Assembly: GCF_000337095.1 (NCBI RefSeq)
Contig: NZ_AOIV01000023.1
Coordinates: 1 to 57,533 of the forward strand
Direction: 5' to 3'
DNA: 57,533 bases
Origin: Halogeometricum pallidum JCM 14848
Lineage (GTDB): Archaea > Halobacteriota > Halobacteria > Halobacteriales > Haloferacaceae
In this document: one piece after another, positions 1-57,533 of the stretch
Position numbering within the stretch: the first letter of the stretch is position 1
Layout: every line of letters begins with the position of its first letter
The notes under the pieces: model-generated
What the model was told of the DNA's origin: nothing
Seen by the model: the letters and a program-made list of their open reading frames with translations, nothing else
Databases searched by the model: none
Position numbers and translations under genes: made by a program

Positions 1-371
1 ATCCGAGTGGGACGCGATTCGAGCGTGCTTTGGAAGTGTGGCACCCCGGTCGCCCGGGGCGCCCCGCGTATTTCTACGAATGGCCGGGTAACATAAAAGG
101 CCGTCGAACCGAAGCCTCCGCGTCATGCGATTTCATACCCCGTCGGCGCGGAATCGAGGGGGAGGCGATAGCCGTCGCTGGCGAGTGGGAGAGATATCGC
201 GCGGTCGGAGGCCGGTCGGTCATCCCTCGCGTCTCGCGTCAGGTCGGACCGGGTGCTAGCCGCGCGAGTACGCATCGCCGGGGGACGGTCAAAGCCGTGT
301 CGGATGCGTACTCCGGCGCGGGGTTGCACGTGTGCGTGAAGAAAAGGCGAACGGCGGCGTCGTCATCCTCG
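1..371. other. Intergenic stretch, no supported gene
   Basis: No reading frame here has haloarchaeal character; the candidates are arginine-rich and poor in Asp and Glu. A TATA-like CATAAAAG at 92-99 points right and would start a transcript near 125, where an ATG opens a 44-codon frame ending at 259. Its composition does not look like a real protein, so the stretch is left as promoter-like or non-coding sequence downstream of the MC1 gene. Confidence 0.5.
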
Positions 372-686
372 TTACTCTTCGAGGTGTTCGATACCCTGTT
401 TCGAGACGTTCCCTTTCGTGATGTCGCCCTCCATCCAATCGGGCTTGTCCCCGGGGGCGTCGTCGGCCCACGCCCACGCGTGGAAGATGTGCACCTTGTC
501 GGTGCCCTTCTCGCGGAGATGGATCTCTGTGGCGTGTTCTTTGGCTTCGTCTTCCGAGCCGTGCGGTTCGAGGCGTCGGGCGGCCTTCAGGGCGGCTTGG
601 CGGGGCATGCTTCCGGAGAAGACGCTCGACTCCGAGCCGTCCTCCTCCCGCAGCACGAAGTTCCGCTTACCGTCCTCGCGTACCAT
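372..686 (-). CDS. Non-histone chromosomal protein MC1
   Basis: A 104-residue protein of the archaeal MC1 family, small monomeric proteins that bind and sharply bend DNA and act as nucleoid architectural proteins. Family features are visible along the whole length: a RNFVLREEDG start, then SGSMPRQAALKAARRL, then HLREKGTDKVHIFHAW and the tryptophan-rich PDWMEGDI. The ATG at 686 is chosen over the one at 707 because GGAGGT lies 9 bases before it and the extra seven residues are not family-like. It is somewhat longer than methanogen MC1 through an acidic insert, as expected for a halophile. It is monocistronic, with its own TATA box at 726-735. Confidence 0.93.
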   Translation of the reverse strand: MVREDGKRNFVLREEDGSESSVFSGSMPRQAALKAARRLEPHGSEDEAKEHATEIHLREKGTDKVHIFHAWAWADDAPGDKPDWMEGDITKGNVSKQGIEHLEE

Positions 687-725
687 GGTTTGTAACCTCC
701 ATGCCAACCGAACACATGGCTTGGC

Positions 726-735
726 TTAAATATAT
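726..735 (-). promoter_or_regulatory. TATA box of the MC1 gene
   Basis: ATATATTTAA on the minus strand lies about 40 bases before the MC1 start. It predicts a transcript start near 700 and a short leader that carries the GGAGGT ribosome binding site. It sits in a small AT-rich island. Confidence 0.55.
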
Positions 736-881
736 CGGCAAAATTGGGAGCCGGCGGCGAGGTGCTTATATACCGAGTCGGGGTTCGGCCGCTCCTCGGG
801 GTCGAACCGAAACCGGAGATGCGGGAGGCGGCGCCGCAATTCGGTTCCGGTTCGGAGGAACAGCGGTCGGGTAGACAACAC

Positions 882-896
882 TTATGTAGGTCCTAC
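882..896 (+). promoter_or_regulatory. TATA box plus GTAGGTCCTAC palindrome
   Basis: A box-A-like TTATGTA (882-888) runs into a perfect 11-base palindrome GTAGGTCCTAC (886-896), 28 bases before the ATG of the small AbrB-like gene. An overlap of palindrome and TATA box is a typical repressor position, so autoregulation by the downstream protein is possible but only inferred. Confidence 0.4.
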
Positions 897-923
897 GGCG
901 AAGCATCGAACAGAGAGACCCCG

Positions 924-1121
924 ATGGTCCGGAAAAAGAAGCTCAGCCCAAGTGGCGCGAAAGACGAGAACGGCGAGTACCACAACGTCCACGTGAATCT
1001 CCACGAGGACGAACTCGCCGTCGCCGGGATGGACATCGGCGACGAGGTGTTCGTTCGGGTCCGTGACGGGAAGATCATCATCCAGAAGGCCGACTCCGAC
1101 GACGTCGAGCACGACTTCTGA
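924..1121 (+). CDS. Small AbrB/MazE-like protein
   Basis: A 65-residue acidic protein. The N-terminus is basic (MVRKKKLSPSGAK); the second half (DELAVAGMDIGDEVFVRVRDGKIIIQKAD) has the beta-strand pattern of SpoVT/AbrB swapped-hairpin DNA-binding domains: a short helix, then GDEVxVRxxDGKIxI. A DNA-binding role is inferred from this pattern. The ATG at 924 is used because the upstream in-frame codons encode an implausible basic stretch and a promoter lies between. pyrD follows 44 bases later on the same strand and may be co-transcribed. Confidence 0.75.
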   Translation: MVRKKKLSPSGAKDENGEYHNVHVNLHEDELAVAGMDIGDEVFVRVRDGKIIIQKADSDDVEHDF

Positions 1122-1165
1122 GACCGTCGCGCAGGTCGAACGAACGCCGACACACCCACACACGG

Positions 1166-2224
1166 ATGCGCACCCTCTATCGAACACTGAAACCCGCACT
1201 CTTCTCGCTCCCGCCGGAGACGGCGCACGGACTCGTCCACCGCGGCCTCCGGACCGTCCAGCACACGCCCGTCTCCGACGCACTCGCCGCCCGGTACCGC
1301 GTCGACGACGACCGACTCCGAACCGAGGCGTTCGACTGCTCCTTCGAGAACCCCGTCGGCGTCGCGGCCGGGTTCGACAAGAACGCCGAGGTGCCCGACG
1401 CGCTCGGCGCCCTCGGGTTCGGACACGTCGAGGTAGGCGGCGTGACCGCCGAATCGCAGGAGGGCAACCCGCGTCCCCGGATGTTCCGCCTCCGCGAGGA
1501 CCGGGGCATCGTCAACCGGATGGGACTGAACAACGAGGGCGCCGACGCCGTCGGCGAACGACTCGCGGCCGGACCGCGACCGGACGTTCCCGTCGGCGTC
1601 AACCTCGCCCTCTCGGAGTCGGCGGACGCCGACGACGCCCCCGCCGACTACCGCTACACCTACGAACGGGTCGGCGAACACGCCGACTACGTCGCGGTCA
1701 ACGTCTCCTGTCCGAACAGCGAGGGCTTCCGCGACCTGCAGAACCGCGACTCCCTCGAAGCCATCCTCGGGGAACTCGTCGACGCGGGCGCCTCCCCCCT
1801 CCTCGTGAAACTCTCCCCGGACCTGCCAGACCCCGCCGTCGAGGACGCCATCGACGTCGTCGACGAGTACGGCCTCGACGGCGTCGTCGCGACGAACACG
1901 ACCACCGACCGCCCGCCGGGACTCCGCAGTCCCAACCGCGCCGAACGCGGCGGCCTCTCCGGGGCCCCCATCCAGGACCGGGCGACCGAGATGGTCCGCT
2001 TCGTCGCCGAACGGACGGACGTGCCCGTCGTCGGCGTCGGCGGCGTCTCCTCCGCCGAGGGCGCCTACGCGAAGATTCGCGCCGGCGCCAGCCTCGTCCA
2101 GTTGTACACCGGCCTCGTCTTCGAGGGGCCGACGCTCGCGCGCGACATCAACGAGGGACTGTTGGAACTCCTCGAACGCGACGGCTTCGACTCCGTGGCG
2201 GACGCCGTCGGCGCGGATCCGTAG
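1166..2224 (+). CDS. pyrD: Dihydroorotate dehydrogenase, class-2 type
   Basis: A 352-residue FMN enzyme that oxidises dihydroorotate to orotate in pyrimidine synthesis. Length and the N-terminal helical extension (LYRTLKPALFSLPPETAHGL) match the membrane-associated quinone-dependent class 2. FMN and substrate motifs are present: NPVGVAAGFDKN, NRMGLNNEG, VATNTTTDRP, GVGGVSS and ASLVQLYTGL. The base position reads NVSCPNSEG, so residue 182 is Cys, where class 2 (for example E. coli Ser175) has Ser and class 1 has Cys. Function is secure; the electron acceptor is less so. It follows the AbrB-like gene by 44 bases. Confidence 0.93.
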   Translation: MRTLYRTLKPALFSLPPETAHGLVHRGLRTVQHTPVSDALAARYRVDDDRLRTEAFDCSFENPVGVAAGFDKNAEVPDALGALGFGHVEVGGVTAESQEGNPRPRMFRLREDRGIVNRMGLNNEGADAVGERLAAGPRPDVPVGVNLALSESADADDAPADYRYTYERVGEHADYVAVNVSCPNSEGFRDLQNRDSLEAILGELVDAGASPLLVKLSPDLPDPAVEDAIDVVDEYGLDGVVATNTTTDRPPGLRSPNRAERGGLSGAPIQDRATEMVRFVAERTDVPVVGVGGVSSAEGAYAKIRAGASLVQLYTGLVFEGPTLARDINEGLLELLERDGFDSVADAVGADP

Positions 2225-2333
2225 CGGACGGACAGCGACCTCCTGCATGGAAGCTTCGGGGAGTGAAACGCGGAAAACGAAGAACTGAGAGGGTAAATCG
2301 ACGAGACGGAACGGAGACGAACGAGCCGCGAGT

Positions 2334-4958
2334 TCAGTCGCCGTGCCGGACGATGACGACGGCGTCGCCCGCTTCGAGCATCTCGCCTTCGCCCGTGTAC
2401 TTGCGCTCTTCTTCGATGGTGAACATCTCGGAGTCGAGTTCGGCGTCGCCGGCGCGGAGTTCGCCGTCGACCACCTCGTACTCCTCGGCTTCGATGGCCG
2501 ACTCGATGTCCGGCACCTGCGCGCCGAACTCGGGGCCGACGAGCGAGTAGTCGAGGTCGACGCCCGTGACGACCGACTCTATCGGCGGGCCCTCCGAGGA
2601 GGTTTCCAACTCCTCGACGTGCATCACGCCGCTGATGTCCTCCTCGAAGCCCCGCACGTCGCCGTACACGAGCACGTGGTCGACCGAGGCGTTCATCGAC
2701 AGTTGGTTGTCGCTCTTGTACTTGCGGAGTGCGCCGACGACGGCCATCGCCGTCTCGCCGGCCGCGACGTCGGCGTCGACGCCGAGCGGTTCGGGCCACG
2801 CGGCGCGGTGGACGCTCGCGGCTTCCTCGCCGTACATGTCGCGCCACAACTCCTCGGTGGCGTGCGCGAGGACGGGCGCGAACAGTTTGACGAAGCGGCG
2901 GTGCGCCGTCCGGAGCGTGTACTTCGCGGAGTCGTCGTCGTCCTCGCGGACCCGCTGTTTGGCGATTTCGAGGTAGTCGTCGCAGAACGTGCTCCAGAAG
3001 AAGCTCCGGAGGCCGTCCCGCGCCTTCGAGAACTCGCGGTTCTCCAGTTTCTCGGTGACGCGGTCTATCTCGCGGTCCAACTCGGCCAACAGCCAGCGGT
3101 CTAAGGCGTGGAGTTCGTCGTGGTCGAACTCCGCGGGCGCCTCGTGGGTGAGGCTCTCGACCAGTTTCGAGGCGTTCCACAGCTTTCGGATGAGCTTCTC
3201 GCCCGCGCGGAGCCCCTTCTCGGAGTACGGCAGGTCGTCGCCGACGGCCGACCCCGCGGCCCAGTAGCGCGCGGCGTCGACGGGGTACTTCGAGACGACT
3301 TCGTCCGGCGAGACGACGTTACCCTTCGACTTCGACATCTTCTCGCGGTTCTCGTCGAGGACCATCCCGTTTATCATCACGCTGTCGAACGGCACCTCGC
3401 CGGTGTGCTCGTAGCACTTCACGACGGTGTGGAACAGCCAAAAGGAGATGATGTCGTGCCCCTGCGGGCGCAGGTCGAACTGGTACAGTTCCTCGCGGTC
3501 CAGCGTCGTCTCGCCGTTCTCCGCGTCCCAGTCCCACCCGGCGTTGATGAGGGGAGTCAGAGAGGAAGTGGCCCACGTGTCGAACACGTCGTCCTCGGGG
3601 ACGAACTCGTCGTGTCCGCACTCCGGGCAGGCGTCGACCGGCGGGTCGTCCGCGAGGGGGTCGACCGGCAGGCTCTCTCGTTCGGCGACGACGACGTGTT
3701 CGCACTCCTCGCAGTACCAGACGGGGAACGGAATCCCGGAGGAGCGCTGCCGGGAGATGGACCAGTCCCACTGGAGCCCCTCGATCCAGTTTTTGTACCG
3801 CGTGAACATCTTCTCGGGGTACCAGTCCATCTGCCGACCCGCCTCGAGGTACTCGTCGGTCTTGTCGAGCAGTTCGATATACCACTGGTCCTTGACGAGG
3901 AACTCGACGCTCGTCCCGCAGCGCTCGTGGACGTTGACCGTGTGGGTGATGGCGCGCCTGTCGAGAAGCGCCCCCGCCTCGTCGAGGTCAGCGACGATGG
4001 CCTCGCGCGCCTCCTCGGAGGACATGCCGGCGTACTCCCCGGCCACGTCGGTCAGCGTGCCCGACTCGTCGATGGCGATGCGGAGGTCCAGGTCGTGCGC
4101 CTGGTACCACTCGATGTCGGTCTGGTCGCCGAACGTACAGCACATGACGATGCCGGACCCCGTTTCGAGGTCCACGCGGTCGTCCTCGATGACGGGCACC
4201 TCCTGTCCGAAGATGGGGATACGCGCCTCCTCGCCGACGAGGTGTTCGTTCTCGTCGTCGTCGGGGTGGACGAACACGGCGACGCAGGCCGGGAGCAGTT
4301 CGGGCCGCGTCGTGGAGATAACGAACGACTCCTCGGAGTTCACGACGTCGAACTCGATGTCGTGGAAGTGGCTGTCCTGTTCGTCGTCCTCGGTTTCGAC
4401 CTGCGAGATGGCCGTCTCGCACTCGGGACACCAGATGGCGGGGGCGCGCTGGCGGTACTCCCGTCCCTCGTCGTACAGTTCGATAAAGGAGAGTTGGGAG
4501 GTGCGCTGGACCGCCGGCGAGATGGTCTGATACGTCTGTTCCCAGTCGATAGAGATGCCGAGCCCCTGCATCTTCTCGGTGAACTCGGCCTCGTACCCCT
4601 CGCAGACCTCCCGGCACATCCGCTGGAACTCCCGCCGGTCGTAGTCCTGGTGGCGCACGTCGAGTTCGTCCTCGGTCAGTCGCTCCGAGGCGATGCCGTT
4701 GTCGTCGAAGCCGAACGGGAAGAAGACGTTCTCCCCGCGCATGCGCTCGAACCGAGCGACGAAGTCCTGCAGCGTGAAGCCGTAGGCGTGGCCCCAGTGC
4801 AGACTGCCCGAAACCGTCGGCGGCGGCGAGTCGATGGAGAAGGCGGTGTCGGGGTCTACCGCGTCCGCGTCCTCGGCGTACGCGTACGTGTCCTCGTCGA
4901 CCCACCTGTCCTGCCACTTCGCTTCGACCGTCACGGGGTCGTATTCTCCGCTCGGCAT
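2334..4958 (-). CDS. valS: Valyl-tRNA synthetase
   Basis: An 874-residue class I synthetase that charges tRNA-Val in the cytoplasm. The HIGH motif appears as HWGH at residues 54-57 and the KMSKS loop as KMSKSKGN at about 540-547. Between them lie the editing domain (STTRPELLPACVAVFVHP, GSGIVMCCTFGD) and two zinc-type Cys pairs (CPECE and CEECE followed by CPECGHDEF). The tRNA-binding helical domain and a short C-terminal extension follow. Length fits archaeal ValRS. It is transcribed left from its own promoter; 164 bases separate it from the upstream PLP enzyme, including a strong hairpin at 5071-5098. Confidence 0.97.
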   Translation of the reverse strand: MPSGEYDPVTVEAKWQDRWVDEDTYAYAEDADAVDPDTAFSIDSPPPTVSGSLHWGHAYGFTLQDFVARFERMRGENVFFPFGFDDNGIASERLTEDELDVRHQDYDRREFQRMCREVCEGYEAEFTEKMQGLGISIDWEQTYQTISPAVQRTSQLSFIELYDEGREYRQRAPAIWCPECETAISQVETEDDEQDSHFHDIEFDVVNSEESFVISTTRPELLPACVAVFVHPDDDENEHLVGEEARIPIFGQEVPVIEDDRVDLETGSGIVMCCTFGDQTDIEWYQAHDLDLRIAIDESGTLTDVAGEYAGMSSEEAREAIVADLDEAGALLDRRAITHTVNVHERCGTSVEFLVKDQWYIELLDKTDEYLEAGRQMDWYPEKMFTRYKNWIEGLQWDWSISRQRSSGIPFPVWYCEECEHVVVAERESLPVDPLADDPPVDACPECGHDEFVPEDDVFDTWATSSLTPLINAGWDWDAENGETTLDREELYQFDLRPQGHDIISFWLFHTVVKCYEHTGEVPFDSVMINGMVLDENREKMSKSKGNVVSPDEVVSKYPVDAARYWAAGSAVGDDLPYSEKGLRAGEKLIRKLWNASKLVESLTHEAPAEFDHDELHALDRWLLAELDREIDRVTEKLENREFSKARDGLRSFFWSTFCDDYLEIAKQRVREDDDDSAKYTLRTAHRRFVKLFAPVLAHATEELWRDMYGEEAASVHRAAWPEPLGVDADVAAGETAMAVVGALRKYKSDNQLSMNASVDHVLVYGDVRGFEEDISGVMHVEELETSSEGPPIESVVTGVDLDYSLVGPEFGAQVPDIESAIEAEEYEVVDGELRAGDAELDSEMFTIEEERKYTGEGEMLEAGDAVVIVRHGD

Positions 4959-5070
4959 TCTTGTGCAGGAGTACCACCGGAGGGCGTGTTAAGTCACTCG
5001 ATTGAACCGGCGAGACTCCCCCACGGGAACGATACCGGGCGAACCGACCGGCCTCGAACACGCGTCGCGG

Positions 5071-5098
5071 GGCGCACCCGCGGCCGGGAGGGTGCGCC
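5071..5098 (-). terminator. Strong hairpin between PLP enzyme and valS
   Basis: GGCGCACCC and GGGTGCGCC form a perfect 9-base stem around a 10-base loop. It lies just after the stop codon of the upstream minus-strand gene and before valS. No T-run follows on the minus strand, so it may protect the 3' end or attenuate readthrough rather than act as a simple archaeal terminator. Confidence 0.4.
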
Positions 5099-5122
5099 GC
5101 CGCCGCGGGACGGAAGCGACGG

Positions 5123-6328
5123 TCAGAGCGCGTCGAGTCCGGTCGCGAGGTCCGACAGCAGGTCGGACTCGTGTTCGACGCCGACCGAGATTCGGAGGAG
5201 GCTGTCGGTGATGCCGAGGAAGTCGCGTTCGGACTGCGAGAGCGGCGAGTGCGTCATCGTCGCCGGGTGTTCGATCAGCGACTCGACGCCGCCGAGGCTG
5301 ACCGCCAACGGGAAATGGTCGAGTTCGGCGACGAACCGCGCCGCGCCGTCCAGACCTGTCGCCAACTCGGCGGAGAGGACGCCGCCGTAGCCCGACATCT
5401 GCCGCGCCGCCAGGCCGTGTTGCGGGTGCGAGTCGAGGCCGGGGTAGTGAACCGCCGACACCGCCGAGTGGTCCGAGAGGAACTCCGCGACGGCCCGCGC
5501 GTTCGAGGCGTGCTTCTCCATCCGGAGCGGGAGCGTCTTCAGGCCGCGGAGGGTGAGGTAGGCGTCGAACGGCGCGAGCATGTTCCCCATCCCGACGCGT
5601 TGGAGGAAGGTCACCTCCTCGGCGAACGCCTCGTCGTTCGTCGCGAGTGCGCCGCCGATGGAGTCGGAGTGACCGTTGAGGTACTTCGTCGTCGAGTGGA
5701 CCACCACGTCGGCACCGAGTTCGAGCGGTCGCTGGAAGTACGGTCCGACGAAGGTGTTGTCGACGCCGAGCAGCGCTCCGTGTTCGTCGGCGACGGCCGC
5801 GACGGCCTCGATGTCGCAGAGTCTGAGCAGGGGGTTCGTCGGCGACTCCATCCAGATGAGCGCCGTCTCCGGGCGCATCGCCGCCGCGACTTCCTCGGTG
5901 TCGCGCGCGTCGACGAGCGTGACGGCCACGCCGAGTCGGTCCTCGAAGAACCGCGAGAGCATCGACTTCGTGCCGCCGTACAGGTCGTCGAAGGCGACGA
6001 CGTGGTCGCCGGGTTCGACGGCGGCCGAGATGGCGGTCACGATGGCCGCGGTTCCGGAAGCGAACGCGAAGGCGTGCTCGCCCCCGCAGAGCGCCGCCAA
6101 GCGGTGTTCCAGCGCGTTCCGCGTCGGGTTCGACAGCCGCGAGTAGAGGAACTCGCCCGCGTCCGGGTCGAGCGTCTCCAGCGACGCGTCGGGGTCGATG
6201 TCCGGCACCGCGTACGTCGAGGAGAGGTGGACGGGGACGGCCACGTCCTCGACGCCCTCGGCGGGTCGCTGTCCGCGTTCGCCGTGCGTCACCGCGAGCG
6301 TCTCGAACTTCCCTCCAGCATCGTTCAT
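5123..6328 (-). CDS. Cystathionine gamma-synthase/lyase family enzyme
   Basis: A 401-residue PLP enzyme of the Cys/Met metabolism family, which includes cystathionine gamma-synthase and lyases, methionine gamma-lyase and O-acetylhomoserine sulfhydrylase. The PLP lysine is K215 in HSTTKYLNGHSD. Other family marks are LYSRLSNPTRNALE, FASGTAAI, IWMESPTNPLL, the cofactor aspartate in GVDNTFVGPYFQRP, and SLGGVESLIEHPATMTH near the C-terminus. The exact reaction cannot be settled from motifs. It has its own promoter (TTTAGTA at 6351-6357) and an AT-rich tandem repeat upstream that may be an operator. Confidence 0.9.
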   Translation of the reverse strand: MNDAGGKFETLAVTHGERGQRPAEGVEDVAVPVHLSSTYAVPDIDPDASLETLDPDAGEFLYSRLSNPTRNALEHRLAALCGGEHAFAFASGTAAIVTAISAAVEPGDHVVAFDDLYGGTKSMLSRFFEDRLGVAVTLVDARDTEEVAAAMRPETALIWMESPTNPLLRLCDIEAVAAVADEHGALLGVDNTFVGPYFQRPLELGADVVVHSTTKYLNGHSDSIGGALATNDEAFAEEVTFLQRVGMGNMLAPFDAYLTLRGLKTLPLRMEKHASNARAVAEFLSDHSAVSAVHYPGLDSHPQHGLAARQMSGYGGVLSAELATGLDGAARFVAELDHFPLAVSLGGVESLIEHPATMTHSPLSQSERDFLGITDSLLRISVGVEHESDLLSDLATGLDAL

Positions 6329-6350
6329 GAGGGATAGCGAGGCGACGGCG

Positions 6351-6357
6351 TACTAAA
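6351..6357 (-). promoter_or_regulatory. TATA box of the PLP enzyme gene
   Basis: TTTAGTA lies 23-29 bases before the ATG at 6328, the spacing expected for a leaderless haloarchaeal transcript. There is no ribosome binding site before the start, which agrees. Confidence 0.55.
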
Positions 6358-6376
6358 CATTCCGATGATTTCTCTC

Positions 6377-6396
6377 GAAATAATTTGAGATAATTT
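6377..6396. repeat. Tandem 10-base repeat, possible operator
   Basis: GAAATAATTT is followed directly by GAGATAATTT: two near-identical 10-base units, one helical turn apart. The block is about 50-70 bases before the PLP enzyme start, just upstream of its TATA box. It stands out as AT-rich in a GC-rich genome and could be an activator or repressor site. Confidence 0.4.
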
Positions 6397-6594
6397 TGTG
6401 TAAAAGAAGATTCTCCCGAGTTATGTTCCGCCGAACGGCGCGGGCGGACGAGGGTATCGAATCGGGTCGACATCCGGCGGTCGCGAGAGAGACGGACGCG
6501 GAGAGAAACGGGAACACGGGGAAACAGCGAGACGGAGGCGGGGGACGGTAGAACGGGACGAAAGAACGAGAGGCGCAAACCGGCGCGAGGGGGC

Positions 6595-8358
6595 TTAGCG
6601 CAGTGCGTCGAGGTCGAACTCGAACGCCGCGACGGGCAGTTCGAGGTCGTGTTCCACTAACACTCGCGGGTGAACCTCCCCGACGACGCCTACGTCCTCG
6701 CCGTCGACGACGACGCTCGCCGCCCGGCCGTCGATGAACGACGGGTGCTCGGTCGGCGGCGTCTCCAGGTCGACGGCGAAGTCCCGACAGAGCGTCTGCA
6801 GGCGGGCCTTCGCGTCCTCGAACGTCGCGTCGTGCCGCGCGAGGACGCCCGCGACGTGCCGGCGCTCCTTCACGCGCGTGTTCACGGAGTCGTCTCGCTC
6901 GGCGACGAGACCGATCTCGGCTAAGTCCTGCGGATACGCCCGATGGGTGTTGTTCTCCAGCACCATCATCAGCGAAGGGAGCGCCCACGTCCGCAGGATG
7001 GTGTAGTCCTCGCTGTACGGACCCGTGATTTCGGCGGGGTCACCACCGCCGAGCACCTCCGACCCGGCTTCGACGCCCATGCGCTCTTGCACCTCCGCCT
7101 CGCTCGTCATGTGGAAGTTGAGCATGTCCTCGAAGCCCAGCCCCACGAGCGAGTTCCGAACGGCGTCCTCCAGTCGGGAGCGCTCGTGCCGGCCGCCGAC
7201 CGTGCCGACGTTCGGGTAGCGCGGGTCGAGTTCGTTGAAGCCGTACGCCCGGCCCACGTCGTCGACGAGGTCCAAGGGGTGGAGCACGTCGACGCGGTAC
7301 GGCGGAATCGACACCTCGTAGACGGTCTCCTCGGCGTCGTCGCCGTCGGCCGCGTCGGTGCCGACGCCCGCACCGCCCTCGTCATCGTCGGCGAGTGCGG
7401 CGCCGAGACCCGAGCGCTCGAACAGGTCGGCCACCTCCCTCGTCTCGAACTCGACGCCGAGCATCGTCTCGATTCGCTCGTGGGAGACGCGCTTCGTGTC
7501 CACCTCGAAGTCGGGGCGCACGAGCGTTCCCGACTCGTACTCGACCTCCACCTCCTCGATGGTCGCGCCGCGGGCCGCCAGCGCGTAGCAGACGATGTTG
7601 CACATCCGGTCGATGGTCCACTGGTCGGTCCCCGTCAGTTCGACGAGGAGTTCGCGCGACTCCGTCGACACCTCGGTCCGACGGCCGTTGATGACCGGCG
7701 GGAACGAGAACAGACCGAGTTCGTCGTAGATGGCCGGATAGCGCTCGTACTCGCTCACGAGGCCCGCGTACTGCTTGCCGGTCTGATGCTCCGCCAGCAC
7801 CGCCGCGGGCGTCATCTCCCGGTCCCCGTCGAGGGGGACGAACGTGTCGCCGTCGGGGTCGACGCCGCGGTAGGTGATTGAGTTGCCCTCCGAGTCCTCG
7901 CGCAGGGCGTCGCCCTGTATCATCGTCAGGTCGTGGATGCCGATGGCGCCCTTCGCGCGCTTTCGACCCATCGTCGCGTGCAGTTTCTCCTGCAGTTGGA
8001 TGAGCGAGTCGAGGGCGTCCTCGTCCAAGTCGACGCCGCGGATTATCGCGCCCGTGACGTACGGGCGCTCCTCGGGCACGCTCTCGTCGACGGTGAACGT
8101 GAAGTCGGGGTCGTTCGTCTTCGGGACGTACACGCCCCGGTCGTCGCCGTACTGGTAGCGCAGCGACCGCGCGACCCCCTCCACGGAGAGTCGGTCCAGT
8201 CGGTCGGGGCCGAACTCCAGTTGGAAGGCGCCGTCTTCGGTCTCCCCCTCGAACTCCAGTCCGAGGGCAAACAGGTCCTCCTTGAACGACTCGTCGGATT
8301 TGTCCTCGTGCCCCGTCAGCCGCCGCAGTTCGTCGGGGTGGACGTCGACGACGGGCAT
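6595..8358 (-). CDS. pheT: Phenylalanyl-tRNA synthetase beta subunit
   Basis: A 587-residue archaeal-type beta subunit; with PheS it forms the tetrameric enzyme that charges tRNA-Phe. The start is the ATG at 8358 (MPVVDVHPDELRRLTG), whose first base is the last base of the pheS stop codon (TAATG), indicating translational coupling. Visible parts are the B1-like start, the B3/B4 region around GVDLDEDALDSLIQLQEKLHATMGR and IGIHDL, the B5-like segment PDFEVDTKRVSHERIETMLG, and the class II-like core near the C-terminus (YRVDVLHPLDLVDDVGRAYG). Length matches archaeal PheT. Confidence 0.96.
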   Translation of the reverse strand: MPVVDVHPDELRRLTGHEDKSDESFKEDLFALGLEFEGETEDGAFQLEFGPDRLDRLSVEGVARSLRYQYGDDRGVYVPKTNDPDFTFTVDESVPEERPYVTGAIIRGVDLDEDALDSLIQLQEKLHATMGRKRAKGAIGIHDLTMIQGDALREDSEGNSITYRGVDPDGDTFVPLDGDREMTPAAVLAEHQTGKQYAGLVSEYERYPAIYDELGLFSFPPVINGRRTEVSTESRELLVELTGTDQWTIDRMCNIVCYALAARGATIEEVEVEYESGTLVRPDFEVDTKRVSHERIETMLGVEFETREVADLFERSGLGAALADDDEGGAGVGTDAADGDDAEETVYEVSIPPYRVDVLHPLDLVDDVGRAYGFNELDPRYPNVGTVGGRHERSRLEDAVRNSLVGLGFEDMLNFHMTSEAEVQERMGVEAGSEVLGGGDPAEITGPYSEDYTILRTWALPSLMMVLENNTHRAYPQDLAEIGLVAERDDSVNTRVKERRHVAGVLARHDATFEDAKARLQTLCRDFAVDLETPPTEHPSFIDGRAASVVVDGEDVGVVGEVHPRVLVEHDLELPVAAFEFDLDALR

Positions 8359-9869
8359 TACCGCAGCACCTCCGTCTCCCGGAGCAGTTCGATGTCTGAC
8401 ATCGTCCCGTGCACGTCGCGGATATCGTCGAAGCCGTACATGAGCATCAGCAGTCGTTCCAGCGCGAGGCCCCACGCCATCACGTCGCAGTCGACGCCCA
8501 GCGGTTCGAGCACCTCATCGCGGAACATACCCGAATTACCGATCTCTATCAGTTCGCCCGTCTCGGGGTGCCGTCCGAACAACTCGAACGACGGCTCCGT
8601 GTAGGGGTTGTAGTGCGGTTTGAACTGGATGTCCGTGATGCCGAACTGCGCGTAGAACTCCTCGAAGGTGCCCATCAGGTCGCGCACCGAGAGGTCGTCG
8701 GCCATCACCCAGCCCTCTATCTGGTAGAACTCGAGGAGGTGCGTCGGGTCCAAGGTGTCGTTGCGGTACACCTTCTCGACGGAGAAATATCGCTGCGGCG
8801 GTTCCAGTTCGCCCACCTCGTGCCCCGAGAGGTACCGCATCGACAGCGAGGTGGTGTGGCCGCGCAGGGCGATAGCGCGCGCGAAGTCCTCCGACCACGG
8901 CGAGTGGTAGCCGTCGCCGTCCCGACCGACGCCCTTGCGGTGGGCGTCCTCGACCCTCTCGACGAGGTCCTCGGGCAGGTCCTCGATGGGCGGCACGTCG
9001 AGGGCGAAGCGGTCCCAGTGCGTTCTGGCGGGGTGGTCCTGCGGCATGAACAGGCAGTCGTTGATCCAGAAGTCCGCGTCGGCGTGCGGCCCCTGCATCT
9101 CCTGAAAGCCCATGCCGACCAAGACGTCCTTCACGCGGTCGGCCGTCTGCCGAAGGATGTGTGTCTTCCCGCCGCGGGTCTCGGGCGCGTCCGCCTCGAC
9201 GTTGTACTCGGTGAACTCCACGTCCTCCCACTCCCCGGAAGCGAGCATCTCGGGGGTGAGTCGGTCAACCGTCTCCGCCGTCTCGACGCCCTCCATGAGG
9301 AGCGTCACGCCCTCGTCGGTGAGCGTCACCGAGCGAACCGTCTCCTCGCGGCGGTCGACGAGGTTGCGCGAGACGAGTTGCTCGAGCGTCGCCTCGTCCG
9401 CGTCGTCGACGGACTGGCCGTCAGCGAGGGCGGCTAAGACCGTCGACTCGGGGTCTTCCCCGGCGTCGGCGTCCCCGTCGGCGCTCAGTTCGCCGCTGTC
9501 GATGTCGCCGTAGCCCTTCCGGCCGAAGTTGGCGAGGGCGATGTCGACCGCCGGACCGCCGAGGCCCGACGCGCCGATGACCTGCCCCATCGGCGCGGCG
9601 CTGTCGGCCGCGCCCGCCTCGACGGCGGCGCGGTAGAGTCGCACCTCGGGAAGGCCGTCCTCGACGTACTCGCGGCCCTCCTCGGTGAGTTCGTAGTCGA
9701 CGTCCGTTCGCTCCTCGACTGCGACGTAGCCCTCTTCGCGCAGTTCGAAGGCGGCCTGCGTCACCGTCTCCGGTTTCAGTCCCGTCTCGTCGGCGAGGTC
9801 GCCGACGGTCTGTTCGTCCGTCGCGCTCGCGGCGTTCAACACCGCGACCTGTGATTCGGGTAGTTTCAT
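8358..9869 (-). CDS. pheS: Phenylalanyl-tRNA synthetase alpha subunit
   Basis: A 503-residue catalytic subunit of PheRS. The first ~75 residues form a winged-helix-like region (VAVLNAASATDEQTVGDLADETGLKPETV), as in archaeal and eukaryotic PheS. The class II core contains DFWINDCLFMPQDHPART (motif 1 area), then RYFSVEKVYRNDTLDPTHLLEFYQIEG (motif 2 area) and GLALERLLMLMYGFDDIRD (motif 3). The ATG at 9869 (MKLPESQVAVL) is chosen because the residues before it are not protein-like. First gene of the pheS-pheT operon. Confidence 0.96.
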   Translation of the reverse strand: MKLPESQVAVLNAASATDEQTVGDLADETGLKPETVTQAAFELREEGYVAVEERTDVDYELTEEGREYVEDGLPEVRLYRAAVEAGAADSAAPMGQVIGASGLGGPAVDIALANFGRKGYGDIDSGELSADGDADAGEDPESTVLAALADGQSVDDADEATLEQLVSRNLVDRREETVRSVTLTDEGVTLLMEGVETAETVDRLTPEMLASGEWEDVEFTEYNVEADAPETRGGKTHILRQTADRVKDVLVGMGFQEMQGPHADADFWINDCLFMPQDHPARTHWDRFALDVPPIEDLPEDLVERVEDAHRKGVGRDGDGYHSPWSEDFARAIALRGHTTSLSMRYLSGHEVGELEPPQRYFSVEKVYRNDTLDPTHLLEFYQIEGWVMADDLSVRDLMGTFEEFYAQFGITDIQFKPHYNPYTEPSFELFGRHPETGELIEIGNSGMFRDEVLEPLGVDCDVMAWGLALERLLMLMYGFDDIRDVHGTMSDIELLRETEVLR

Positions 9870-10580
9870 GTCGTGTTCGCGTCGGTCGATGTCGCGTCTT
9901 ACTGGCCGAGCACCAGTGAGAGCGTCGATTGTCGGCGGTCGAACGCCCGGCGACGCCCCGAGGCGTCTGCGCTCGACGACCGGTGTCTCCGCGTTGACTG
10001 TGAAGTCGGACAACCGACGCAATAGCAGTTCCGAAGGGCGCTGGTGCGCGGTCCCGCCCCGGACCGGGTCGGACAGTTTTGTCGGCGGCGACCGCGCGGC
10101 GGGCGCGGCTCCGTCGCGTCGGTCCCCGTCGAGTCCGCCGTCGTCACGCGGCCTGTAATCGCGTCCGCAAATCGTCACACACTCGACCGCGTGACATCGT
10201 GCGGTCGGATGGATACTCAGTTGCGGACGCGACTATCGAAGAAGCCGGACCCGTCGGTCGCGGTCGGTTCGCGCGCGCCGCCCCCGCCGTCGGTGGGTCC
10301 GGTCGGCACGCACGTGAGAAACCGGTCGCGGGGCAAAACGGTTCCGAATCCGTGCGACCCGCTGTCACTGCATCGAACAACGGAAGCGGCACGAGACGGT
10401 CGCAGTCCCGTCAATAGGCCGCTCTCGGCTCGGCGAGGGTCGAACGTCACACCGAATCGCCCCCCAGACTCATGTCCGCCGCGCCCGTTCGACTGTACGA
10501 GAACCCATGAGTGGACACACACCAACGCGCGAAAGTGCGGAATCGGCGGGTCGAACGACTGGAACGAGGGGGCGGGCGAG
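9870..10580. other. 711-base stretch without a supported gene
   Basis: Reading frames on both strands lack the acidic composition and codon use of neighbours. The stretch contains the pheS promoter region and the nested stem-loop at 10159-10232. No tRNA cloverleaf was seen. It is the longest gene-free stretch in the window and a reasonable place for a non-coding RNA. Confidence 0.5.
10159..10232. ncRNA. Nested stem-loop, possible structured RNA
   Basis: An outer perfect 12-base stem pairs 10159-10170 (TCGCGTCCGCAA) with 10221-10232 (TTGCGGACGCGA). An inner perfect 7-base stem pairs 10184-10190 (CGACCGC) with 10201-10207 (GCGGTCG) around a 10-base loop. The two arms between the stems are both 13 bases, giving a symmetric internal loop. 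This could be a structured RNA on either strand, or a DNA palindrome. No known RNA family is recognised. Confidence 0.35.
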
Positions 10581-10994
10581 ATGAGCGGTCTCGGCCTCCT
10601 TGCGTTGCAAAGCGGTGCGGAGTCGAACGCCGGGTCGCTCGCCGGTGCAGTCCTCGTCTTCGTCGTCAACCTCCTCATCGGCGCCGTCGGCATCCACACC
10701 GGCGCGCGACTCATCGTAGACAAGGACGTTGGCTACCGCAGAGCCGTGTTCACGGCTCTCATCGGCGCCATCGTCTGGGCCGTCGTCGCGTTCTTCCTCG
10801 GGTGGATTCCGCTGCTCGGGCCCATCCTCGCGCTGGTGGCGTGGATCGGCGTCATCAACTGGCGCTACCCCGGCGGCTGGGGGCCGGCGACGCTCATCGC
10901 CTTGGTCGCGTGGGTCATCGCCGCACTCGTCCTGTACGCCCTCGCCGCCATCGGCCTGTTCGAGTTCTCGGCGCTGGGTATCCCGGGCGCCTGA
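10581..10994 (+). CDS. Four-helix membrane protein, unknown
   Basis: A 137-residue hydrophobic protein. Hydrophobic segments lie at about 19-42, 54-74, 76-95 and 101-126, with a short conserved-looking loop (RLIVDKDVGYRRAV) between the first two and INWRYPGGWGP between the last two. The ATG at 10581 is used because the sequence before it in frame is basic and low-complexity. The purine-rich bases ahead (GAACGAGGGGGCGGGCGAG) may include a ribosome site. Function unknown. Confidence 0.75.
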   Translation: MSGLGLLALQSGAESNAGSLAGAVLVFVVNLLIGAVGIHTGARLIVDKDVGYRRAVFTALIGAIVWAVVAFFLGWIPLLGPILALVAWIGVINWRYPGGWGPATLIALVAWVIAALVLYALAAIGLFEFSALGIPGA

Positions 10995-11094
10995 TCGCGC
11001 CGACGAAAAGCGGCGGACGGAGCGGAGAACGCCGGAGCGGTTCGGGCCGCACGGCCCGTCTCGGCTCCGGTTCGGCCCCGGTTCGGCCGTGCGC

Positions 11095-11100
11095 TTTATT
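11095..11100 (+). promoter_or_regulatory. TATA box of amphi-Trp gene
   Basis: TTTATT lies 24-29 bases before the ATG at 11124, the spacing of a leaderless haloarchaeal promoter. Confidence 0.6.
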
Positions 11101-11123
11101 CGGACCCCGTCCTACGAGGTTGC

Positions 11124-11369
11124 ATGGTCAACAAGACGCTCAACGCCGAGAAGCTCTCCCGAGAGGAGACGGCTAATCGACTGCGGGCGCTCGCCGACGC
11201 CATCGAAGGCGAGGACGACGCCAACGTCAACGTCGGTAACAAGCAGATAACGCTCCGACCGCGTTCCAACATCGGCTACGAAGTCGGCGTCCGCGAACGG
11301 TCGTCCGTCCTCCGCGGCAGTCGCGAGAGCGTGACCGTGACGCTGGAGTGGAAGGCGCGGGGCAACTGA
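11124..11369 (+). CDS. Amphi-Trp domain protein
   Basis: An 81-residue protein matching the amphi-Trp family of small proteins common in haloarchaea. It has an N-terminal helix (LSREETANRLRALADAIE), a beta-rich middle (DANVNVGNKQITLRP) and the characteristic end VTVTLEWKA, where hydrophobic residues alternate before a Trp. The family's molecular role is not established. It stands alone between a membrane protein and a convergent oxidoreductase. Confidence 0.8.
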   Translation: MVNKTLNAEKLSREETANRLRALADAIEGEDDANVNVGNKQITLRPRSNIGYEVGVRERSSVLRGSRESVTVTLEWKARGN

Positions 11370-11425
11370 CGAACGAAGGCGAAACCGATTTTCTTCGACC
11401 CGCCGATAGTCAGGAGTCGAACCGC

Positions 11426-12583
11426 TCAAGCGACGTTTTGCTCCACCGTGCCCGGTTCGTCCGACTCGAACCGTTCGAGCGACAGCGCCGAGACGTCGAC
11501 GTGCGACGCGGCGCCGTCGAGGCAGAGTTCGGCGACGCACTCGCCGGTCGCCGGGGCGTGTTGGAAGCCGTGGCCGGAGAACCCGGCGGCGACGACGAAC
11601 CCCGGACGCGCCTCGTCGACGACGGCGTGGTGGTCCGGCGTGACGGCGTAGAGGCCGGCCCACCCGTTGCGGACGCGCGTCTCGGGACCGAAGTACGCCG
11701 CCGCGTCGGCGGCGCGTTCGACCGCCTCGGCGGTCCACGCGAGGTCGGGCGACTCCGAGAAGTCGTCAGGGTCGACGTCCGGGTCCGCGTCGGCGAAGTG
11801 ACCGCCGACCAGCGCCGTCCCCTCGCGTTCGGGCCGGAAGTACACCCCTCGGTCGAGGTCCACGGTCAGCGGCACCGACTCGGCCATCGCCGTCTCGGGT
11901 TCGACGACGGTCGCTTGGCGGCGGCGCGGCGCGATGGGCAACTCGACGCCGGCGAGTCGGCCGACCCGCCGCGCCCACGCGCCCGCGGCGTTCACGACGT
12001 AGTCGGCCGACAGCGTCTCTCCGGGCGTTTCGACGCGCCACGGTCCGTCCGCGGATTCGGGGGGCGAGAGGCCCGTCACCGGCGTCCTCGTTCGCACGTC
12101 GACGCCGCGTTCCTCGACGGCGCGCGAGTAGCCCTGCACCGCCGAGTGCGGGTCCGCGACGCCGTCGTCGGGGCAGTACGTCGCCGCGACGAACGCCTCG
12201 GCGCGCAGTTGCGGGCAGTGCTCGCGGGCCTCGGCGGGCGAGAGCGTCCGACTGTCGACGCCGCGGGCGGTCTGCATCTCGACGTTCGCCTCGAACGCCG
12301 CGGCGGTTTCCTCCTCGCGCGCGAGGAACAGGTAGCCGTTCTTCCGGTAGTCGACGTCGACGCCGAATCGCTCCTCGAAGGACTCCCAGACGGGGACGCT
12401 GGCGAGGGAGAGGTCGACGTTCACCGGCGTGGAGAACTGCGCGCGGATTCCGCCGGCGGCCCGGCCGGTGCTCCCGCCGCCGAGCGTCCCGGCCTCGCAG
12501 ACGGTGACGTCGCCGCCGCGTTCGGCGAGGGCGAGGGCGCAGGAGAGGCCGACGACGCCGCCGCCGATGACAACTGTGTGCAT
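11426..12583 (-). CDS. FAD-dependent amino-acid oxidoreductase (DAO family)
   Basis: A 385-residue flavoprotein of the D-amino-acid oxidase/sarcosine oxidase/glycine oxidase superfamily. The start MHTVVIGGGVVGLSCALALA is the dinucleotide-binding GxGxxG fold, followed by the acidic strand end VTVCEAG. GGGSTGRAAGGIRAQFSTP resembles the flavin-contact segment, YVVNAAGAWARRVG the second FAD motif, and VVAAGFSGHGFQHAPATG the C-terminal FAD motif. The ATG at 12583 puts the FAD strand at residue 2, as usual. Substrate is unknown. It is divergent from an ornithine cyclodeaminase-family gene, so both may act on amino or imino acids. Confidence 0.85.
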   Translation of the reverse strand: MHTVVIGGGVVGLSCALALAERGGDVTVCEAGTLGGGSTGRAAGGIRAQFSTPVNVDLSLASVPVWESFEERFGVDVDYRKNGYLFLAREEETAAAFEANVEMQTARGVDSRTLSPAEAREHCPQLRAEAFVAATYCPDDGVADPHSAVQGYSRAVEERGVDVRTRTPVTGLSPPESADGPWRVETPGETLSADYVVNAAGAWARRVGRLAGVELPIAPRRRQATVVEPETAMAESVPLTVDLDRGVYFRPEREGTALVGGHFADADPDVDPDDFSESPDLAWTAEAVERAADAAAYFGPETRVRNGWAGLYAVTPDHHAVVDEARPGFVVAAGFSGHGFQHAPATGECVAELCLDGAASHVDVSALSLERFESDEPGTVEQNVA

Positions 12584-12824
12584 ACGTCGCGGTTCGCGGT
12601 AGGTGGGTAAGAATGTCACCCATCATTGGGGGCGGACTGATATCCCCGGCGCGCGAACGCGCACCCGTGCGAAGGATACGAACCGAACGCGAGGGTGCGG
12701 CCCCGGCGGAGGCGGCGTGGGACAGGGTGAGCGATATCTCGTCGTACCGCGAGCGGAATCCGCGCGTCGTCGACGGCGGCGGGCGATTCGAGGACGCGAA
12801 CGGCGGCCGACGGGAGGCGGGAGC

Positions 12825-13793
12825 GTGACCGACGTTCGCGTCCTCTCGGACGACGACGTGGCCGCGTTGCTCTCGCTGTCGGACCTCCTGCCCGAGATAG
12901 AGCGGGCGTTCGTGAAGCAGGGTCGCGGCGAGGTCGAACGGCCCCCGCGCCCGCACTACCCGGTGGGGACGGAGACGCCGGGCACCGCGCTGACGATGCC
13001 CGCGTACCTGCACGGCGACCCGACGTACGCGACGAAACTCGCCGCCGTCCACGAGTCGAACGCGGAGAGGGAACTGCCGACGGTGAACGCGCAGGTGGCC
13101 GTGACGGACGCCGAGACGGGACTGCCGCTCGCGTACCTCGCCGGCACCCGCGTGACGAGCGCTCGAACCGGCTGTATCGGCGGCCTCGCCGCGCGCGAAC
13201 TGTCGAACGGGCCGGTCCGACTCGGCGTGTTCGGCGCGGGCACGCAGGCCCGGTGGCAGACGCGCGCTATCGCCGCCGCGACGGACCTCGAACGAGTGCG
13301 GGTCTACTCGCCCTCCGACTCGCGGGAGGCGTGCGCGGCCGACCTGCGCGAGCGACTGCCGGACGTCGGCGTGACCGCCGTCGACTCGCCGGACCGGGCG
13401 CTGGCGGGGTCGAACGTCGTCGTCACCGCGACGACCAGCGCCGACCCCGTCTTCGACGGCGGCGGACTCGAAGCGGGAACGCTCGTCGTCGCCGTCGGGG
13501 CGTTCACCCCCGAGATGCGCGAACTCGACGGCGTGACCGTCCGCCGGGCGAGTCGACTGTTCGCCGACGTGCCCGAGGAGGCCGTCGAGACGGGCGACTT
13601 CGCGGACGTGGGCGTCGAGGCGACGGACCTGACGCCCCTCTCGGACGTCTTCGAGGGCCGGGTCGGCCGCGAGTCCGACGAGGAGGTTCTCGTCGTCGCC
13701 AGCGTCGGGTCCGCCGTGCTGGACGCGGCGACGGCGGGGCACCTGTACGAACGCGCCGAACGCGAGGACGCAGGGACCGTCGTCGAACTGTAG
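12825..13793 (+). CDS. Ornithine cyclodeaminase/mu-crystallin family enzyme
   Basis: A 322-residue NAD(P)-dependent enzyme of the family that includes ornithine cyclodeaminase, archaeal alanine dehydrogenase and ketimine reductases. Family segments are MPAYLHGDPTYATKLAAVHE, the substrate region ARTGCIGGLAAREL, the Rossmann motif LGVFGAGTQARWQTRAI, and VVVAVGAFTPEMRELDG. The start is the GTG at 12825, preceded by GGGAGGCGGG. Which substrate it uses cannot be told from the motifs. Its neighbour on the opposite strand is a DAO-type flavoenzyme. Confidence 0.85.
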   Translation: MTDVRVLSDDDVAALLSLSDLLPEIERAFVKQGRGEVERPPRPHYPVGTETPGTALTMPAYLHGDPTYATKLAAVHESNAERELPTVNAQVAVTDAETGLPLAYLAGTRVTSARTGCIGGLAARELSNGPVRLGVFGAGTQARWQTRAIAAATDLERVRVYSPSDSREACAADLRERLPDVGVTAVDSPDRALAGSNVVVTATTSADPVFDGGGLEAGTLVVAVGAFTPEMRELDGVTVRRASRLFADVPEEAVETGDFADVGVEATDLTPLSDVFEGRVGRESDEEVLVVASVGSAVLDAATAGHLYERAEREDAGTVVEL

Positions 13794-13853
13794 GCGGGGT
13801 CGGCATCGCTACGGGCGCAAAAGAGAAGGAATCAAATCGGTCGGGGCGCCCGC

Positions 13854-15470
13854 TCAGTCGTCGCCGGGGGCGACGTCGCGGCGCGCGGACTCCGTGGAGA
13901 TATCGAGGTCCGCCAGCACTTCTTCCATCTCCTCGCGCTTCTCCTGGTGGTCTTCGAGGAACTCCTCCATCAGTTCGGCGGCCTGCTCTTTGCACCCGCC
14001 GCAGAGGCGTTCGCCGCCGACGCACTCCTCGTACACCTCCGTCGCGAACGCGTCGTCGTCGCCCGAGAGGAGGTAGGCGTACAGCTCGTAGACCGGACAT
14101 TTGTCGGCTTCGCCGCCGAGTTCGCGCTGTTTCTCGGCCGTCTCCCGGCCGCCCGTCGTCGCGGATTTCACCTTGTCGTAGCCCTCCTCGGGGTCGTCGA
14201 GCAGCGAGATGTGACTCGCGGGAATCGAGGAGGACATCTTCCCCCCCGTGAGGCCGGTCATGAAGCGGTGATAGAGGGACGACGGCGCGCGGAAGCCGTA
14301 GCCGCCGTGCTCTATCTCCACCTCGCGGGCGAGTTCGTCCGCTTCGTCGAACGAGAGGTCGAACGCGTCGACGTGCTCGTCGTAGCGGCGCTTCTCCCCC
14401 TCGACGGCCTCGATGAGGGCGTCGAACGCTTCGTCGGTGGCGTTGGCGTCGAGAAAGCGGACGCGCGGGCGGAGCGGTTCCATCCCGGCGTTCGCCAGTT
14501 TCTCGACGGCCGACTCGCGGGCGGACTCGGCGGCGACGACGCCGTGGGCGTCGAGGTCCGCCGCCGAGAGCCACTCGCCCGCCTCCTCACAGCGCGGCGT
14601 TTCGGGGTCCTCGGCGAATTCCTCGCGGGCGTCGTAGGCGGCGGCGACGAGGGGTCGCTCCGCGTCCCGGAGTTCGAAGCTGGCGTACGCCTCGGTCACC
14701 TTGAAAAAGCGCATCCGGTCCGCTAAGTCGCGGGCGAGGCGAACGTGCGGGTCCTGGTCCGGGCCGACGGGGATAACCGTCGGTTTCGGCTCTTCTAACT
14801 GCGGGTAGAGGATGTCGGCCATCTGCGTGACGACCGACTGCACGTGCGAGACGTTCGTGCTCCCGTCGAAGCCGTAGATGGCCTCGAACTCCGAGTAGTT
14901 CGCCTTCGAGCCGAGTTCGAAGGCGAGGTCCTGCAGTTCCCGGTTGTCCGACTGTCGGTAGAGTTCGCCCTCCTCGGGATCGAACCCGAGCGCCAACAGC
15001 GAGAGCAGGTAGTCGCGGGCGTGTTCGTCTATCTCCGCCCACGACATCCCGCGGGCGGAGTGGGCCTCCAGGTCGGCGATGAGGCCGTACGCGTCGCCGC
15101 CCTGCTCTTGGTGCCAGATTATCTCGTCGAAGACGAGTTTGTGCCCGATGTGGGGGTCGCCGGTCGGCATGAATCCCGAGAGGACGGCGAAGTCGTCGCC
15201 GTCGCGCATCGCCTCGGCGACGGGGCGGTAATCGCGGTGCCCGAAGATGACGCCGCGGCGCATCAGGTAGTGGGGGTCCGGCACCTCCGGCAGCACCGCG
15301 TCGAACTCCTCGATGCCGAACTCCTCGAACAGTTTCCGGTAGTCCGAGATGGTCGAGGAACCCCACGGGTCGAGAGACGTTGCATCCGCTCCCTCTGCGG
15401 AGGCGCCCCCGTCGGTTCGGGGGTCCTCGCGTACCGACTCGTCGGTCTCGGTGTTGTGGTCTCGTGTCAT
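13854..15470 (-). CDS. trpS: Tryptophanyl-tRNA synthetase
   Basis: A 538-residue class I synthetase that charges tRNA-Trp. The HIGH motif is in FMPTGDPHIGHKLVFDE and the KMSKS loop is GGKMSSSIPASH. IPVGPDQDPHVRLARDLADRM is the Trp/ATP pocket of the archaeal/eukaryal type. The first ~45 residues are an acidic low-complexity tail, and near the C-terminus ECVGGERLCGGCKEQAAEL carries three Cys. It overlaps the end of endA by 4 bases (ATGA), so the two are co-translated. Confidence 0.96.
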   Translation of the reverse strand: MTRDHNTETDESVREDPRTDGGASAEGADATSLDPWGSSTISDYRKLFEEFGIEEFDAVLPEVPDPHYLMRRGVIFGHRDYRPVAEAMRDGDDFAVLSGFMPTGDPHIGHKLVFDEIIWHQEQGGDAYGLIADLEAHSARGMSWAEIDEHARDYLLSLLALGFDPEEGELYRQSDNRELQDLAFELGSKANYSEFEAIYGFDGSTNVSHVQSVVTQMADILYPQLEEPKPTVIPVGPDQDPHVRLARDLADRMRFFKVTEAYASFELRDAERPLVAAAYDAREEFAEDPETPRCEEAGEWLSAADLDAHGVVAAESARESAVEKLANAGMEPLRPRVRFLDANATDEAFDALIEAVEGEKRRYDEHVDAFDLSFDEADELAREVEIEHGGYGFRAPSSLYHRFMTGLTGGKMSSSIPASHISLLDDPEEGYDKVKSATTGGRETAEKQRELGGEADKCPVYELYAYLLSGDDDAFATEVYEECVGGERLCGGCKEQAAELMEEFLEDHQEKREEMEEVLADLDISTESARRDVAPGDD

Positions 15471-16489
15471 GGGGTGAGCCGGGCTACCGAAAGCCAGTCT
15501 ATCTGTTCGTTGGCGCCGGTGAGCGCAAAAACCATTCGTTTGCGGACCCCGCCGGCGAGGCGCACGTCGAGCGAGAGGTCCCGCGGCATGAACGCGTGGT
15601 CGGGCGTCACGACGCGCACCAGGTCGGCGGAGTGGCTCAACTCCGAGACGGACTCGAAGTCGGTGTACAGTCGGAAGTCGGCCCCGAACTTGAACCCGCT
15701 CTTCGGGACCGCGTCGGCGTTTCTGAGCGCCGCGTAGGCGCACAGACGGCGGTCGAACCGGTCGCCCTCCACGTCGCGGGCGAGGCTCACCACGTCGGCG
15801 GCGTCGACGTCGAGGGCGCCGCGTTCGGCGAGGTACGCCCCCTCGATGAGCGACAGTTGCAGGGGGCCGGCGTCGGCGTTACGGCCGAACAGTCGCTGCC
15901 CGTAGAAGCCCCGTTCGTACACCTCGTCGGGCGATTCGTAGCAGACGACGCGGTCCGAGAGGAGGTCCGCGTCGAGGCCCGCGGGCGGGTCGTAGTCGCC
16001 GGTGCCGCTCACGTCGGGGTCGGCGTCGGTGTCGAAGTACGTCAGGTCGCCGTCCTCGTCGACGACGGCGAGCACCACGTCGCCCAGAGACGACGCGGCG
16101 ACGCGTTCGCGTTCCCCGATGACGCGGACGCGGTGCTCGACGACGCCGTCGGTCGGACCCTTTCCCCTGGGGTAGACGACGAAGTCGACGCCGTCGGGGT
16201 CCTCGACGCCCGGCCACTCCTCGCGGGCGGGCGAGAGGTAGAATCCCCTGTCCCGGAGGTCTTTGTAGACGACGAACTCCAGCACCGCGCCCGTCTCCGC
16301 GAGGAACTCGCGGAAGTCCATCCCGTCGATGCTGTCGAGGTCCCCCCGAGAGAGCAGGTGCGCCGCCTCGACCGGCGCGAGTTCGACGCGGTCCCCGTCG
16401 AGGGGACGACCGTAGCCCCTCGCGTCGTAGAACCGCTGACGCGCGTCGTCGGCCGCCCGGACGACGCCGTCGTGCAGTGTCGCGTCCAT
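15467..16489 (-). CDS. endA: tRNA-splicing endonuclease EndA, two-repeat form
   Basis: A 340-residue endonuclease that cuts introns from pre-tRNA and other bulge-helix-bulge RNA. The protein is a tandem duplication, typical of the homodimeric euryarchaeal form. The C-terminal repeat keeps the catalytic triad: Tyr275 in FRLYTD, His286 in LSHSADLVRV and Lys317 in GGVRKRMVFAL. The N-terminal repeat (GFYLSPAREEWPG, EHRVRVIGERE) is degenerate and likely structural. The ATG at 16489 is preferred; an in-frame ATG lies 9 codons upstream. It is followed by trpS with a 4-base overlap. Confidence 0.95.
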   Translation of the reverse strand: MDATLHDGVVRAADDARQRFYDARGYGRPLDGDRVELAPVEAAHLLSRGDLDSIDGMDFREFLAETGAVLEFVVYKDLRDRGFYLSPAREEWPGVEDPDGVDFVVYPRGKGPTDGVVEHRVRVIGERERVAASSLGDVVLAVVDEDGDLTYFDTDADPDVSGTGDYDPPAGLDADLLSDRVVCYESPDEVYERGFYGQRLFGRNADAGPLQLSLIEGAYLAERGALDVDAADVVSLARDVEGDRFDRRLCAYAALRNADAVPKSGFKFGADFRLYTDFESVSELSHSADLVRVVTPDHAFMPRDLSLDVRLAGGVRKRMVFALTGANEQIDWLSVARLTP

Positions 16490-16633
16490 GTTCGAGAACG
16501 GGACGGGTGGCGACATAGGGCCTGCGATGCTCTCGCGGTTCCGCGGCCGACGAACGGCGACGACCGCACGGGCGCCGAAGAGACCTGTCGGTCTGAGCGG
16601 AATGTCCATACGTCGACGCGACGTATCGTGGGC

Positions 16634-17128
16634 ATGGTCCACTGGTCCCCGTCTCAGACGGCCCGGCGACGTCCCTCGGTTACGTTCGGCGTCGCCGGAG
16701 GGGTGTCCGCCCTCGTCTTCGTCGCGGTGGCGACGGCCCAACGCGCGGCCGGCGGCGGCGGATACCTCCCGTCGGGACCGGAGATGCTCATCGTCGGCGG
16801 CGGGGCCCTCGGTGGCGCACTGCTCGCGCGGGTGCTCTGGACGCGCCTCGGCGGGGCGAAATCACCGCTTCGGGGGGCCGCCGTCGGCGCACTCGTCGGG
16901 TTACTGGCGATGCCGGTGCCGATGTACCTCCTCGAATTCGCGCTGGTCGTCGTGGACGGGATGCCGTTCGAGGCGGTGCCCGGTGTGTCGCCGTGGATGC
17001 AGGTGGGGAGCGATCTACTGCTCTTACTGGTGACGCCGCTCCTTCTCGCCGCGTTCGGCCTCGTCGTCACCTACGGAGGAACCGTCGTTGTCGGCGCCGT
17101 CACCGGCTATCTGCTCGCCGGCCGGTGA
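16634..17128 (+). CDS. Five-helix membrane protein, unknown
   Basis: A 164-residue protein with hydrophobic segments at about 17-36, 51-69, 80-106, 125-143 and 145-163, joined by short loops with few charges. The ATG at 16634 gives a short basic N-terminus (SQTARRRPS) that would stay inside. No family recognised. It is divergent from endA and convergent with the NucS-domain gene. Confidence 0.7.
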   Translation: MVHWSPSQTARRRPSVTFGVAGGVSALVFVAVATAQRAAGGGGYLPSGPEMLIVGGGALGGALLARVLWTRLGGAKSPLRGAAVGALVGLLAMPVPMYLLEFALVVVDGMPFEAVPGVSPWMQVGSDLLLLLVTPLLLAAFGLVVTYGGTVVVGAVTGYLLAGR

Positions 17129-17162
17129 GCGCCGCCGGAGTTCGTCCGCGAAGCGCCTCCAC

Positions 17163-17903
17163 TCACCCCGCGAACCGCTCGCACGTTCCGTCGAGACACC
17201 GCCGCCCCCGCGCCGTCTCGAACACCGGGAGGCCGCAGTCGCAGTCGTCGACGACGAAGCCGGCGGGAATCGAGAAGGCCGTCTCGCAGTCGGGGTACGC
17301 CGCGCATCCCGCGAGGAGGCGGCCGCCGCGCCGGATGATTCTCAGGTCGGACCCGCAGTCGGGGCAGGTCCACTCGCCGTCGAATCGCTCCCGCACGGCG
17401 TCGTCCAGCGACTCGCAGGCGCGGTCCACGCAGAGTTCGAAGACCGCGCCGCACTCCGCGCGCATCGTCGGGAGGCCGCAGTCCCCGCACGTCTCCTCCA
17501 GCACCGTCGCGCCCGCGGGGAGTTTGTACTCGGCCCCCGAGTCGAGGGCGACGACGGCGCCGCCCGTTCGAATCAGGGGTTCGCCCGTCGACGGGTGCGA
17601 CCCGACGGGGACGCCCGCTTCCGTGACGGGATACTCCGCCCGTCCGCTGGATTCGTGACTCCGGACGCGCAGGACCTGCTCGTCCGCGCGGGCGACGAGG
17701 CCGAACCCGGAGTCGTCCGTCTCGACGGTCAGCGAGTCGGGACGAGTGAGCCACGATACGGGCTGGTAGCCGTCGGCGTCGTGGACGAGGACCGTCCGGT
17801 CGGGTTTCACGACGACCACCACCCGTCCGCGCTGTGTGCGGGCGTGCGCCCCCTCGAAGGTGGTCGTGCAGTCGCCGGCGAACACGCGAATCGTCTCGGA
17901 CAT
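17163..17903 (-). CDS. NucS N-terminal domain fused to topoisomerase zinc fingers
   Basis: A 246-residue protein. Residues ~1-95 resemble the N-terminal ssDNA-binding/dimerisation domain of NucS (RVFAGDCTTTFEGAHARTQ, VVVKPDRTVLVHDADGYQP, LRVRSHES), but the RecB-like nuclease domain is absent. The C-terminal ~110 residues hold three Cys4 modules like those at the end of topoisomerase I: CGDCGLP...CVDRAC, CPDCGSDLRI...GCAAYPDC and CDCGLPVF...CLDGTC. A DNA-binding role without nuclease activity is inferred. The ATG at 17903 starts at the conserved domain. Confidence 0.8.
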   Translation of the reverse strand: MSETIRVFAGDCTTTFEGAHARTQRGRVVVVVKPDRTVLVHDADGYQPVSWLTRPDSLTVETDDSGFGLVARADEQVLRVRSHESSGRAEYPVTEAGVPVGSHPSTGEPLIRTGGAVVALDSGAEYKLPAGATVLEETCGDCGLPTMRAECGAVFELCVDRACESLDDAVRERFDGEWTCPDCGSDLRIIRRGGRLLAGCAAYPDCETAFSIPAGFVVDDCDCGLPVFETARGRRCLDGTCERFAG

Positions 17904-17979
17904 GGGAGGCGCTGGCCGCCCGACCGGTGTTAAATCGTCACACGAAGGACTTTGAGTGGTGGCGCGCGTTGGACCGCGC

Positions 17980-18630
17980 ATGGAAGTCCCCGACGACGCG
18001 GTGTTGTTCGACATGGACGGCGTGTTGGTCGACTCGGAGACGTACTGGTATCAGTTCGAAGACGAGTGGGTGTACGAGGAGGCCATCGAGTCCGGCGACC
18101 CGGACCACGAGGAGGTGACCGGGATGAACTACCGCGAGATTCACGACTACCTCACCGAGGAATACGGCACCGCGGTGACGAAAGAGGAGTTCGTCGAGGC
18201 GTACAACGAGCGAGCCGAGTCGCTGTACGGCGAGAACGTCGAACTGATGGACGGCGCCAACGACCTGTTCGACGACATCCGCGCGGCGGGGCGAAAGCTC
18301 GCGATCGTCTCCTCGGCGCCGCAGGCGTGGATCAAAATCGTCCGCGACCGCTTCGGCCTCGACCCCCTCGACTTGGTTCTCAGCGCCGACGACATCAGCG
18401 AACCGGGCAAGCCCGAACCGCACATCTACGAGCACGCCGCGGCCGAACTCGACCTCGACCCCGAGGAGTGCGTCGTCGTCGAGGACTCCGTCAACGGCAT
18501 CGAGTCGGCCGCGCGGTCCGGCGCGTTCACCGTCGGCTACCGGTCGACGCACAACGCCGAGTTGGACCTCTCGCGGGCGGACGTCGTCGTCGAGGGTCCC
18601 GAGGAATTGCGCGAGACGATTCTCGGCTGA
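17980..18630 (+). CDS. HAD hydrolase, beta-phosphoglucomutase-like
   Basis: A 216-residue haloacid-dehalogenase superfamily phosphatase. Motif I is FDMDGVLVDSE, with nucleophile Asp11 and Asp13. The helical cap follows (YWYQFEDEWVYEEA...NYREIH). Motif II is IVSSAP, motif III the Lys in SEPGKPEPHIY, and motif IV VVVEDSVNGIESAARSG. This subfamily contains beta-phosphoglucomutases and small phosphosugar or phosphoglycolate phosphatases; the substrate is not clear. The ATG at 17980 is preferred over one at 17956. Confidence 0.88.
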   Translation: MEVPDDAVLFDMDGVLVDSETYWYQFEDEWVYEEAIESGDPDHEEVTGMNYREIHDYLTEEYGTAVTKEEFVEAYNERAESLYGENVELMDGANDLFDDIRAAGRKLAIVSSAPQAWIKIVRDRFGLDPLDLVLSADDISEPGKPEPHIYEHAAAELDLDPEECVVVEDSVNGIESAARSGAFTVGYRSTHNAELDLSRADVVVEGPEELRETILG

Positions 18631-18681
18631 GTCAGAGGGCGGCGAAAACGCGCCGTTCGAACCGCTAACGGCGAAGAAAAC

Positions 18682-18689
18682 AGTTATCG
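18682..18689 (+). promoter_or_regulatory. TATA box of the lipoprotein gene
   Basis: AGTTATCG, preceded by a purine-rich BRE-like GAAGAAAAC, lies 23-30 bases before the ATG at 18712. This is the geometry of a leaderless transcript. Confidence 0.5.
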
Positions 18690-18711
18690 TGCGTTCTCGC
18701 GGACGAGTCGT

Positions 18712-19464
18712 ATGCGTAGATTGTCAACAATACTCGTGTGTCTTCTTATCGTGCTCGCCGGGTGCGCCGGGAGTGGCGCCGGCGGCGACGCGACGGACTC
18801 GACGCCCGCACCGACGGCGACGGAGACGGAGGACGCCGGAAGCGGAGGGAGCGGCGGCGCCGATAGCGGCGCCGGGAGTGGAGGCGACTCGAACGAGGCC
18901 AGCGGGTCCGCCGGCGGCGACGACACGCCGCCGGATATGGCAGTCGTCCTGCGGACGGGCGAGTCCTACGAGTACGCGGTCCACAGCGCCGTCCTCGCCG
19001 ACGAACCCGAGACCGGGACGATAACCATCGACGTCACGGAGGGCGGCGAGTGGCCCGGGGTGGCGATGGACGTCGTCCGCGACGCCCCCGGCGGCCGAAT
19101 GGAGGCGTCCTCGCAGGCGGCGGTGTTCTCCCCCGCGATGGGTGAGATGAGTTACGCGCTGAACGTGCGGAACCTGGTCGTCACCTCCCGCCTCGTCACC
19201 GGCAGGTCGACGGATATCCGGACATACGAGGTCGGCGAGACGTGGCGCTTCCGAGGGTCCGACACCGAAGCGAACTTCGAGGTCGTCGACGAGGAGGACG
19301 TCGGCGGCCTGGCGGCCAAGCACGTCCGGGTCACGGGCGGCGCGGAGAGCGACTTGGACGCCGAGGTCTGGTTGGTTCACGGCGTCGGGTTCCCCGTGAA
19401 GTTCGTCCAGATGGAGGACGGCGAGGCGACGATAGAGCTGACGCTGACCTCCTACAGCGGGTAG
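18712..19464 (+). CDS. Secreted haloarchaeal lipoprotein, unknown
   Basis: A 250-residue protein with a lipoprotein signal: basic MRR, a hydrophobic stretch (LSTILVCLLIVLAG) and the lipobox LAGC, so Cys18 should be lipidated. A Gly/Ser/Thr/Asp-rich linker (about 19-75) follows, likely an extended and perhaps glycosylated spacer. The folded domain begins near residue 80 (PPDMAVVLRTGESYEYAV) and is beta-rich, with Trp-containing strands (GETWRFRGSD, VWLVHGVGFPVKFVQM). No enzyme motif is seen. It would sit outside the membrane. Convergent with the helicase gene. Confidence 0.8.
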   Translation: MRRLSTILVCLLIVLAGCAGSGAGGDATDSTPAPTATETEDAGSGGSGGADSGAGSGGDSNEASGSAGGDDTPPDMAVVLRTGESYEYAVHSAVLADEPETGTITIDVTEGGEWPGVAMDVVRDAPGGRMEASSQAAVFSPAMGEMSYALNVRNLVVTSRLVTGRSTDIRTYEVGETWRFRGSDTEANFEVVDEEDVGGLAAKHVRVTGGAESDLDAEVWLVHGVGFPVKFVQMEDGEATIELTLTSYSG

Positions 19465-19498
19465 TCGGGAGCGAGAGCGGACTTTTCGGATCTCAGCC

Positions 19499-21853
19499 TC
19501 ACTCGACACGGACCGTCCGCATCTCCGTGACGGGGTGGAGGGGCGCGTCGGGGAACGTCACTTCGACGCGGTAGGTCACCTCGTCGGCGGGCGCGCCGAA
19601 GACGCCGACGTGGACCGTCGTCTCGTCCGAAAGATACGTCCGCTTGGTCGTCATCTCCACCTCGTCCCCCTCGTCGGCCACCGCGGAGACGCGGACGCCG
19701 ACGGCCGCGCCGCCCGCGCGATTCCGGACGCCGACCTCGCACATCCTGTTTTCCCCCGTCGCGATGGACTCCGGGAAGTCGCCCCACGAGATGCTCACGT
19801 CGGGAAACGCCCGCGCGTTCTTCACGACCTGTTTCGCCACGCCCTCCGAGAGACCGGCCTGCCGGAGTTCGTCGGTACCGGCGGCCACCACGTCCCGCGG
19901 GGAGCGCAGGCCGCCGGTGGCGAGTTTGTTCGCGCGGTTCGGGCCGATGCCGTCGACGGCGGTGAGGGCGACGGCGTCGCGGGAGACGCCGTGTTCGACG
20001 CGCGCCTCGACGCGCCGGGCTAGGTTCGCCGCGCGCGGCCCGGCGAACTCGTCGAGGAACTCCCGGAGCGCCGAGAGCAGTCGGAGCGCGTTCTGGCGGA
20101 TGACCCACGCGTCCGAGCGGAGGTCCGCGGGCGTGCTGTTCGACATGCTCGCGTGGAGGATGGCGAGCACCTTCCGCGGGCCGTCTTCGAGGGTCGTGTC
20201 GACGTCCCGCAGCACCGAGTTCACGGCGTCCATCTCCGATTGGCGCGCGGACACGTCGTGGAACTCGGCGGCGCCTGCGACCGTCTCCAGGACGGAGTCG
20301 TCGGTGATGGTGTCGCGTTCGCAGAGCGTGCCGAACCGGCGGGCGGTGTCCAATCGAAGATAGTACTTCGAGGCGAGGCGGCCGAGCGTCGTCGCCTCGA
20401 TGGAGAGGTCCGAACCCATCTCGACGAACCCGCGCGCGACGAGCGATTCGAGCGTCTCGCGCACGCGGTCGCGCAGGCCGTCGAAGTCGTACTCGTCGGG
20501 TTTCGAGCGGGCGCGCTGGTAGAAGAACGTCGTCTCCAGCCACGACATGACGTCCTCTAAGTCCCCGATGGTGCCCATCGCTATCTCGGCGTTGAGATGC
20601 GAGTCGAGGTCCTCGGCGAGTCGGGACTCTATCTCCTTGCCCTCGCGGAGCAGTTTTCGATATTTGTCGGCGTCCGAGCGGTCGCAGACGACCCAGCCGT
20701 ACCCCACGTCGTCGTAACCGGGGCGACCCGCGCGCCCGAGCATCTGGAGGATGTCCAGCGGCGACATGTCGACCTCCCCCTCTAGGGGGTCGTGGTACTT
20801 CGTGTCGCGGATGACGACGCACCGCGCGGGGAGGTTGACCCCCCACGCCAGCGTCGACGTGGAGAAGAGGAGCTGAATCTTCCCCTCCTTGAACCACTGT
20901 TCCACCCGGTCGCGGTCATCTTTGGCCAACCCGGCGTGGTGGAAGCCGACGCCGTCGGGGGCGGCTTTCCTGAGCGAGTCGTTGCTCAACTCCTTCGCGT
21001 CGTTGTGGAAGTCGTAGTCGCCGCGCGCGCCCATGGGGATGTCGCGCTTGCCGAGTTCGTCGCGGGCCTTCCCGGCGGCGCGGACGGTGTCCTGTCGGGA
21101 GGAGACGAACACGAGGGCCTGCCCGCCGTCGCGGATGTGTTCCTCGGCCAAGTCGATGGCGCGGTAGAGCCGCCGGTACTTGTCGGCGAAGGCGTTGTCG
21201 CCGTGCGCGTACGTCTTCACGCCGGCGTGGAGGTCCACCGGGCGGTAGTCGTCGCCGAACTCGAACGTCGTCTCCGGCGGCGCGTCCAGCCAGTTCGCCA
21301 CGTCCTGGATGTTCGGCATCGTGGCGGAGAGGGCGACGATGCGCGGGTCGCAGATGCGACGGAGGCGGGAGACGGTGACTTCGAGGACGCCGCCGCGAGT
21401 GTCCGAATCGAGGAGGTGCACCTCGTCGATGACGACGCAGTCCACGTCCGTGACGAACGAGTAACGCGCGGAGTCGTGCTTTCTGGTGGCCGAGTCCGTC
21501 TTCTCGGGCGTCATCACGAGGATGTCGGCGCGTTCGGCGCGCCGGGGGTTCAGGTCGCGTTCGCCGGTGACGACGTAGACGGAGTAACCGAGCGACTCGA
21601 AACGCTCCCACTCGGCCTCCTTCTCGTTGGTGAGCGCGCGGAGGGGGGCGATGAAGAGGGCGGTGCCGCCCTTCTTCAGGGTGCGACAGATGGCCAGTTC
21701 CGCGAGGGCGGTTTTTCCGCTGGCCGTCGGCGCGGCGGCGACGACGTTGTCGTCGCGTTCGAGGATGGCGGGGGCCGCCTCGCGTTGCATCCGGTTGAAC
21801 TCGTCGAACCCGAAGGCGTCGGCGAACTCGGGGACGACGGACGCGACTTTCAC
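19499..21853 (-). CDS. Ski2/Hel308-like superfamily 2 helicase
   Basis: A 784-residue ATP-dependent helicase. Walker A is APTASGKTAL (~41-50), motif II is DEVH (143-146), motif III LSATMPN (~175-181) and motif VI QMLGRAGRPG. A winged-helix and Sec63/Brl-like helical region follows, then a helix-hairpin-helix-like segment (LTAVDGIGPNRANKLATGG) as in Hel308. The last ~85 residues look like a beta-sandwich (FN3-like), as in Brr2/Sec63 proteins. The start is a GTG, with GGAGG 11 bases before it. A role in DNA repair or RNA unwinding is inferred from the family. Confidence 0.88.
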   Translation of the reverse strand: MKVASVVPEFADAFGFDEFNRMQREAAPAILERDDNVVAAAPTASGKTALAELAICRTLKKGGTALFIAPLRALTNEKEAEWERFESLGYSVYVVTGERDLNPRRAERADILVMTPEKTDSATRKHDSARYSFVTDVDCVVIDEVHLLDSDTRGGVLEVTVSRLRRICDPRIVALSATMPNIQDVANWLDAPPETTFEFGDDYRPVDLHAGVKTYAHGDNAFADKYRRLYRAIDLAEEHIRDGGQALVFVSSRQDTVRAAGKARDELGKRDIPMGARGDYDFHNDAKELSNDSLRKAAPDGVGFHHAGLAKDDRDRVEQWFKEGKIQLLFSTSTLAWGVNLPARCVVIRDTKYHDPLEGEVDMSPLDILQMLGRAGRPGYDDVGYGWVVCDRSDADKYRKLLREGKEIESRLAEDLDSHLNAEIAMGTIGDLEDVMSWLETTFFYQRARSKPDEYDFDGLRDRVRETLESLVARGFVEMGSDLSIEATTLGRLASKYYLRLDTARRFGTLCERDTITDDSVLETVAGAAEFHDVSARQSEMDAVNSVLRDVDTTLEDGPRKVLAILHASMSNSTPADLRSDAWVIRQNALRLLSALREFLDEFAGPRAANLARRVEARVEHGVSRDAVALTAVDGIGPNRANKLATGGLRSPRDVVAAGTDELRQAGLSEGVAKQVVKNARAFPDVSISWGDFPESIATGENRMCEVGVRNRAGGAAVGVRVSAVADEGDEVEMTTKRTYLSDETTVHVGVFGAPADEVTYRVEVTFPDAPLHPVTEMRTVRVE

Positions 21854-22286
21854 GGGAGGGGCCTCCGCGGAGACGAGACAGCGAGAGTCATACGCGACAC
21901 CGGGTTCTACGGACTAAAAGGCGTTTCTCCCCGGGGGCGTCGCTGGTCGGTGCTCGGTTCGCTCGGAGAATAATCGGTCGGCGCGGGGGACGCGCAAGTC
22001 GGCCTTACGCGGCGCCCAGCGCAGCGGCGACGAACGACCAGTCCGTGCCGCTCTTGGGCTCTTCTTTCTTCGCTTCTGCGGTCGTGCGGTCGCGGCGGTG
22101 TTTCCAGTTCACACCAGTATTATGATTTACTCGGACTTGAGTTTTTCGATTATCTGATATATACGTCACGGTCTTCGATGCTCGATACGGAACTGTCGTG
22201 AGGAACCGGTCGGAACCGTGAACGACCCGGAGCGGCGGAGAGAGAGTCCGACAGGAGGTGCTCGGAAGCCGACGCCGAGGGCCGAG
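21854..22286. other. 433-base spacer with helicase promoter and a possible small gene
   Basis: The left part (21854-21930) is the leader and promoter of the helicase, with a TTTTAG box near 21914-21919 on the minus strand. The middle holds the possible 35-residue gene. 22115-22175 is an AT-rich island. Nothing else is supported. Confidence 0.5.
22005..22112 (-). CDS. Possible 35-residue small protein
   Basis: A GTG-initiated frame ends with TAA at 22007-22005. The peptide begins with a basic segment (NWKHRRDRTTAEAKKEE), then PKSGTDWSF, then ends in alanine-rich VAAALGAA. The sequence just before the start is unusually AT-rich, with TATATATC at about 22157-22164 on the minus strand, giving a plausible short leader. 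No ribosome site is visible. It is more protein-like than other intergenic frames here, but no homologue is recalled. Confidence 0.35.
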   Translation of the reverse strand: MNWKHRRDRTTAEAKKEEPKSGTDWSFVAAALGAA

Positions 22287-22973
22287 TCACTCCAGATGCT
22301 GCTTCGTCGGTTCGCCGAAGGAGCTCTCGCCGAGTTCGAGGGTGCTCTCGAGGAGATTCTTGTGTCCGCGGCGGAGTCGCTCCGAGACGGCCTGCTGGGA
22401 GATTCCGAGCGTCGCCGCCAAGTCGCTCATCGTCACGTTGCGGGGCACGTCGAAGTAGCCCTGATCCATGGCCGTCGTGAGCACCTCGTACTGGTCCTTC
22501 GAGAGGCCGTACTGGCCCCGCCCGACGGACCCGGTCACCTCGTAGATGTGCTTGATGACGAACGAGAGGTTCCTACCCTCGCAGAACTGGGCCGTCTCGG
22601 TGAGCGATTCGCGGTCCGGCAGGAGGACACGGAGGCGCCAACCGTCCGGGTAGCCGTTCATCTCCAGGACGACCCCCTCCTCGTCCAACAGGAGGTGGAC
22701 GACGACGAGGATGTCCTCGACCCACTCCATGCGGTACAGGCGTTCGTCCCCGAGGTCGTCGACGAGTCGCCACTCCCGTACCGTCGGGTCCTCGTCCAAC
22801 GCCTCGCCGAACGAGTCGAAGTCGTCCGCCGAGACGCGGACGTACGGGACGAGGGTATCGCGGTTCGTCGCGGCCACCCGAATGACCTCCAACTCGCCGT
22901 TCTCGAGCCTCGGGAGCGACCGGCCGAGCGCGAACTCGTCCACGTCCAGTTCGACTGACGCGATGGTACTCAT
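22287..22973 (-). CDS. Bat-like HTH transcription regulator
   Basis: A 228-residue regulator of the haloarchaeal bacterio-opsin-activator (HTH-10) type. The N-terminal ~150 residues are a sensing/GAF-like region (YVRVSADDFDSFGEALDEDPTVREW, LRVLLPDRESLTETAQFCE). The C-terminal HTH reads LSKDQYEVLTTAMDQGYFDVPRNVTMSDLAATLGISQQAVSERLRR, in two consecutive helices, and is the family signature. A palindrome GGTCAGTGACC lies 38-48 bases before its start. It is divergent from the unknown gene and otsA-otsB and might control them; this is inferred from position only. Confidence 0.88.
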   Translation of the reverse strand: MSTIASVELDVDEFALGRSLPRLENGELEVIRVAATNRDTLVPYVRVSADDFDSFGEALDEDPTVREWRLVDDLGDERLYRMEWVEDILVVVHLLLDEEGVVLEMNGYPDGWRLRVLLPDRESLTETAQFCEGRNLSFVIKHIYEVTGSVGRGQYGLSKDQYEVLTTAMDQGYFDVPRNVTMSDLAATLGISQQAVSERLRRGHKNLLESTLELGESSFGEPTKQHLE

Positions 22974-22997
22974 CAGGAAAGAGGGTGCCCGCGACGG

Positions 22998-23021
22998 ATA
23001 TGAAACCGTCGGTCAGTGACC
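22998..23021 (-). promoter_or_regulatory. Promoter and palindrome of the HTH gene
   Basis: CATAT at 22998-23002 is 25-29 bases before the ATG at 22973. Just upstream, GGTCAGTGACC (23011-23021) is a perfect interrupted palindrome. The position immediately upstream of a TATA/BRE element suits an activator or autoregulatory site. Confidence 0.4.
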
Positions 23022-23117
23022 AACAGATAGAGAGTAGCTGTGAAAAGAATATAAATTTAATACGATTGTTTATTCTTCTATATTTTCCTACGAAAGCACA
23101 TATTTACGGAGAGGGAC

Positions 23118-23126
23118 TTATAAAAG
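23118..23126 (+). promoter_or_regulatory. Probable promoter of the unknown gene-otsA-otsB cluster
   Basis: CTTATAAAA fits a strong archaeal TATA box. It would start transcripts near 23148, a 37-base leader before the ATG at 23185. A second AT-rich box (TTTATT, 23171-23176) is too close to that ATG. The whole 23035-23165 block is strikingly AT-rich for this genome. Confidence 0.45.
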
Positions 23127-23184
23127 ACAAGAATATACAACCACAATCAAGTACGGGAGAGAGGGAGTACTTTATTTCACGACG

Positions 23185-23664
23185 ATGGACCCCTACAACC
23201 GGCTCGACAGGGGACAGCTCCCCTATCATTGGCACGTGGTGTCCTCGCGGGACTGTATCGGTTTCAGACACCGCGATCGAGGCATCACGGTCGAGGCGGT
23301 GGAGGCAGAAGGCCCTCACCGCGAGTACGAAGGTCGGTGGCAGCTACGGTGTCGGCAGCGGTGCAACGAGGCCGAGTCACAGCGTACCGTGGGGCACGTG
23401 ACGAGCGAGTCCGAGGCTCTCAGCGCGCTGTTCACCTGGATGGAGCGCATCAATACCGCCGCGGAGGAGAACGAGGCCACCGTCGATATCATCGGCCTCG
23501 GGAAGATTGCCGCGACGGAGACGGCCCCCCAAAGTAGCACGCACTGGGTACCAGACGAGAACGACAGGGCGGAACCGCGTGACACCGGTCCGAACACGCG
23601 AACCTCCCGCGACAGTCTGAGAGGCGCGCACAACATCGATTCTCGCGAACGAATTCGGAAGTAA
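23185..23664 (+). CDS. Unknown haloarchaeal protein upstream of otsA
   Basis: A 159-residue protein with no recognised family. The first ~100 residues look folded: YHWHVVSSRDCIGFRHRD, EGRWQLRCRQRCNEAESQR, then a long helix ending FTWMERINTAAEENEA. The last ~45 are polar and probably disordered. It ends 9 bases before otsA on the same strand and so is likely co-transcribed with trehalose synthesis. An alternative start near 23237 (GTG) cannot be excluded. Confidence 0.6.
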   Translation: MDPYNRLDRGQLPYHWHVVSSRDCIGFRHRDRGITVEAVEAEGPHREYEGRWQLRCRQRCNEAESQRTVGHVTSESEALSALFTWMERINTAAEENEATVDIIGLGKIAATETAPQSSTHWVPDENDRAEPRDTGPNTRTSRDSLRGAHNIDSRERIRK

Positions 23665-23673
23665 TCACAGTTC

Positions 23674-25230
23674 ATGGCAAAGACCCCACCGTCGGAGACT
23701 GCGGACGATATTCGTTTAGAGGCGGACGACAGAATGAATCCGAACCAACGAGCGGACGCCGAGGAGGCGGCGGGGAGTCGCCACCTCGTCGTCGTCTCCA
23801 ACCGGGAACCGTACCAGCACCACTACGAGGCGGACGGCAGCATCGGCGTCGAGGAACCCGTCGGCGGTCTGACCGCCGGACTCGACCCCGTGGTGCAGAA
23901 GACGCGCGGCGACTGGGTCGCCTGGGGCGACGGCGACGCGGACGCCGTCGTCACCGACGACGAAGACTGCGTGGCCGTCCCGCCCGGTGACGAGCGATAC
24001 ACGCTCCGCCGGGTGTGGCTGACCGACGAGGAGGTGTCGGGCTACTACTACGGCTACAGCAACCGGGTCCTGTGGCCGTTGTGTCACGACTTGGTCGACC
24101 GCATCGAGATGGAACCGGAGTACTGGGACACCTACAAGTCGGTCAACGAGTCGTTCGGGCGCGCGGCGGTAGAGCGCGCGACCGAGAACTCGACCGTCTG
24201 GATACAGGACTACCACTTCTGTCTCGCGCCGAAGACCATCCGGGAGTCCCTGCCGACGGGCGCGAACATGGTGCAGTTCTGGCACATCCCGTGGCCGGCG
24301 TGGGACACCTTCCGCGTCGTCCCGCATCCCGAGGAACTCATCGAGGGACTCCTGGCCAACGACGTGATCGGATTCCACGTCGAGCGCTATCGGGACAACT
24401 TCCTCGAGTGCGCCGCCCAACTCGACAGAACGCGCGTCGACCGCGGGGCCGGTATCGTCCGCATCGACGGACGCGAGGTCCGCGTCGGCGCGTTCCCGAT
24501 GGGGGTCGACGCCGAACACATCGAGTCGACCGCGGAGGGGTTCGGCCGCGACGAGTGGGTCGACCTGGCGGAGCGATACGACATCGACCCCGACACGCGC
24601 GTCGCCGTCGGCGTGGACCGCATCGACTACACGAAGGGCATCCCGCACCGTATCGACGCGCTGGAGGCGTTCTGGGAGACGCACCCCGAGTGGCGGGGCG
24701 AACTGACGTTCGTCCAGAAATCGAGCCACAGTCGCTCGCAGATTCCCGCCTATCAGAAGATAGCGGCGGACGTCTGCGAGGCCATCCAACGGGTCAACGA
24801 CCGGTTCGGCACCGACGAGTGGACGCCCATCGTCCACATCGACGACTACCTCTCCCAGCGCGAACTGTTCGGGCTCTACCGCCACAGCGACGTGGCGCTG
24901 GTGAGTCCGCTCCGCGACGGGATGAACCTCGTCGCCAAGGAGTACGTCGCCGCGCAGGTCGAAGAGGACGGCGTCCTCCTCCTGAGCGAGTTCGCGGGCG
25001 CGCACGAGCAGATGGACGAGGCAATCCCCATCAACCCGTACTCGCCGGACGGCTTCGCGGAGTCCATCCGCGACGCGCTGACGATGGCGGCGGGAGAACG
25101 CCGCCGCCGGATGCGGTCGCTCCGCGACCACGTCCGCGAGGACGACCTGGACGCGTGGGTGGCCGACCTGTTGGAGGCCGCGGGACTGGCCGCCCCGGAG
25201 GCGCTCCTCGCCGGAGGACACGATGTCTGA
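23674..25230 (+). CDS. otsA: Trehalose-6-phosphate synthase (GT20)
   Basis: A 518-residue glycosyltransferase that joins a nucleotide-activated glucose to glucose-6-phosphate. GT20 features: VVSNREPY and VGGLTAGLDPVV near the N-terminus, WIQDYHFCLAPKTIRE, the histidine-containing WHIPWPAWDTFRV, RVGAFPMGVDAE, VGVDRIDYTKGIPHRI (sugar-phosphate region), VALVSPLRDGMNLVAKEYVA and LLSEFAGAHEQM. A later in-frame ATG would remove a ~19-residue polar tail. Trehalose is a compatible solute in haloarchaea. otsB overlaps the end by 8 bases. Confidence 0.95.
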   Translation: MAKTPPSETADDIRLEADDRMNPNQRADAEEAAGSRHLVVVSNREPYQHHYEADGSIGVEEPVGGLTAGLDPVVQKTRGDWVAWGDGDADAVVTDDEDCVAVPPGDERYTLRRVWLTDEEVSGYYYGYSNRVLWPLCHDLVDRIEMEPEYWDTYKSVNESFGRAAVERATENSTVWIQDYHFCLAPKTIRESLPTGANMVQFWHIPWPAWDTFRVVPHPEELIEGLLANDVIGFHVERYRDNFLECAAQLDRTRVDRGAGIVRIDGREVRVGAFPMGVDAEHIESTAEGFGRDEWVDLAERYDIDPDTRVAVGVDRIDYTKGIPHRIDALEAFWETHPEWRGELTFVQKSSHSRSQIPAYQKIAADVCEAIQRVNDRFGTDEWTPIVHIDDYLSQRELFGLYRHSDVALVSPLRDGMNLVAKEYVAAQVEEDGVLLLSEFAGAHEQMDEAIPINPYSPDGFAESIRDALTMAAGERRRRMRSLRDHVREDDLDAWVADLLEAAGLAAPEALLAGGHDV

Positions 25231-26131
25231 GGCGCAGAGCGCGGCGTTCACCTCGGCGGTCGAGACGCTCGATTCGAAGCTCCGGGAGCGCGAGGAACTG
25301 CTCCTCTGCGTCGACTTCGACGGGACGCTCTCGCCCGTCGTCGAGGACCCCGACAGCGCGACGATGCTCCCGGAGAACCGCGCCGCGCTGGAGGCGTTGC
25401 AGAGCCACCCGGACGTCACCGTCGCGGTGGTGAGCGGCCGGGAACTCTCCGACGTTCGCTCGCGCGTGGGCCTCACCGGCGTCACCTACGCCGGGAACCA
25501 CGGGCTCGAACTCCGCACCGAGGGGACGACGAAGGTACACCCCGTCGCCAAGGAGCGGAAATCGGACGTCGAACGGCTGAGCGCGGAACTCCGCGGGACG
25601 TTCGAGGAAGTCAGGGGCGTCCACGTCGAAGACAAAGGCCAGACGCTGACGGTCCACCACCGTCGCGCGGCGGACGCCCACGCCGAACGGGCCCGCCGGA
25701 CCGTCGCGCGCCTCGTGGGCGAGTTCGGCGGCGAGACGCTCACCGTCAGCGGCGACGAGGAGATAATCGAGGTGCGCCCGTCCATCGACTGGGACAAGGG
25801 CAGCATCGTCTCCTCGCTCCTGCACGACCGCGTGTCGTGTCTCCCCGTGTTCGTCGGCGACTCGCGGACCGACGAGGCGGGGTTCCGCGCCGTCGAACGC
25901 GACGGCGTCGGCATCCGCGTCGGCGAGCCCGACGACCGAGCGACGGCGGCGACGGAGTTCGTCAGCGACCCCGCGGAGACAGCCGCCCTGCTAGAGTGGT
26001 TCCAGCGGACGGGCGTCGACCGCCTGACGGGACCGCCGGAGACGACGCAGGCGAATCAAGCGGGGCCGACGGGCACCTCGTCCCCGTCACCGTCCTCGTC
26101 GGACGACCGACCGGACGTCGCGGACGACTGA
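25223..26131 (+). CDS. otsB: Trehalose-6-phosphate phosphatase
   Basis: A 302-residue HAD phosphatase that removes phosphate from trehalose-6-phosphate to give trehalose. Motif I is CVDFDGTLSPV, then VVSGRELSDVRSRV and YAGNHGLELR, typical of the family; VFVGDSRTDEAGFRAV is motif IV. The last ~35 residues are a polar tail. It overlaps otsA by 8 bases, so the two steps are translationally coupled. Confidence 0.95.
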   Translation: MSEAQSAAFTSAVETLDSKLREREELLLCVDFDGTLSPVVEDPDSATMLPENRAALEALQSHPDVTVAVVSGRELSDVRSRVGLTGVTYAGNHGLELRTEGTTKVHPVAKERKSDVERLSAELRGTFEEVRGVHVEDKGQTLTVHHRRAADAHAERARRTVARLVGEFGGETLTVSGDEEIIEVRPSIDWDKGSIVSSLLHDRVSCLPVFVGDSRTDEAGFRAVERDGVGIRVGEPDDRATAATEFVSDPAETAALLEWFQRTGVDRLTGPPETTQANQAGPTGTSSPSPSSSDDRPDVADD

Positions 26132-26177
26132 ACACGCCGGGACCGACCGGGTCGGTCCATCGGTCTAATCCTCACGC

Positions 26178-26183
26178 TTTTTA
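26178..26183 (+). promoter_or_regulatory. TATA box of lipA
   Basis: TTTTTA lies 23-28 bases before the ATG at 26206, the spacing expected for a leaderless transcript; no ribosome site precedes the start. Confidence 0.55.
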
Positions 26184-26205
26184 CCTCCGCGCCGAACGTT
26201 CCCGT

Positions 26206-27141
26206 ATGAGCGGCAGGCGCAAACCCGACTGGCTGAAGATGCGTCCGCCGTCGGGGCGACGCTTCACGGACATCAAGCAGACGCTTCGGGACCGCGACCT
26301 ACACACCGTCTGCGAGGAGGCGAACTGCCCGAACATGGGCGAGTGCTGGAGCGGTACCGACGGCCCCGGCACGGCGACGTTCATGCTGATGGGCGACCGC
26401 TGCTCCCGCGGTTGTAACTTCTGCGACGTGCAGACCGGCGGGATGGAGCCGCTGGACCCCGACGAACCCGCGAACGTCGCCGCGGCGGTGGCCGAAATCG
26501 GCCTCGACTACGTCGTCCTCACCTCCGTCGACCGCGACGACCTCCCCGACCAGGGCGCCTCGCACTTCGCCGAGACCATCCGCGAGATAAAACGCCGCGA
26601 CCCCTCGATTCTCGTCGAGGTGCTCATCCCGGACTTCCAGGGCGACGAGGACGCCGTCCGGGAGATAATCGACGCCGAACCCGACGTCATCGCGCACAAC
26701 ATCGAGACGGTCGAACGCCTCCAGTGGCCCGTCCGCGACAGGCGGGCGAACTACGAACAGACCCTGTCGGTGCTCGAACAGGTGAAGCGCGACTCGGACA
26801 TCTACACGAAGACGAGCGTCATGCTCGGCCTCGGGGAGTACGACCACGAGATATACCGGACGCTGTCGGACCTCCGGGAGGCGGACGTGGACGTGGTGAC
26901 CCTAGGCCAGTACCTCCAACCCTCCAGGAGTCACCTCGACGTGTTCGAGTACGTCCACCCCGACGCCTTCGAGACGTGGCGCCGCGTCGCCGAGGAGGAG
27001 TTGGACTTCCTCTACTGTGCCTCCGGTCCGATGGTCCGGTCGTCGTACAAGGCAGGCGAACTGTTCGTCGACGCCGTCGTCCGCGACGGCAAGAGTGTCG
27101 AACAGGCGCGCCGCGAGGCCCGCACCGCGGCCGGCGACTGA
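26206..27141 (+). CDS. lipA: Lipoyl synthase
   Basis: A 311-residue radical SAM enzyme that inserts two sulfurs into octanoyl groups on lipoyl domains. The auxiliary cluster cysteines are C36, C41 and C47 (CEEANCPNMGEC); the radical SAM triad is C66-C70-C73 (CSRGCNFCD). DVITLGQYLQPS-like DVVTLGQYLQPSRSHL and the C-terminal CASGPMVRSSYKAGEL complete the family pattern, including the conserved serine that ligates the auxiliary cluster. It lies directly before the dehydrogenase operon whose E2 subunit needs lipoate. Confidence 0.96.
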   Translation: MSGRRKPDWLKMRPPSGRRFTDIKQTLRDRDLHTVCEEANCPNMGECWSGTDGPGTATFMLMGDRCSRGCNFCDVQTGGMEPLDPDEPANVAAAVAEIGLDYVVLTSVDRDDLPDQGASHFAETIREIKRRDPSILVEVLIPDFQGDEDAVREIIDAEPDVIAHNIETVERLQWPVRDRRANYEQTLSVLEQVKRDSDIYTKTSVMLGLGEYDHEIYRTLSDLREADVDVVTLGQYLQPSRSHLDVFEYVHPDAFETWRRVAEEELDFLYCASGPMVRSSYKAGELFVDAVVRDGKSVEQARREARTAAGD

Positions 27142-27363
27142 CACCGTATCGCACGACGGCGGTGCGACGAACGTCTCCAAACCGGAAGTCGTCACATAAT
27201 TTTACACATTCGTCCATTATCGTCCTCCGTCTGCTCCGGACGAAGAACGAATCACCGAGTCAGAGGGCCAAAAATCAAAGAAGTAGATTTCTTACCCGAT
27301 GAGGATGGACGCTTTTCGCGTGGTCGGCAGTATTTCTTGGCATAGTAAACTATTTACGAAAAC

Positions 27364-27371
27364 ACTTTACG
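27364..27371 (+). promoter_or_regulatory. TATA box of the 2-oxoacid dehydrogenase operon
   Basis: ACTTTACG is centred 27 bases before the ATG at 27394, which begins a 7-codon frame ending inside the pdhA start codon. A second box (CTATTTACG) lies at about 27349-27357. The surrounding 27180-27375 is AT-rich. Confidence 0.5.
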
Positions 27372-27393
27372 CGGGGCGGGTGAGGACCCGAAC

Positions 27394-27417
27394 ATGAGCA
27401 GGTGGGTTCACCCATGA
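27394..27417 (+). other. Seven-codon leader frame overlapping pdhA start
   Basis: ATG-AGC-AGG-TGG-GTT-CAC-CCA-TGA encodes MSRWVHP and ends in TGA that overlaps the pdhA ATG as ATGA. If transcription starts at 27394, as the TATA spacing suggests, this peptide would be read first from a leaderless end and pdhA by termination-reinitiation. GGTGGG within it could also serve as a ribosome site for pdhA. Confidence 0.3.
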
Positions 27418-28517
27418 GCGTACTACAGCGAGACCCGCAGGACATGCTTCGCGTCCTCGACGAGGGCGGCGAACCCGTCGGCGAGGTCCCTGACCTGAGC
27501 GACGACGAGTTGGTGACCATGTACCGCGAGATGTACCTCGCGCGCCACTTCGACACGCGGGCCGTCAGCCTCCAACGGCAGGGTCGGATGGGGACGTACC
27601 CCCCGCTGTCCGGACAGGAGGGAGCGCAGGTAGGCAGCGCGTTCGCCCTCGACGAGGAGGATTGGCTGTTCCCCAGTTACCGCGAACACGGCGCCGCCCT
27701 CCACCGCGGCCTGCCCCTGAAGCGGACGCTCCTCTACTGGATGGGCCACGAGAAGGGCAACCGCATCCCCGAGGACGTGAACATGTTCCCCGTCGCCGTC
27801 CCCATCGCCACGCAGGTGCTCCACGCCACGGGCGCGGCGTGGGCGAAGAAGTTGCAGGGCGAGGACGCCGCGGTGATGTGTTACTTCGGCGACGGCGCCA
27901 CCTCGGAGGGGGACTTCCACGAGGGACTGAACTTCGCGGGCGTCTTCGACACGCCGAACGTGTTCTTCTGCAACAACAACCAGTGGGCCATCTCGGTCCC
28001 CCGGGAGCGACAGACCGCCTCCGCGACCATCGCGCAGAAGGCCACCGCCTACGGCTTCGAGGGCGTGCAGGTCGACGGGATGGACCCGCTGGCGGTGTAC
28101 GCGGCGACGCGCGCCGCCGTCGAGAAGGCGAAGGACCCGGGCGAGGACGAGCGTCGTCCGACGCTCATCGAGGCGGTGCAGTACCGCTTCGGCGCCCACA
28201 CGACGGCCGACGACCCGACGGTCTACCGCGACACCGACGAGGTCGAAGAGTGGAAGCGAAAGGACCCGATTCCGCGCTTAGAGCAGTTCCTGCGGAACAC
28301 GGGCCGCCTCGACGACGAGAAGGTCGAGGCCATCGAATCGAGCGTGAAGGACGAAGTCGCGGAAGCCATCGAGGCGGCGGAGTCCGAGGCGCGACCAGAA
28401 CCGAGCGAGATGTTCTCGAACGTGTTCGCCGAGCAGACGCCCGAGATTCGGGCGCAGGCGGAGGCGTTCGCGGAACTGCACGAACGACGCGGTGACGAGG
28501 GGTTCCTCCGGGAGTAA
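27414..28517 (+). CDS. pdhA: 2-oxoacid dehydrogenase E1 alpha
   Basis: A 367-residue thiamin-diphosphate subunit that decarboxylates a 2-oxoacid in complex with E1 beta. The TPP/metal motif is YFGDGATSEGDFHEGLN...VFFCNNNQWAIS (GDG to NN). The substrate entrance is FPSYREHGAALHRG, and the flexible loop near the end of the core, YRFGAHTTADDPTVYR, is typical of E1 alpha. First gene of a four-gene operon, with 2 bases to pdhB. Pyruvate as substrate is the usual annotation, but haloarchaea use ferredoxin oxidoreductases for pyruvate, so branched-chain or other oxoacids are possible. Confidence 0.93.
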   Translation: MSVLQRDPQDMLRVLDEGGEPVGEVPDLSDDELVTMYREMYLARHFDTRAVSLQRQGRMGTYPPLSGQEGAQVGSAFALDEEDWLFPSYREHGAALHRGLPLKRTLLYWMGHEKGNRIPEDVNMFPVAVPIATQVLHATGAAWAKKLQGEDAAVMCYFGDGATSEGDFHEGLNFAGVFDTPNVFFCNNNQWAISVPRERQTASATIAQKATAYGFEGVQVDGMDPLAVYAATRAAVEKAKDPGEDERRPTLIEAVQYRFGAHTTADDPTVYRDTDEVEEWKRKDPIPRLEQFLRNTGRLDDEKVEAIESSVKDEVAEAIEAAESEARPEPSEMFSNVFAEQTPEIRAQAEAFAELHERRGDEGFLRE

Positions 28518-28519
28518 CT

Positions 28520-29515
28520 ATGAGTCAGAGCCAACAGACGCAGAATCTCACGCTGGTACAGGCGGTGCGGGACGGTCTCCACACCGAAATGACGAACGAC
28601 GACCGAGTGGTCGTGATGGGCGAGGACGTCGGGAAGAACGGCGGCGTCTTCCGCGCCACCGAGGGCCTCTGGAACGAGTTCGGCGACGACCGGGTCATCG
28701 ACACCCCCCTCGCGGAGTCCGGCATCGCCGGCACCGCCATCGGGATGGCGGCGATGGGGATGCGGCCCGTCGCGGAGATGCAGTTCTCCGGCTTCATGTA
28801 CCCCGCGTTCGACCAGATAGTCAGTCACGCGGCGCGCCTCCGCGCGCGCAGCCGCGGCCGGTTCACCTGCCCACTCGTGGTCCGCGCGCCCTACGGCGGA
28901 GGCATCCGCGCGCCCGAACATCACTCCGAGTCGAAGGAGGCGTTCTACGCGCACGAGGCGGGACTGAAGGTGGTCATCCCCTCGACGCCGTACGACACGA
29001 AGGGGCTCCTCATTTCGGCCATCCGCGACCCCGACCCGGTCATCTTCCTCGAACCGAAACTCATCTACCGCGCGTTCCGCGGCGACGTGCCCGAGGGCGA
29101 CTACGAGGTGCCCATCGGCGAGGCGGCGGTCCGCCGGGAGGGGACGGACGTCTCCGTCTACACCTACGGTGCGATGACGCGCCCGACGATGGAAGCGGCC
29201 GAGAACTTAGAGGAGGAGGGCGTCAGCGTCGAAGTCGTCGACCTGCGCACCGTCTCCCCGATGGACAAAGAGACGATAGTGAAATCGTTCGAGAAGACGG
29301 GCCGGGCCGCCGTCGTCCACGAGGCGCCGAAGACGGGCGGTCTCGGCGCGGAGATAACGGCGACGCTCCAGGAGCGAGCGCTCTTACACCAGGAGGCGCC
29401 CGTCGAACGCATCGCGGGCTACGACGTTCCCTACCCGCTGTACGCGTTGGAGGACTACTACCTGCCCTCGGTCGCGCGGGTCGAAGAAGGTATCCGGAAC
29501 GCCGTGGAGTTCTGA
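28520..29515 (+). CDS. pdhB: 2-oxoacid dehydrogenase E1 beta
   Basis: A 331-residue transketolase-like beta subunit, partner of E1 alpha. Family segments include VVVMGEDVGKNGGVFRATEG, DTPLAESGIAGTAIGMAAMG (with the Glu that activates TPP in the E1 dimer), APYGGGIRAPEHHSES and VEVVDLRTVSPMD. The C-terminal domain ends with the usual YDVPYPLYALEDYYLP. It starts 2 bases after pdhA and ends 3 bases before the E2 gene. Confidence 0.94.
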   Translation: MSQSQQTQNLTLVQAVRDGLHTEMTNDDRVVVMGEDVGKNGGVFRATEGLWNEFGDDRVIDTPLAESGIAGTAIGMAAMGMRPVAEMQFSGFMYPAFDQIVSHAARLRARSRGRFTCPLVVRAPYGGGIRAPEHHSESKEAFYAHEAGLKVVIPSTPYDTKGLLISAIRDPDPVIFLEPKLIYRAFRGDVPEGDYEVPIGEAAVRREGTDVSVYTYGAMTRPTMEAAENLEEEGVSVEVVDLRTVSPMDKETIVKSFEKTGRAAVVHEAPKTGGLGAEITATLQERALLHQEAPVERIAGYDVPYPLYALEDYYLPSVARVEEGIRNAVEF

Positions 29516-29518
29516 ACG

Positions 29519-31132
29519 ATGGCTATCAAGGAATTCAAACTGCCCGACGTGGGCGAGGGCGTCGCGGAGGGCGAACTCGTCACGTGGCACGTCGCCCCCG
29601 GCGACACGGTCGAAGAGGACCAGGTCGTCGCGGAGGTGGAGACGGACAAGGCCCTCGTTGACGTCCCCTCCCCGTACAACGGGACCGTGAGCGAACTCCG
29701 CGCCGAAGAGGGGGAGATGGTCCCCGTCGGCGACGTGATAATCACGTTCGAGGTCGAGGGCGAAGGCGAGGAGGACACCGCAGAATCGAGCGACGGCGAA
29801 CAGGTGACGGCCGACGACGCCGGCGACGGTGACGATGCTGGCGACGCGGCCGACGAGAGCGCCGAGGAGACGACCGACACCGCCGAGACGGAGCGAACGT
29901 CCGGGCGCGTGTTCGCGTCGCCGAGCGTTCGCAGACTCGCGCGCGAACTCGGCGTCGACATCGGATCCGTTTCGGGGTCCGGTCCGAGCGGACGGGTCAC
30001 CGAGTCCGACGTGCAGGCGGCCGCCGACTCGGGGTCCGACGGCGACGACGCGGACTCCGGCGGCCCGCGGTCGGTTTCCTTCTCCGGGAAGTCGGCCGTC
30101 TCGAAGCGCGGCGACGCCGGTAACGGCGAAGTCGCGTCCGGTTCGGCGTCGGCGGACGCCGCCGGCCGGGAGAAGACGCTGGCCGCGCCAGCGACGCGCC
30201 GCATCGCCGACGAGGAGGGCGTGAACATCGACGACGTGCCCGCGAGCGAGGAACGAGACGGCGAGGCGTTCGTCACCCCCGAGGCCGTCCGCGAGTACGC
30301 GCAGGCCCAACGCGAGGCGCAGGCGGCCGACGCGAAAGCGCTCTCCGAGGAGGCCGATGCGGGCGAGGTAGCGGCCGAATCCGGGTCCGAGTCCGAACCG
30401 GAGACGGCGTCCGAACCCGCCGCATCCGGTCCCGCGGCCGGCGAACGCGTCCCCTATCGAGGGGTCCGCCGCGCCATCGGCGACCAGATGGAACGCTCGA
30501 AGTACACCGCGCCGCACGTCACCCACCACGACGACGTGGACGTGACGGACCTCGTGGAACTCCGCGAGGACCTGAAACCCCTCGCCGAGGAGCAGGGCGT
30601 CTCGCTCACCTACATGCCGTTCGTGATGAAGGCCGTCGTCGCGGCGCTGAAGGAGTTCCCGTACGTGAACGCCCAACTCGACGAGGAGAACGAGGAAATC
30701 GTGCTCCGCGACGAGTACAACGTCGGCGTCGCCGCCGCGACTGACGTGGGCCTCATGGTGCCCGTCGTCCGCGGGGTGGACGGGAAGGGCCTCTCCGACC
30801 TCGCACGCGACATGAACGAGAAGGTCGAGAAGGCGCGCGAGCGCAAGATTTCGCGCGAGGAGATGCAGGGCGGCACGTTCACCATCACTAACATCGGCGG
30901 CATCGGCGGCGAGTACGCGACGCCGATCATCAACTACCCCGAGGTGGCCATCCTCGCGCTGGGCGCCATCAAGGAGAAACCCCGCGTGGTCGACGGCGAC
31001 GTGGTGCCGCGGAAGGTGCTGACGCTGTCGCTGTCGGTCGACCACCGGGTCGTCGACGGCGCGGTGGCCGCGCAGTTCACGAACAAGGTCAAGGAGTACC
31101 TCGCGAACCCCAAACTCCTCATGCTCGAATAA
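29519..31132 (+). CDS. pdhC: Dihydrolipoamide acyltransferase E2
   Basis: A 537-residue core subunit. One lipoyl domain (1-80) carries Lys44 in VETDKALVDVPSP. An acidic linker leads to a peripheral subunit-binding domain at ~130-168 (FASPSVRRLARELGVDI). A second, divergent copy lies at ~220-262 (LAAPATRRIADEEGVNIDD). After another linker comes the catalytic domain (from ~310), with His509 and Asp513 in DHRVVDGA and the usual TFTITNIGGIGG. It acylates CoA via the lipoyl arm. Two binding-domain copies are notable. The stop overlaps the E3 start (TAATG). Confidence 0.94.
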   Translation: MAIKEFKLPDVGEGVAEGELVTWHVAPGDTVEEDQVVAEVETDKALVDVPSPYNGTVSELRAEEGEMVPVGDVIITFEVEGEGEEDTAESSDGEQVTADDAGDGDDAGDAADESAEETTDTAETERTSGRVFASPSVRRLARELGVDIGSVSGSGPSGRVTESDVQAAADSGSDGDDADSGGPRSVSFSGKSAVSKRGDAGNGEVASGSASADAAGREKTLAAPATRRIADEEGVNIDDVPASEERDGEAFVTPEAVREYAQAQREAQAADAKALSEEADAGEVAAESGSESEPETASEPAASGPAAGERVPYRGVRRAIGDQMERSKYTAPHVTHHDDVDVTDLVELREDLKPLAEEQGVSLTYMPFVMKAVVAALKEFPYVNAQLDEENEEIVLRDEYNVGVAAATDVGLMVPVVRGVDGKGLSDLARDMNEKVEKARERKISREEMQGGTFTITNIGGIGGEYATPIINYPEVAILALGAIKEKPRVVDGDVVPRKVLTLSLSVDHRVVDGAVAAQFTNKVKEYLANPKLLMLE

Positions 31133-32559
31133 TGGTCGTCGGAGACATCTCGACGGGAACGGAGGTACTGGTCATCGGTGCGGGGCCGGGCGGCTACGTC
31201 GCCGCCATCCGCGCCGCACAGCGCGGTCTGGACACGACGCTGGTGGAACGAGACGCCTACGGGGGCACCTGCCTGAACCACGGCTGTATCCCCTCGAAGG
31301 CGTACATCACGGCGTCGTCGCTGGCGCACGAGGCGGGCACCGCCGAGGAGATGGGCATCCACGCCGACCCCGCCGTAGATATGTCGCAGATGCGGAGTTG
31401 GAAGGACGACGTGGTGGACGGTCTCACCAGCGGCGTCGAGAAACTCTGCAAGGCGAACGGCGTCAACCTCATCGAGGGGACGGCGCGCTTCAAAGACGAC
31501 TCCTCGGTCCGCATCGAACACGGCGGCGAGGGGCAGGGCTCCGAGACGGTGGAGTTCGAGCGCTGCATCGTCGCCACCGGCTCCCGACCCGTGCAGATTC
31601 CGGGCTTCGAGTTCACCGACGACCCCGTCTGGTCCTCGCGGGACGCCCTCGCCGCGGAGTCGGTGCCCGACGAACTGCTCGTCGTCGGCGCGGGTTACAT
31701 CGGCATGGAACTGTCCACCGCGTTCGCCAAACTCGGCGCGGACGTGACCGTCGTGGAGATGCTCGAAGACGTGCTCCCCGGCTACGAGGACGACGTCTCC
31801 AGCGTCGTCCGCAAACGGGCCGAGGAACTCGGCGTCAAGTTCAACTTCGGAGAGGGGGCCAGCGGGTGGTCGCCCGACGGCGACGACGTGGTCGTCGAGA
31901 CGGAGACGGAGGACGGCGAGACGGCGTCGTACCGCGCTGACAAGGTGCTCGTCGCCGTCGGCCGGTCACCCGTCACCGACACCGTCGACGCAGAGAACGC
32001 CGGATTGGAGACCGACGAGAAGGGGTTCTTCGAGACGGACGACCGGATGCGAACGAACGTCGAGCACATCTACGCCGTCGGCGACGTGGTGGCCGACTCC
32101 CCGATGTTGGCGCACGTCGGGTCGAAGGAGGGCATCGTCGCCGCCGAACACGCCGCGGGCGAACCCGCCGCCTACGACGCGCAGGCCGTCCCGGCGGCCG
32201 TGTTCACCGACCCCGAGATAGGGACGGTCGGCATGACCGAGGCGGAGGCCGAGGAGGCGGGCTTCACCCCCGCCGTCGGCAAGATGCCGTTCAACGCCTC
32301 CGGACGCGCGATGACGACGGGCCACACGGAGGGGTTCGTCCGCATCGTCGCCGACGAGGACAGCGGGTTCGTCCTCGGCGGGCAGATAGTCGGTCCGGAA
32401 GCCTCGGAGCTCGTCGCCGAACTCGCCCTCGCGGTGGAGATGGGCGCGACGCTGGAGGACGTGGCCAGCACCGTCCACACGCACCCGACGCTTGCGGAGG
32501 CCGTGATGGAGGCCGCCGAGAACGCGCGGGGCGAGGCGATTCACACGCTGAATCGGTGA
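31132..32559 (+). CDS. lpdA: Dihydrolipoamide dehydrogenase E3
   Basis: A 475-residue FAD disulfide oxidoreductase that reoxidises the lipoyl arm and passes electrons to NAD+. The FAD motif is VIGAGPGGYVAAIRAA; the redox disulfide is C47-C52 in GGTCLNHGCIPSK. The NAD domain has LLVVGAGYIGMELSTAFAKLG; the second FAD motif is HIYAVGDVV. The C-terminal interface carries the catalytic His-Glu region VHTHPTLAEAVMEAA. It shares one base with the E2 stop codon and closes the operon. Confidence 0.96.
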   Translation: MVVGDISTGTEVLVIGAGPGGYVAAIRAAQRGLDTTLVERDAYGGTCLNHGCIPSKAYITASSLAHEAGTAEEMGIHADPAVDMSQMRSWKDDVVDGLTSGVEKLCKANGVNLIEGTARFKDDSSVRIEHGGEGQGSETVEFERCIVATGSRPVQIPGFEFTDDPVWSSRDALAAESVPDELLVVGAGYIGMELSTAFAKLGADVTVVEMLEDVLPGYEDDVSSVVRKRAEELGVKFNFGEGASGWSPDGDDVVVETETEDGETASYRADKVLVAVGRSPVTDTVDAENAGLETDEKGFFETDDRMRTNVEHIYAVGDVVADSPMLAHVGSKEGIVAAEHAAGEPAAYDAQAVPAAVFTDPEIGTVGMTEAEAEEAGFTPAVGKMPFNASGRAMTTGHTEGFVRIVADEDSGFVLGGQIVGPEASELVAELALAVEMGATLEDVASTVHTHPTLAEAVMEAAENARGEAIHTLNR

Positions 32560-32591
32560 GCTGACGCCGCCCCGGGTCGCGAACGGGCCAT

Positions 32592-32600
32592 CTATTTGTT
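32592..32600 (+). promoter_or_regulatory. Probable TATA box of the UspA gene
   Basis: CTATTTGTT lies 22-30 bases before the ATG at 32622, suiting a leaderless transcript separate from the dehydrogenase operon 62 bases upstream. Confidence 0.4.
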
Positions 32601-32621
32601 CGTTCGAAACATATTCTCGGT

Positions 32622-33134
32622 ATGGTACTAGTGGTGCCGTTCGACGGGTCCGAACTGGCCGAAGCAGCGCTCGTCCGGGCGGGGCAGTTCGGGGCCGTCT
32701 TCGAGGAGGACGTGCTGGCGGTGAGCATCGTGCCCCGCGGAAACGTCCGGTACGCCGTCGATCGAGGGTGGTTAGAACCCGGCGAGCCGTTCGATCTAAA
32801 CGCCGTCGTCGCGGCGTTGCACGAGCGGGTGACGGCCTGCTGTCCGAGCGCCGACTTCCGGCACAGCGTCGTCGGCCGGTACGCACCGCCGGGCAGCATC
32901 TCGACCCGGATTCGACGAATGATCGAGGACGAGGGCGCCACGATGGTTTTCATCGGCAGCGAGAACGCCGGGCACGTCGTCGCGTCGCTGAGCAGCGTCG
33001 GAAGCCACGTTGCCGCGGACGAGTCCTACGACGTGGTCATCGTCCGGCACGGGGTTCCATCTCGGATTGCCGCGCTCGCGGCTGACAGACGGAAGCAGCG
33101 ACGGCCGAAGTCCGATTTCTTCCTTCCGGAGTGA
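32622..33134 (+). CDS. Universal stress protein (UspA) family
   Basis: A 170-residue single-domain Usp-like protein. It opens with VLVVPFDGSELAEAALVRAGQFGAVF, the first strand and helix of the Usp fold, followed by EEDVLAVSIVPRG. The C-terminal part (MVFIGSENAGHV...YDVVIVRHG) keeps the fold but not a clear ATP-binding G-2x-G-9x-G(S/T), so it may be a non-nucleotide-binding member. Role in stress response is inferred from the family only. Confidence 0.8.
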   Translation: MVLVVPFDGSELAEAALVRAGQFGAVFEEDVLAVSIVPRGNVRYAVDRGWLEPGEPFDLNAVVAALHERVTACCPSADFRHSVVGRYAPPGSISTRIRRMIEDEGATMVFIGSENAGHVVASLSSVGSHVAADESYDVVIVRHGVPSRIAALAADRRKQRRPKSDFFLPE

Positions 33135-33206
33135 CGCCTCGAGACCCACTCGAACGCCGAAGGCGGCCGGTACGCCGCATCACGAGGGCCGCTCGGCCAC
33201 CGTCGG

Positions 33207-33914
33207 TCACTGCCGCTCGTCGACCGCTTCCACGAGCGCTCGCACCTGTTCCGTTCCGTTCTCGACCAGCGCCCGCGGCAGTCGCCGTTGCCCGTTCGTG
33301 ACGGCGTCCGTGAGTGCCGCCGCGGCGTCCTCGAACACGCCCTCGCCGTGGCCGACGAGGATTCGCTCGGGGTCGTAGCCGAGGAGGAACTTCGGGGTCA
33401 CGAACCGCTGGAGCAGGTAGAGGCCGAGGCGTTCGTCGCCGGCGACGAACGGCGAGGCGGTGCCGAGCGTGTCCGGCGTATACAGCGTGCCGTCGGCGGG
33501 TCGGTAGGCTATCGCCTCCGACCACGCCGGGAGCGGCGCGTACTCGCGGATGCGGACGCCCGTGTCGGCGAGTTCGCCGTCGAACCGTTCGACGGGCGCG
33601 TCCACCCGTTCGGCGACCCGGGGGAGCCACCGCGGCAGCGACACCGGCACGTCGTAGCGGTCCGCGAACGCCGCGGCGTCGCGCGCGTGGTACGCCGAGA
33701 GGACCGCGACGCCCTCGACGGGGCCGAGTTCCGCGAGGGCGTCGTGGACGTTTCCGGCGTCGAGGGGGTCCAACAGCCAGACCCCGCCGTCGGCGCCGCA
33801 GATGGCGTGACTGCTCCGCGCTGCCGTCTCTTCGGGAAACGCGAGCCAACTCACGCCCCCGTCCCATCGGCGGATGCGGGCCTCGGTCGACTCCCCGCGG
33901 TCGTACATCGTCAT
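33207..33914 (-). CDS. Degenerate metallo-beta-lactamase-fold protein
   Basis: A 235-residue protein patterned like an MBL-fold hydrolase: early strands (ARSSHAICGADGGVWLLDPLDAG), the position of the metal motif, the middle region PADGTLYTPDTLGTASPF, and a late GHGEGVFEDAAAAL that resembles the last metal histidine. The HxHxDH motif is not intact: it reads LSAYHARDAAAF. It may bind fewer metals or be inactive. Widespread haloarchaeal proteins look like this; the function is unknown. Confidence 0.7.
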   Translation of the reverse strand: MTMYDRGESTEARIRRWDGGVSWLAFPEETAARSSHAICGADGGVWLLDPLDAGNVHDALAELGPVEGVAVLSAYHARDAAAFADRYDVPVSLPRWLPRVAERVDAPVERFDGELADTGVRIREYAPLPAWSEAIAYRPADGTLYTPDTLGTASPFVAGDERLGLYLLQRFVTPKFLLGYDPERILVGHGEGVFEDAAAALTDAVTNGQRRLPRALVENGTEQVRALVEAVDERQ

Positions 33915-34048
33915 CCCTCCGCAAATGGGTCAGCGACGCAAAAAGCGTGTCCCGTTCCCCCCGTCGAGACGCCGCGTTCGGTGGACGAGGCGAGAAAATT
34001 GAGATAAGCGAGCGGGTTCGGAGAACGGAGCGAAGCGAGGAGAGCGGG

Positions 34049-35605
34049 TCAGCGACGGGGCTGGGGGCGCCGGCCGGCGCGTTCGGACCTGCCGCCGTCC
34101 GTCGCCGTTCGGGCGGCGGCCGTCGGCGTCGGCGCCCGGGCCTCCGAGACGCCCGACGCGTCCGTCGCCGTCGCCTCGGCGGATGCGCCCACTTGGAAGC
34201 GAGCCAGGCGGTCGTGGAGCGACGCCGCCGCCGTCGAGAGGTCGCCGATGCTGGTCGCCACCTCGGAGACGGAGGCGGTCTGCTCCTCGGAGGCGGCGGT
34301 GACGCTCGATATCTCTTCGCTCGTCCGGTCGCCCGCCTCTCGGGCGTCCTCGGCCTTCAGCAGGGCGTCCTCGGTGGAGGTCGCCTGCTCGGTCGTCGCG
34401 CGGTCTATCTCCTGAATCCCGCCGTTGACCTCCTCGACGCGCGCGGCGATGTCTTCGAGGGCGGCCAGCGCGGATCCGACCGTCTCGGTGCCGGAGGTGA
34501 CCCGGTCGCCGACCTCGCGCATGTCGCCGGCAGTGCCCGCGGCCGACGACTGGATGTCGGTGACGAGCGTCTCGATGCGGCCCGTGGCCGTCGTCGACTC
34601 GCTGGCGAGTTCCTTTATCTCGGCGGCGACGACAGCGAATCCCTTGCCGGCCTCGCCCGCGCGGGCGGCCTCGATGGAGGCGTTCAGCGCCAGCAGGTTC
34701 GTCCGGTCGGCTATCTCGGTGATGAGGTCGACGATGGCGACGATCTCGTCGAGTTCGTCGCGGAGCGCCTCCACCTCGCCGACGGTCCGGTCGGTCGTCC
34801 GCTGGACGTGGTCCATCTCCTCCAGCGCTTCGGTCGCGGACGCGCGGCCCGCCTCGCCGAGTTCGGACGCCTCGCCGGAGGTCTCGGCCACCTGCGTCGT
34901 CGACGCCGCCACCTCCTCGACCGTCGCCGAGAGCGTGCTCATCTCGTCGGCGGCCGCCGACAGGTGTCGGTGCTGCTCGTCGGTCTCGCCCGCGACGGCG
35001 GTCATCGAGGTGCTCACCTCCTCGCTCGCCATCCGTATCTCACCGGCGCTGGCGTCTATCTGCGCCGTCGAGTCGGCGACGTCGCCCGCGAACGACTGGA
35101 TGGTCACGACGGTCGTCTCGAGGTCGGCCATCATCCCGTTGAACGACTCGGCCACGCGGGCCATCGCATCGCTCTCGCCGTCCCGGCTCATCCGAACGGT
35201 CAGGTCGCCGGCGGCTGCGGCGTCCATCACGCGGTCGAACTCGGCGGCGCCGGTTTCGAGCGACTCGGTCAGTGACTCCGCCGCCGCGCGGGACTCGGCC
35301 TCGCTGGCGCGGGAACGCTTCATGTCCTCGACGACGGCGTAGGTGCCCGTCGCGCCGACGGCGAAGACGGCGATGGTCGCCGTCAGGAGCGACACGCTGA
35401 TGATGTCGAACACTTCCCCGCCGATTCCGAGATGCTCGGCGCTGACGACGCCCGCCCAGAAGAACCCGAGCAGAGCCGCCAACCCGAAGTTCAGCCAGAA
35501 TCCCGACTCGGCGTCGGCCCGTCGGTAGGTCCGGAACGCGACGACCGCGGTGCCGAGGTACGCGACGGTGCCGACCACGTCGAAGACGGCGGTGAACTCG
35601 ACCAT
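34049..35605 (-). CDS. Methyl-accepting transducer (Htr) with three-helix membrane domain
   Basis: A 518-residue chemotaxis/phototaxis-type transducer. The first ~95 residues form three membrane helices with almost no extracellular part ([57 protein letters not shown]). A HAMP-like segment follows, then a long coiled coil with the conserved tip [31 protein letters not shown], which contacts CheA/CheW. Glu/Gln-rich flanks would be methylation sites. The last ~40 residues are a disordered tail. It begins 1 base after a small membrane protein whose layout resembles its own membrane domain. Confidence 0.92.
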
Positions 35606-35606
35606 C

Positions 35607-35891
35607 TCACTCCGCCTCCTTCGCGAGGACCCGACTCCGCTTGCGGGCCGCGATGAAGAACACGATGCCGGACGCGGCGATACCCGCTCCGTGCTCGACG
35701 GCGTTGAACAGGTCCCCGAACGCCAGTGCTTCGAGGTTCGTCGCTAACGCGCCAGCGCACAGTAGGAGATATCCACCCATGAACCACTTCGACTGCGAGG
35801 AACGCAGGAGCAACACCGGGACGACGCCGACCAATGCGACCAGTATCAGTACTAGTTCTTTCGGATCTAATGCGGTAAGTTCTGCCGACAT
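35607..35891 (-). CDS. Three-helix membrane partner of the transducer
   Basis: A 94-residue protein with hydrophobic segments at about 13-30, 36-56 and 68-86, ending in basic [14 protein letters not shown]. The layout, the start (ExTA) and the end (KRSR...EAE) resemble the transducer's own membrane domain, suggesting a duplicated sensor unit without output. It ends 1 base before the transducer gene, so the two are one operon. A co-sensor or assembly partner is inferred. The ATG at 35891 is chosen over 35912, which adds only MILPPRG. Confidence 0.75.
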
Positions 35892-36050
35892 GCCTCTGGG
35901 AGGGAGTATCAAGCGTTTCGGTATAAGACTACGGCCCCGAATATCAAAATTGGAAGTTTTGGGCGCTCGAGTTCCGTATAGACAACTATTCGTCCGGAAA
36001 ATGTCGACACGAAAGCACGGTCGGGGGAGAAGACGCGTGGTTCCGTCCGC

Positions 36051-36701
36051 TTACCGGTCCGTCTTCCGCACGACGCCGTAGCCCTCGAGCACCTTTCCGA
36101 GGCGGTACATCGAGGCGACGACCACGTCGCAGGACGGTCGGACGGCCGGTTTGGGGACGAAGCCGACGGCGAGGCCGGCGACTTCGAGCATCGGCAGGTC
36201 GTTCGCGCCGTCGCCGACGGCGACGGTTCGAGAGAGTTTCACGTCGAGTTCGTCGGCGAGGGTTTCGAGCGCCTCGTCTTTCGTCCCCTCGATGAGCGAC
36301 CCCTCCACCTCGCCGGTGAGACGGCCGCCCTCCACCGGGAGGCGGTTGGCGACGATGGTGTCCACCTCGACGCCCTCCTTCTCCAGGGCGCGTTCGACGC
36401 CGCGTTCGAACCCGCCCGTGAGCACGGCGACGTGGTGGCCGGCGTCGCGCAGGCGGCCGATGAGTTCCGCCGCGCCGGGACGGAGCGTCACCTCGTCGTA
36501 CGCTTCCTCGGCGTCCTCGGCTTCGAGTCCGTCGAGGAGTTTCGCCCGCTTCCGGAGGCTGTCGGCGTAGGATATCTCGTCGTTCATCGCCCGTTCGGTG
36601 ATGTCGGCCATCTCGTCGGCAACCCCCATCCGGCGGCCGAGAAGCACCGTCATCTCCGAGTCCGAGAGCGTTCCGTCGAAGTCGAAGGCCACGAGTCGCA
36701 T
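36051..36701 (-). CDS. serB: Phosphoserine phosphatase
   Basis: A 216-residue HAD phosphatase that makes serine from phosphoserine. Motif I is AFDFDGTLSDSE (Asp7, Asp9). LRPGAAELIGRLRDAGHHVAVLTGGFERGVE contains motif II, and VAVGDGANDLPMLEVAGLAVGF is motif IV with the characteristic GDGAND. Length fits archaeal SerB. The gene is divergent from serA, 171 bases apart, placing both enzymes of serine synthesis around a shared intergenic region. Confidence 0.93.
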   Translation of the reverse strand: MRLVAFDFDGTLSDSEMTVLLGRRMGVADEMADITERAMNDEISYADSLRKRAKLLDGLEAEDAEEAYDEVTLRPGAAELIGRLRDAGHHVAVLTGGFERGVERALEKEGVEVDTIVANRLPVEGGRLTGEVEGSLIEGTKDEALETLADELDVKLSRTVAVGDGANDLPMLEVAGLAVGFVPKPAVRPSCDVVVASMYRLGKVLEGYGVVRKTDR

Positions 36702-36841
36702 ACTCCCCTCTCGTCGGCGGCCGGTTTGAAACCAACTCATCCCGTCCACAGGGGGGAGATACCGCCGTCCCTCCCTCCCGTCGGAACGCCGTCGTGAAGC
36801 ACGAGAGCACCTAACATAGCCAATACCGCCGACGAAGAAAC

Positions 36842-36848
36842 CCTTAAC
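36842..36848 (+). promoter_or_regulatory. TATA box of serA
   Basis: CCTTAAC, preceded by purine-rich GAAGAAA as a BRE, lies 25-31 bases before the ATG at 36873, giving a leaderless transcript. Confidence 0.55.
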
Positions 36849-36872
36849 CGGCGACCTACGGTGATTACGCGC

Positions 36873-38465
36873 ATGAAGGTACTCGTCACGGACCCCATCG
36901 ACGATGCGGGTCTGGAACGCCTTCGTGAGTCGGGTCACGAAGTCGAGACCGCCTACGATGTAACAGGGGAGGCGCTGTTGGACGCCGTCGCGGACGCGAA
37001 CGCGCTCGTCGTTCGCTCCGGGACCGAAGTGGACGAAGCGCTGTTCGAGGCGGCGCCGGACCTCGTCATCGTCGGCCGCGCCGGCATCGGCGTCGACAAC
37101 ATCGACATCGACGCCGCGACTGACCACGGGGTCATCGTCGCCAACGCGCCGGAAGGAAACGTCCGCGCCGCCGCCGAGCACACCGTCGCGATGGCGTTCG
37201 CCGCCGCGCGCTCCATCCCGCAGGCGCACGCCCGCCTCAAGGACGGCGAGTGGGCCAAGGGCGACTACCTCGGCACCGAACTGAACGCGAAGACGCTCGG
37301 CATCGTCGGACTCGGCCGCGTCGGCCAAGAGGTGGCCAAACGGCTGGACGGCATCGGCATGGACCTCGTCGCGTACGACCCCTACATCAGCGAGGAACGC
37401 GCCGACCGACTCGGCGCCGAACTCGTGGAGTTCGAGGCGTGTCTCGAACGCGCGGACTTTCTGACGGTCCACACGCCGCTGACGCCCGAGACGGCGGACC
37501 TCATCTCCACCGACGAGTTGGAACTGATGGGCGGCGGTTACGTCGTCAACTGCGCCCGCGGCGGCGTCGTCGACGAGGACGCCCTCGCCGCCGCCGTCGA
37601 GGACGGAACGCTCGACGGCGCGGCCATCGACGTGTTCGCCGACGAACCCGTCTCGGCCGACAACCCCCTGCTCTCCGTGGAGGACGTCGTCGTCACCCCG
37701 CACCTCGGCGCTTCGACCGAGGCCGCCCAAGAGAACGTCGCCACCTCCATCGCCGACCAGATAGACGCCGCGTTCAACGACGAACCCGTCATGAACGCGC
37801 TGAACGCGCCGTCGGTGGACGAGGCGGCCTTCCCGCGCATCCGGCCGTACATCGACCTCGCGGAGACGGCCGGCAAGGTTGCCGCCCAACTCTTCGACAG
37901 TCGCATCTCGAGCGTCGAAGTCTCCTACGAGGGCGAAATCGCCGAGGAGGACATCGAACTCGTCACCGCCTCGGCGCTGAAGGGCGTCTTCGAACCGCTG
38001 GAGTGGCAGGTCAACGCCGTCAACGCCCCGAGCATCGCCGAGGAACGCGGCATCGACGTGACCGAGTCGAAGACGCTCCAGGCGGCCGACTTTCAGAGTC
38101 TCGTCACCGTCACCGTTGGCAACGACGAGGACTCGCTCGCCGTCTGCGGAACGCTGTTCGCCGGCGACGACCCGCGCATCGTCCGCATCGACGGCTACCG
38201 CGTCGACGCCATCCCGCACGGGCAGATGCTCGTCGCCCGCAACTACGACAAACCGGGCGTCATCGGGTTCATCGGCGGCGTCCTCGGGGACAACAACGTC
38301 AATATCGCCGGGATGTTCAACGCCCGCAGACACGAGGAGGGCGGCGAAGCGATAACCGTCTACAACCTCGACGACCCGGTCTCCGAGGAGGTCCAGGAGA
38401 AACTGCTCGCGGACGAACGCATCACCGACGTGAAATACCTCACGCTGAACGGCACCGACGAGTAG
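36873..38465 (+). CDS. serA: D-3-phosphoglycerate dehydrogenase
   Basis: A 530-residue enzyme for the first step of serine synthesis. Substrate domain first (KVLVTDPIDDAGLERL), then the NAD-binding domain with TLGIVGLGRVGQEVAKRLDG; the catalytic Arg is in NCARGGVVDEDAL, Glu in FADEPVS, and His in TPHLGASTEAAQ. The allosteric substrate-binding domain lies at about 320-450. A C-terminal ACT domain (VIGFIGGVLGDNNVNIAGMFNARR) allows serine feedback. Full-length long-form PGDH. The ATG at 36873 fits the TATA spacing. Confidence 0.96.
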   Translation: MKVLVTDPIDDAGLERLRESGHEVETAYDVTGEALLDAVADANALVVRSGTEVDEALFEAAPDLVIVGRAGIGVDNIDIDAATDHGVIVANAPEGNVRAAAEHTVAMAFAAARSIPQAHARLKDGEWAKGDYLGTELNAKTLGIVGLGRVGQEVAKRLDGIGMDLVAYDPYISEERADRLGAELVEFEACLERADFLTVHTPLTPETADLISTDELELMGGGYVVNCARGGVVDEDALAAAVEDGTLDGAAIDVFADEPVSADNPLLSVEDVVVTPHLGASTEAAQENVATSIADQIDAAFNDEPVMNALNAPSVDEAAFPRIRPYIDLAETAGKVAAQLFDSRISSVEVSYEGEIAEEDIELVTASALKGVFEPLEWQVNAVNAPSIAEERGIDVTESKTLQAADFQSLVTVTVGNDEDSLAVCGTLFAGDDPRIVRIDGYRVDAIPHGQMLVARNYDKPGVIGFIGGVLGDNNVNIAGMFNARRHEEGGEAITVYNLDDPVSEEVQEKLLADERITDVKYLTLNGTDE

Positions 38466-38551
38466 GTCGGCGGCGGTGAGCGGAGGGGGCGACGGGGGGA
38501 ATCGGAGTTACAGTTCGCGTTCGGGTTCTTTTGCGTGACGGCCTCGGAGCC

Positions 38552-39040
38552 TCAGAGACCGGTCTGTCGCTGCCACGCGTGGTAGCGCCGTCGAAGGCGC
38601 GTCCATTGCGCGTCGAGTTCGTCGGCTAGCCGTCGCGCGAGCGACTTCGTCGGGGCGGGCGAGGTGTGCGGCGGCGACGGCGACGACCGCGCGGACGTGC
38701 CCGGCGCCGGCGTCGAGGGGGCCGTCTCGGTCTCGACTTCGACGTCGGCGTCGGTCTTGCCGTCGAGGAGTCGCTCGTACCGGTCGATGACGTCCTGTCG
38801 TCGCTGGCGGGTATCTCGAAGTTCCTGCCGCAGGTCCTCGTTCTCCGCTCTGAGCCGTTCGACCTCCGCTTCGAGCGTGGGCGGCGCGCCGCCGCGTCCG
38901 TCGGTCCGGGCGTTCGACTCGTTCGCGTCCGAGGCGGCGTCGCGGGGACGGTCGAACCGGTGTTCGTCCCGGATCGGGAACGTCCGCGACCCGTTCGACC
39001 CACCGCTCACCGTCCCAGTCGGCATCGTTGGCGAGGGCAT
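38552..39040 (-). CDS. Coiled-coil protein, unknown
   Basis: A 162-residue polar protein. A Gly/Ser/Thr-rich start precedes a clear coiled coil at about 55-95 (LEAEVERLRAENEDLRQEL, RQDVIDRYERLLDG). An acidic then Pro/Ser/Thr-rich linker follows, and a basic amphipathic end (LARRLADELDAQWTRLRRRYHAWQ). Probably a haloarchaeal scaffold or DNA-associated protein; there is no enzyme motif. TTCTTAG 24-30 bases before the ATG supports a leaderless start there. Confidence 0.65.
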   Translation of the reverse strand: MPSPTMPTGTVSGGSNGSRTFPIRDEHRFDRPRDAASDANESNARTDGRGGAPPTLEAEVERLRAENEDLRQELRDTRQRRQDVIDRYERLLDGKTDADVEVETETAPSTPAPGTSARSSPSPPHTSPAPTKSLARRLADELDAQWTRLRRRYHAWQRQTGL

Positions 39041-39124
39041 ACGTGCGAGGAAGTACCAGGGCGCTAAGAAAGTACGTCAGACCGCCGTCATTCACCAGAT
39101 AGAAGAGAAGACAGTCTCAAAGTC

Positions 39125-40390
39125 CTACGTCGAGCCGATGTGGTCGAGCACCGCTTCGGTCGAGTTCGCCACGGGTTCGGGTTCGTTGCCCGCCTCGAAC
39201 GCCGCGTCGGGGTCTTTCAGCAGGTGGCCGGTGGTGAGACAGACCACGTCCTCGTCGGCGTCGACGACGCCGTCGGACCGAAGTTTACGCAGGCCGGCGA
39301 CGGAGGCGGCGGAGGCGGGTTCGACGCCGATACCCTCGCGGGCCAGGTCGCGCTGCGCCGAGGTTATCTCCGCGTCGGAGACGGCGACGGCCGTCCCGTT
39401 CGTCTGTCGGATGCCGGGGAGCGCCTTCGGCGCGTTGACGGGGTTGCCGATGCGGATGGCCGTCGCGCGCGTCTCCACCTCGTCCCAGCGTTCGGTGTCC
39501 TCCCAGCCGTTCTCGACGGCCTCGACCATCGGCGCGGCGCCCTCCGCCTGCACGCCGGTGAGTTTCGGCACGTTCTCGGGGTCCAGCGACCCGGACTGGA
39601 CGAGTTCGCGGAACGCCTTGTACAGCGCCGCGGTGTTGCCCGCGTTGCCGACGGGGAGGACGATGCGGTCCGGGAACCGGTCGTAGTCGTCGCGGAACTC
39701 CTCTAAAATCTCCAGCCCGATGGTCTTCTGCCCCTCCAGTCGGAACGGGTTGAGAGAGTTCAGCAGGTACACCTCGCCGCGTTCGGCGAGGTCCTGCACG
39801 ATGTCGAGACAGGAGTCGAAGTTGCCGTCGACTTCGAGGATGCGGGCGTCGTGGAGGGCGGCCTGCGCTATCTTCCCGGCGGCGACTTTTCCGGAGGGGA
39901 GGAGTACCAGCGTCTGCATCCCGCCGCGGGCGCCGTAGGCGGCGAGGGCGGCGGAAGTGTTGCCCGTGGAGGCGCAGGCGAGTCGGTCGACGCCGAGTTC
40001 CTTCGCCACGCGGACGCCGACGGTCATCCCGCGGTCTTTGAAACTGCCCGTCGGATTCATCCCCTCGTGCTTGATGCGGAGGGTGTTCACGTCGATGTCC
40101 TCGCGCAGGCGGGGGGCCTCGTGGAGGGGCGTGCCGCCCTCGGGGAGACTGACGCCCTCCTCGAACGGGAGCGCCGAGCGGTAGCGCCAGACGCCGCGGC
40201 CCTGGCCCTCGAAGTCGTCGAGGGAGGGCGGGTCGGCGTACTTGACTTCGAGCAGGTGGCCGCCGTCGCTGGTGTACCGTATCTCGTCGAAGGGGGCGTA
40301 CGTCTCGCCCGTCTCGATGCACTCCAGCCACACGCCGTCCTCGGCGACGTCCGGGGCGTCCGGCGCGGGTGCGGTGAGGTCGAGGCTCAT
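39125..40390 (-). CDS. thrC: Threonine synthase
   Basis: A 421-residue PLP enzyme converting O-phosphohomoserine to threonine. It opens with the family's zinc-ribbon-like start (WLECIETGETYAPFDEIRY), here with one Cys only. The PLP lysine is K118 in NPTGSFKDRGM; ACASTGNTSAALAAYGARGG is the phosphate-contact motif and LPVGNAGNTAALYKAF the PLP phosphate cup. TTTTTGC at 40415-40421 is 25-31 bases before the ATG, as in a leaderless promoter. Confidence 0.95.
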   Translation of the reverse strand: MSLDLTAPAPDAPDVAEDGVWLECIETGETYAPFDEIRYTSDGGHLLEVKYADPPSLDDFEGQGRGVWRYRSALPFEEGVSLPEGGTPLHEAPRLREDIDVNTLRIKHEGMNPTGSFKDRGMTVGVRVAKELGVDRLACASTGNTSAALAAYGARGGMQTLVLLPSGKVAAGKIAQAALHDARILEVDGNFDSCLDIVQDLAERGEVYLLNSLNPFRLEGQKTIGLEILEEFRDDYDRFPDRIVLPVGNAGNTAALYKAFRELVQSGSLDPENVPKLTGVQAEGAAPMVEAVENGWEDTERWDEVETRATAIRIGNPVNAPKALPGIRQTNGTAVAVSDAEITSAQRDLAREGIGVEPASAASVAGLRKLRSDGVVDADEDVVCLTTGHLLKDPDAAFEAGNEPEPVANSTEAVLDHIGST

Positions 40391-40414
40391 TGTCCACAGC
40401 CTCGGAGTCGGCGA

Positions 40415-40421
40415 GCAAAAA
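40415..40421 (-). promoter_or_regulatory. TATA-like box of thrC
   Basis: TTTTTGC on the minus strand, 25-31 bases before the thrC ATG. There is no ribosome site near the start. Confidence 0.4.
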
Positions 40422-40442
40422 GGGGGACGGTTCGGACGCGTC

Positions 40443-41129
40443 TCAGTCGTCGACTCGACGGCGACCGTGGCGTTCGACCAGTCGCCGCATCGCCCCCGAT
40501 TCAGCCCGTTGGAGCAGGTCCGAAGCCGTGCTCGGCGCGCAGTCGAGTTCGTCGGCCACGTCTCCGACGCCGGCTTCCCGCGGAATCTCGTAGAATCCGA
40601 GTTCTGCGGCGGTTCCGACGGCCTCCAGTTGACGTGTCGTGAGTTCGCCCGCGACGGGCGCGTGTCGCCTGTCGTACTCGCCGACGGCCTTCACGGTCAC
40701 GTCTATCTCCTCGGGGAGGTCCGAGAGCATCGCCCGCAACTCCTCGCCGGGGCCGACGAGAATCATGTGGAACGCGGCGTTTTCGTCGTAGACGACGGGC
40801 GGTGCGAGGACGAGGTTCAGATCGGCGAACGCCTCTCTCCACGCCACGTCCTCGGGGCGCGTCTCCTGACTGACGTAGACGTAGAACGACTCGTCGTCTA
40901 TCGGCGTGAGGTCGTACCACCGGACGGAGTCGACGGCCGAGAGCGCCGCTTCGTACGGCTCGCGGTCCGCCTCGGCGTAGAACAGTTCGTGTTCGACGCT
41001 TCTGTCGCCCGTGACCCCGCTCCACGCCTGCAGTTCCTCGTACCGCACGGCGTCCCCGTCGCGGATGAACTCCTGCATCGGGTGCAGCATCCACCGCGGT
41101 TGCGAGAGGCGCACGTCGAGATACTTCAC
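40443..41129 (-). CDS. Bat-like HTH regulator
   Basis: A 228-residue HTH-10 family regulator. It starts at a GTG (VKYLDVRLSQPRWMLHPMQEFI), the conserved opening of this family. The middle is a sensing domain (SVEHELFYAEADREPYEAAL, VTVKAVGEYDRRHAP). The HTH is LTTRQLEAVGTAAELGFYEIPREAGVGDVADELDCAPSTASDLLQRAE, in consecutive helices. TTTAAG 32-37 bases before the GTG suggests a very short leader. It lies upstream of thrC, with 52 bases between them; a link to threonine synthesis is possible but unproven. Confidence 0.88.
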   Translation of the reverse strand: MKYLDVRLSQPRWMLHPMQEFIRDGDAVRYEELQAWSGVTGDRSVEHELFYAEADREPYEAALSAVDSVRWYDLTPIDDESFYVYVSQETRPEDVAWREAFADLNLVLAPPVVYDENAAFHMILVGPGEELRAMLSDLPEEIDVTVKAVGEYDRRHAPVAGELTTRQLEAVGTAAELGFYEIPREAGVGDVADELDCAPSTASDLLQRAESGAMRRLVERHGRRRVDD

Positions 41130-41220
41130 GCCTGGTGCTTCCGGCGGCGCGGACTTGAAACTTAAACGAGCTAGTATCGCCGCGGAAAACTCCACGCGGC
41201 GACGGCCAGAATCGACGCGT

Positions 41221-41832
41221 ATGGTGTGGACAGTCACGACGGCCCTGTTCGCGGTCGGCGCAGTCGCCGGAGTCGGTAACCTGGTCGGTATCGTCGCGAG
41301 CGCTCTCGGATGGGCGGACTACTGGCCGCCGGGAGACAGAAGCTGGGAGTACTACGCTCACTGGACGCTCTCGCAGGTGGTCAACCTCTCTTTGGCCGGG
41401 GTCGCGTACCTCGACTGGAACGCCCTCGGACTCCCGCAACCGGCGGCGGTCGTCGGCGGCGGCGTCCTCTTTGCGGTGTGGTACGGTGCCGCACTCGCCG
41501 CCGGGTTGGACTTGGGCGTCGAAGAGACGAAGGGGCTGACCGGCGACCTTCGCACCGACGGCTGGTATCGCTACTCTCGAAACCCGCAGTACGTCTGTTA
41601 CATCGTCGCGACGGTCGGATTCGCGGTGATGGCGGGGTCGACGCTGGCGGCCGGACTCTGTGCGGTCTATCTCGCGTGGTGGCTGGTCCTCCCGTTCGCC
41701 GAGGAACCGTGGCTCCGCGAACAGTACGGGGAGGCGTACGAGCGCTACGCCGAACGCGTCCCGAGGTTCGTCGGTCCGCGTTCGCTCTCGGCGCTGACCG
41801 GCGACGCGCGGTCGAACGCCGATCCGGAGTGA
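41221..41832 (+). CDS. Isoprenylcysteine/PEMT-type membrane methyltransferase
   Basis: A 203-residue membrane protein with about five hydrophobic segments. The C-terminal half has the ICMT/phospholipid methyltransferase signature: GWYRYSRNPQYVCYIV, then EEPWLREQYGEAYERYAERVPRF, which binds SAM. The first ~100 residues are extra helices. The substrate (protein or lipid) is unknown. Divergent from the Bat-like regulator. Confidence 0.8.
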   Translation: MVWTVTTALFAVGAVAGVGNLVGIVASALGWADYWPPGDRSWEYYAHWTLSQVVNLSLAGVAYLDWNALGLPQPAAVVGGGVLFAVWYGAALAAGLDLGVEETKGLTGDLRTDGWYRYSRNPQYVCYIVATVGFAVMAGSTLAAGLCAVYLAWWLVLPFAEEPWLREQYGEAYERYAERVPRFVGPRSLSALTGDARSNADPE

Positions 41833-41917
41833 CAGGGGCCGCAGGCGGTGGCCCGCGTGGGAGAAACGCTGCCGGAGGGGACGAACCGTCGGCCGCGAGT
41901 CCGTGCGTTCGCGCCGG

Positions 41918-42292
41918 TCACTCCTCTCTACCGTACTCCTCGATGCTCCCGTGGACCTGTTCGACCCACTCGTCGAGGGCGGCGTGGAGCATCTCCTTGG
42001 CCTCCGGGAGCGGCGTCCCCGTGTACTGGTAGACGTAGCCGCCGGGGTCGAGCAGTCGTCGCTCGCGGTCCGCGAGGTTCTTCTCCATCAGCGTCGTCAG
42101 CGAGCGGTTGACGTTGCTCCGGTCGCGCTCTAAGATGTCCGCGAGTTCGGCGACGGTGCTGCCGGGGTTCTCGAGGAGCGTGAGGTAGGTCCGACTCTCG
42201 TGGTCCTGGACGCCGAAGACGCACGCGAGCACGCGTTGAAAGCTCGGGTCGTCCGTCTCGATGAGGTCCCCCATGTTGGGCGTATCGCTCAT
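41918..42292 (-). CDS. TrmB-like HTH regulator
   Basis: A 124-residue winged-helix regulator without a ligand domain. The HTH is SRTYLTLLENPGSTVAELADILERDRSNVNRSLTTLMEKNL, in consecutive helices, followed by a wing (ADRERRLLDPGGYVYQYTGT) and a helix likely used for dimerisation (EMLHAALDEWVEQVHGSIEEY). TTTTAATC at 42316-42323 is 24-31 bases before the ATG. The target is not evident. Confidence 0.85.
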   Translation of the reverse strand: MSDTPNMGDLIETDDPSFQRVLACVFGVQDHESRTYLTLLENPGSTVAELADILERDRSNVNRSLTTLMEKNLADRERRLLDPGGYVYQYTGTPLPEAKEMLHAALDEWVEQVHGSIEEYGREE

Positions 42293-42315
42293 GTTCCCCC
42301 CTTGACCGCCCGCCC

Positions 42316-42323
42316 GATTAAAA
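42316..42323 (-). promoter_or_regulatory. TATA box of the TrmB-like gene
   Basis: TTTTAATC is 24-31 bases before the ATG at 42292. The same TTTTAATCG box recurs on the minus strand before the 80-residue gene ending at 43483. Confidence 0.55.
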
Positions 42324-42361
42324 CGACCTGCAATCGGTAGCCGTCGCGGGCGCCGTCTGGC

Positions 42362-42601
42362 TCACTCGTTTCGCGCGTAGCCCATCTTCAGGATGCACTC
42401 GCGCATTCCGGCCTCGTCGGCGTGCTTGTGCAGCGTCGTCGGCGTGTCGCAGTAGTAGGTCGTGCCGTCGTGGCGGAGCGACACTTCGTGGACGCCGCCG
42501 AGCATCTCCGCTTCGACGACGACGCGGCGCCCCTCGCGGACCGCGTCGAGTATCTCTTCGACCGTCAACTCGCCGGACTTCGCGCGAAGTGGCTCGGACA
42601 T
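42362..42601 (-). CDS. Small haloarchaeal protein, unknown
   Basis: A 79-residue protein. A helix (SGELTVEEILDAVREGRRVVVEAEM) precedes strands (VHEVSLRHDGTTYYCDTPTTLHKH) and a C-terminal helix (ADEAGMRECILKMGYA). Two Cys and two His occur in CDTPTTLHKHADEAGMREC, but a metal site is only a guess. TTATCG about 23-28 bases upstream supports the start. Haloarchaea-type composition; no function recognised. Confidence 0.7.
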   Translation of the reverse strand: MSEPLRAKSGELTVEEILDAVREGRRVVVEAEMLGGVHEVSLRHDGTTYYCDTPTTLHKHADEAGMRECILKMGYARNE

Positions 42602-42678
42602 CGCTCGTACGGAAGGACCTCTCGATAATGAGGGTACCGTCGGCGGAGAGGGTCGCGACGAGCGAATCGGGTGGGAAG

Positions 42679-43365
42679 TCAGTTCGTGCCGGGGTTCGAC
42701 TCCGGTTTCGACTCCGGCGGCTCGACGCCCTCGGCCGCCTCGGCGTTCGTCGTCTCCTTCTCGACGTCGACGTGCCAGCGGTCCACCGTGTCGTCGTACT
42801 CGCCCAACCGGGTGCTGACGGCGGATTTCAGCTCGTCGTCGTTGATGTTCACCTCGAAGATGAACGTCACCTCCTCCTCGCCGCGGTGGGACTTCTGGAT
42901 GTTGGCGCTGATGAGTTCGTTGTCGAAGTAGTACGGCGCGAGTTGGGTCATCACCTTCCGGTAGACGGTGTCTTCGACCTTTCGGAGCGCCCGTCGGCCG
43001 GCGGAGTCGGCGGCGCGGGCGACGTAGCCGATGGACTCGCTCCAGCGTTCGACGGCGCCGTCGTTGTCCCCCTCGTCCACCTTCTGATACGACTCGGACA
43101 ACTTCTCGCCGGCCGTCTGAAGGTCCTCGTTGGGCTCTTTACCCGCCTTCTCCCCTTCGCCTTCGCCGACGCTCGCCTGCGCCGCCGTCTTCTCGTTCAC
43201 GTCCTCGCTCAGCCGTTCGTGCGCCTTGGGACGCCACTCGTCCCACTGCTCGAACGCCTCGCTCTCGACGCCGGCGTCGCGAAGCGCGCGGGTGATGCGC
43301 TCGCCGTGTTCGACGATGTCGCCCCACGACCCGCGGATCTTGAAGCCGGAAACGCTCTCTTCCAT
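42679..43365 (-). CDS. Conserved haloarchaeal protein (probably DUF5828)
   Basis: A 228-residue acidic protein. MEESVSGFKIRGSWGDIVEHGE is the recognisable conserved start. A helical, acidic middle with ERWSESIGYVARAADSAGRRALRKVEDTVYR follows, then QLAPYYFDNELISANIQ, a mixed strand region (VTFIFEVNINDDELKSAVS) and a Pro/Glu tail. The family assignment is from memory. TTTTATA 30-36 bases before the ATG. Function unknown. Confidence 0.75.
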   Translation of the reverse strand: MEESVSGFKIRGSWGDIVEHGERITRALRDAGVESEAFEQWDEWRPKAHERLSEDVNEKTAAQASVGEGEGEKAGKEPNEDLQTAGEKLSESYQKVDEGDNDGAVERWSESIGYVARAADSAGRRALRKVEDTVYRKVMTQLAPYYFDNELISANIQKSHRGEEEVTFIFEVNINDDELKSAVSTRLGEYDDTVDRWHVDVEKETTNAEAAEGVEPPESKPESNPGTN

Positions 43366-43482
43366 CTGGTTGAGGGGTGATAAGTCCGGAGCCGTATAAA
43401 ACTCTACTTGCGGCTTGCATCCGGTCAGGCTGTCACACGGTATCGTCCCTTGCTCGGCCGACGACGGCCGTCGCGGGGCGAG

Positions 43483-43725
43483 TTAGCGCGACCCGTAGAC
43501 GAACCGCGAGGCGGCGTCGTCGAGACGGGAGACGGCGCTCGAAAGCCACGCGGCGGGCGAGGTGGCCCGCAACTCCCGGTCGGAGAGTTCGATGCGGTCG
43601 TCGCCGAACGTCGACGCGCGTCTCTCGTCGGCGTCGTCGCCGTCTGTCTCCGCTCCCCCCCCGACGGCGTCCACGACGGTGGACATCGCACACCGGCCGC
43701 AGGACTCGGTTCGTTTCCCGGACAT
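43483..43725 (-). CDS. Small CxxC-containing protein, unknown
   Basis: An 80-residue protein with CGRC near the N-terminus (KRTESCGRCAMSTVVDAV), a disordered acidic middle and a helical end (SPAAWLSSAVSRLDDAASRFVYG). A TTTTAATCG box 32-40 bases upstream supports a start at 43725. No family recognised. Confidence 0.55.
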   Translation of the reverse strand: MSGKRTESCGRCAMSTVVDAVGGGAETDGDDADERRASTFGDDRIELSDRELRATSPAAWLSSAVSRLDDAASRFVYGSR

Positions 43726-43790
43726 CTCTGTTCACTCGTCGTACGGGACCCTCACGATTAAAACGTTGTGACCGCGGCGGACCCGGGGCG

Positions 43791-43797
43791 CTTTTGA
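43791..43797 (+). promoter_or_regulatory. TATA-like box of the cupin gene
   Basis: CTTTTGA lies 24-30 bases before the ATG at 43821, fitting a leaderless transcript of the cupin and its downstream partner. Confidence 0.4.
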
Positions 43798-43820
43798 GAA
43801 CGTGCGGAGTGTGAACGCGT

Positions 43821-44207
43821 ATGGGATACCGCGTCGTGGACTGCGAGACGGTGGAACCGAGCGACGATAGGGACTGCGAGATGCGCCGTCTGTCCGGACC
43901 CGCCGAGTTGGAGAACGTCGCTCTCAACCGGTTCCGCGCGGAACCGGGTCAGGAGCTTCCGCTGGCGTACCACTACCACGAAGAACAAGAGGAGGTGTTC
44001 TACGTGCTCTCGGGGACGCTGTCGGTCGAAACGCCCGAGGAGACGTACGAGGTGGGAGAGAACTGCCTGTTCGCCGTCGACCCGGGGAGCCCGCAACGAG
44101 CGTACAACCCCGCGGACGCCGACGACGCGGTGAACGTCCTCGCCCTCGGCGCGCCGCCCGTCTCCGGCGACGCGGTGCCGTACGACCCGGAGGACGGGGA
44201 GGAATGA
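43821..44207 (+). CDS. Single-domain cupin protein
   Basis: A 128-residue beta-barrel protein. Cupin motif 1 is AYHYHEEQEEVFYVLSG, with two His and a Glu as likely metal ligands; motif 2 is CLFAVDPGSPQRAYNP, where the usual final His is replaced by Gln/Arg. It may bind metal weakly or act without it. The stop overlaps the next gene by 4 bases (ATGA), so the two proteins probably work together. Substrate unknown. Confidence 0.85.
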   Translation: MGYRVVDCETVEPSDDRDCEMRRLSGPAELENVALNRFRAEPGQELPLAYHYHEEQEEVFYVLSGTLSVETPEETYEVGENCLFAVDPGSPQRAYNPADADDAVNVLALGAPPVSGDAVPYDPEDGEE

Positions 44208-44848
44208 GCGAGGCGGCCGACGACGGAGACGGCTCGTTCGACCCGAAGGCCGCCGCCGAGGAGGCTGGCATCGACCTCTCGGACGTCCCCGACTGGGAGG
44301 ACGAGTACCTCGACCGGGTGTCCGACCGCCTCATGTTCAACTACGACTTAGAGCGGGACCGAAGCGTCCGCGGCGAGCGGTTCGACCTGTTCGGGGAGAT
44401 GCGTATCGAGAGCGAAAAGCGGTTCTTCCACCCCGCCCTGAACTACGCGAACCACGAGACCCGAGAGTTCCTGTTCGCTCGGCGCGTCCCGAACGCGACG
44501 CGGGCGGAGTTAGAGCGACTGGTCGAACTCGGCCACGAACTGGCCGGAGCGTGGATAGACGCCGACGAGGAGCACTTCGGCACCGACTTCACGTTCGTCC
44601 TCCTCGCCGACGCGGTGCCTGAGGACGTGCGCGCGTTCGTCGCCGACTTCTCCGACCGGACGCTCCTGAAGTACGGCTACTACGGCCACTACGAGGTGAA
44701 CCTCGCCGTCGTCGCCCCCGACGCCGAGGACGCCGTCGCCAGCGAGGGCGCCGACGCGGCGCGGGCGTTCACGCTGTGGGACGACGTGGACCCCACCCGG
44801 CGAGAACGGGGCGTCGTCGCCCGCCTGCTGGACCGTCTGCGCCGCTGA
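44204..44848 (+). CDS. Unknown protein coupled to the cupin
   Basis: A 214-residue acidic protein without a recognised domain. Segments that look structured are WEDEYLDRVSDRLMFNYDLERD, KRFFHPALNYANHETREFLFARRV, TDFTFVLLADAVPEDVRAFV and LKYGYYGHYEVNLAVVAPD. The alternating hydrophobic strands suggest a compact alpha/beta fold. It overlaps the cupin stop codon, indicating translational coupling. Confidence 0.7.
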   Translation: MSEAADDGDGSFDPKAAAEEAGIDLSDVPDWEDEYLDRVSDRLMFNYDLERDRSVRGERFDLFGEMRIESEKRFFHPALNYANHETREFLFARRVPNATRAELERLVELGHELAGAWIDADEEHFGTDFTFVLLADAVPEDVRAFVADFSDRTLLKYGYYGHYEVNLAVVAPDAEDAVASEGADAARAFTLWDDVDPTRRERGVVARLLDRLRR

Positions 44849-44921
44849 GCAGGCGGAGAACGGAATTGGAGGGTGAGAAACGAGAGGCGAAGAGGCTGGG
44901 GGGCGGCGGTCCGCGCGCGGT

Positions 44922-46754
44922 TCAGTCGTCGCTCGGCGAGTAGCCGCCCTCTTCGGGTTTCGCGCGGACGCGCTGGATGTTGCGGTAGCCCATCACCACC
45001 AAGGAGAGCGCGAGGTAGATGAGCACGAACGCGATGGCTATCTGGACCACCGCCGACAGCATGGCGAACGCGCCCGCCTCGGCCATCCACGCGTCGTTGA
45101 GGAACTTCGCGTAGACGTTGTCGTGCAGCGCCAGCCACAGCAGCCCGATGATGGTGATGAACGTCATCAGCGCCATCGGCGCGCCGGTGCTGAGGAGCTG
45201 TTTCGACTCGCTCCAGTTGGCCAGCCACACCGTCGCGGTGAGCAGCGCCAAGGCGGCGAGCAGTTGGTTGGCGCCGCCGAACAGTTGCCACAGCGTCAGC
45301 CACGACCCGCTGGTGATGAGGACGTACGCCGGAAGCGCCTGCACGAGAGCGTTACCGTAGCGGTCCGCCGCGAACGACTCGACGGACGACTCGGGCGTCC
45401 CGATTATCTCCTCCATCATGTACCGGCCCAGACGGACGGCCGTGTCCGTCGACGTGAGGAGGAAGCTGACGAGCACGAGCGCCATGAACGGTCCGCCGAA
45501 GGAGGCGGGGATGCCGAAACTCGTCAGGATGATACCGCCGCCCGTGGCGAACGTCGGCAGGGCGAGGCCGATGCCGCCGCCGACTTCGGGCGCGACGATG
45601 GCGACGGTGATGAGCGCCACGGTGGCGAGCAGTCCCTCGCCGAGCATTCCACCGTAGCCGATGACGCGCGCGTCGGACTCCTGATTCAGTTGCTTCGAGG
45701 TGGTCCCCGAGGAGACAAGCGAGTGGAAGCCGCTGATGGTCCCGCAGGCGATGGTGATGAACAGGAGCGGGAACAGCGGCGCGCCGGAGCGACCGATGAA
45801 CCCGTAGTACGGTTCGAGGTTGGTCGTCAGCGGTTGGCTCGGCGTCACCGCCGAGATGCCGAACGCCGCGCCGGCGGTGCCGACGATGACGGCGACCAGC
45901 GCCCCGCCGACGCCCGTGTACAGCAGGAACGACGAGAGGTAGTCCCGCGGTTGCAGGAGCACCCAGACCGGGAGGGCGCTCGCGAGCGCCCCGTAGAGGA
46001 GGATGACGGGCACCCACGCCGCGGTGTTGGTGCCGAGCGAGGACGCTCCCGGAATCCACGACCCGCCGCTCGCGAACAGCACGAAGGTGTCTGCGGGCGC
46101 CCGCGAGGCCGGTTCGAAGAGCGCGAGGGGGTAGTGCGTCCCCAACCAGACGCCGACGAACATCGCGACGACGAACGCCACGGTGCCGGGGATGAAGGGG
46201 AGGTTCAGTTGGTAGAGGTAGACGCCGAAGACGACGGCGAGTCCGATGTAGATCAGACTGGCCGTCGCCGCCTCGGGGTACGCGTCGAACACGATGGCGA
46301 CCACGAGGGCGAACACCGCCACGACGAGGACGATGGTGAGGAAGGCGAACCACAACAGCATGTTCTTACCCCGTTCGCCGACGTACTCGCCGATGATGTA
46401 GCCGATGGACTTCCCCTCGTGTCGGAGACTGGCCGACAGCGAGACGAAGTCGTGGACGCTGCCCATCAGCGGGTTCCCGATGGCTATCCACGCGAGCGCC
46501 GGGACCCACCCCCAGACGACGCCGGCCGTGATGGGGCCGACGATGGGCGCCCCGCCCGCGATGCTCGAATAGTGATGCCCGAGCAGGACCGGCTTCTTCG
46601 CCGGGACGTACTCCTGCCCGTCTTCGTACTTGTGCGCCGGCGTCGACCGACTGTCGTCGAGTTCGACGAACCGGGCGAGGTATCTCGAATAGCCGAGATA
46701 TCCCACCGTGAAGAGCGCCAGCACCGCCGCCACGAGCCAGATGACTTGTACCAT
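44922..46754 (-). CDS. cstA: Carbon starvation protein CstA
   Basis: A 610-residue transporter with about 16 hydrophobic segments. The conserved N-terminal part has AHKYEDGQEYVPAKKPVLLGHHYSSIAGGAPIVGPI, in two segments, followed by WIAIGNPLMGSVHDF. GTISGFHSLVSSGTTSKQL is another CstA hallmark. Family members import peptides or pyruvate; the substrate here is not known. It lies downstream of the ArsA-type gene, with 138 bases between, including two palindromes upstream of its start. Confidence 0.95.
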   Translation of the reverse strand: MVQVIWLVAAVLALFTVGYLGYSRYLARFVELDDSRSTPAHKYEDGQEYVPAKKPVLLGHHYSSIAGGAPIVGPITAGVVWGWVPALAWIAIGNPLMGSVHDFVSLSASLRHEGKSIGYIIGEYVGERGKNMLLWFAFLTIVLVVAVFALVVAIVFDAYPEAATASLIYIGLAVVFGVYLYQLNLPFIPGTVAFVVAMFVGVWLGTHYPLALFEPASRAPADTFVLFASGGSWIPGASSLGTNTAAWVPVILLYGALASALPVWVLLQPRDYLSSFLLYTGVGGALVAVIVGTAGAAFGISAVTPSQPLTTNLEPYYGFIGRSGAPLFPLLFITIACGTISGFHSLVSSGTTSKQLNQESDARVIGYGGMLGEGLLATVALITVAIVAPEVGGGIGLALPTFATGGGIILTSFGIPASFGGPFMALVLVSFLLTSTDTAVRLGRYMMEEIIGTPESSVESFAADRYGNALVQALPAYVLITSGSWLTLWQLFGGANQLLAALALLTATVWLANWSESKQLLSTGAPMALMTFITIIGLLWLALHDNVYAKFLNDAWMAEAGAFAMLSAVVQIAIAFVLIYLALSLVVMGYRNIQRVRAKPEEGGYSPSDD

Positions 46755-46782
46755 TGTATGACAGCCTCACTCACCCCTCATG

Positions 46783-46841
46783 GATAACAGCGGTTTAACG
46801 GTAACGATTGTTATCGTTCGAAAGCGGGTGTTAACTCCCGC
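46783..46841. promoter_or_regulatory. cstA control region with inverted repeats
   Basis: Three overlapping inverted repeats lie 29-87 bases before the cstA ATG. GATAACA (46783-46789) pairs with TGTTATC (46809-46815). AACGAT (46803-46808) pairs with ATCGTT (46813-46818). AGCGGG and CCCGCT (about 46823-46841) flank GTTAAC. A minus-strand TATA-like box sits in the same block. Regulation by nutrient state is expected for CstA. Confidence 0.4.
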
Positions 46842-46892
46842 TACCGCCGATATTCGGCAACATAGTCCGATTTAAGCGCCGGATGCCGACCC

Positions 46893-47861
46893 TCACGCGG
46901 GCCGTTCGGCGGCCGCGTCGATATCCAACTCCGCGGCCACCTCTTCGAGGAAGTCCCCCTTCACCTCGGAGACGCGGGTGGCTATCTCGGCGACGACCGG
47001 GTAGTCGAACGACTCGCGGAGTTCGCGCAGGCGTTCGCGTTCGGTCGCCACCCGGTCGCGGAGGAAGCGCGCGCCGCGGCCCTCCTCGTGCGCCTCCGGT
47101 TCCGGCGTGAGGCGGTTGACGGCGAGGCCGCCGACGGTCAGCCCGTAGGATTCTAAGTCGTCGGCCGCCCGGCGGGTCTCCCGCAGGGAGAGTTCGTCGG
47201 GGTTGACGACGAGGAAGAACGTCGACGCCTCGCGGAGCGTCTCGCCCGCGAACTCGAAGCGCTCCTTTCTGGTTTGCAGTCGGGCGAGGATGGGGTCGCC
47301 GTCCATCACGCGCCGGGGTTCGTTGTTGCCTATCGCCGCCTTCTCGTAGAGGTCGATGGACTTCTCGCGCTTGTGTGCGAGTCGGTCTATCCACCCCTCC
47401 AAGAGGTCCGGCAGCGAGAGCAATCGGAGCGTCCCGCCCGTCGGCGAGGTGTCGAAGACGACGCGGTCGAACGCCTCGGAGGACTGCATCACCTCGATGA
47501 AGCGGTCCATCAGCGCCGACTCGTACGCGCCGGGCGTCTGGTGGGCCATCTCGATTTGCCTATCGATTTCGTTGACCATCGCCGGACTCACCTGACTGCT
47601 CATCGCACGCTTGGTCTCCATCAGGTGTCGCTCCACCTCGTCCTCGGGGTCTATCTCCATCGCCGAGAGGTTCTCGACGCCCTCGACGGCCTGCGGGTCG
47701 TTCCCGAACTGCTGGTCGAACACGTCGGAGGTGCTGTGGGCGGGGTCGGTGGAGACGACGAGCGTTTCGAGGCCGGCGCGGGCGCACTTCAGCGCGTACG
47801 CCGAGGAGACGGTGGTCTTACCGACGCCGCCCTTGCCGCCGAAGAAGACGAACTTGCGCAT
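46893..47861 (-). CDS. ArsA/Get3-type ATPase
   Basis: A 322-residue P-loop ATPase of the ArsA/Get3 family. Deviant Walker A is GGKGGVGKTT (8-17), then the switch I DPAHSTSDVF and switch II VVFDTSPTGGTLRLL. No arsenite-binding Cys is obvious, so a Get3-like targeting or chaperone role is at least as likely. The two Cys of the Get3 zinc dimer are also not evident. The preceding 98-residue gene ends 2 bases upstream: one operon. TGGTLRLLSLPDLLEGW is typical of the archaeal branch. Confidence 0.9.
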   Translation of the reverse strand: MRKFVFFGGKGGVGKTTVSSAYALKCARAGLETLVVSTDPAHSTSDVFDQQFGNDPQAVEGVENLSAMEIDPEDEVERHLMETKRAMSSQVSPAMVNEIDRQIEMAHQTPGAYESALMDRFIEVMQSSEAFDRVVFDTSPTGGTLRLLSLPDLLEGWIDRLAHKREKSIDLYEKAAIGNNEPRRVMDGDPILARLQTRKERFEFAGETLREASTFFLVVNPDELSLRETRRAADDLESYGLTVGGLAVNRLTPEPEAHEEGRGARFLRDRVATERERLRELRESFDYPVVAEIATRVSEVKGDFLEEVAAELDIDAAAERPA

Positions 47862-47863
47862 CG

Positions 47864-48160
47864 TCAGAAGTGGTACTGGTGGCCCTTCCGTTCGAGCAGC
47901 GACCCGCGGTCCCACATCCGCCGCTCCCACGCCTCGAACTCGTCTTCGAGGTACGGCAGGAGTTCGGCGGTGTAGTAGGAGACGGGACTCGGGATGCCGA
48001 ACGCCTCCGGAAAGCACGCCAGCATGAACGTGTCTTCTTGGTCTTCGGCCTCCTGCTCTATCTTCTCGTACGCCGGGTGCGAGACGAGTCCGTGGTAGAA
48101 GCCGCGAAGCCACTCTTCGAGGGCCTCGCGATAGTCGCCGATGCGGTCCGCGAGCGTCAT
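47864..48160 (-). CDS. 98-residue partner of the ArsA-type ATPase, unknown
   Basis: A mostly helical acidic protein: DRIGDYREALEEWLRGFYHG, YEKIEQEAEDQEDTFMLACF, a turn PEAFGIPSPVSYYTAEL, and LEDEFEAWERRMWDRGS with an aromatic, basic end. No known domain. It ends 2 bases before the ATPase start, so it is co-transcribed and perhaps translationally coupled. A cargo adaptor or regulator of the ATPase is inferred from this pairing alone. Confidence 0.7.
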   Translation of the reverse strand: MTLADRIGDYREALEEWLRGFYHGLVSHPAYEKIEQEAEDQEDTFMLACFPEAFGIPSPVSYYTAELLPYLEDEFEAWERRMWDRGSLLERKGHQYHF

Positions 48161-48380
48161 GCGTTCACGTACCCCGGCCGGCGCGGAAAAGGATGTCGTT
48201 CGCGGGCGTCGACGGGGATTCCGCCGGTTCAGCCCGTGACGCACCGGGAGCGTCTCGGAAGGATTGCCCGCACCGGGCGGGCCGTTCGACCCGACGTCGG
48301 CGTCGGATTCGACGGCGGCGAGAAGAGAACACGCGAGCGGGCACCGCAGGTTGAAATACCGTGCCGGACCACTCTCGGAC

Positions 48381-49682
48381 ATGAGTCTGGGCGCGGCCAA
48401 CGCGATACCGGTCACCATCCTGACGGGGAGCCTCGGCGCCGGCAAGACGACGCTCCTGAACCGCATCCTGCGGAACGCCGGCGACCGGAAGGTGGCCGTC
48501 CTCGTCAACGACATGGGCGAGTTGAACGTCGACGCCGAACTCGTCAGCGAGGAGTCCGAACTGTCCGTCGCCGACGGCACCGTCGCCGAGTTGTCGAACG
48601 GCTGTATCTGCTGTGAACTCCGCGACGACCTCGAAACCGCCGTGGTCCGCCTCGCCCGCGAGCGCTCGTTCGACCACCTCGTCGTCGAACCCTCTGGAAT
48701 CAGCGAACCCGCGCCCGTCGCGCGCCTGTTCACCGGCGGGTCGCCCGCGGCCGCCCGGTACGAGGTGGACGCCGTCGTCGCCGTCGTCGACGCTCGGCAG
48801 TTCGCGGACACGTTCGACGGCGACGGCGAACCGACGAGGACCGTCGAGACGGGCGGCGACGGCGAGCGTCGCCCCCTCTCGGACCTCCTGGTCGAGCAGG
48901 TGGAGTTCGCCGACCTCGTCGTCCTGAACAAACGCGATTTGGTGAGCGAGGCCGAACTCGCGCGCGTGAAGTCGGTCGTTCGCGCCCTGCGACCCGACGC
49001 CGAAGTCATCCCCGCGGAGTACGCCGCGGTGTCGGTCGACCGACTGTTCGACATCCGCCTGTTCGACCCGGGGACGGCCGCCGAACGCGCCGGGTGGCGG
49101 CGGACGCTTGATGAGGCGGAGTCGGAGTCGGAGTCTGCATCGGCGGCGCACGGCGACCATCGCGACCACGAGCACAGCCACAGCCACGACAACAGCCACG
49201 AACACGCCCACCCCGAGGAGGCGTACGGCGTCGACTCGTTCGCCTACCGGCGTCGGCGGCCGTTCCACCCGGAGCGAGCGGCGGCCCTCCTCTCGGACCT
49301 CCCCGAGTCGGTCCTCCGCGCGAAGGGGTCGATGTGGGTCGCGGGGCGCGAGGACGCCCACCTCACCTACAGTCGGGCCGGGCCCTCGGCGTACGCCGAG
49401 GCGACGGGCCGGTGGGTGGCGAGCCTCCCCGAGTTCGAGCAGGACGCCTACCGGCGGAACCGCTCGGACCTCGGGTTCGAGTGGGACGAGGAGTGGGGCG
49501 ACCGGCGCACGGGATTGGTGTTCATCGGCCGCGAAATGGACGAGGGGGCGCTGACCGCCGCGTTGGACGACTGTCTGCTCACCGACGAGGAGTTCTCCGC
49601 GGAGTGGGACGCCTTCGAGAACGCCTTCCCCGAGGAACCCGGCGCGCGGACGACGTTAGCGGAACCGACGCCCGAGGAGTGA
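48381..49682 (+). CDS. CobW/COG0523 GTP-binding metallochaperone
   Basis: A 433-residue G3E GTPase. Walker A is GSLGAGKTT (16-24). The CxCC metal site is NGCICC (C75, C77, C78), VVEPSGISEPAP is switch-like, and NKRD is the G4 motif. A His-rich linker (HGDHRDHEHSHSHDNSHEHA, about 255-275) precedes the C-terminal domain (SFAYRRRRPFHPERAAALL...KGSMWVAGR). Zinc or another transition metal is the likely cargo. Divergent from the ArsA-type operon. Confidence 0.92.
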   Translation: MSLGAANAIPVTILTGSLGAGKTTLLNRILRNAGDRKVAVLVNDMGELNVDAELVSEESELSVADGTVAELSNGCICCELRDDLETAVVRLARERSFDHLVVEPSGISEPAPVARLFTGGSPAAARYEVDAVVAVVDARQFADTFDGDGEPTRTVETGGDGERRPLSDLLVEQVEFADLVVLNKRDLVSEAELARVKSVVRALRPDAEVIPAEYAAVSVDRLFDIRLFDPGTAAERAGWRRTLDEAESESESASAAHGDHRDHEHSHSHDNSHEHAHPEEAYGVDSFAYRRRRPFHPERAAALLSDLPESVLRAKGSMWVAGREDAHLTYSRAGPSAYAEATGRWVASLPEFEQDAYRRNRSDLGFEWDEEWGDRRTGLVFIGREMDEGALTAALDDCLLTDEEFSAEWDAFENAFPEEPGARTTLAEPTPEE

Positions 49683-49695
49683 ATCCGGATTCGCG

Positions 49696-50103
49696 CTACG
49701 CGTCCGCGGCGAGGGCGTCGAGGGCGCGTTCGAGTTCGCCGCGGCGCTTCCACGCCGCGAGGCGGTCGGTCACCGCCGGAAGGGGCAGTCCGAGCGCGAC
49801 CGACGAACGGGCGGTGACGGAGGCGCCGCCGTCGGCCGGTTCGACGGAGACGACCGTCTCCATCGCCTCGAACGGTCCGGCCTCGCCGTCCTGTTCGTAG
49901 CGGAGGCCGTCCTCGATGGACTCGAAGCGGAGGGCGAACTCGACGCCGCGCGCGCCGACGACTACGACCGTCTCCGGATCCTCCTCGCGGACCCCTCGGA
50001 CGTCGAAGCTACCCTCGTACCGCACCATCGCCTCGGGCGCGAGTCGTCGGAGCACCGTCGGTTTCGACCGCGGGACGAACCGGGAGACCGTCACCTGACG
50101 CAT
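49696..50103 (-). CDS. SRPBCC-like small protein
   Basis: A 135-residue protein with the START/polyketide-cyclase pattern: RQVTVSRFVPRSKPTVLRRL, then MVRYEGSFDVRGVREED, strands of alternating hydrophobic residues (VVVVGARGVEFALRFE, GLRYEQDGEAGPFEAMETVV), a further strand (SVTARSSVALGLPLPAV), and a C-terminal helix LAAWKRRGELERALDALA. Such proteins bind lipids or hydrophobic ligands. No ligand is evident. Convergent with the CobW-type gene. Confidence 0.75.
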   Translation of the reverse strand: MRQVTVSRFVPRSKPTVLRRLAPEAMVRYEGSFDVRGVREEDPETVVVVGARGVEFALRFESIEDGLRYEQDGEAGPFEAMETVVSVEPADGGASVTARSSVALGLPLPAVTDRLAAWKRRGELERALDALAADA

Positions 50104-50203
50104 ACGCTAGCTGGTGGGAACGGCCGCGTATACCTGCCGACTCGGGTCGGCGGCGAACGAGTCGGAACGGGTCGGTCGGGTCCGGACGAACGGACCGGAT
50201 TCG

Positions 50204-50389
50204 CTATCGGACGCTGTCGAGCGACCGAGCGACGGAACGGTCGACGGTTATCCACTGGGTCGCCAGCGTTCGCTCTCCGGGCGAGAAGATGGTCAGTTCG
50301 GACGGATTCGTCCGGTCGTCGTACAGACACTCCAACTCGACGTCGGGCGCGTCGTCGGGCTCCTCGGGCGCCCGTCTCTTCGAGTCCAT
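50204..50389 (-). CDS. Small haloarchaeal protein (probably DUF7511)
   Basis: A 61-residue acidic protein. Its core is VELECLYDDRTNPSELTIFSP and ATQWITVDRSVARSLDSVR, an arrangement common in small haloarchaeal proteins; the family name is from memory. It follows a zinc-ribbon gene by 3 bases on the same strand, so the two are probably one transcript. Function unknown. Confidence 0.7.
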   Translation of the reverse strand: MDSKRRAPEEPDDAPDVELECLYDDRTNPSELTIFSPGERTLATQWITVDRSVARSLDSVR

Positions 50390-50392
50390 CGA

Positions 50393-50551
50393 TTACGCGG
50401 TCACGTCCGCCTTCAGACAGTTCGCACAGCGAATCTTCCCGCCGCGCGCCTTCCGCGTCGAGACGTACTCGCCGCAGTCGAAACACCGTACCCGACTGCG
50501 CGCGTACTCGGTGTGCGATGCGACGGGCGTCCGTCCACCGTGTTCGGTCAT
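50393..50551 (-). CDS. Small zinc-ribbon protein
   Basis: A 52-residue protein. CFDCGEYVSTRKARGGKIRC is followed by ANC: CxxC-15-CxxC, a zinc ribbon. The ATG at 50551 (MTEHGGRTPVASH) is preferred over the one at 50563 because the TTTTGT box at 50575-50580 lies 24-29 bases before it, giving a leaderless start. DNA- or RNA-binding is plausible. It precedes the small DUF7511-like gene by 3 bases. Confidence 0.7.
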   Translation of the reverse strand: MTEHGGRTPVASHTEYARSRVRCFDCGEYVSTRKARGGKIRCANCLKADVTA

Positions 50552-50724
50552 ATCCGGTACCATGCGGGCAGCGTACAAAAGTACTTTGACAGATAGGTTC
50601 CTATTCGAGAATTTGCTTTCCTTCCGCGGTTCTATTCGGTAGATATCGTTATCTCTAGACTATTCTCACTACTTCGATGGACGATCGGTCGTATACGGGG
50701 CGCAGGAGAAAGCACCGGGCGGAA

Positions 50725-50731
50725 CTATAAG
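50725..50731 (+). promoter_or_regulatory. TATA box of the two-helix membrane protein gene
   Basis: CTATAAG lies 24-30 bases before the ATG at 50755, with no ribosome site, suiting a leaderless transcript. Confidence 0.55.
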
Positions 50732-50754
50732 CGCGCGAGCCGGAACTGTCCCGC

Positions 50755-50943
50755 ATGGGAACGGACACCGCCTCGCGCGGCGACCCGCGCGTGCTGTTCG
50801 TCATGAATCTCGTCCTCTCCTCGGTGTTCGCCGCAGGGGTCGTCTGGGGGCTGGACTTCCTCGGGATGCTGGCGCTGACGTTCGTGAACGTCGCGTCGTT
50901 GGCGCTCGTCGTGATGGCTGTGACGTATCTCGTTACGCGATGA
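50755..50943 (+). CDS. Two-helix small membrane protein
   Basis: A 62-residue protein: a short polar start (MGTDTASRGDPR) and two membrane helices (VLFVMNLVLSSVFAAGVVWG and MLALTFVNVASLALVVMAVT), ending LVTR. No family assigned with confidence. It stands alone, 114 bases before upp. Confidence 0.65.
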   Translation: MGTDTASRGDPRVLFVMNLVLSSVFAAGVVWGLDFLGMLALTFVNVASLALVVMAVTYLVTR

Positions 50944-51057
50944 CGCGGCGACGACGCGCCCGCGACCCGCACTGCCTCGCGTGAACCACCCGCACGAGCG
51001 CGTCTGCGGGGGATTCATCGGAATTTATGTCGCTGGGGGGTCCGCGTTTCGAACAAC

Positions 51058-51738
51058 ATGCCCATCGAAGACCGAGACGACGCGTACCTCATCACGCACG
51101 CGCTGGCGAAGGACACGCTGCTGCGACTCCGCGACGTGGAGACCGAGCAGGTGGCGTTCCGCAAAGGGCTCGTGAAACTCGGGCGCATCTGCGGCTACGA
51201 GATAATAGACGGCGTGATGGAGACGGAGTACGTGACGGTGCAGACACCGCTGACGGAGACGACGGGCGAACGCGTGAAGGGACTCGACGACGTGGTCATC
51301 ATCAACGTCCTCCGCGCGGCGACGCCGTTCGTGGAGGGACTGTTGAAGGCGTTCCCGCGTGCCAAGCAGGGCGTCATCAGCGCCGGCCGCGACGAGGACG
51401 CCGGGATGGACGAGGAGGGGGAGTTCCCCATCACCGTCGACTACGTGAAACTGCCCGAGATAACCGAGAAGGACACCGTCATCGTGGCCGACCCGATGCT
51501 GGCGACGGGCAGCACGATGTGCGCCGTCCTCGACCACGTCCTGGAGAGCACCGAGGCCGACCCCACGGACCTGTTCGTGCTCTCGGCGGTATCCGCACCG
51601 GACGGCCTCCTCCGCGTCGACGGCCAGTTCCCCGAGGCGGACCTGCTGACCGTCTCCATCGACGACCACCTCGACGACGACGGCTACATCGTCCCCGGAC
51701 TCGGCGACGCCGGCGACCGGGCGTTCCGCACGAAGTAG
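51058..51738 (+). CDS. upp: Uracil phosphoribosyltransferase
   Basis: A 226-residue enzyme that salvages uracil to UMP using PRPP. The PRPP loop is [37 protein letters not shown] is the flexible-loop region, and [20 protein letters not shown] the uracil-binding C-terminus. Length is typical. TTTATG about 29-34 bases upstream gives a near-leaderless start. Confidence 0.95.
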
Positions 51739-51774
51739 TCTCTCTTCCTCTCTCGTCTCGCCGCGGCCCCCCGC

Positions 51775-53487
51775 TCAGTCGTCGGCGGGGGTGCCGGCGG
51801 AGGGCGCGTTCGACGATGGCTCCTGACGCGCCCGCGCGACCGACTCCCAGCGCTCGCTCGACCCGCGGAGGAACCCGACGAGCGTCCGAAACACCACGAA
51901 ATCGAGGAACTGCCGGTAGCCGACGACGTGGAACGGGACGTACGCGAGCAGTCGCCAGTCGCCCCCGGACACGTCGAGCGCCGTCGCCGCGACGAGCGAG
52001 AGGACCACGACGAAGTAGCCGGTGGCGAGAGCGACGGAGAGGAGAGTGCCGTGGAGCGCCGCGCCGATTAACGTCGCCGTGACCAACATCCCCGCCAGCG
52101 GGACGAACAGCAGCGAGCACGCCCACAGGGGGAACGTAAACCGGTGGAGAGAGCCGTACGCAGGCGTCCAGAGCACGTCGCGATGCTTGCGGAGCGTCTG
52201 GACGTTTCCGCGGGTCCAGCGGAGCCGCTGGTGGAGGAGGTCCGCGAAGGAGAACGGCGCCTCCGTGTAGACGACGCCCTCGGACAGTTCCACCCGCCAA
52301 CCGGCTTTCAGGAGTGTGAGCGTCAGGTCGAAGTCCTCGGTCACGGTGTCGGGGTCGTAGCCGCCGACGCCGACCAGCGCCTCGCGGCGGAACGCACCGA
52401 GACAGCCGGGGACGACCATCACCGACCCGAGGTGGGAGAACGCGCGTCGGAGCGTGTTGATGCCGAGGACGTACTCCAACGCCTGCACGCCGCCGACGAC
52501 GCCCTCGGGGTTGTCGATGACGACGGTCCCCGCGACGGCGCCCAGTTCGGGGTCCGCGTCGAGTTTCGCCACTGCCGTCCGGAGCGCCCCGGGGTCGAGG
52601 ACGCTGTCGGCGTCGACGGTGACGACGAACTCGCCGCGGCCGCACGAGAGCGCGAAGTTCAGCGCGGCGTGCTTGCCGCCGTTCGCGCGGTGGTACACGG
52701 ATACTCGGTCGTCGCGGTCACGGTAGGCGGCCGCCTCCGCGTACGTGCCGTCGGTGCTCCCGTCGTCGACGACGAGCACCTCCATCCTGTCGGCGGGGTA
52801 GTCGGAGGCGAGTATCGACTCGATGCAGGCGCCGACGTAACCGGACTCGTTGTACGCGGGGACGAGCACGCTCACGAACGGCGCGTCGCCGCCGAACGTC
52901 TCGTCCGGTTCGGGGCGACTGCGGACCTGCGCGAACGTCAGCGGAACGACCACCGCGACGAGACAGGAGACGACGAGAAAGCCCGCGAAGACGGCCGACT
53001 CGAACGCCGAGGGGAGGCGCCAGCCGAAGACGGCGCCCGCGGTGAGGCCGAGCAGCGACAGCATGGTGAGTGGCCACGTCGGGACCCGAAGACGCGTCGA
53101 CGCCGCCCGACGGATGTCCCCGCCGAATGCCAGAGCGATCAACCACGGGAGGCACAGCGACGTGAGGAGGGCGAACTCGGCCGCTGCGACCGTGAGCCGT
53201 TCGACGAACGAGAGTGCGCCCGCGAACGCGAGAGCGAGGAACGCGGCGGCGGCGACCCAGACGGGTACCGGGAGGCGGGCGGCGAAGAGCCGGTCGAACC
53301 GCTGCGGCCACCGCTCGGCGGCGAAGAGCAGGGTCGAGAGGACGAGCGCGAAGCCGAGCGGTGCGAGGACGAGCGGGGCCGGAAACAGCAGCATCCCGGC
53401 GAGGACGGCGACGAGGAGGAACAGCAACTGCACCGGGGCGCGACCGGCCCATCGGGCCGCCCGGTCCGACGACGCCGCCTCCGCCAT
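51775..53487 (-). CDS. Processive membrane glycosyltransferase (GT2)
   Basis: A 570-residue polysaccharide synthase. About six membrane helices lie at 16-190, and the catalytic domain at ~200-430. The GT-A motifs are DDGSTDG (241-247), the metal DxD in VDADS (D292, D294), TED (393-395) and QRLRW (420-424), the QxxRW of cellulose, hyaluronan and PNAG synthases. Three to four helices follow (~450-540). It could build and export a beta-linked polymer; the sugar is unknown. The start shares a base with the zinc-ribbon stop (TGATG). Confidence 0.9.
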   Translation of the reverse strand: MAEAASSDRAARWAGRAPVQLLFLLVAVLAGMLLFPAPLVLAPLGFALVLSTLLFAAERWPQRFDRLFAARLPVPVWVAAAAFLALAFAGALSFVERLTVAAAEFALLTSLCLPWLIALAFGGDIRRAASTRLRVPTWPLTMLSLLGLTAGAVFGWRLPSAFESAVFAGFLVVSCLVAVVVPLTFAQVRSRPEPDETFGGDAPFVSVLVPAYNESGYVGACIESILASDYPADRMEVLVVDDGSTDGTYAEAAAYRDRDDRVSVYHRANGGKHAALNFALSCGRGEFVVTVDADSVLDPGALRTAVAKLDADPELGAVAGTVVIDNPEGVVGGVQALEYVLGINTLRRAFSHLGSVMVVPGCLGAFRREALVGVGGYDPDTVTEDFDLTLTLLKAGWRVELSEGVVYTEAPFSFADLLHQRLRWTRGNVQTLRKHRDVLWTPAYGSLHRFTFPLWACSLLFVPLAGMLVTATLIGAALHGTLLSVALATGYFVVVLSLVAATALDVSGGDWRLLAYVPFHVVGYRQFLDFVVFRTLVGFLRGSSERWESVARARQEPSSNAPSAGTPADD

Positions 53488-53798
53488 CAGTCGGACTCCG
53501 CCGCCCGCGGCACGCGCGAGGCGAACGAGACCGGCGCGTCGAACCGGTGGTCGCAGGACGAGCAGTCGTACAGAAAGCCGACGCACCGCAGGTCCTCGTC
53601 CGCCGGCGCGAGCGTCGCGTCGCACTTCGGACAGACGACGGCCGGACCGTCGGCGCCGAAGGCGGCGACGACGTCGACGAACCCGCACCGCACGTGCTCG
53701 AACGCGCCGACCCGCCGAACCCGGCCCTCGCCGCAGTCGGGGCACTCCGGGTCGGCGCGGCGGCTTCGAGAGACCGGCGCGTGTGTTCTCTCCACCAT
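53487..53798 (-). CDS. Zinc-ribbon protein coupled to GT2
   Basis: A 103-residue protein with several Cys pairs: CPDCGEGRVRRVGAFEHVRC, VCPKCDATLAP, then LRCVGFLYDCSSCDHRF. At least two zinc sites are likely. There is no enzyme motif or signal peptide. It is translationally coupled to the polysaccharide synthase and shares a promoter region with the GH26-like gene. A regulatory or assembly role in polysaccharide output is inferred; comparison with TackOD1-type zinc ribbon domains would help. Confidence 0.75.
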   Translation of the reverse strand: MVERTHAPVSRSRRADPECPDCGEGRVRRVGAFEHVRCGFVDVVAAFGADGPAVVCPKCDATLAPADEDLRCVGFLYDCSSCDHRFDAPVSFASRVPRAAESD

Positions 53799-53819
53799 GC
53801 AACTAATATCGAATTTTAG

Positions 53820-53856
53820 ATATATTGTTATCAGTCAGTGACCGCGAAGCGGTCGC
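53820..53856. promoter_or_regulatory. Zinc-ribbon promoter with hairpin
   Basis: AATATAT at 53820-53826 (minus) is 22-28 bases before the zinc-ribbon ATG. Just upstream, GTGACCGC and GCGGTCGC (53838-53856) form a perfect six-base core stem around GAA. The repeat includes GTCAGTGACC at 53834-53843, also found at 23012-23021 before the HTH gene. Confidence 0.4.
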
Positions 53857-53933
53857 GGCGAAATCGGTCGTTTAATCGTCCTCGGACGGTGTAACGGCCG
53901 GTTTAGCGGCGGAGGTGCCGGGGTAGCGGTGTG

Positions 53934-53941
53934 CTACTAAT
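53934..53941 (+). promoter_or_regulatory. TATA-like box of the GH26-like gene
   Basis: CTACTAAT lies 25-32 bases before the ATG at 53966, suggesting a leaderless transcript. Confidence 0.4.
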
Positions 53942-53965
53942 GACGGGTCCGGACGGAGGGCGCGT

Positions 53966-55063
53966 ATGGACCGACGGCAGTTTCTCGGGTTGGTCGGCGC
54001 GTCGGCGGGCGCCGCTGTCGGCGTCGCGGGACTGACGCGGACCGCCTCGGAGACGGGAGCGACGCGGACGGGCGACTTTCTCGCCGGCGTCTCGGTCGAC
54101 CGGCCGACCGTCGAGACGCTCGACCGCTTCGAGCGCTGGACCGGGAAGCGACACGCCGTCGTCACGCAGTACGCCGCCCTCGGGCAGTCCGACGAGGAGA
54201 TAGCGTGGACGATGTCGGTGCTCGAAGCCCTGTGGGAACGGGGGCACGTGCCGATGCTCGTACTCGAACCGACGTTCGGGTCGGAGGCGGCGACACCGAC
54301 CACCGTCTCGGCCGACGTGGCCGCGGGCGACCACGACGGCCGGGTGGACGCGTGGGGCGACGCCCTGACCGACTGGGTCCGCCGCGGGTTCGGTCGCCCG
54401 AACCGACGCCTCTTCGTCGAGTTCGCCCCCGAGATGAACGGCGACTGGGTGAAGTGGGGCGCGCCCGCCGGCGGGTCGACGCCCGAGGACTACGTCGAGA
54501 TGTTCCGCCGGGTGCGCGGCCGCGTGATGTCGACGGGACTCGACGCCTCGGACGTGCAGTGGGTCTGGGGGCCGAACGCCGGCGGCCGCGGCGGCATCCC
54601 GATTCCGCGCTACTACCCCGGCGACGACGCCGTCGACTGGGCGGCCGTCAACGGCTACAACTGGTGGGAGTGGGCCGGGTGGTTCTCGCCCCCGGAGATA
54701 TACGCCAAGGCGTTCGAGCAGGTCCGGAGCGTCACCGACGCGCCCCTCGCCATCACCGAAGTCGCCTGCTCCAGCGAGGTCGGGGGCGGCAACGACCCCG
54801 AGCGAAAGGCGGCGTGGATAGCCGACTTCTACGACTACGTCGTCGCCGAGGACGTGCGACTCGTCTCGTGGTTCGAGCACGCGAAGGAGACGGACTGGCG
54901 CGTCTTCGACGGCGTCCGCGGCACCGACGGGGCGACGGTGGGCGGCGAGACGGTCCGCGTGTACGACGCCTACAAGCGGGTGATGGACCGGGAGTCGACG
55001 CTCGGCGCGCACCCGACCGACCCGCGGCGATTGACTGACAGAGAGTTCCGCGGCGCGTTCTGA
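53966..55063 (+). CDS. Tat-exported GH26-like glycoside hydrolase
   Basis: A 365-residue secreted hydrolase. The N-terminus has a Tat signal (MDRRQFLGLVGASAGAAVGV). The fold is a beta/alpha barrel of the GH26/GH-A type: the acid/base Glu156 is in FAPEMNGDWVKWG, and the likely nucleophile Glu265 in LAITEVACSSE. VNGYNWWEWAGWF and VSWFEHAKETDW supply substrate-site aromatics. Beta-mannanase or related beta-glycanase activity is inferred. Its divergence from a polysaccharide synthase suggests it trims or releases that polymer. Confidence 0.85.
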   Translation: MDRRQFLGLVGASAGAAVGVAGLTRTASETGATRTGDFLAGVSVDRPTVETLDRFERWTGKRHAVVTQYAALGQSDEEIAWTMSVLEALWERGHVPMLVLEPTFGSEAATPTTVSADVAAGDHDGRVDAWGDALTDWVRRGFGRPNRRLFVEFAPEMNGDWVKWGAPAGGSTPEDYVEMFRRVRGRVMSTGLDASDVQWVWGPNAGGRGGIPIPRYYPGDDAVDWAAVNGYNWWEWAGWFSPPEIYAKAFEQVRSVTDAPLAITEVACSSEVGGGNDPERKAAWIADFYDYVVAEDVRLVSWFEHAKETDWRVFDGVRGTDGATVGGETVRVYDAYKRVMDRESTLGAHPTDPRRLTDREFRGAF

Positions 55064-55093
55064 GTCCGCTTCGGCGAATCCGGGAGAAGCGCC

Positions 55094-55459
55094 CTACTCG
55101 TCGTCGCCCGGCAGTTCGCGGAGGAGACCGAACCGGACGCGGTAGAGCACGGTGCCGACGGCTTTGCCGAGACCGTAGTGGTGCCTGAACGCGTCCGGGT
55201 CAGGGGACGCACGCCGAAGCAGGAGGTGCCACCCGATGCGACAGAGGCCGAACAGGAGGCCGCGGCGGCGACTCGTCCGGATGCGGCCGGCGTCGCGGTC
55301 GTACAGGGCGCGGTGTATCGCCGCCGTCACCGCCCCTGCGGCGAGTCCGAGAGGCGAGAGCGATTCGACGTCCTCGCCGTGCCGGCGCAGGAACCGTCGA
55401 AGCCACACCGCGTATCCGAGCGTGGCGACTCCGAGGAGGAGTCCGAGGCGGGCGCGCAT
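55094..55459 (-). CDS. Small protein with N-terminal membrane anchor, unknown
   Basis: A 121-residue basic protein. The first 20 residues (RARLGLLLGVATLGYAVWLRR) form a likely anchor; the rest is Arg/His-rich (RIRTSRRRGLLFGLCRIGWHL, DAFRHHYGLGKAVG). The basic character is unusual for this genome. The start is uncertain: GTG codons at 55471 and 55501 are also in frame. Convergent with the GH26-like gene; function unknown. Confidence 0.5.
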   Translation of the reverse strand: MRARLGLLLGVATLGYAVWLRRFLRRHGEDVESLSPLGLAAGAVTAAIHRALYDRDAGRIRTSRRRGLLFGLCRIGWHLLLRRASPDPDAFRHHYGLGKAVGTVLYRVRFGLLRELPGDDE

Positions 55460-55823
55460 TCGTCGTTTCACTCTACCATCAGTTTCGTGCGCGCCTATCA
55501 CTGTTGTGTTGAGTATGGCGACCCCGTTGCCGCCGACTCGCCTCCGACCCCTCGTCGCCCGAGTAACCCCCTCGCTTCGGATGGAACCCCACCGCAGTCT
55601 CCCGGTTTTTCTTCGAATTGAACGAGACGAAACGGACCACTCGACGGCACCCGTGGGAAACGTAGTCACGGGGTTGACGATGGATCGGGGGACGAACGCG
55701 CCGATCAACCCCTTCGCTTCCGCTCGAAACCGATAGACTGCGGTCCGAGAGGGCGGCGAGAAGCGGAGCGGAAACGACCCCTCGGAGCGAGAGGGTGCGG
55801 CACGTACTCCTCCGGAGACGCGC
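55460..55823. other. 364-base spacer, nothing clear
   Basis: The left end may be promoter for the small basic protein. A 6-base stem (CCCGTG and CACGGG, near 55651-55673) could form a hairpin. The rest is downstream of the S9 peptidase and holds no supported gene. Confidence 0.5.
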
Positions 55824-57533
55824 CTACCGGTCGTCTTCGTTCTCGTCTCCGCCTTCCGTTTCGTTCTCGTCGTCCGCGGCGGCCGAGAGGCCGTCGTCGC
55901 CGCGCTCGAGCGCTTTCGGCGCGTCGTGGTGCTCGGAGTAGCCGTCGAACCAGCGGACGGTGCGTTCGAGTCTGTCGACGACGTGGGCGGGTTCGCCCGA
56001 GCGAGAGAGTTCGTGTCCCTCGCGCGGATACCTGACGAGGCGAGTCTCGACGCCGTTCTTCTTCATGAACAGGTAGAACATCTCGCCGTTGTTGACGGGA
56101 ACTCGGAAGTCGTTGTCCGCGTGCATCACGAGCGTCGGCGTCGTCACCTCGTCGGCGTAGGCGACGGGCGATTGCTCCCAGAGGAACTCGGGGTCCTCCC
56201 ACGGGGCTGAATCGAAGTCGCCCTCGATAAGTTTGAACGCGTCCGTCGACCCGTAGAACGACGAGAGGTCGAACACGCCGCGTTGGGCGACGGCGCCCGC
56301 GAAGAAGTCGGTGTGACCGGCTATCCACCCGGTCATGAACCCGCCGAACGATCCGCCGGTGACGAACGCGTTCGACTCGTCGACGTAGTCGCGTTCGCAC
56401 ACCGCTTCGACGCCGTTCATCACGTCCGTCATCGTCACGTCGCCCCAGTCGGACTCGATGGCCGTGGTGAACGCTTCGCCGTAGCCGGTGGACCCGCGGG
56501 GGTTCGACCAGAAGACGACGTACCCGCGGGCGGCCAGCAGTTGGTACTCGTGCCACATCGACCCCGAGGCGGTCCACATCGCGTGCGGCCCGCCGTGAAT
56601 CTCCGCGACGAGCGGGTAGGTCTCGTCCTCGTCTCGCGACTCGTCGTCGAACTCCGGCGGCGTCAGCACCCACCCCTGCACCTCCCTACTGTCGGACTCG
56701 AACCACAGTTCCTCGGGTTCGCCAACGTCGACGCCGGCGAGGTAGTCGGCGTTCACCTCGGTCAGGCGCGTCTCCTCGCCGTCGCGGAAGGAGAACACGT
56801 CGCCGCGGTGGTCCCACTCGCTCTTGGCGTAGGCGACGACCGGGTCCCCGGCGTCGCCGTCGACGGAGAGACCCGTCGCGTGGCCCTCGTCGGCGAGGAG
56901 TTCGGGTTCCTCGGCGGCGTCGCCCCTGACCCGGCGCGAGACGTAGTGACCCTCGTCCGGGGTGAGAAAGTAGACGAACTCCTCGCTCGGTCCCCACTCG
57001 AACCCCGAGAGGTCGACGGTGCGGTCGAGGTTCTCCGTCGGCGTCGTCGTCTCGTCCGTCTCGGGGTCGTAGACGCGGATGTCGGAACTCCGCATCGACA
57101 GGCGCTCCTCGGGCGTGTGACCGTAGGCGACGCGGCCGTCGGAGGCTACGTCCATCACCAACCCCCAACACGTCGTGCGCGTCACGTCGGAGAGGTCGCG
57201 GTCGTCGGAGTCGAGGTCGACGGATTGGATGTCGATGACGACGCTGTCGTCGGGTTCGACCTCGCCCTGGGGATATTTCACGCCGAGATACAGCGTTTCG
57301 TCGTCGCGCCACGCGGGCGAGACGTGGTCGAGTTCGCCGTCGGTGAGGCGTTCGACGCGGTCGGAGGAGGCGGCGTCCCCGCCTTCGCCCTCGACGTCGG
57401 CGACGTAGATGTGCGCGACGGTGCCGTCGCGGTAGCGTTCGTGCTGTCGGTAGACGAGTCGGTCGACGACGCGCGGGTCGGGCGTCTCGCGTTCGTACTC
57501 CTCGCCGTCGAGGCCGACGTCGATGCCGTCCTC
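55824..57533 (-). CDS. S9 family prolyl oligopeptidase-like peptidase, partial
   Basis: The C-terminal 569 residues; the frame stays open to the right edge, so the start is outside the window. The N-terminal part is beta-propeller repeat (VRDDETLYLG-like strands, RVYDPETDETTT, SEWDHRGDVFSF). The alpha/beta-hydrolase domain has the nucleophile Ser in TGGSFGGFMTG, Asp in HADNDFRVPVNN and His in EGHELSR. SNPRGSTGYGEAF and VAEIHGGPHAMW are typical oxyanion-region segments. The tail is acidic (about 40 residues). It cleaves short peptides; no signal is visible in this part. Confidence 0.93.
   Translation of the reverse strand, partial: EDGIDVGLDGEEYERETPDPRVVDRLVYRQHERYRDGTVAHIYVADVEGEGGDAASSDRVERLTDGELDHVSPAWRDDETLYLGVKYPQGEVEPDDSVVIDIQSVDLDSDDRDLSDVTRTTCWGLVMDVASDGRVAYGHTPEERLSMRSSDIRVYDPETDETTTPTENLDRTVDLSGFEWGPSEEFVYFLTPDEGHYVSRRVRGDAAEEPELLADEGHATGLSVDGDAGDPVVAYAKSEWDHRGDVFSFRDGEETRLTEVNADYLAGVDVGEPEELWFESDSREVQGWVLTPPEFDDESRDEDETYPLVAEIHGGPHAMWTASGSMWHEYQLLAARGYVVFWSNPRGSTGYGEAFTTAIESDWGDVTMTDVMNGVEAVCERDYVDESNAFVTGGSFGGFMTGWIAGHTDFFAGAVAQRGVFDLSSFYGSTDAFKLIEGDFDSAPWEDPEFLWEQSPVAYADEVTTPTLVMHADNDFRVPVNNGEMFYLFMKKNGVETRLVRYPREGHELSRSGEPAHVVDRLERTVRWFDGYSEHHDAPKALERGDDGLSAAADDENETEGGDENEDDR

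Follow-up and report, generated by a model that had tools for sequence, protein, structure and literature searches.

Organization of the locus

The analysed stretch of DNA, hereafter the window, spans 57,533 nucleotides of Halogeometricum pallidum JCM 14848. The genes and features of the module described here are listed in Table 1. An open reading frame check confirmed the three genes and the coordinates given in a first-pass annotation of this DNA, together with the divergent orientation of the hydrolase gene relative to the ribbon-synthase pair. It also confirmed the TGATG junction, in which the stop codon of the zinc-ribbon gene and the start codon of the synthase gene have one base in common, suggesting translational coupling. 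Comparable overlaps were observed in two related loci (L049 and L051) and in several of the fused loci described below. The region between the divergent genes is A+T-rich beside the zinc-ribbon start; it is alike in the window and L048 and aligns poorly with L049 and L051. Among the ORFs neighbouring the window module, no HlyD-like adaptor was recognised. No deacetylase gene adjoins the module, and the single DUF2334 gene of this genome is unlinked to it. Elsewhere in the window, a CobW-like GTPase reading frame was identified; the related genomes L048, L049 and L051 have a comparable gene close to the module.

Table 1. Genes and features in the window.
Feature	Position	Strand	Size	Remark
CobW-like GTPase reading frame	48264..49682			GSLGAGKTTLLN, CICC motif; His-rich stretch
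GT2 membrane synthase gene	51775..53487	-	570 aa	
TGATG stop/start overlap, zinc ribbon and synthase	53485..53489	-		read 53489-53485; coupling predicted
Zinc-ribbon gene	53487..53798	-	103 aa	
Intergenic region, divergent zinc-ribbon and GH26 genes	53799..53965		167 bp	
GH26-family glycoside hydrolase gene	53966..55063	+	365 aa	

The GT2 synthase

The synthase matched the Pfam families Glycos_transf_2 (119 bits) and Glyco_tranf_2_3 (110 bits) above the curated cut-off. Its architecture consists of N-terminal helices, a cytosolic GT-A domain (residues about 200-440) and C-terminal helices. The first-pass annotation had pointed to DxD, TED and QxxRW motifs between membrane helices, and these were located as D292-x-D294, T383-E384-D385 and Q420-R-L-R-W424, with helices on both sides of the GT domain. 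Among 37 synthase relatives, D292, D294, E384, D385, Q420, R421, R423 and W424 are invariant and T383 is nearly so; the loss of motifs in orthologues, which the same annotation had named as a counter-sign, was therefore not observed. In its sequence features, the enzyme has the motif set and flanking helices of a processive GT2 polysaccharide synthase.

The AlphaFold2 (AF2) model of the synthase has a mean pLDDT of 90.6, and its best folds in a Foldseek search of the PDB were cellulose synthase (BcsA) and hyaluronan synthase, a likeness of the model that is suggestive only of polymer-making. The top-scoring NCBIfam model was PgaC/IcaA (TIGR03937), at 172.2 bits against an equivalog cut-off of 422.3, while cellulose synthase CelA/BcsA (TIGR03030) reached 79.5 bits against a cut-off of 699.1. 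No PilZ domain was present among the Pfam matches. As the score is far under the PgaC/IcaA equivalog cut-off, the polymer is not readable from the name of the model.

The main rival for this enzyme is a single-sugar transferase of lipid-linked or N-linked glycans, with the GH26 gene encoding a scavenging enzyme that adjoins it by chance. Among solved structures, a single-sequence search indeed placed the crenarchaeal mannosyltransferase PcManGT (6yv7, E 4.5e-24) closest, and this protein also fits the synthase model with a TM-score of 0.79 by PcManGT length. However, PcManGT has ADD aligned to the TED of the synthase and the alignment stops short of QxxRW, whereas both motifs are kept in the 37 relatives, and these differences favour a polymer synthase. 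A chance neighbour is also at odds with the recurrence of hydrolase and deacetylase partners in several genera. We consider a single-sugar transferase unlikely.

The zinc ribbon belongs to the TackOD1 family

The zinc-ribbon protein matched PF18551 (TackOD1) with 40.6 bits against a cut-off of 32. The first-pass annotation had taken the ribbon for the new element of the locus; it belongs to an already named family, and the candidate of a novel family was dropped because Pfam assigns it to TackOD1. The match covers profile positions 90-161 of 188, corresponding to the C-terminal half. Full TackOD1 has 11 conserved Cys, with five CxxC and HxxC (PMC5847659), while the ribbon has three CxxC and HxxC only; as it represents only the C-terminal half, it is a shortened relative rather than a full TackOD1. 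The domain was named as a response-regulator output domain, REC-wHTH-TackOD1 forms included, and its function was termed obscure in that 2018 paper (PMC5847659). The ribbon has the same HxxC and CxxC pattern as this output domain but no receiver domain.

Eight residues are candidate zinc ligands (C19, C22, H35, C38, C56, C59, C79 and C82), a number that would be sufficient for two zinc ions. In an alignment with 28 relatives, C22, E34, H35, C38, G39, C56, C59, C79 and C82 were invariant and C19 nearly invariant. The AF2 model has a mean pLDDT of 81 with a confident core; a Foldseek search of the PDB with this model returned nothing below E 0.1, and a PDB sequence search gave generic zinc fingers only. 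In a phylum-wide search with PF18551, only weak matches were obtained outside Halobacteria. These were set aside: the translated ones are without the EHxxCG motif and several resemble transcription factor S.

Two further observations concern this family. Across Halobacteria there is a second TackOD1 protein that stands alone, is about 330-376 aa long and has an extra C-terminal region; the genome of the window encodes it (L059:9128-10258, contig 43), and similar genes are present in L094, L097, L099, L103, L104, L107 and L216. No recognised synthase adjoins these genes. Furthermore, L100 and L101 (Halorubrum lacusprofundi plasmid) contain a second, truncated ribbon copy beside repeated near-identical 388-aa ORFs, which looks as if it had been copied and had decayed.

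The GH26 hydrolase

The hydrolase matched GH26 (PF02156) with 25.5 bits against a cut-off of 20.2. Its catalytic Glu pair, E156/E265, is invariant among 16 GH26 relatives and aligned with that of CtLic26A. The protein contains a near-invariant MxRR motif, on account of which a Tat signal was called, the TAT HMM scoring 15.8 bits, just below its cut-off of 16.7; the enzyme is predicted to act outside the cell. The initial description of a Tat-signalled, GH26-type hydrolase with the pair E156/E265 thus holds. The best solved relative was CtLic26A (E 4e-20 by single sequence, 2e-40 by profile), a GH26 lichenase of Clostridium thermocellum ('endoglucanase H'), with mannanases well behind. The two enzymes have the catalytic pair and an NGDW motif in common, and they differ in the residue before the acid/base Glu, which is Pro in ribbon-linked GH26 and His in CtLic26A.

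A search of genome contigs with GH26 alone yielded only four bacterial GH26 proteins, all of them distant, and neither a synthase nor a ribbon was recognised in their vicinity. Not all GH26 relatives were retained as members of the ribbon module, since in about a dozen of the loci examined GH26 is paired with a different GT2 subfamily and no ribbon is present (L054-L057, also L145-L147 and L149-L153). As called, the GH26 proteins of L054, L055, L056 and L057 are without a Tat signal and may therefore be cytosolic.

Conservation and gene arrangements across Halobacteria

Relatives of the GT2 (E <= 1e-60) and of the GH26 were each searched in 391 Halobacteria genomes. GT2 relatives were found at 51 places in 49 genomes and 25 genera, and GH26 relatives in 35 genomes. 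The first-pass annotation had proposed a search for the three-gene neighbourhood, and co-occurrence was found. In the 51 neighbourhoods, all of which were examined, the ribbon lies directly upstream on the same strand at 34 loci, and GH26 lies within about 3 kb of the synthase at 16, with about 0.05 expected by position. Both GT2 and GH26 are present in 17 genomes (Fisher p 3e-8 for co-occurrence; related genomes are counted as independent, so that p-values overstate independence), and their pairing recurs in nine genera. The gene arrangement is conserved well beyond chance. The remaining 17 GT2 relatives have no ribbon, so that not every synthase of the clade requires one, and GH26 is an optional part of the module rather than its core.

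In 23 of the 34 ribbon-bearing loci, a single membrane helix joins the ribbon, within one protein, to a DUF2334 domain, which is deacetylase-like. Halorubrum lacusprofundi encodes this ribbon-DUF2334 form on its plasmid pHLAC01. The fusions shown have basic residues ahead of the helix, which predicts the ribbon inside and DUF2334 outside; the Tat/lipobox-like leader of the DUF2334 protein in L053 is also consistent with DUF2334 outside. Three layouts were distinguished. The first, with a divergent GH26 gene and separate ribbon and synthase genes, is that of the window and of L048, L049, L051, L052, L053, L091 (with one gene in between), L095 and L096. The second has a ribbon-helix-DUF2334 fusion followed by the synthase and sometimes by a PMT-like gene and GH26 (L050, L092, L108 and L160), with further loci of this type without GH26. 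In the third, represented by L047 and L093, a separate TackOD1-type gene, DUF2334 and the synthase are found.

When the presence of the ribbon was mapped onto a tree of 55 synthase domains, 4 changes were required, compared with 15.9 for shuffled labels, and none of the 500 shuffles was as low. This fits an old association of ribbon and synthase with a few losses. Within a ribbon-less clade, a Tat-signalled polysaccharide-deacetylase-like gene was observed after the synthase, with no DUF2334 (L206:6905-8209 and L214:3279-4556). A separate clade is made up of related GT2 synthases from L197, L199, L200, L202, L204 and L210, around which neither ribbon nor GH26 nor DUF2334 was recognised.

TackOD1 and GT2 in bacterial plasmids

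Bacterial TackOD1 proteins were retrieved by searching annotated plasmids with a full-length TackOD1 query, and 13 distinct loci were examined: Methylocystis, Alisedimentitalea, Rhodobacteraceae M382, Roseibium, Palleronia, Phyllobacterium (three), Aminobacter, Plesiomonas, Photobacterium (two) and Aeromonas. In all 13, the TackOD1 gene is directly upstream of a GT2 gene, often overlapping it, with one small ORF between the two in Alisedimentitalea. The Aeromonas GT2 gene spans the start of the record and its sequence was taken across the joined ends; the Photobacterium GT2 was identified by ORF position and tree, the record being without a gene table. Most of the loci also contain an HlyD-type adaptor, annotated or detected by Pfam.

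Pfam confirmed TackOD1 in nine proteins of these loci. Those of Roseibium and Palleronia also contain a receiver domain, and those of Plesiomonas and Aeromonas a GGDEF domain; in the Plesiomonas sequence the GGDEF motif is not intact. The metal-ligand positions of the archaeal ribbon and bacterial TackOD1 align, position 35 being Cys or His. The GT2 enzymes encoded by these operons group together in a single separate clade of the tree, the exact placement of which is unsure because of long branches. The position of TackOD1 upstream of GT2 in both bacteria and archaea strengthens the idea, inferred from gene context, that the ribbon regulates the synthase.

These data bear on two other roles for the ribbon. 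As a small zinc-ribbon protein beside a divergent promoter, from a family named for response-regulator outputs that include REC-wHTH-TackOD1 forms (PMC5847659), it could be a DNA-binding regulator of that promoter instead of a synthase partner. Yet the DUF2334 fusions tether it to the membrane in most ribbon-bearing loci, it remains upstream of GT2 even where a divergent GH26 is absent, and the bacterial forms adjoin the same class of enzyme, while Pfam detected no HTH in the proteins scanned. A DNA-binding role is thus distinctly improbable. The second possibility appears rather unlikely to us: here the ribbon would play no part in signalling and would instead help the synthase or the deacetylase to fold, to remain stable or to obtain metal. 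Tight gene overlap and fusion would suit any type of partner, and no input domain was seen in haloarchaea, where regulation of the synthase is an interpretation of context; several bacterial versions, however, have receiver or GGDEF-like domains, which indicate signal input. The ribbon also persists without an adjacent deacetylase, for example in the window.

Proposed function and significance

We propose, with a probability of roughly 60%, that the locus encodes a synthase-dependent surface-polysaccharide module in which the TackOD1 ribbon regulates the synthase as its partner in the cytosol and the polymer is trimmed by GH26 outside the cell. From gene content, conserved order, fusions, motifs and fold resemblance, we infer polymerisation, ribbon-synthase contact, regulation and trimming. 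The GT2 enzyme would most likely polymerise sugar at the cytosolic side, with the chain threaded through its own membrane helices. The ribbon, presumably small, cytosolic and co-produced with the synthase, most likely binds this enzyme and switches or gates its activity; in bacteria, a receiver or degenerate GGDEF domain joined to TackOD1 would feed in the signal. The Tat-exported GH26 would cut or trim the chain outside the cell, and in many relatives acetyl groups would be removed from the chain by DUF2334, which a membrane helix connects to the ribbon. The proximity of GH26 to CtLic26A and the deacetylase partners give a weak hint of a beta-linked, gluco-configured and possibly acetylated polymer. 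A synthase-dependent polymer module had already been suggested in the first-pass annotation, and co-occurrence, the kept motifs and the frequent addition of a deacetylase-like gene, a feature known from other synthase-dependent systems, support it. The gene arrangement is real, conserved and wider than that sequence-only view.

More tentatively, and at somewhat less than even odds, TackOD1 might serve in Bacteria and Archaea alike as a domain dedicated to controlling GT2 polysaccharide synthases. Bacteria would use it to relay phosphorylation or c-di-GMP signals to the synthase, and haloarchaea would have retained the half with the zinc ribbon, often linked across the membrane to a deacetylase, without the need for PilZ or GGDEF domains.

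In the literature searched, which is part of all literature, no paper on a synthase-dependent polysaccharide route in haloarchaea was found, nor any on a haloarchaeal GH26 exopolysaccharide or on links between zinc fingers and biofilms. In a described haloarchaeal exopolysaccharide system, the transferases were likened to PimA, a GT-B enzyme (PMC5467301). The component families are already known; their combination, above all the TackOD1-GT2 link that recurs in both Bacteria and Archaea, seems not to have been described in the literature searched. With a conserved synthase module, the question of haloarchaeal polysaccharides becomes open to gene deletion, and the evidence offers a concrete, testable job for TackOD1. 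It also connects genes of archaea with a type of biofilm machinery found in bacteria; TackOD1 is not named in the Mxd papers (PMC3691769, PMC3409153, PMC7666153). The presence of TackOD1 relatives at the same place in bacterial biofilm-type operons suggests a shared, so far undescribed, control of the synthase.

Comparison with known systems

In Shewanella oneidensis, mxd mutants are without a three-dimensional biofilm; MxdB is like a membrane glycosyltransferase and MxdC like an efflux pump, and MxdA binds c-di-GMP and interacts with CheY3 (PMC3691769, PMC3409153, PMC7666153). MxdA has a degenerate GGDEF domain (PMC3409153) and is reported to act as an effector of c-di-GMP that probably prompts the Mxd machinery to make polysaccharide (PMC7666153). 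The described order of mxdABCD is matched by the Plesiomonas and Aeromonas plasmid operons (TackOD1/GGDEF-like protein, GT2, HlyD adaptor), and MxdA itself is a candidate carrier of TackOD1. The window has in common with these plasmid operons the TackOD1-type gene directly upstream of GT2, but it contains only half a TackOD1, has neither a degenerate GGDEF-like or receiver domain nor an HlyD-like adaptor, and includes an additional GH26.

With PgaC/IcaA and PgaB of the poly-N-acetylglucosamine system, the haloarchaeal loci have in common the logic of synthase, secreted hydrolase and deacetylase, although the haloarchaeal hydrolase is GH26, the deacetylase is DUF2334 and the synthase lies far below the equivalog cut-off. 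The window resembles BcsA with BcsZ in the GT2 fold class found by Foldseek and in the secreted hydrolase beside the synthase, but the CelA model score is far below its cut-off and no PilZ domain was found. The closest bacterial GT2 domains found (36-39% identity) are those of CE4-GT2 proteins on Kocuria and Novosphingobium plasmids, where GT2 is joined to a polysaccharide deacetylase domain and the Kocuria gene adjoins an annotated chitinase. In contrast to the window, no TackOD1 was seen at these loci, and their hydrolase and deacetylase belong to other families.
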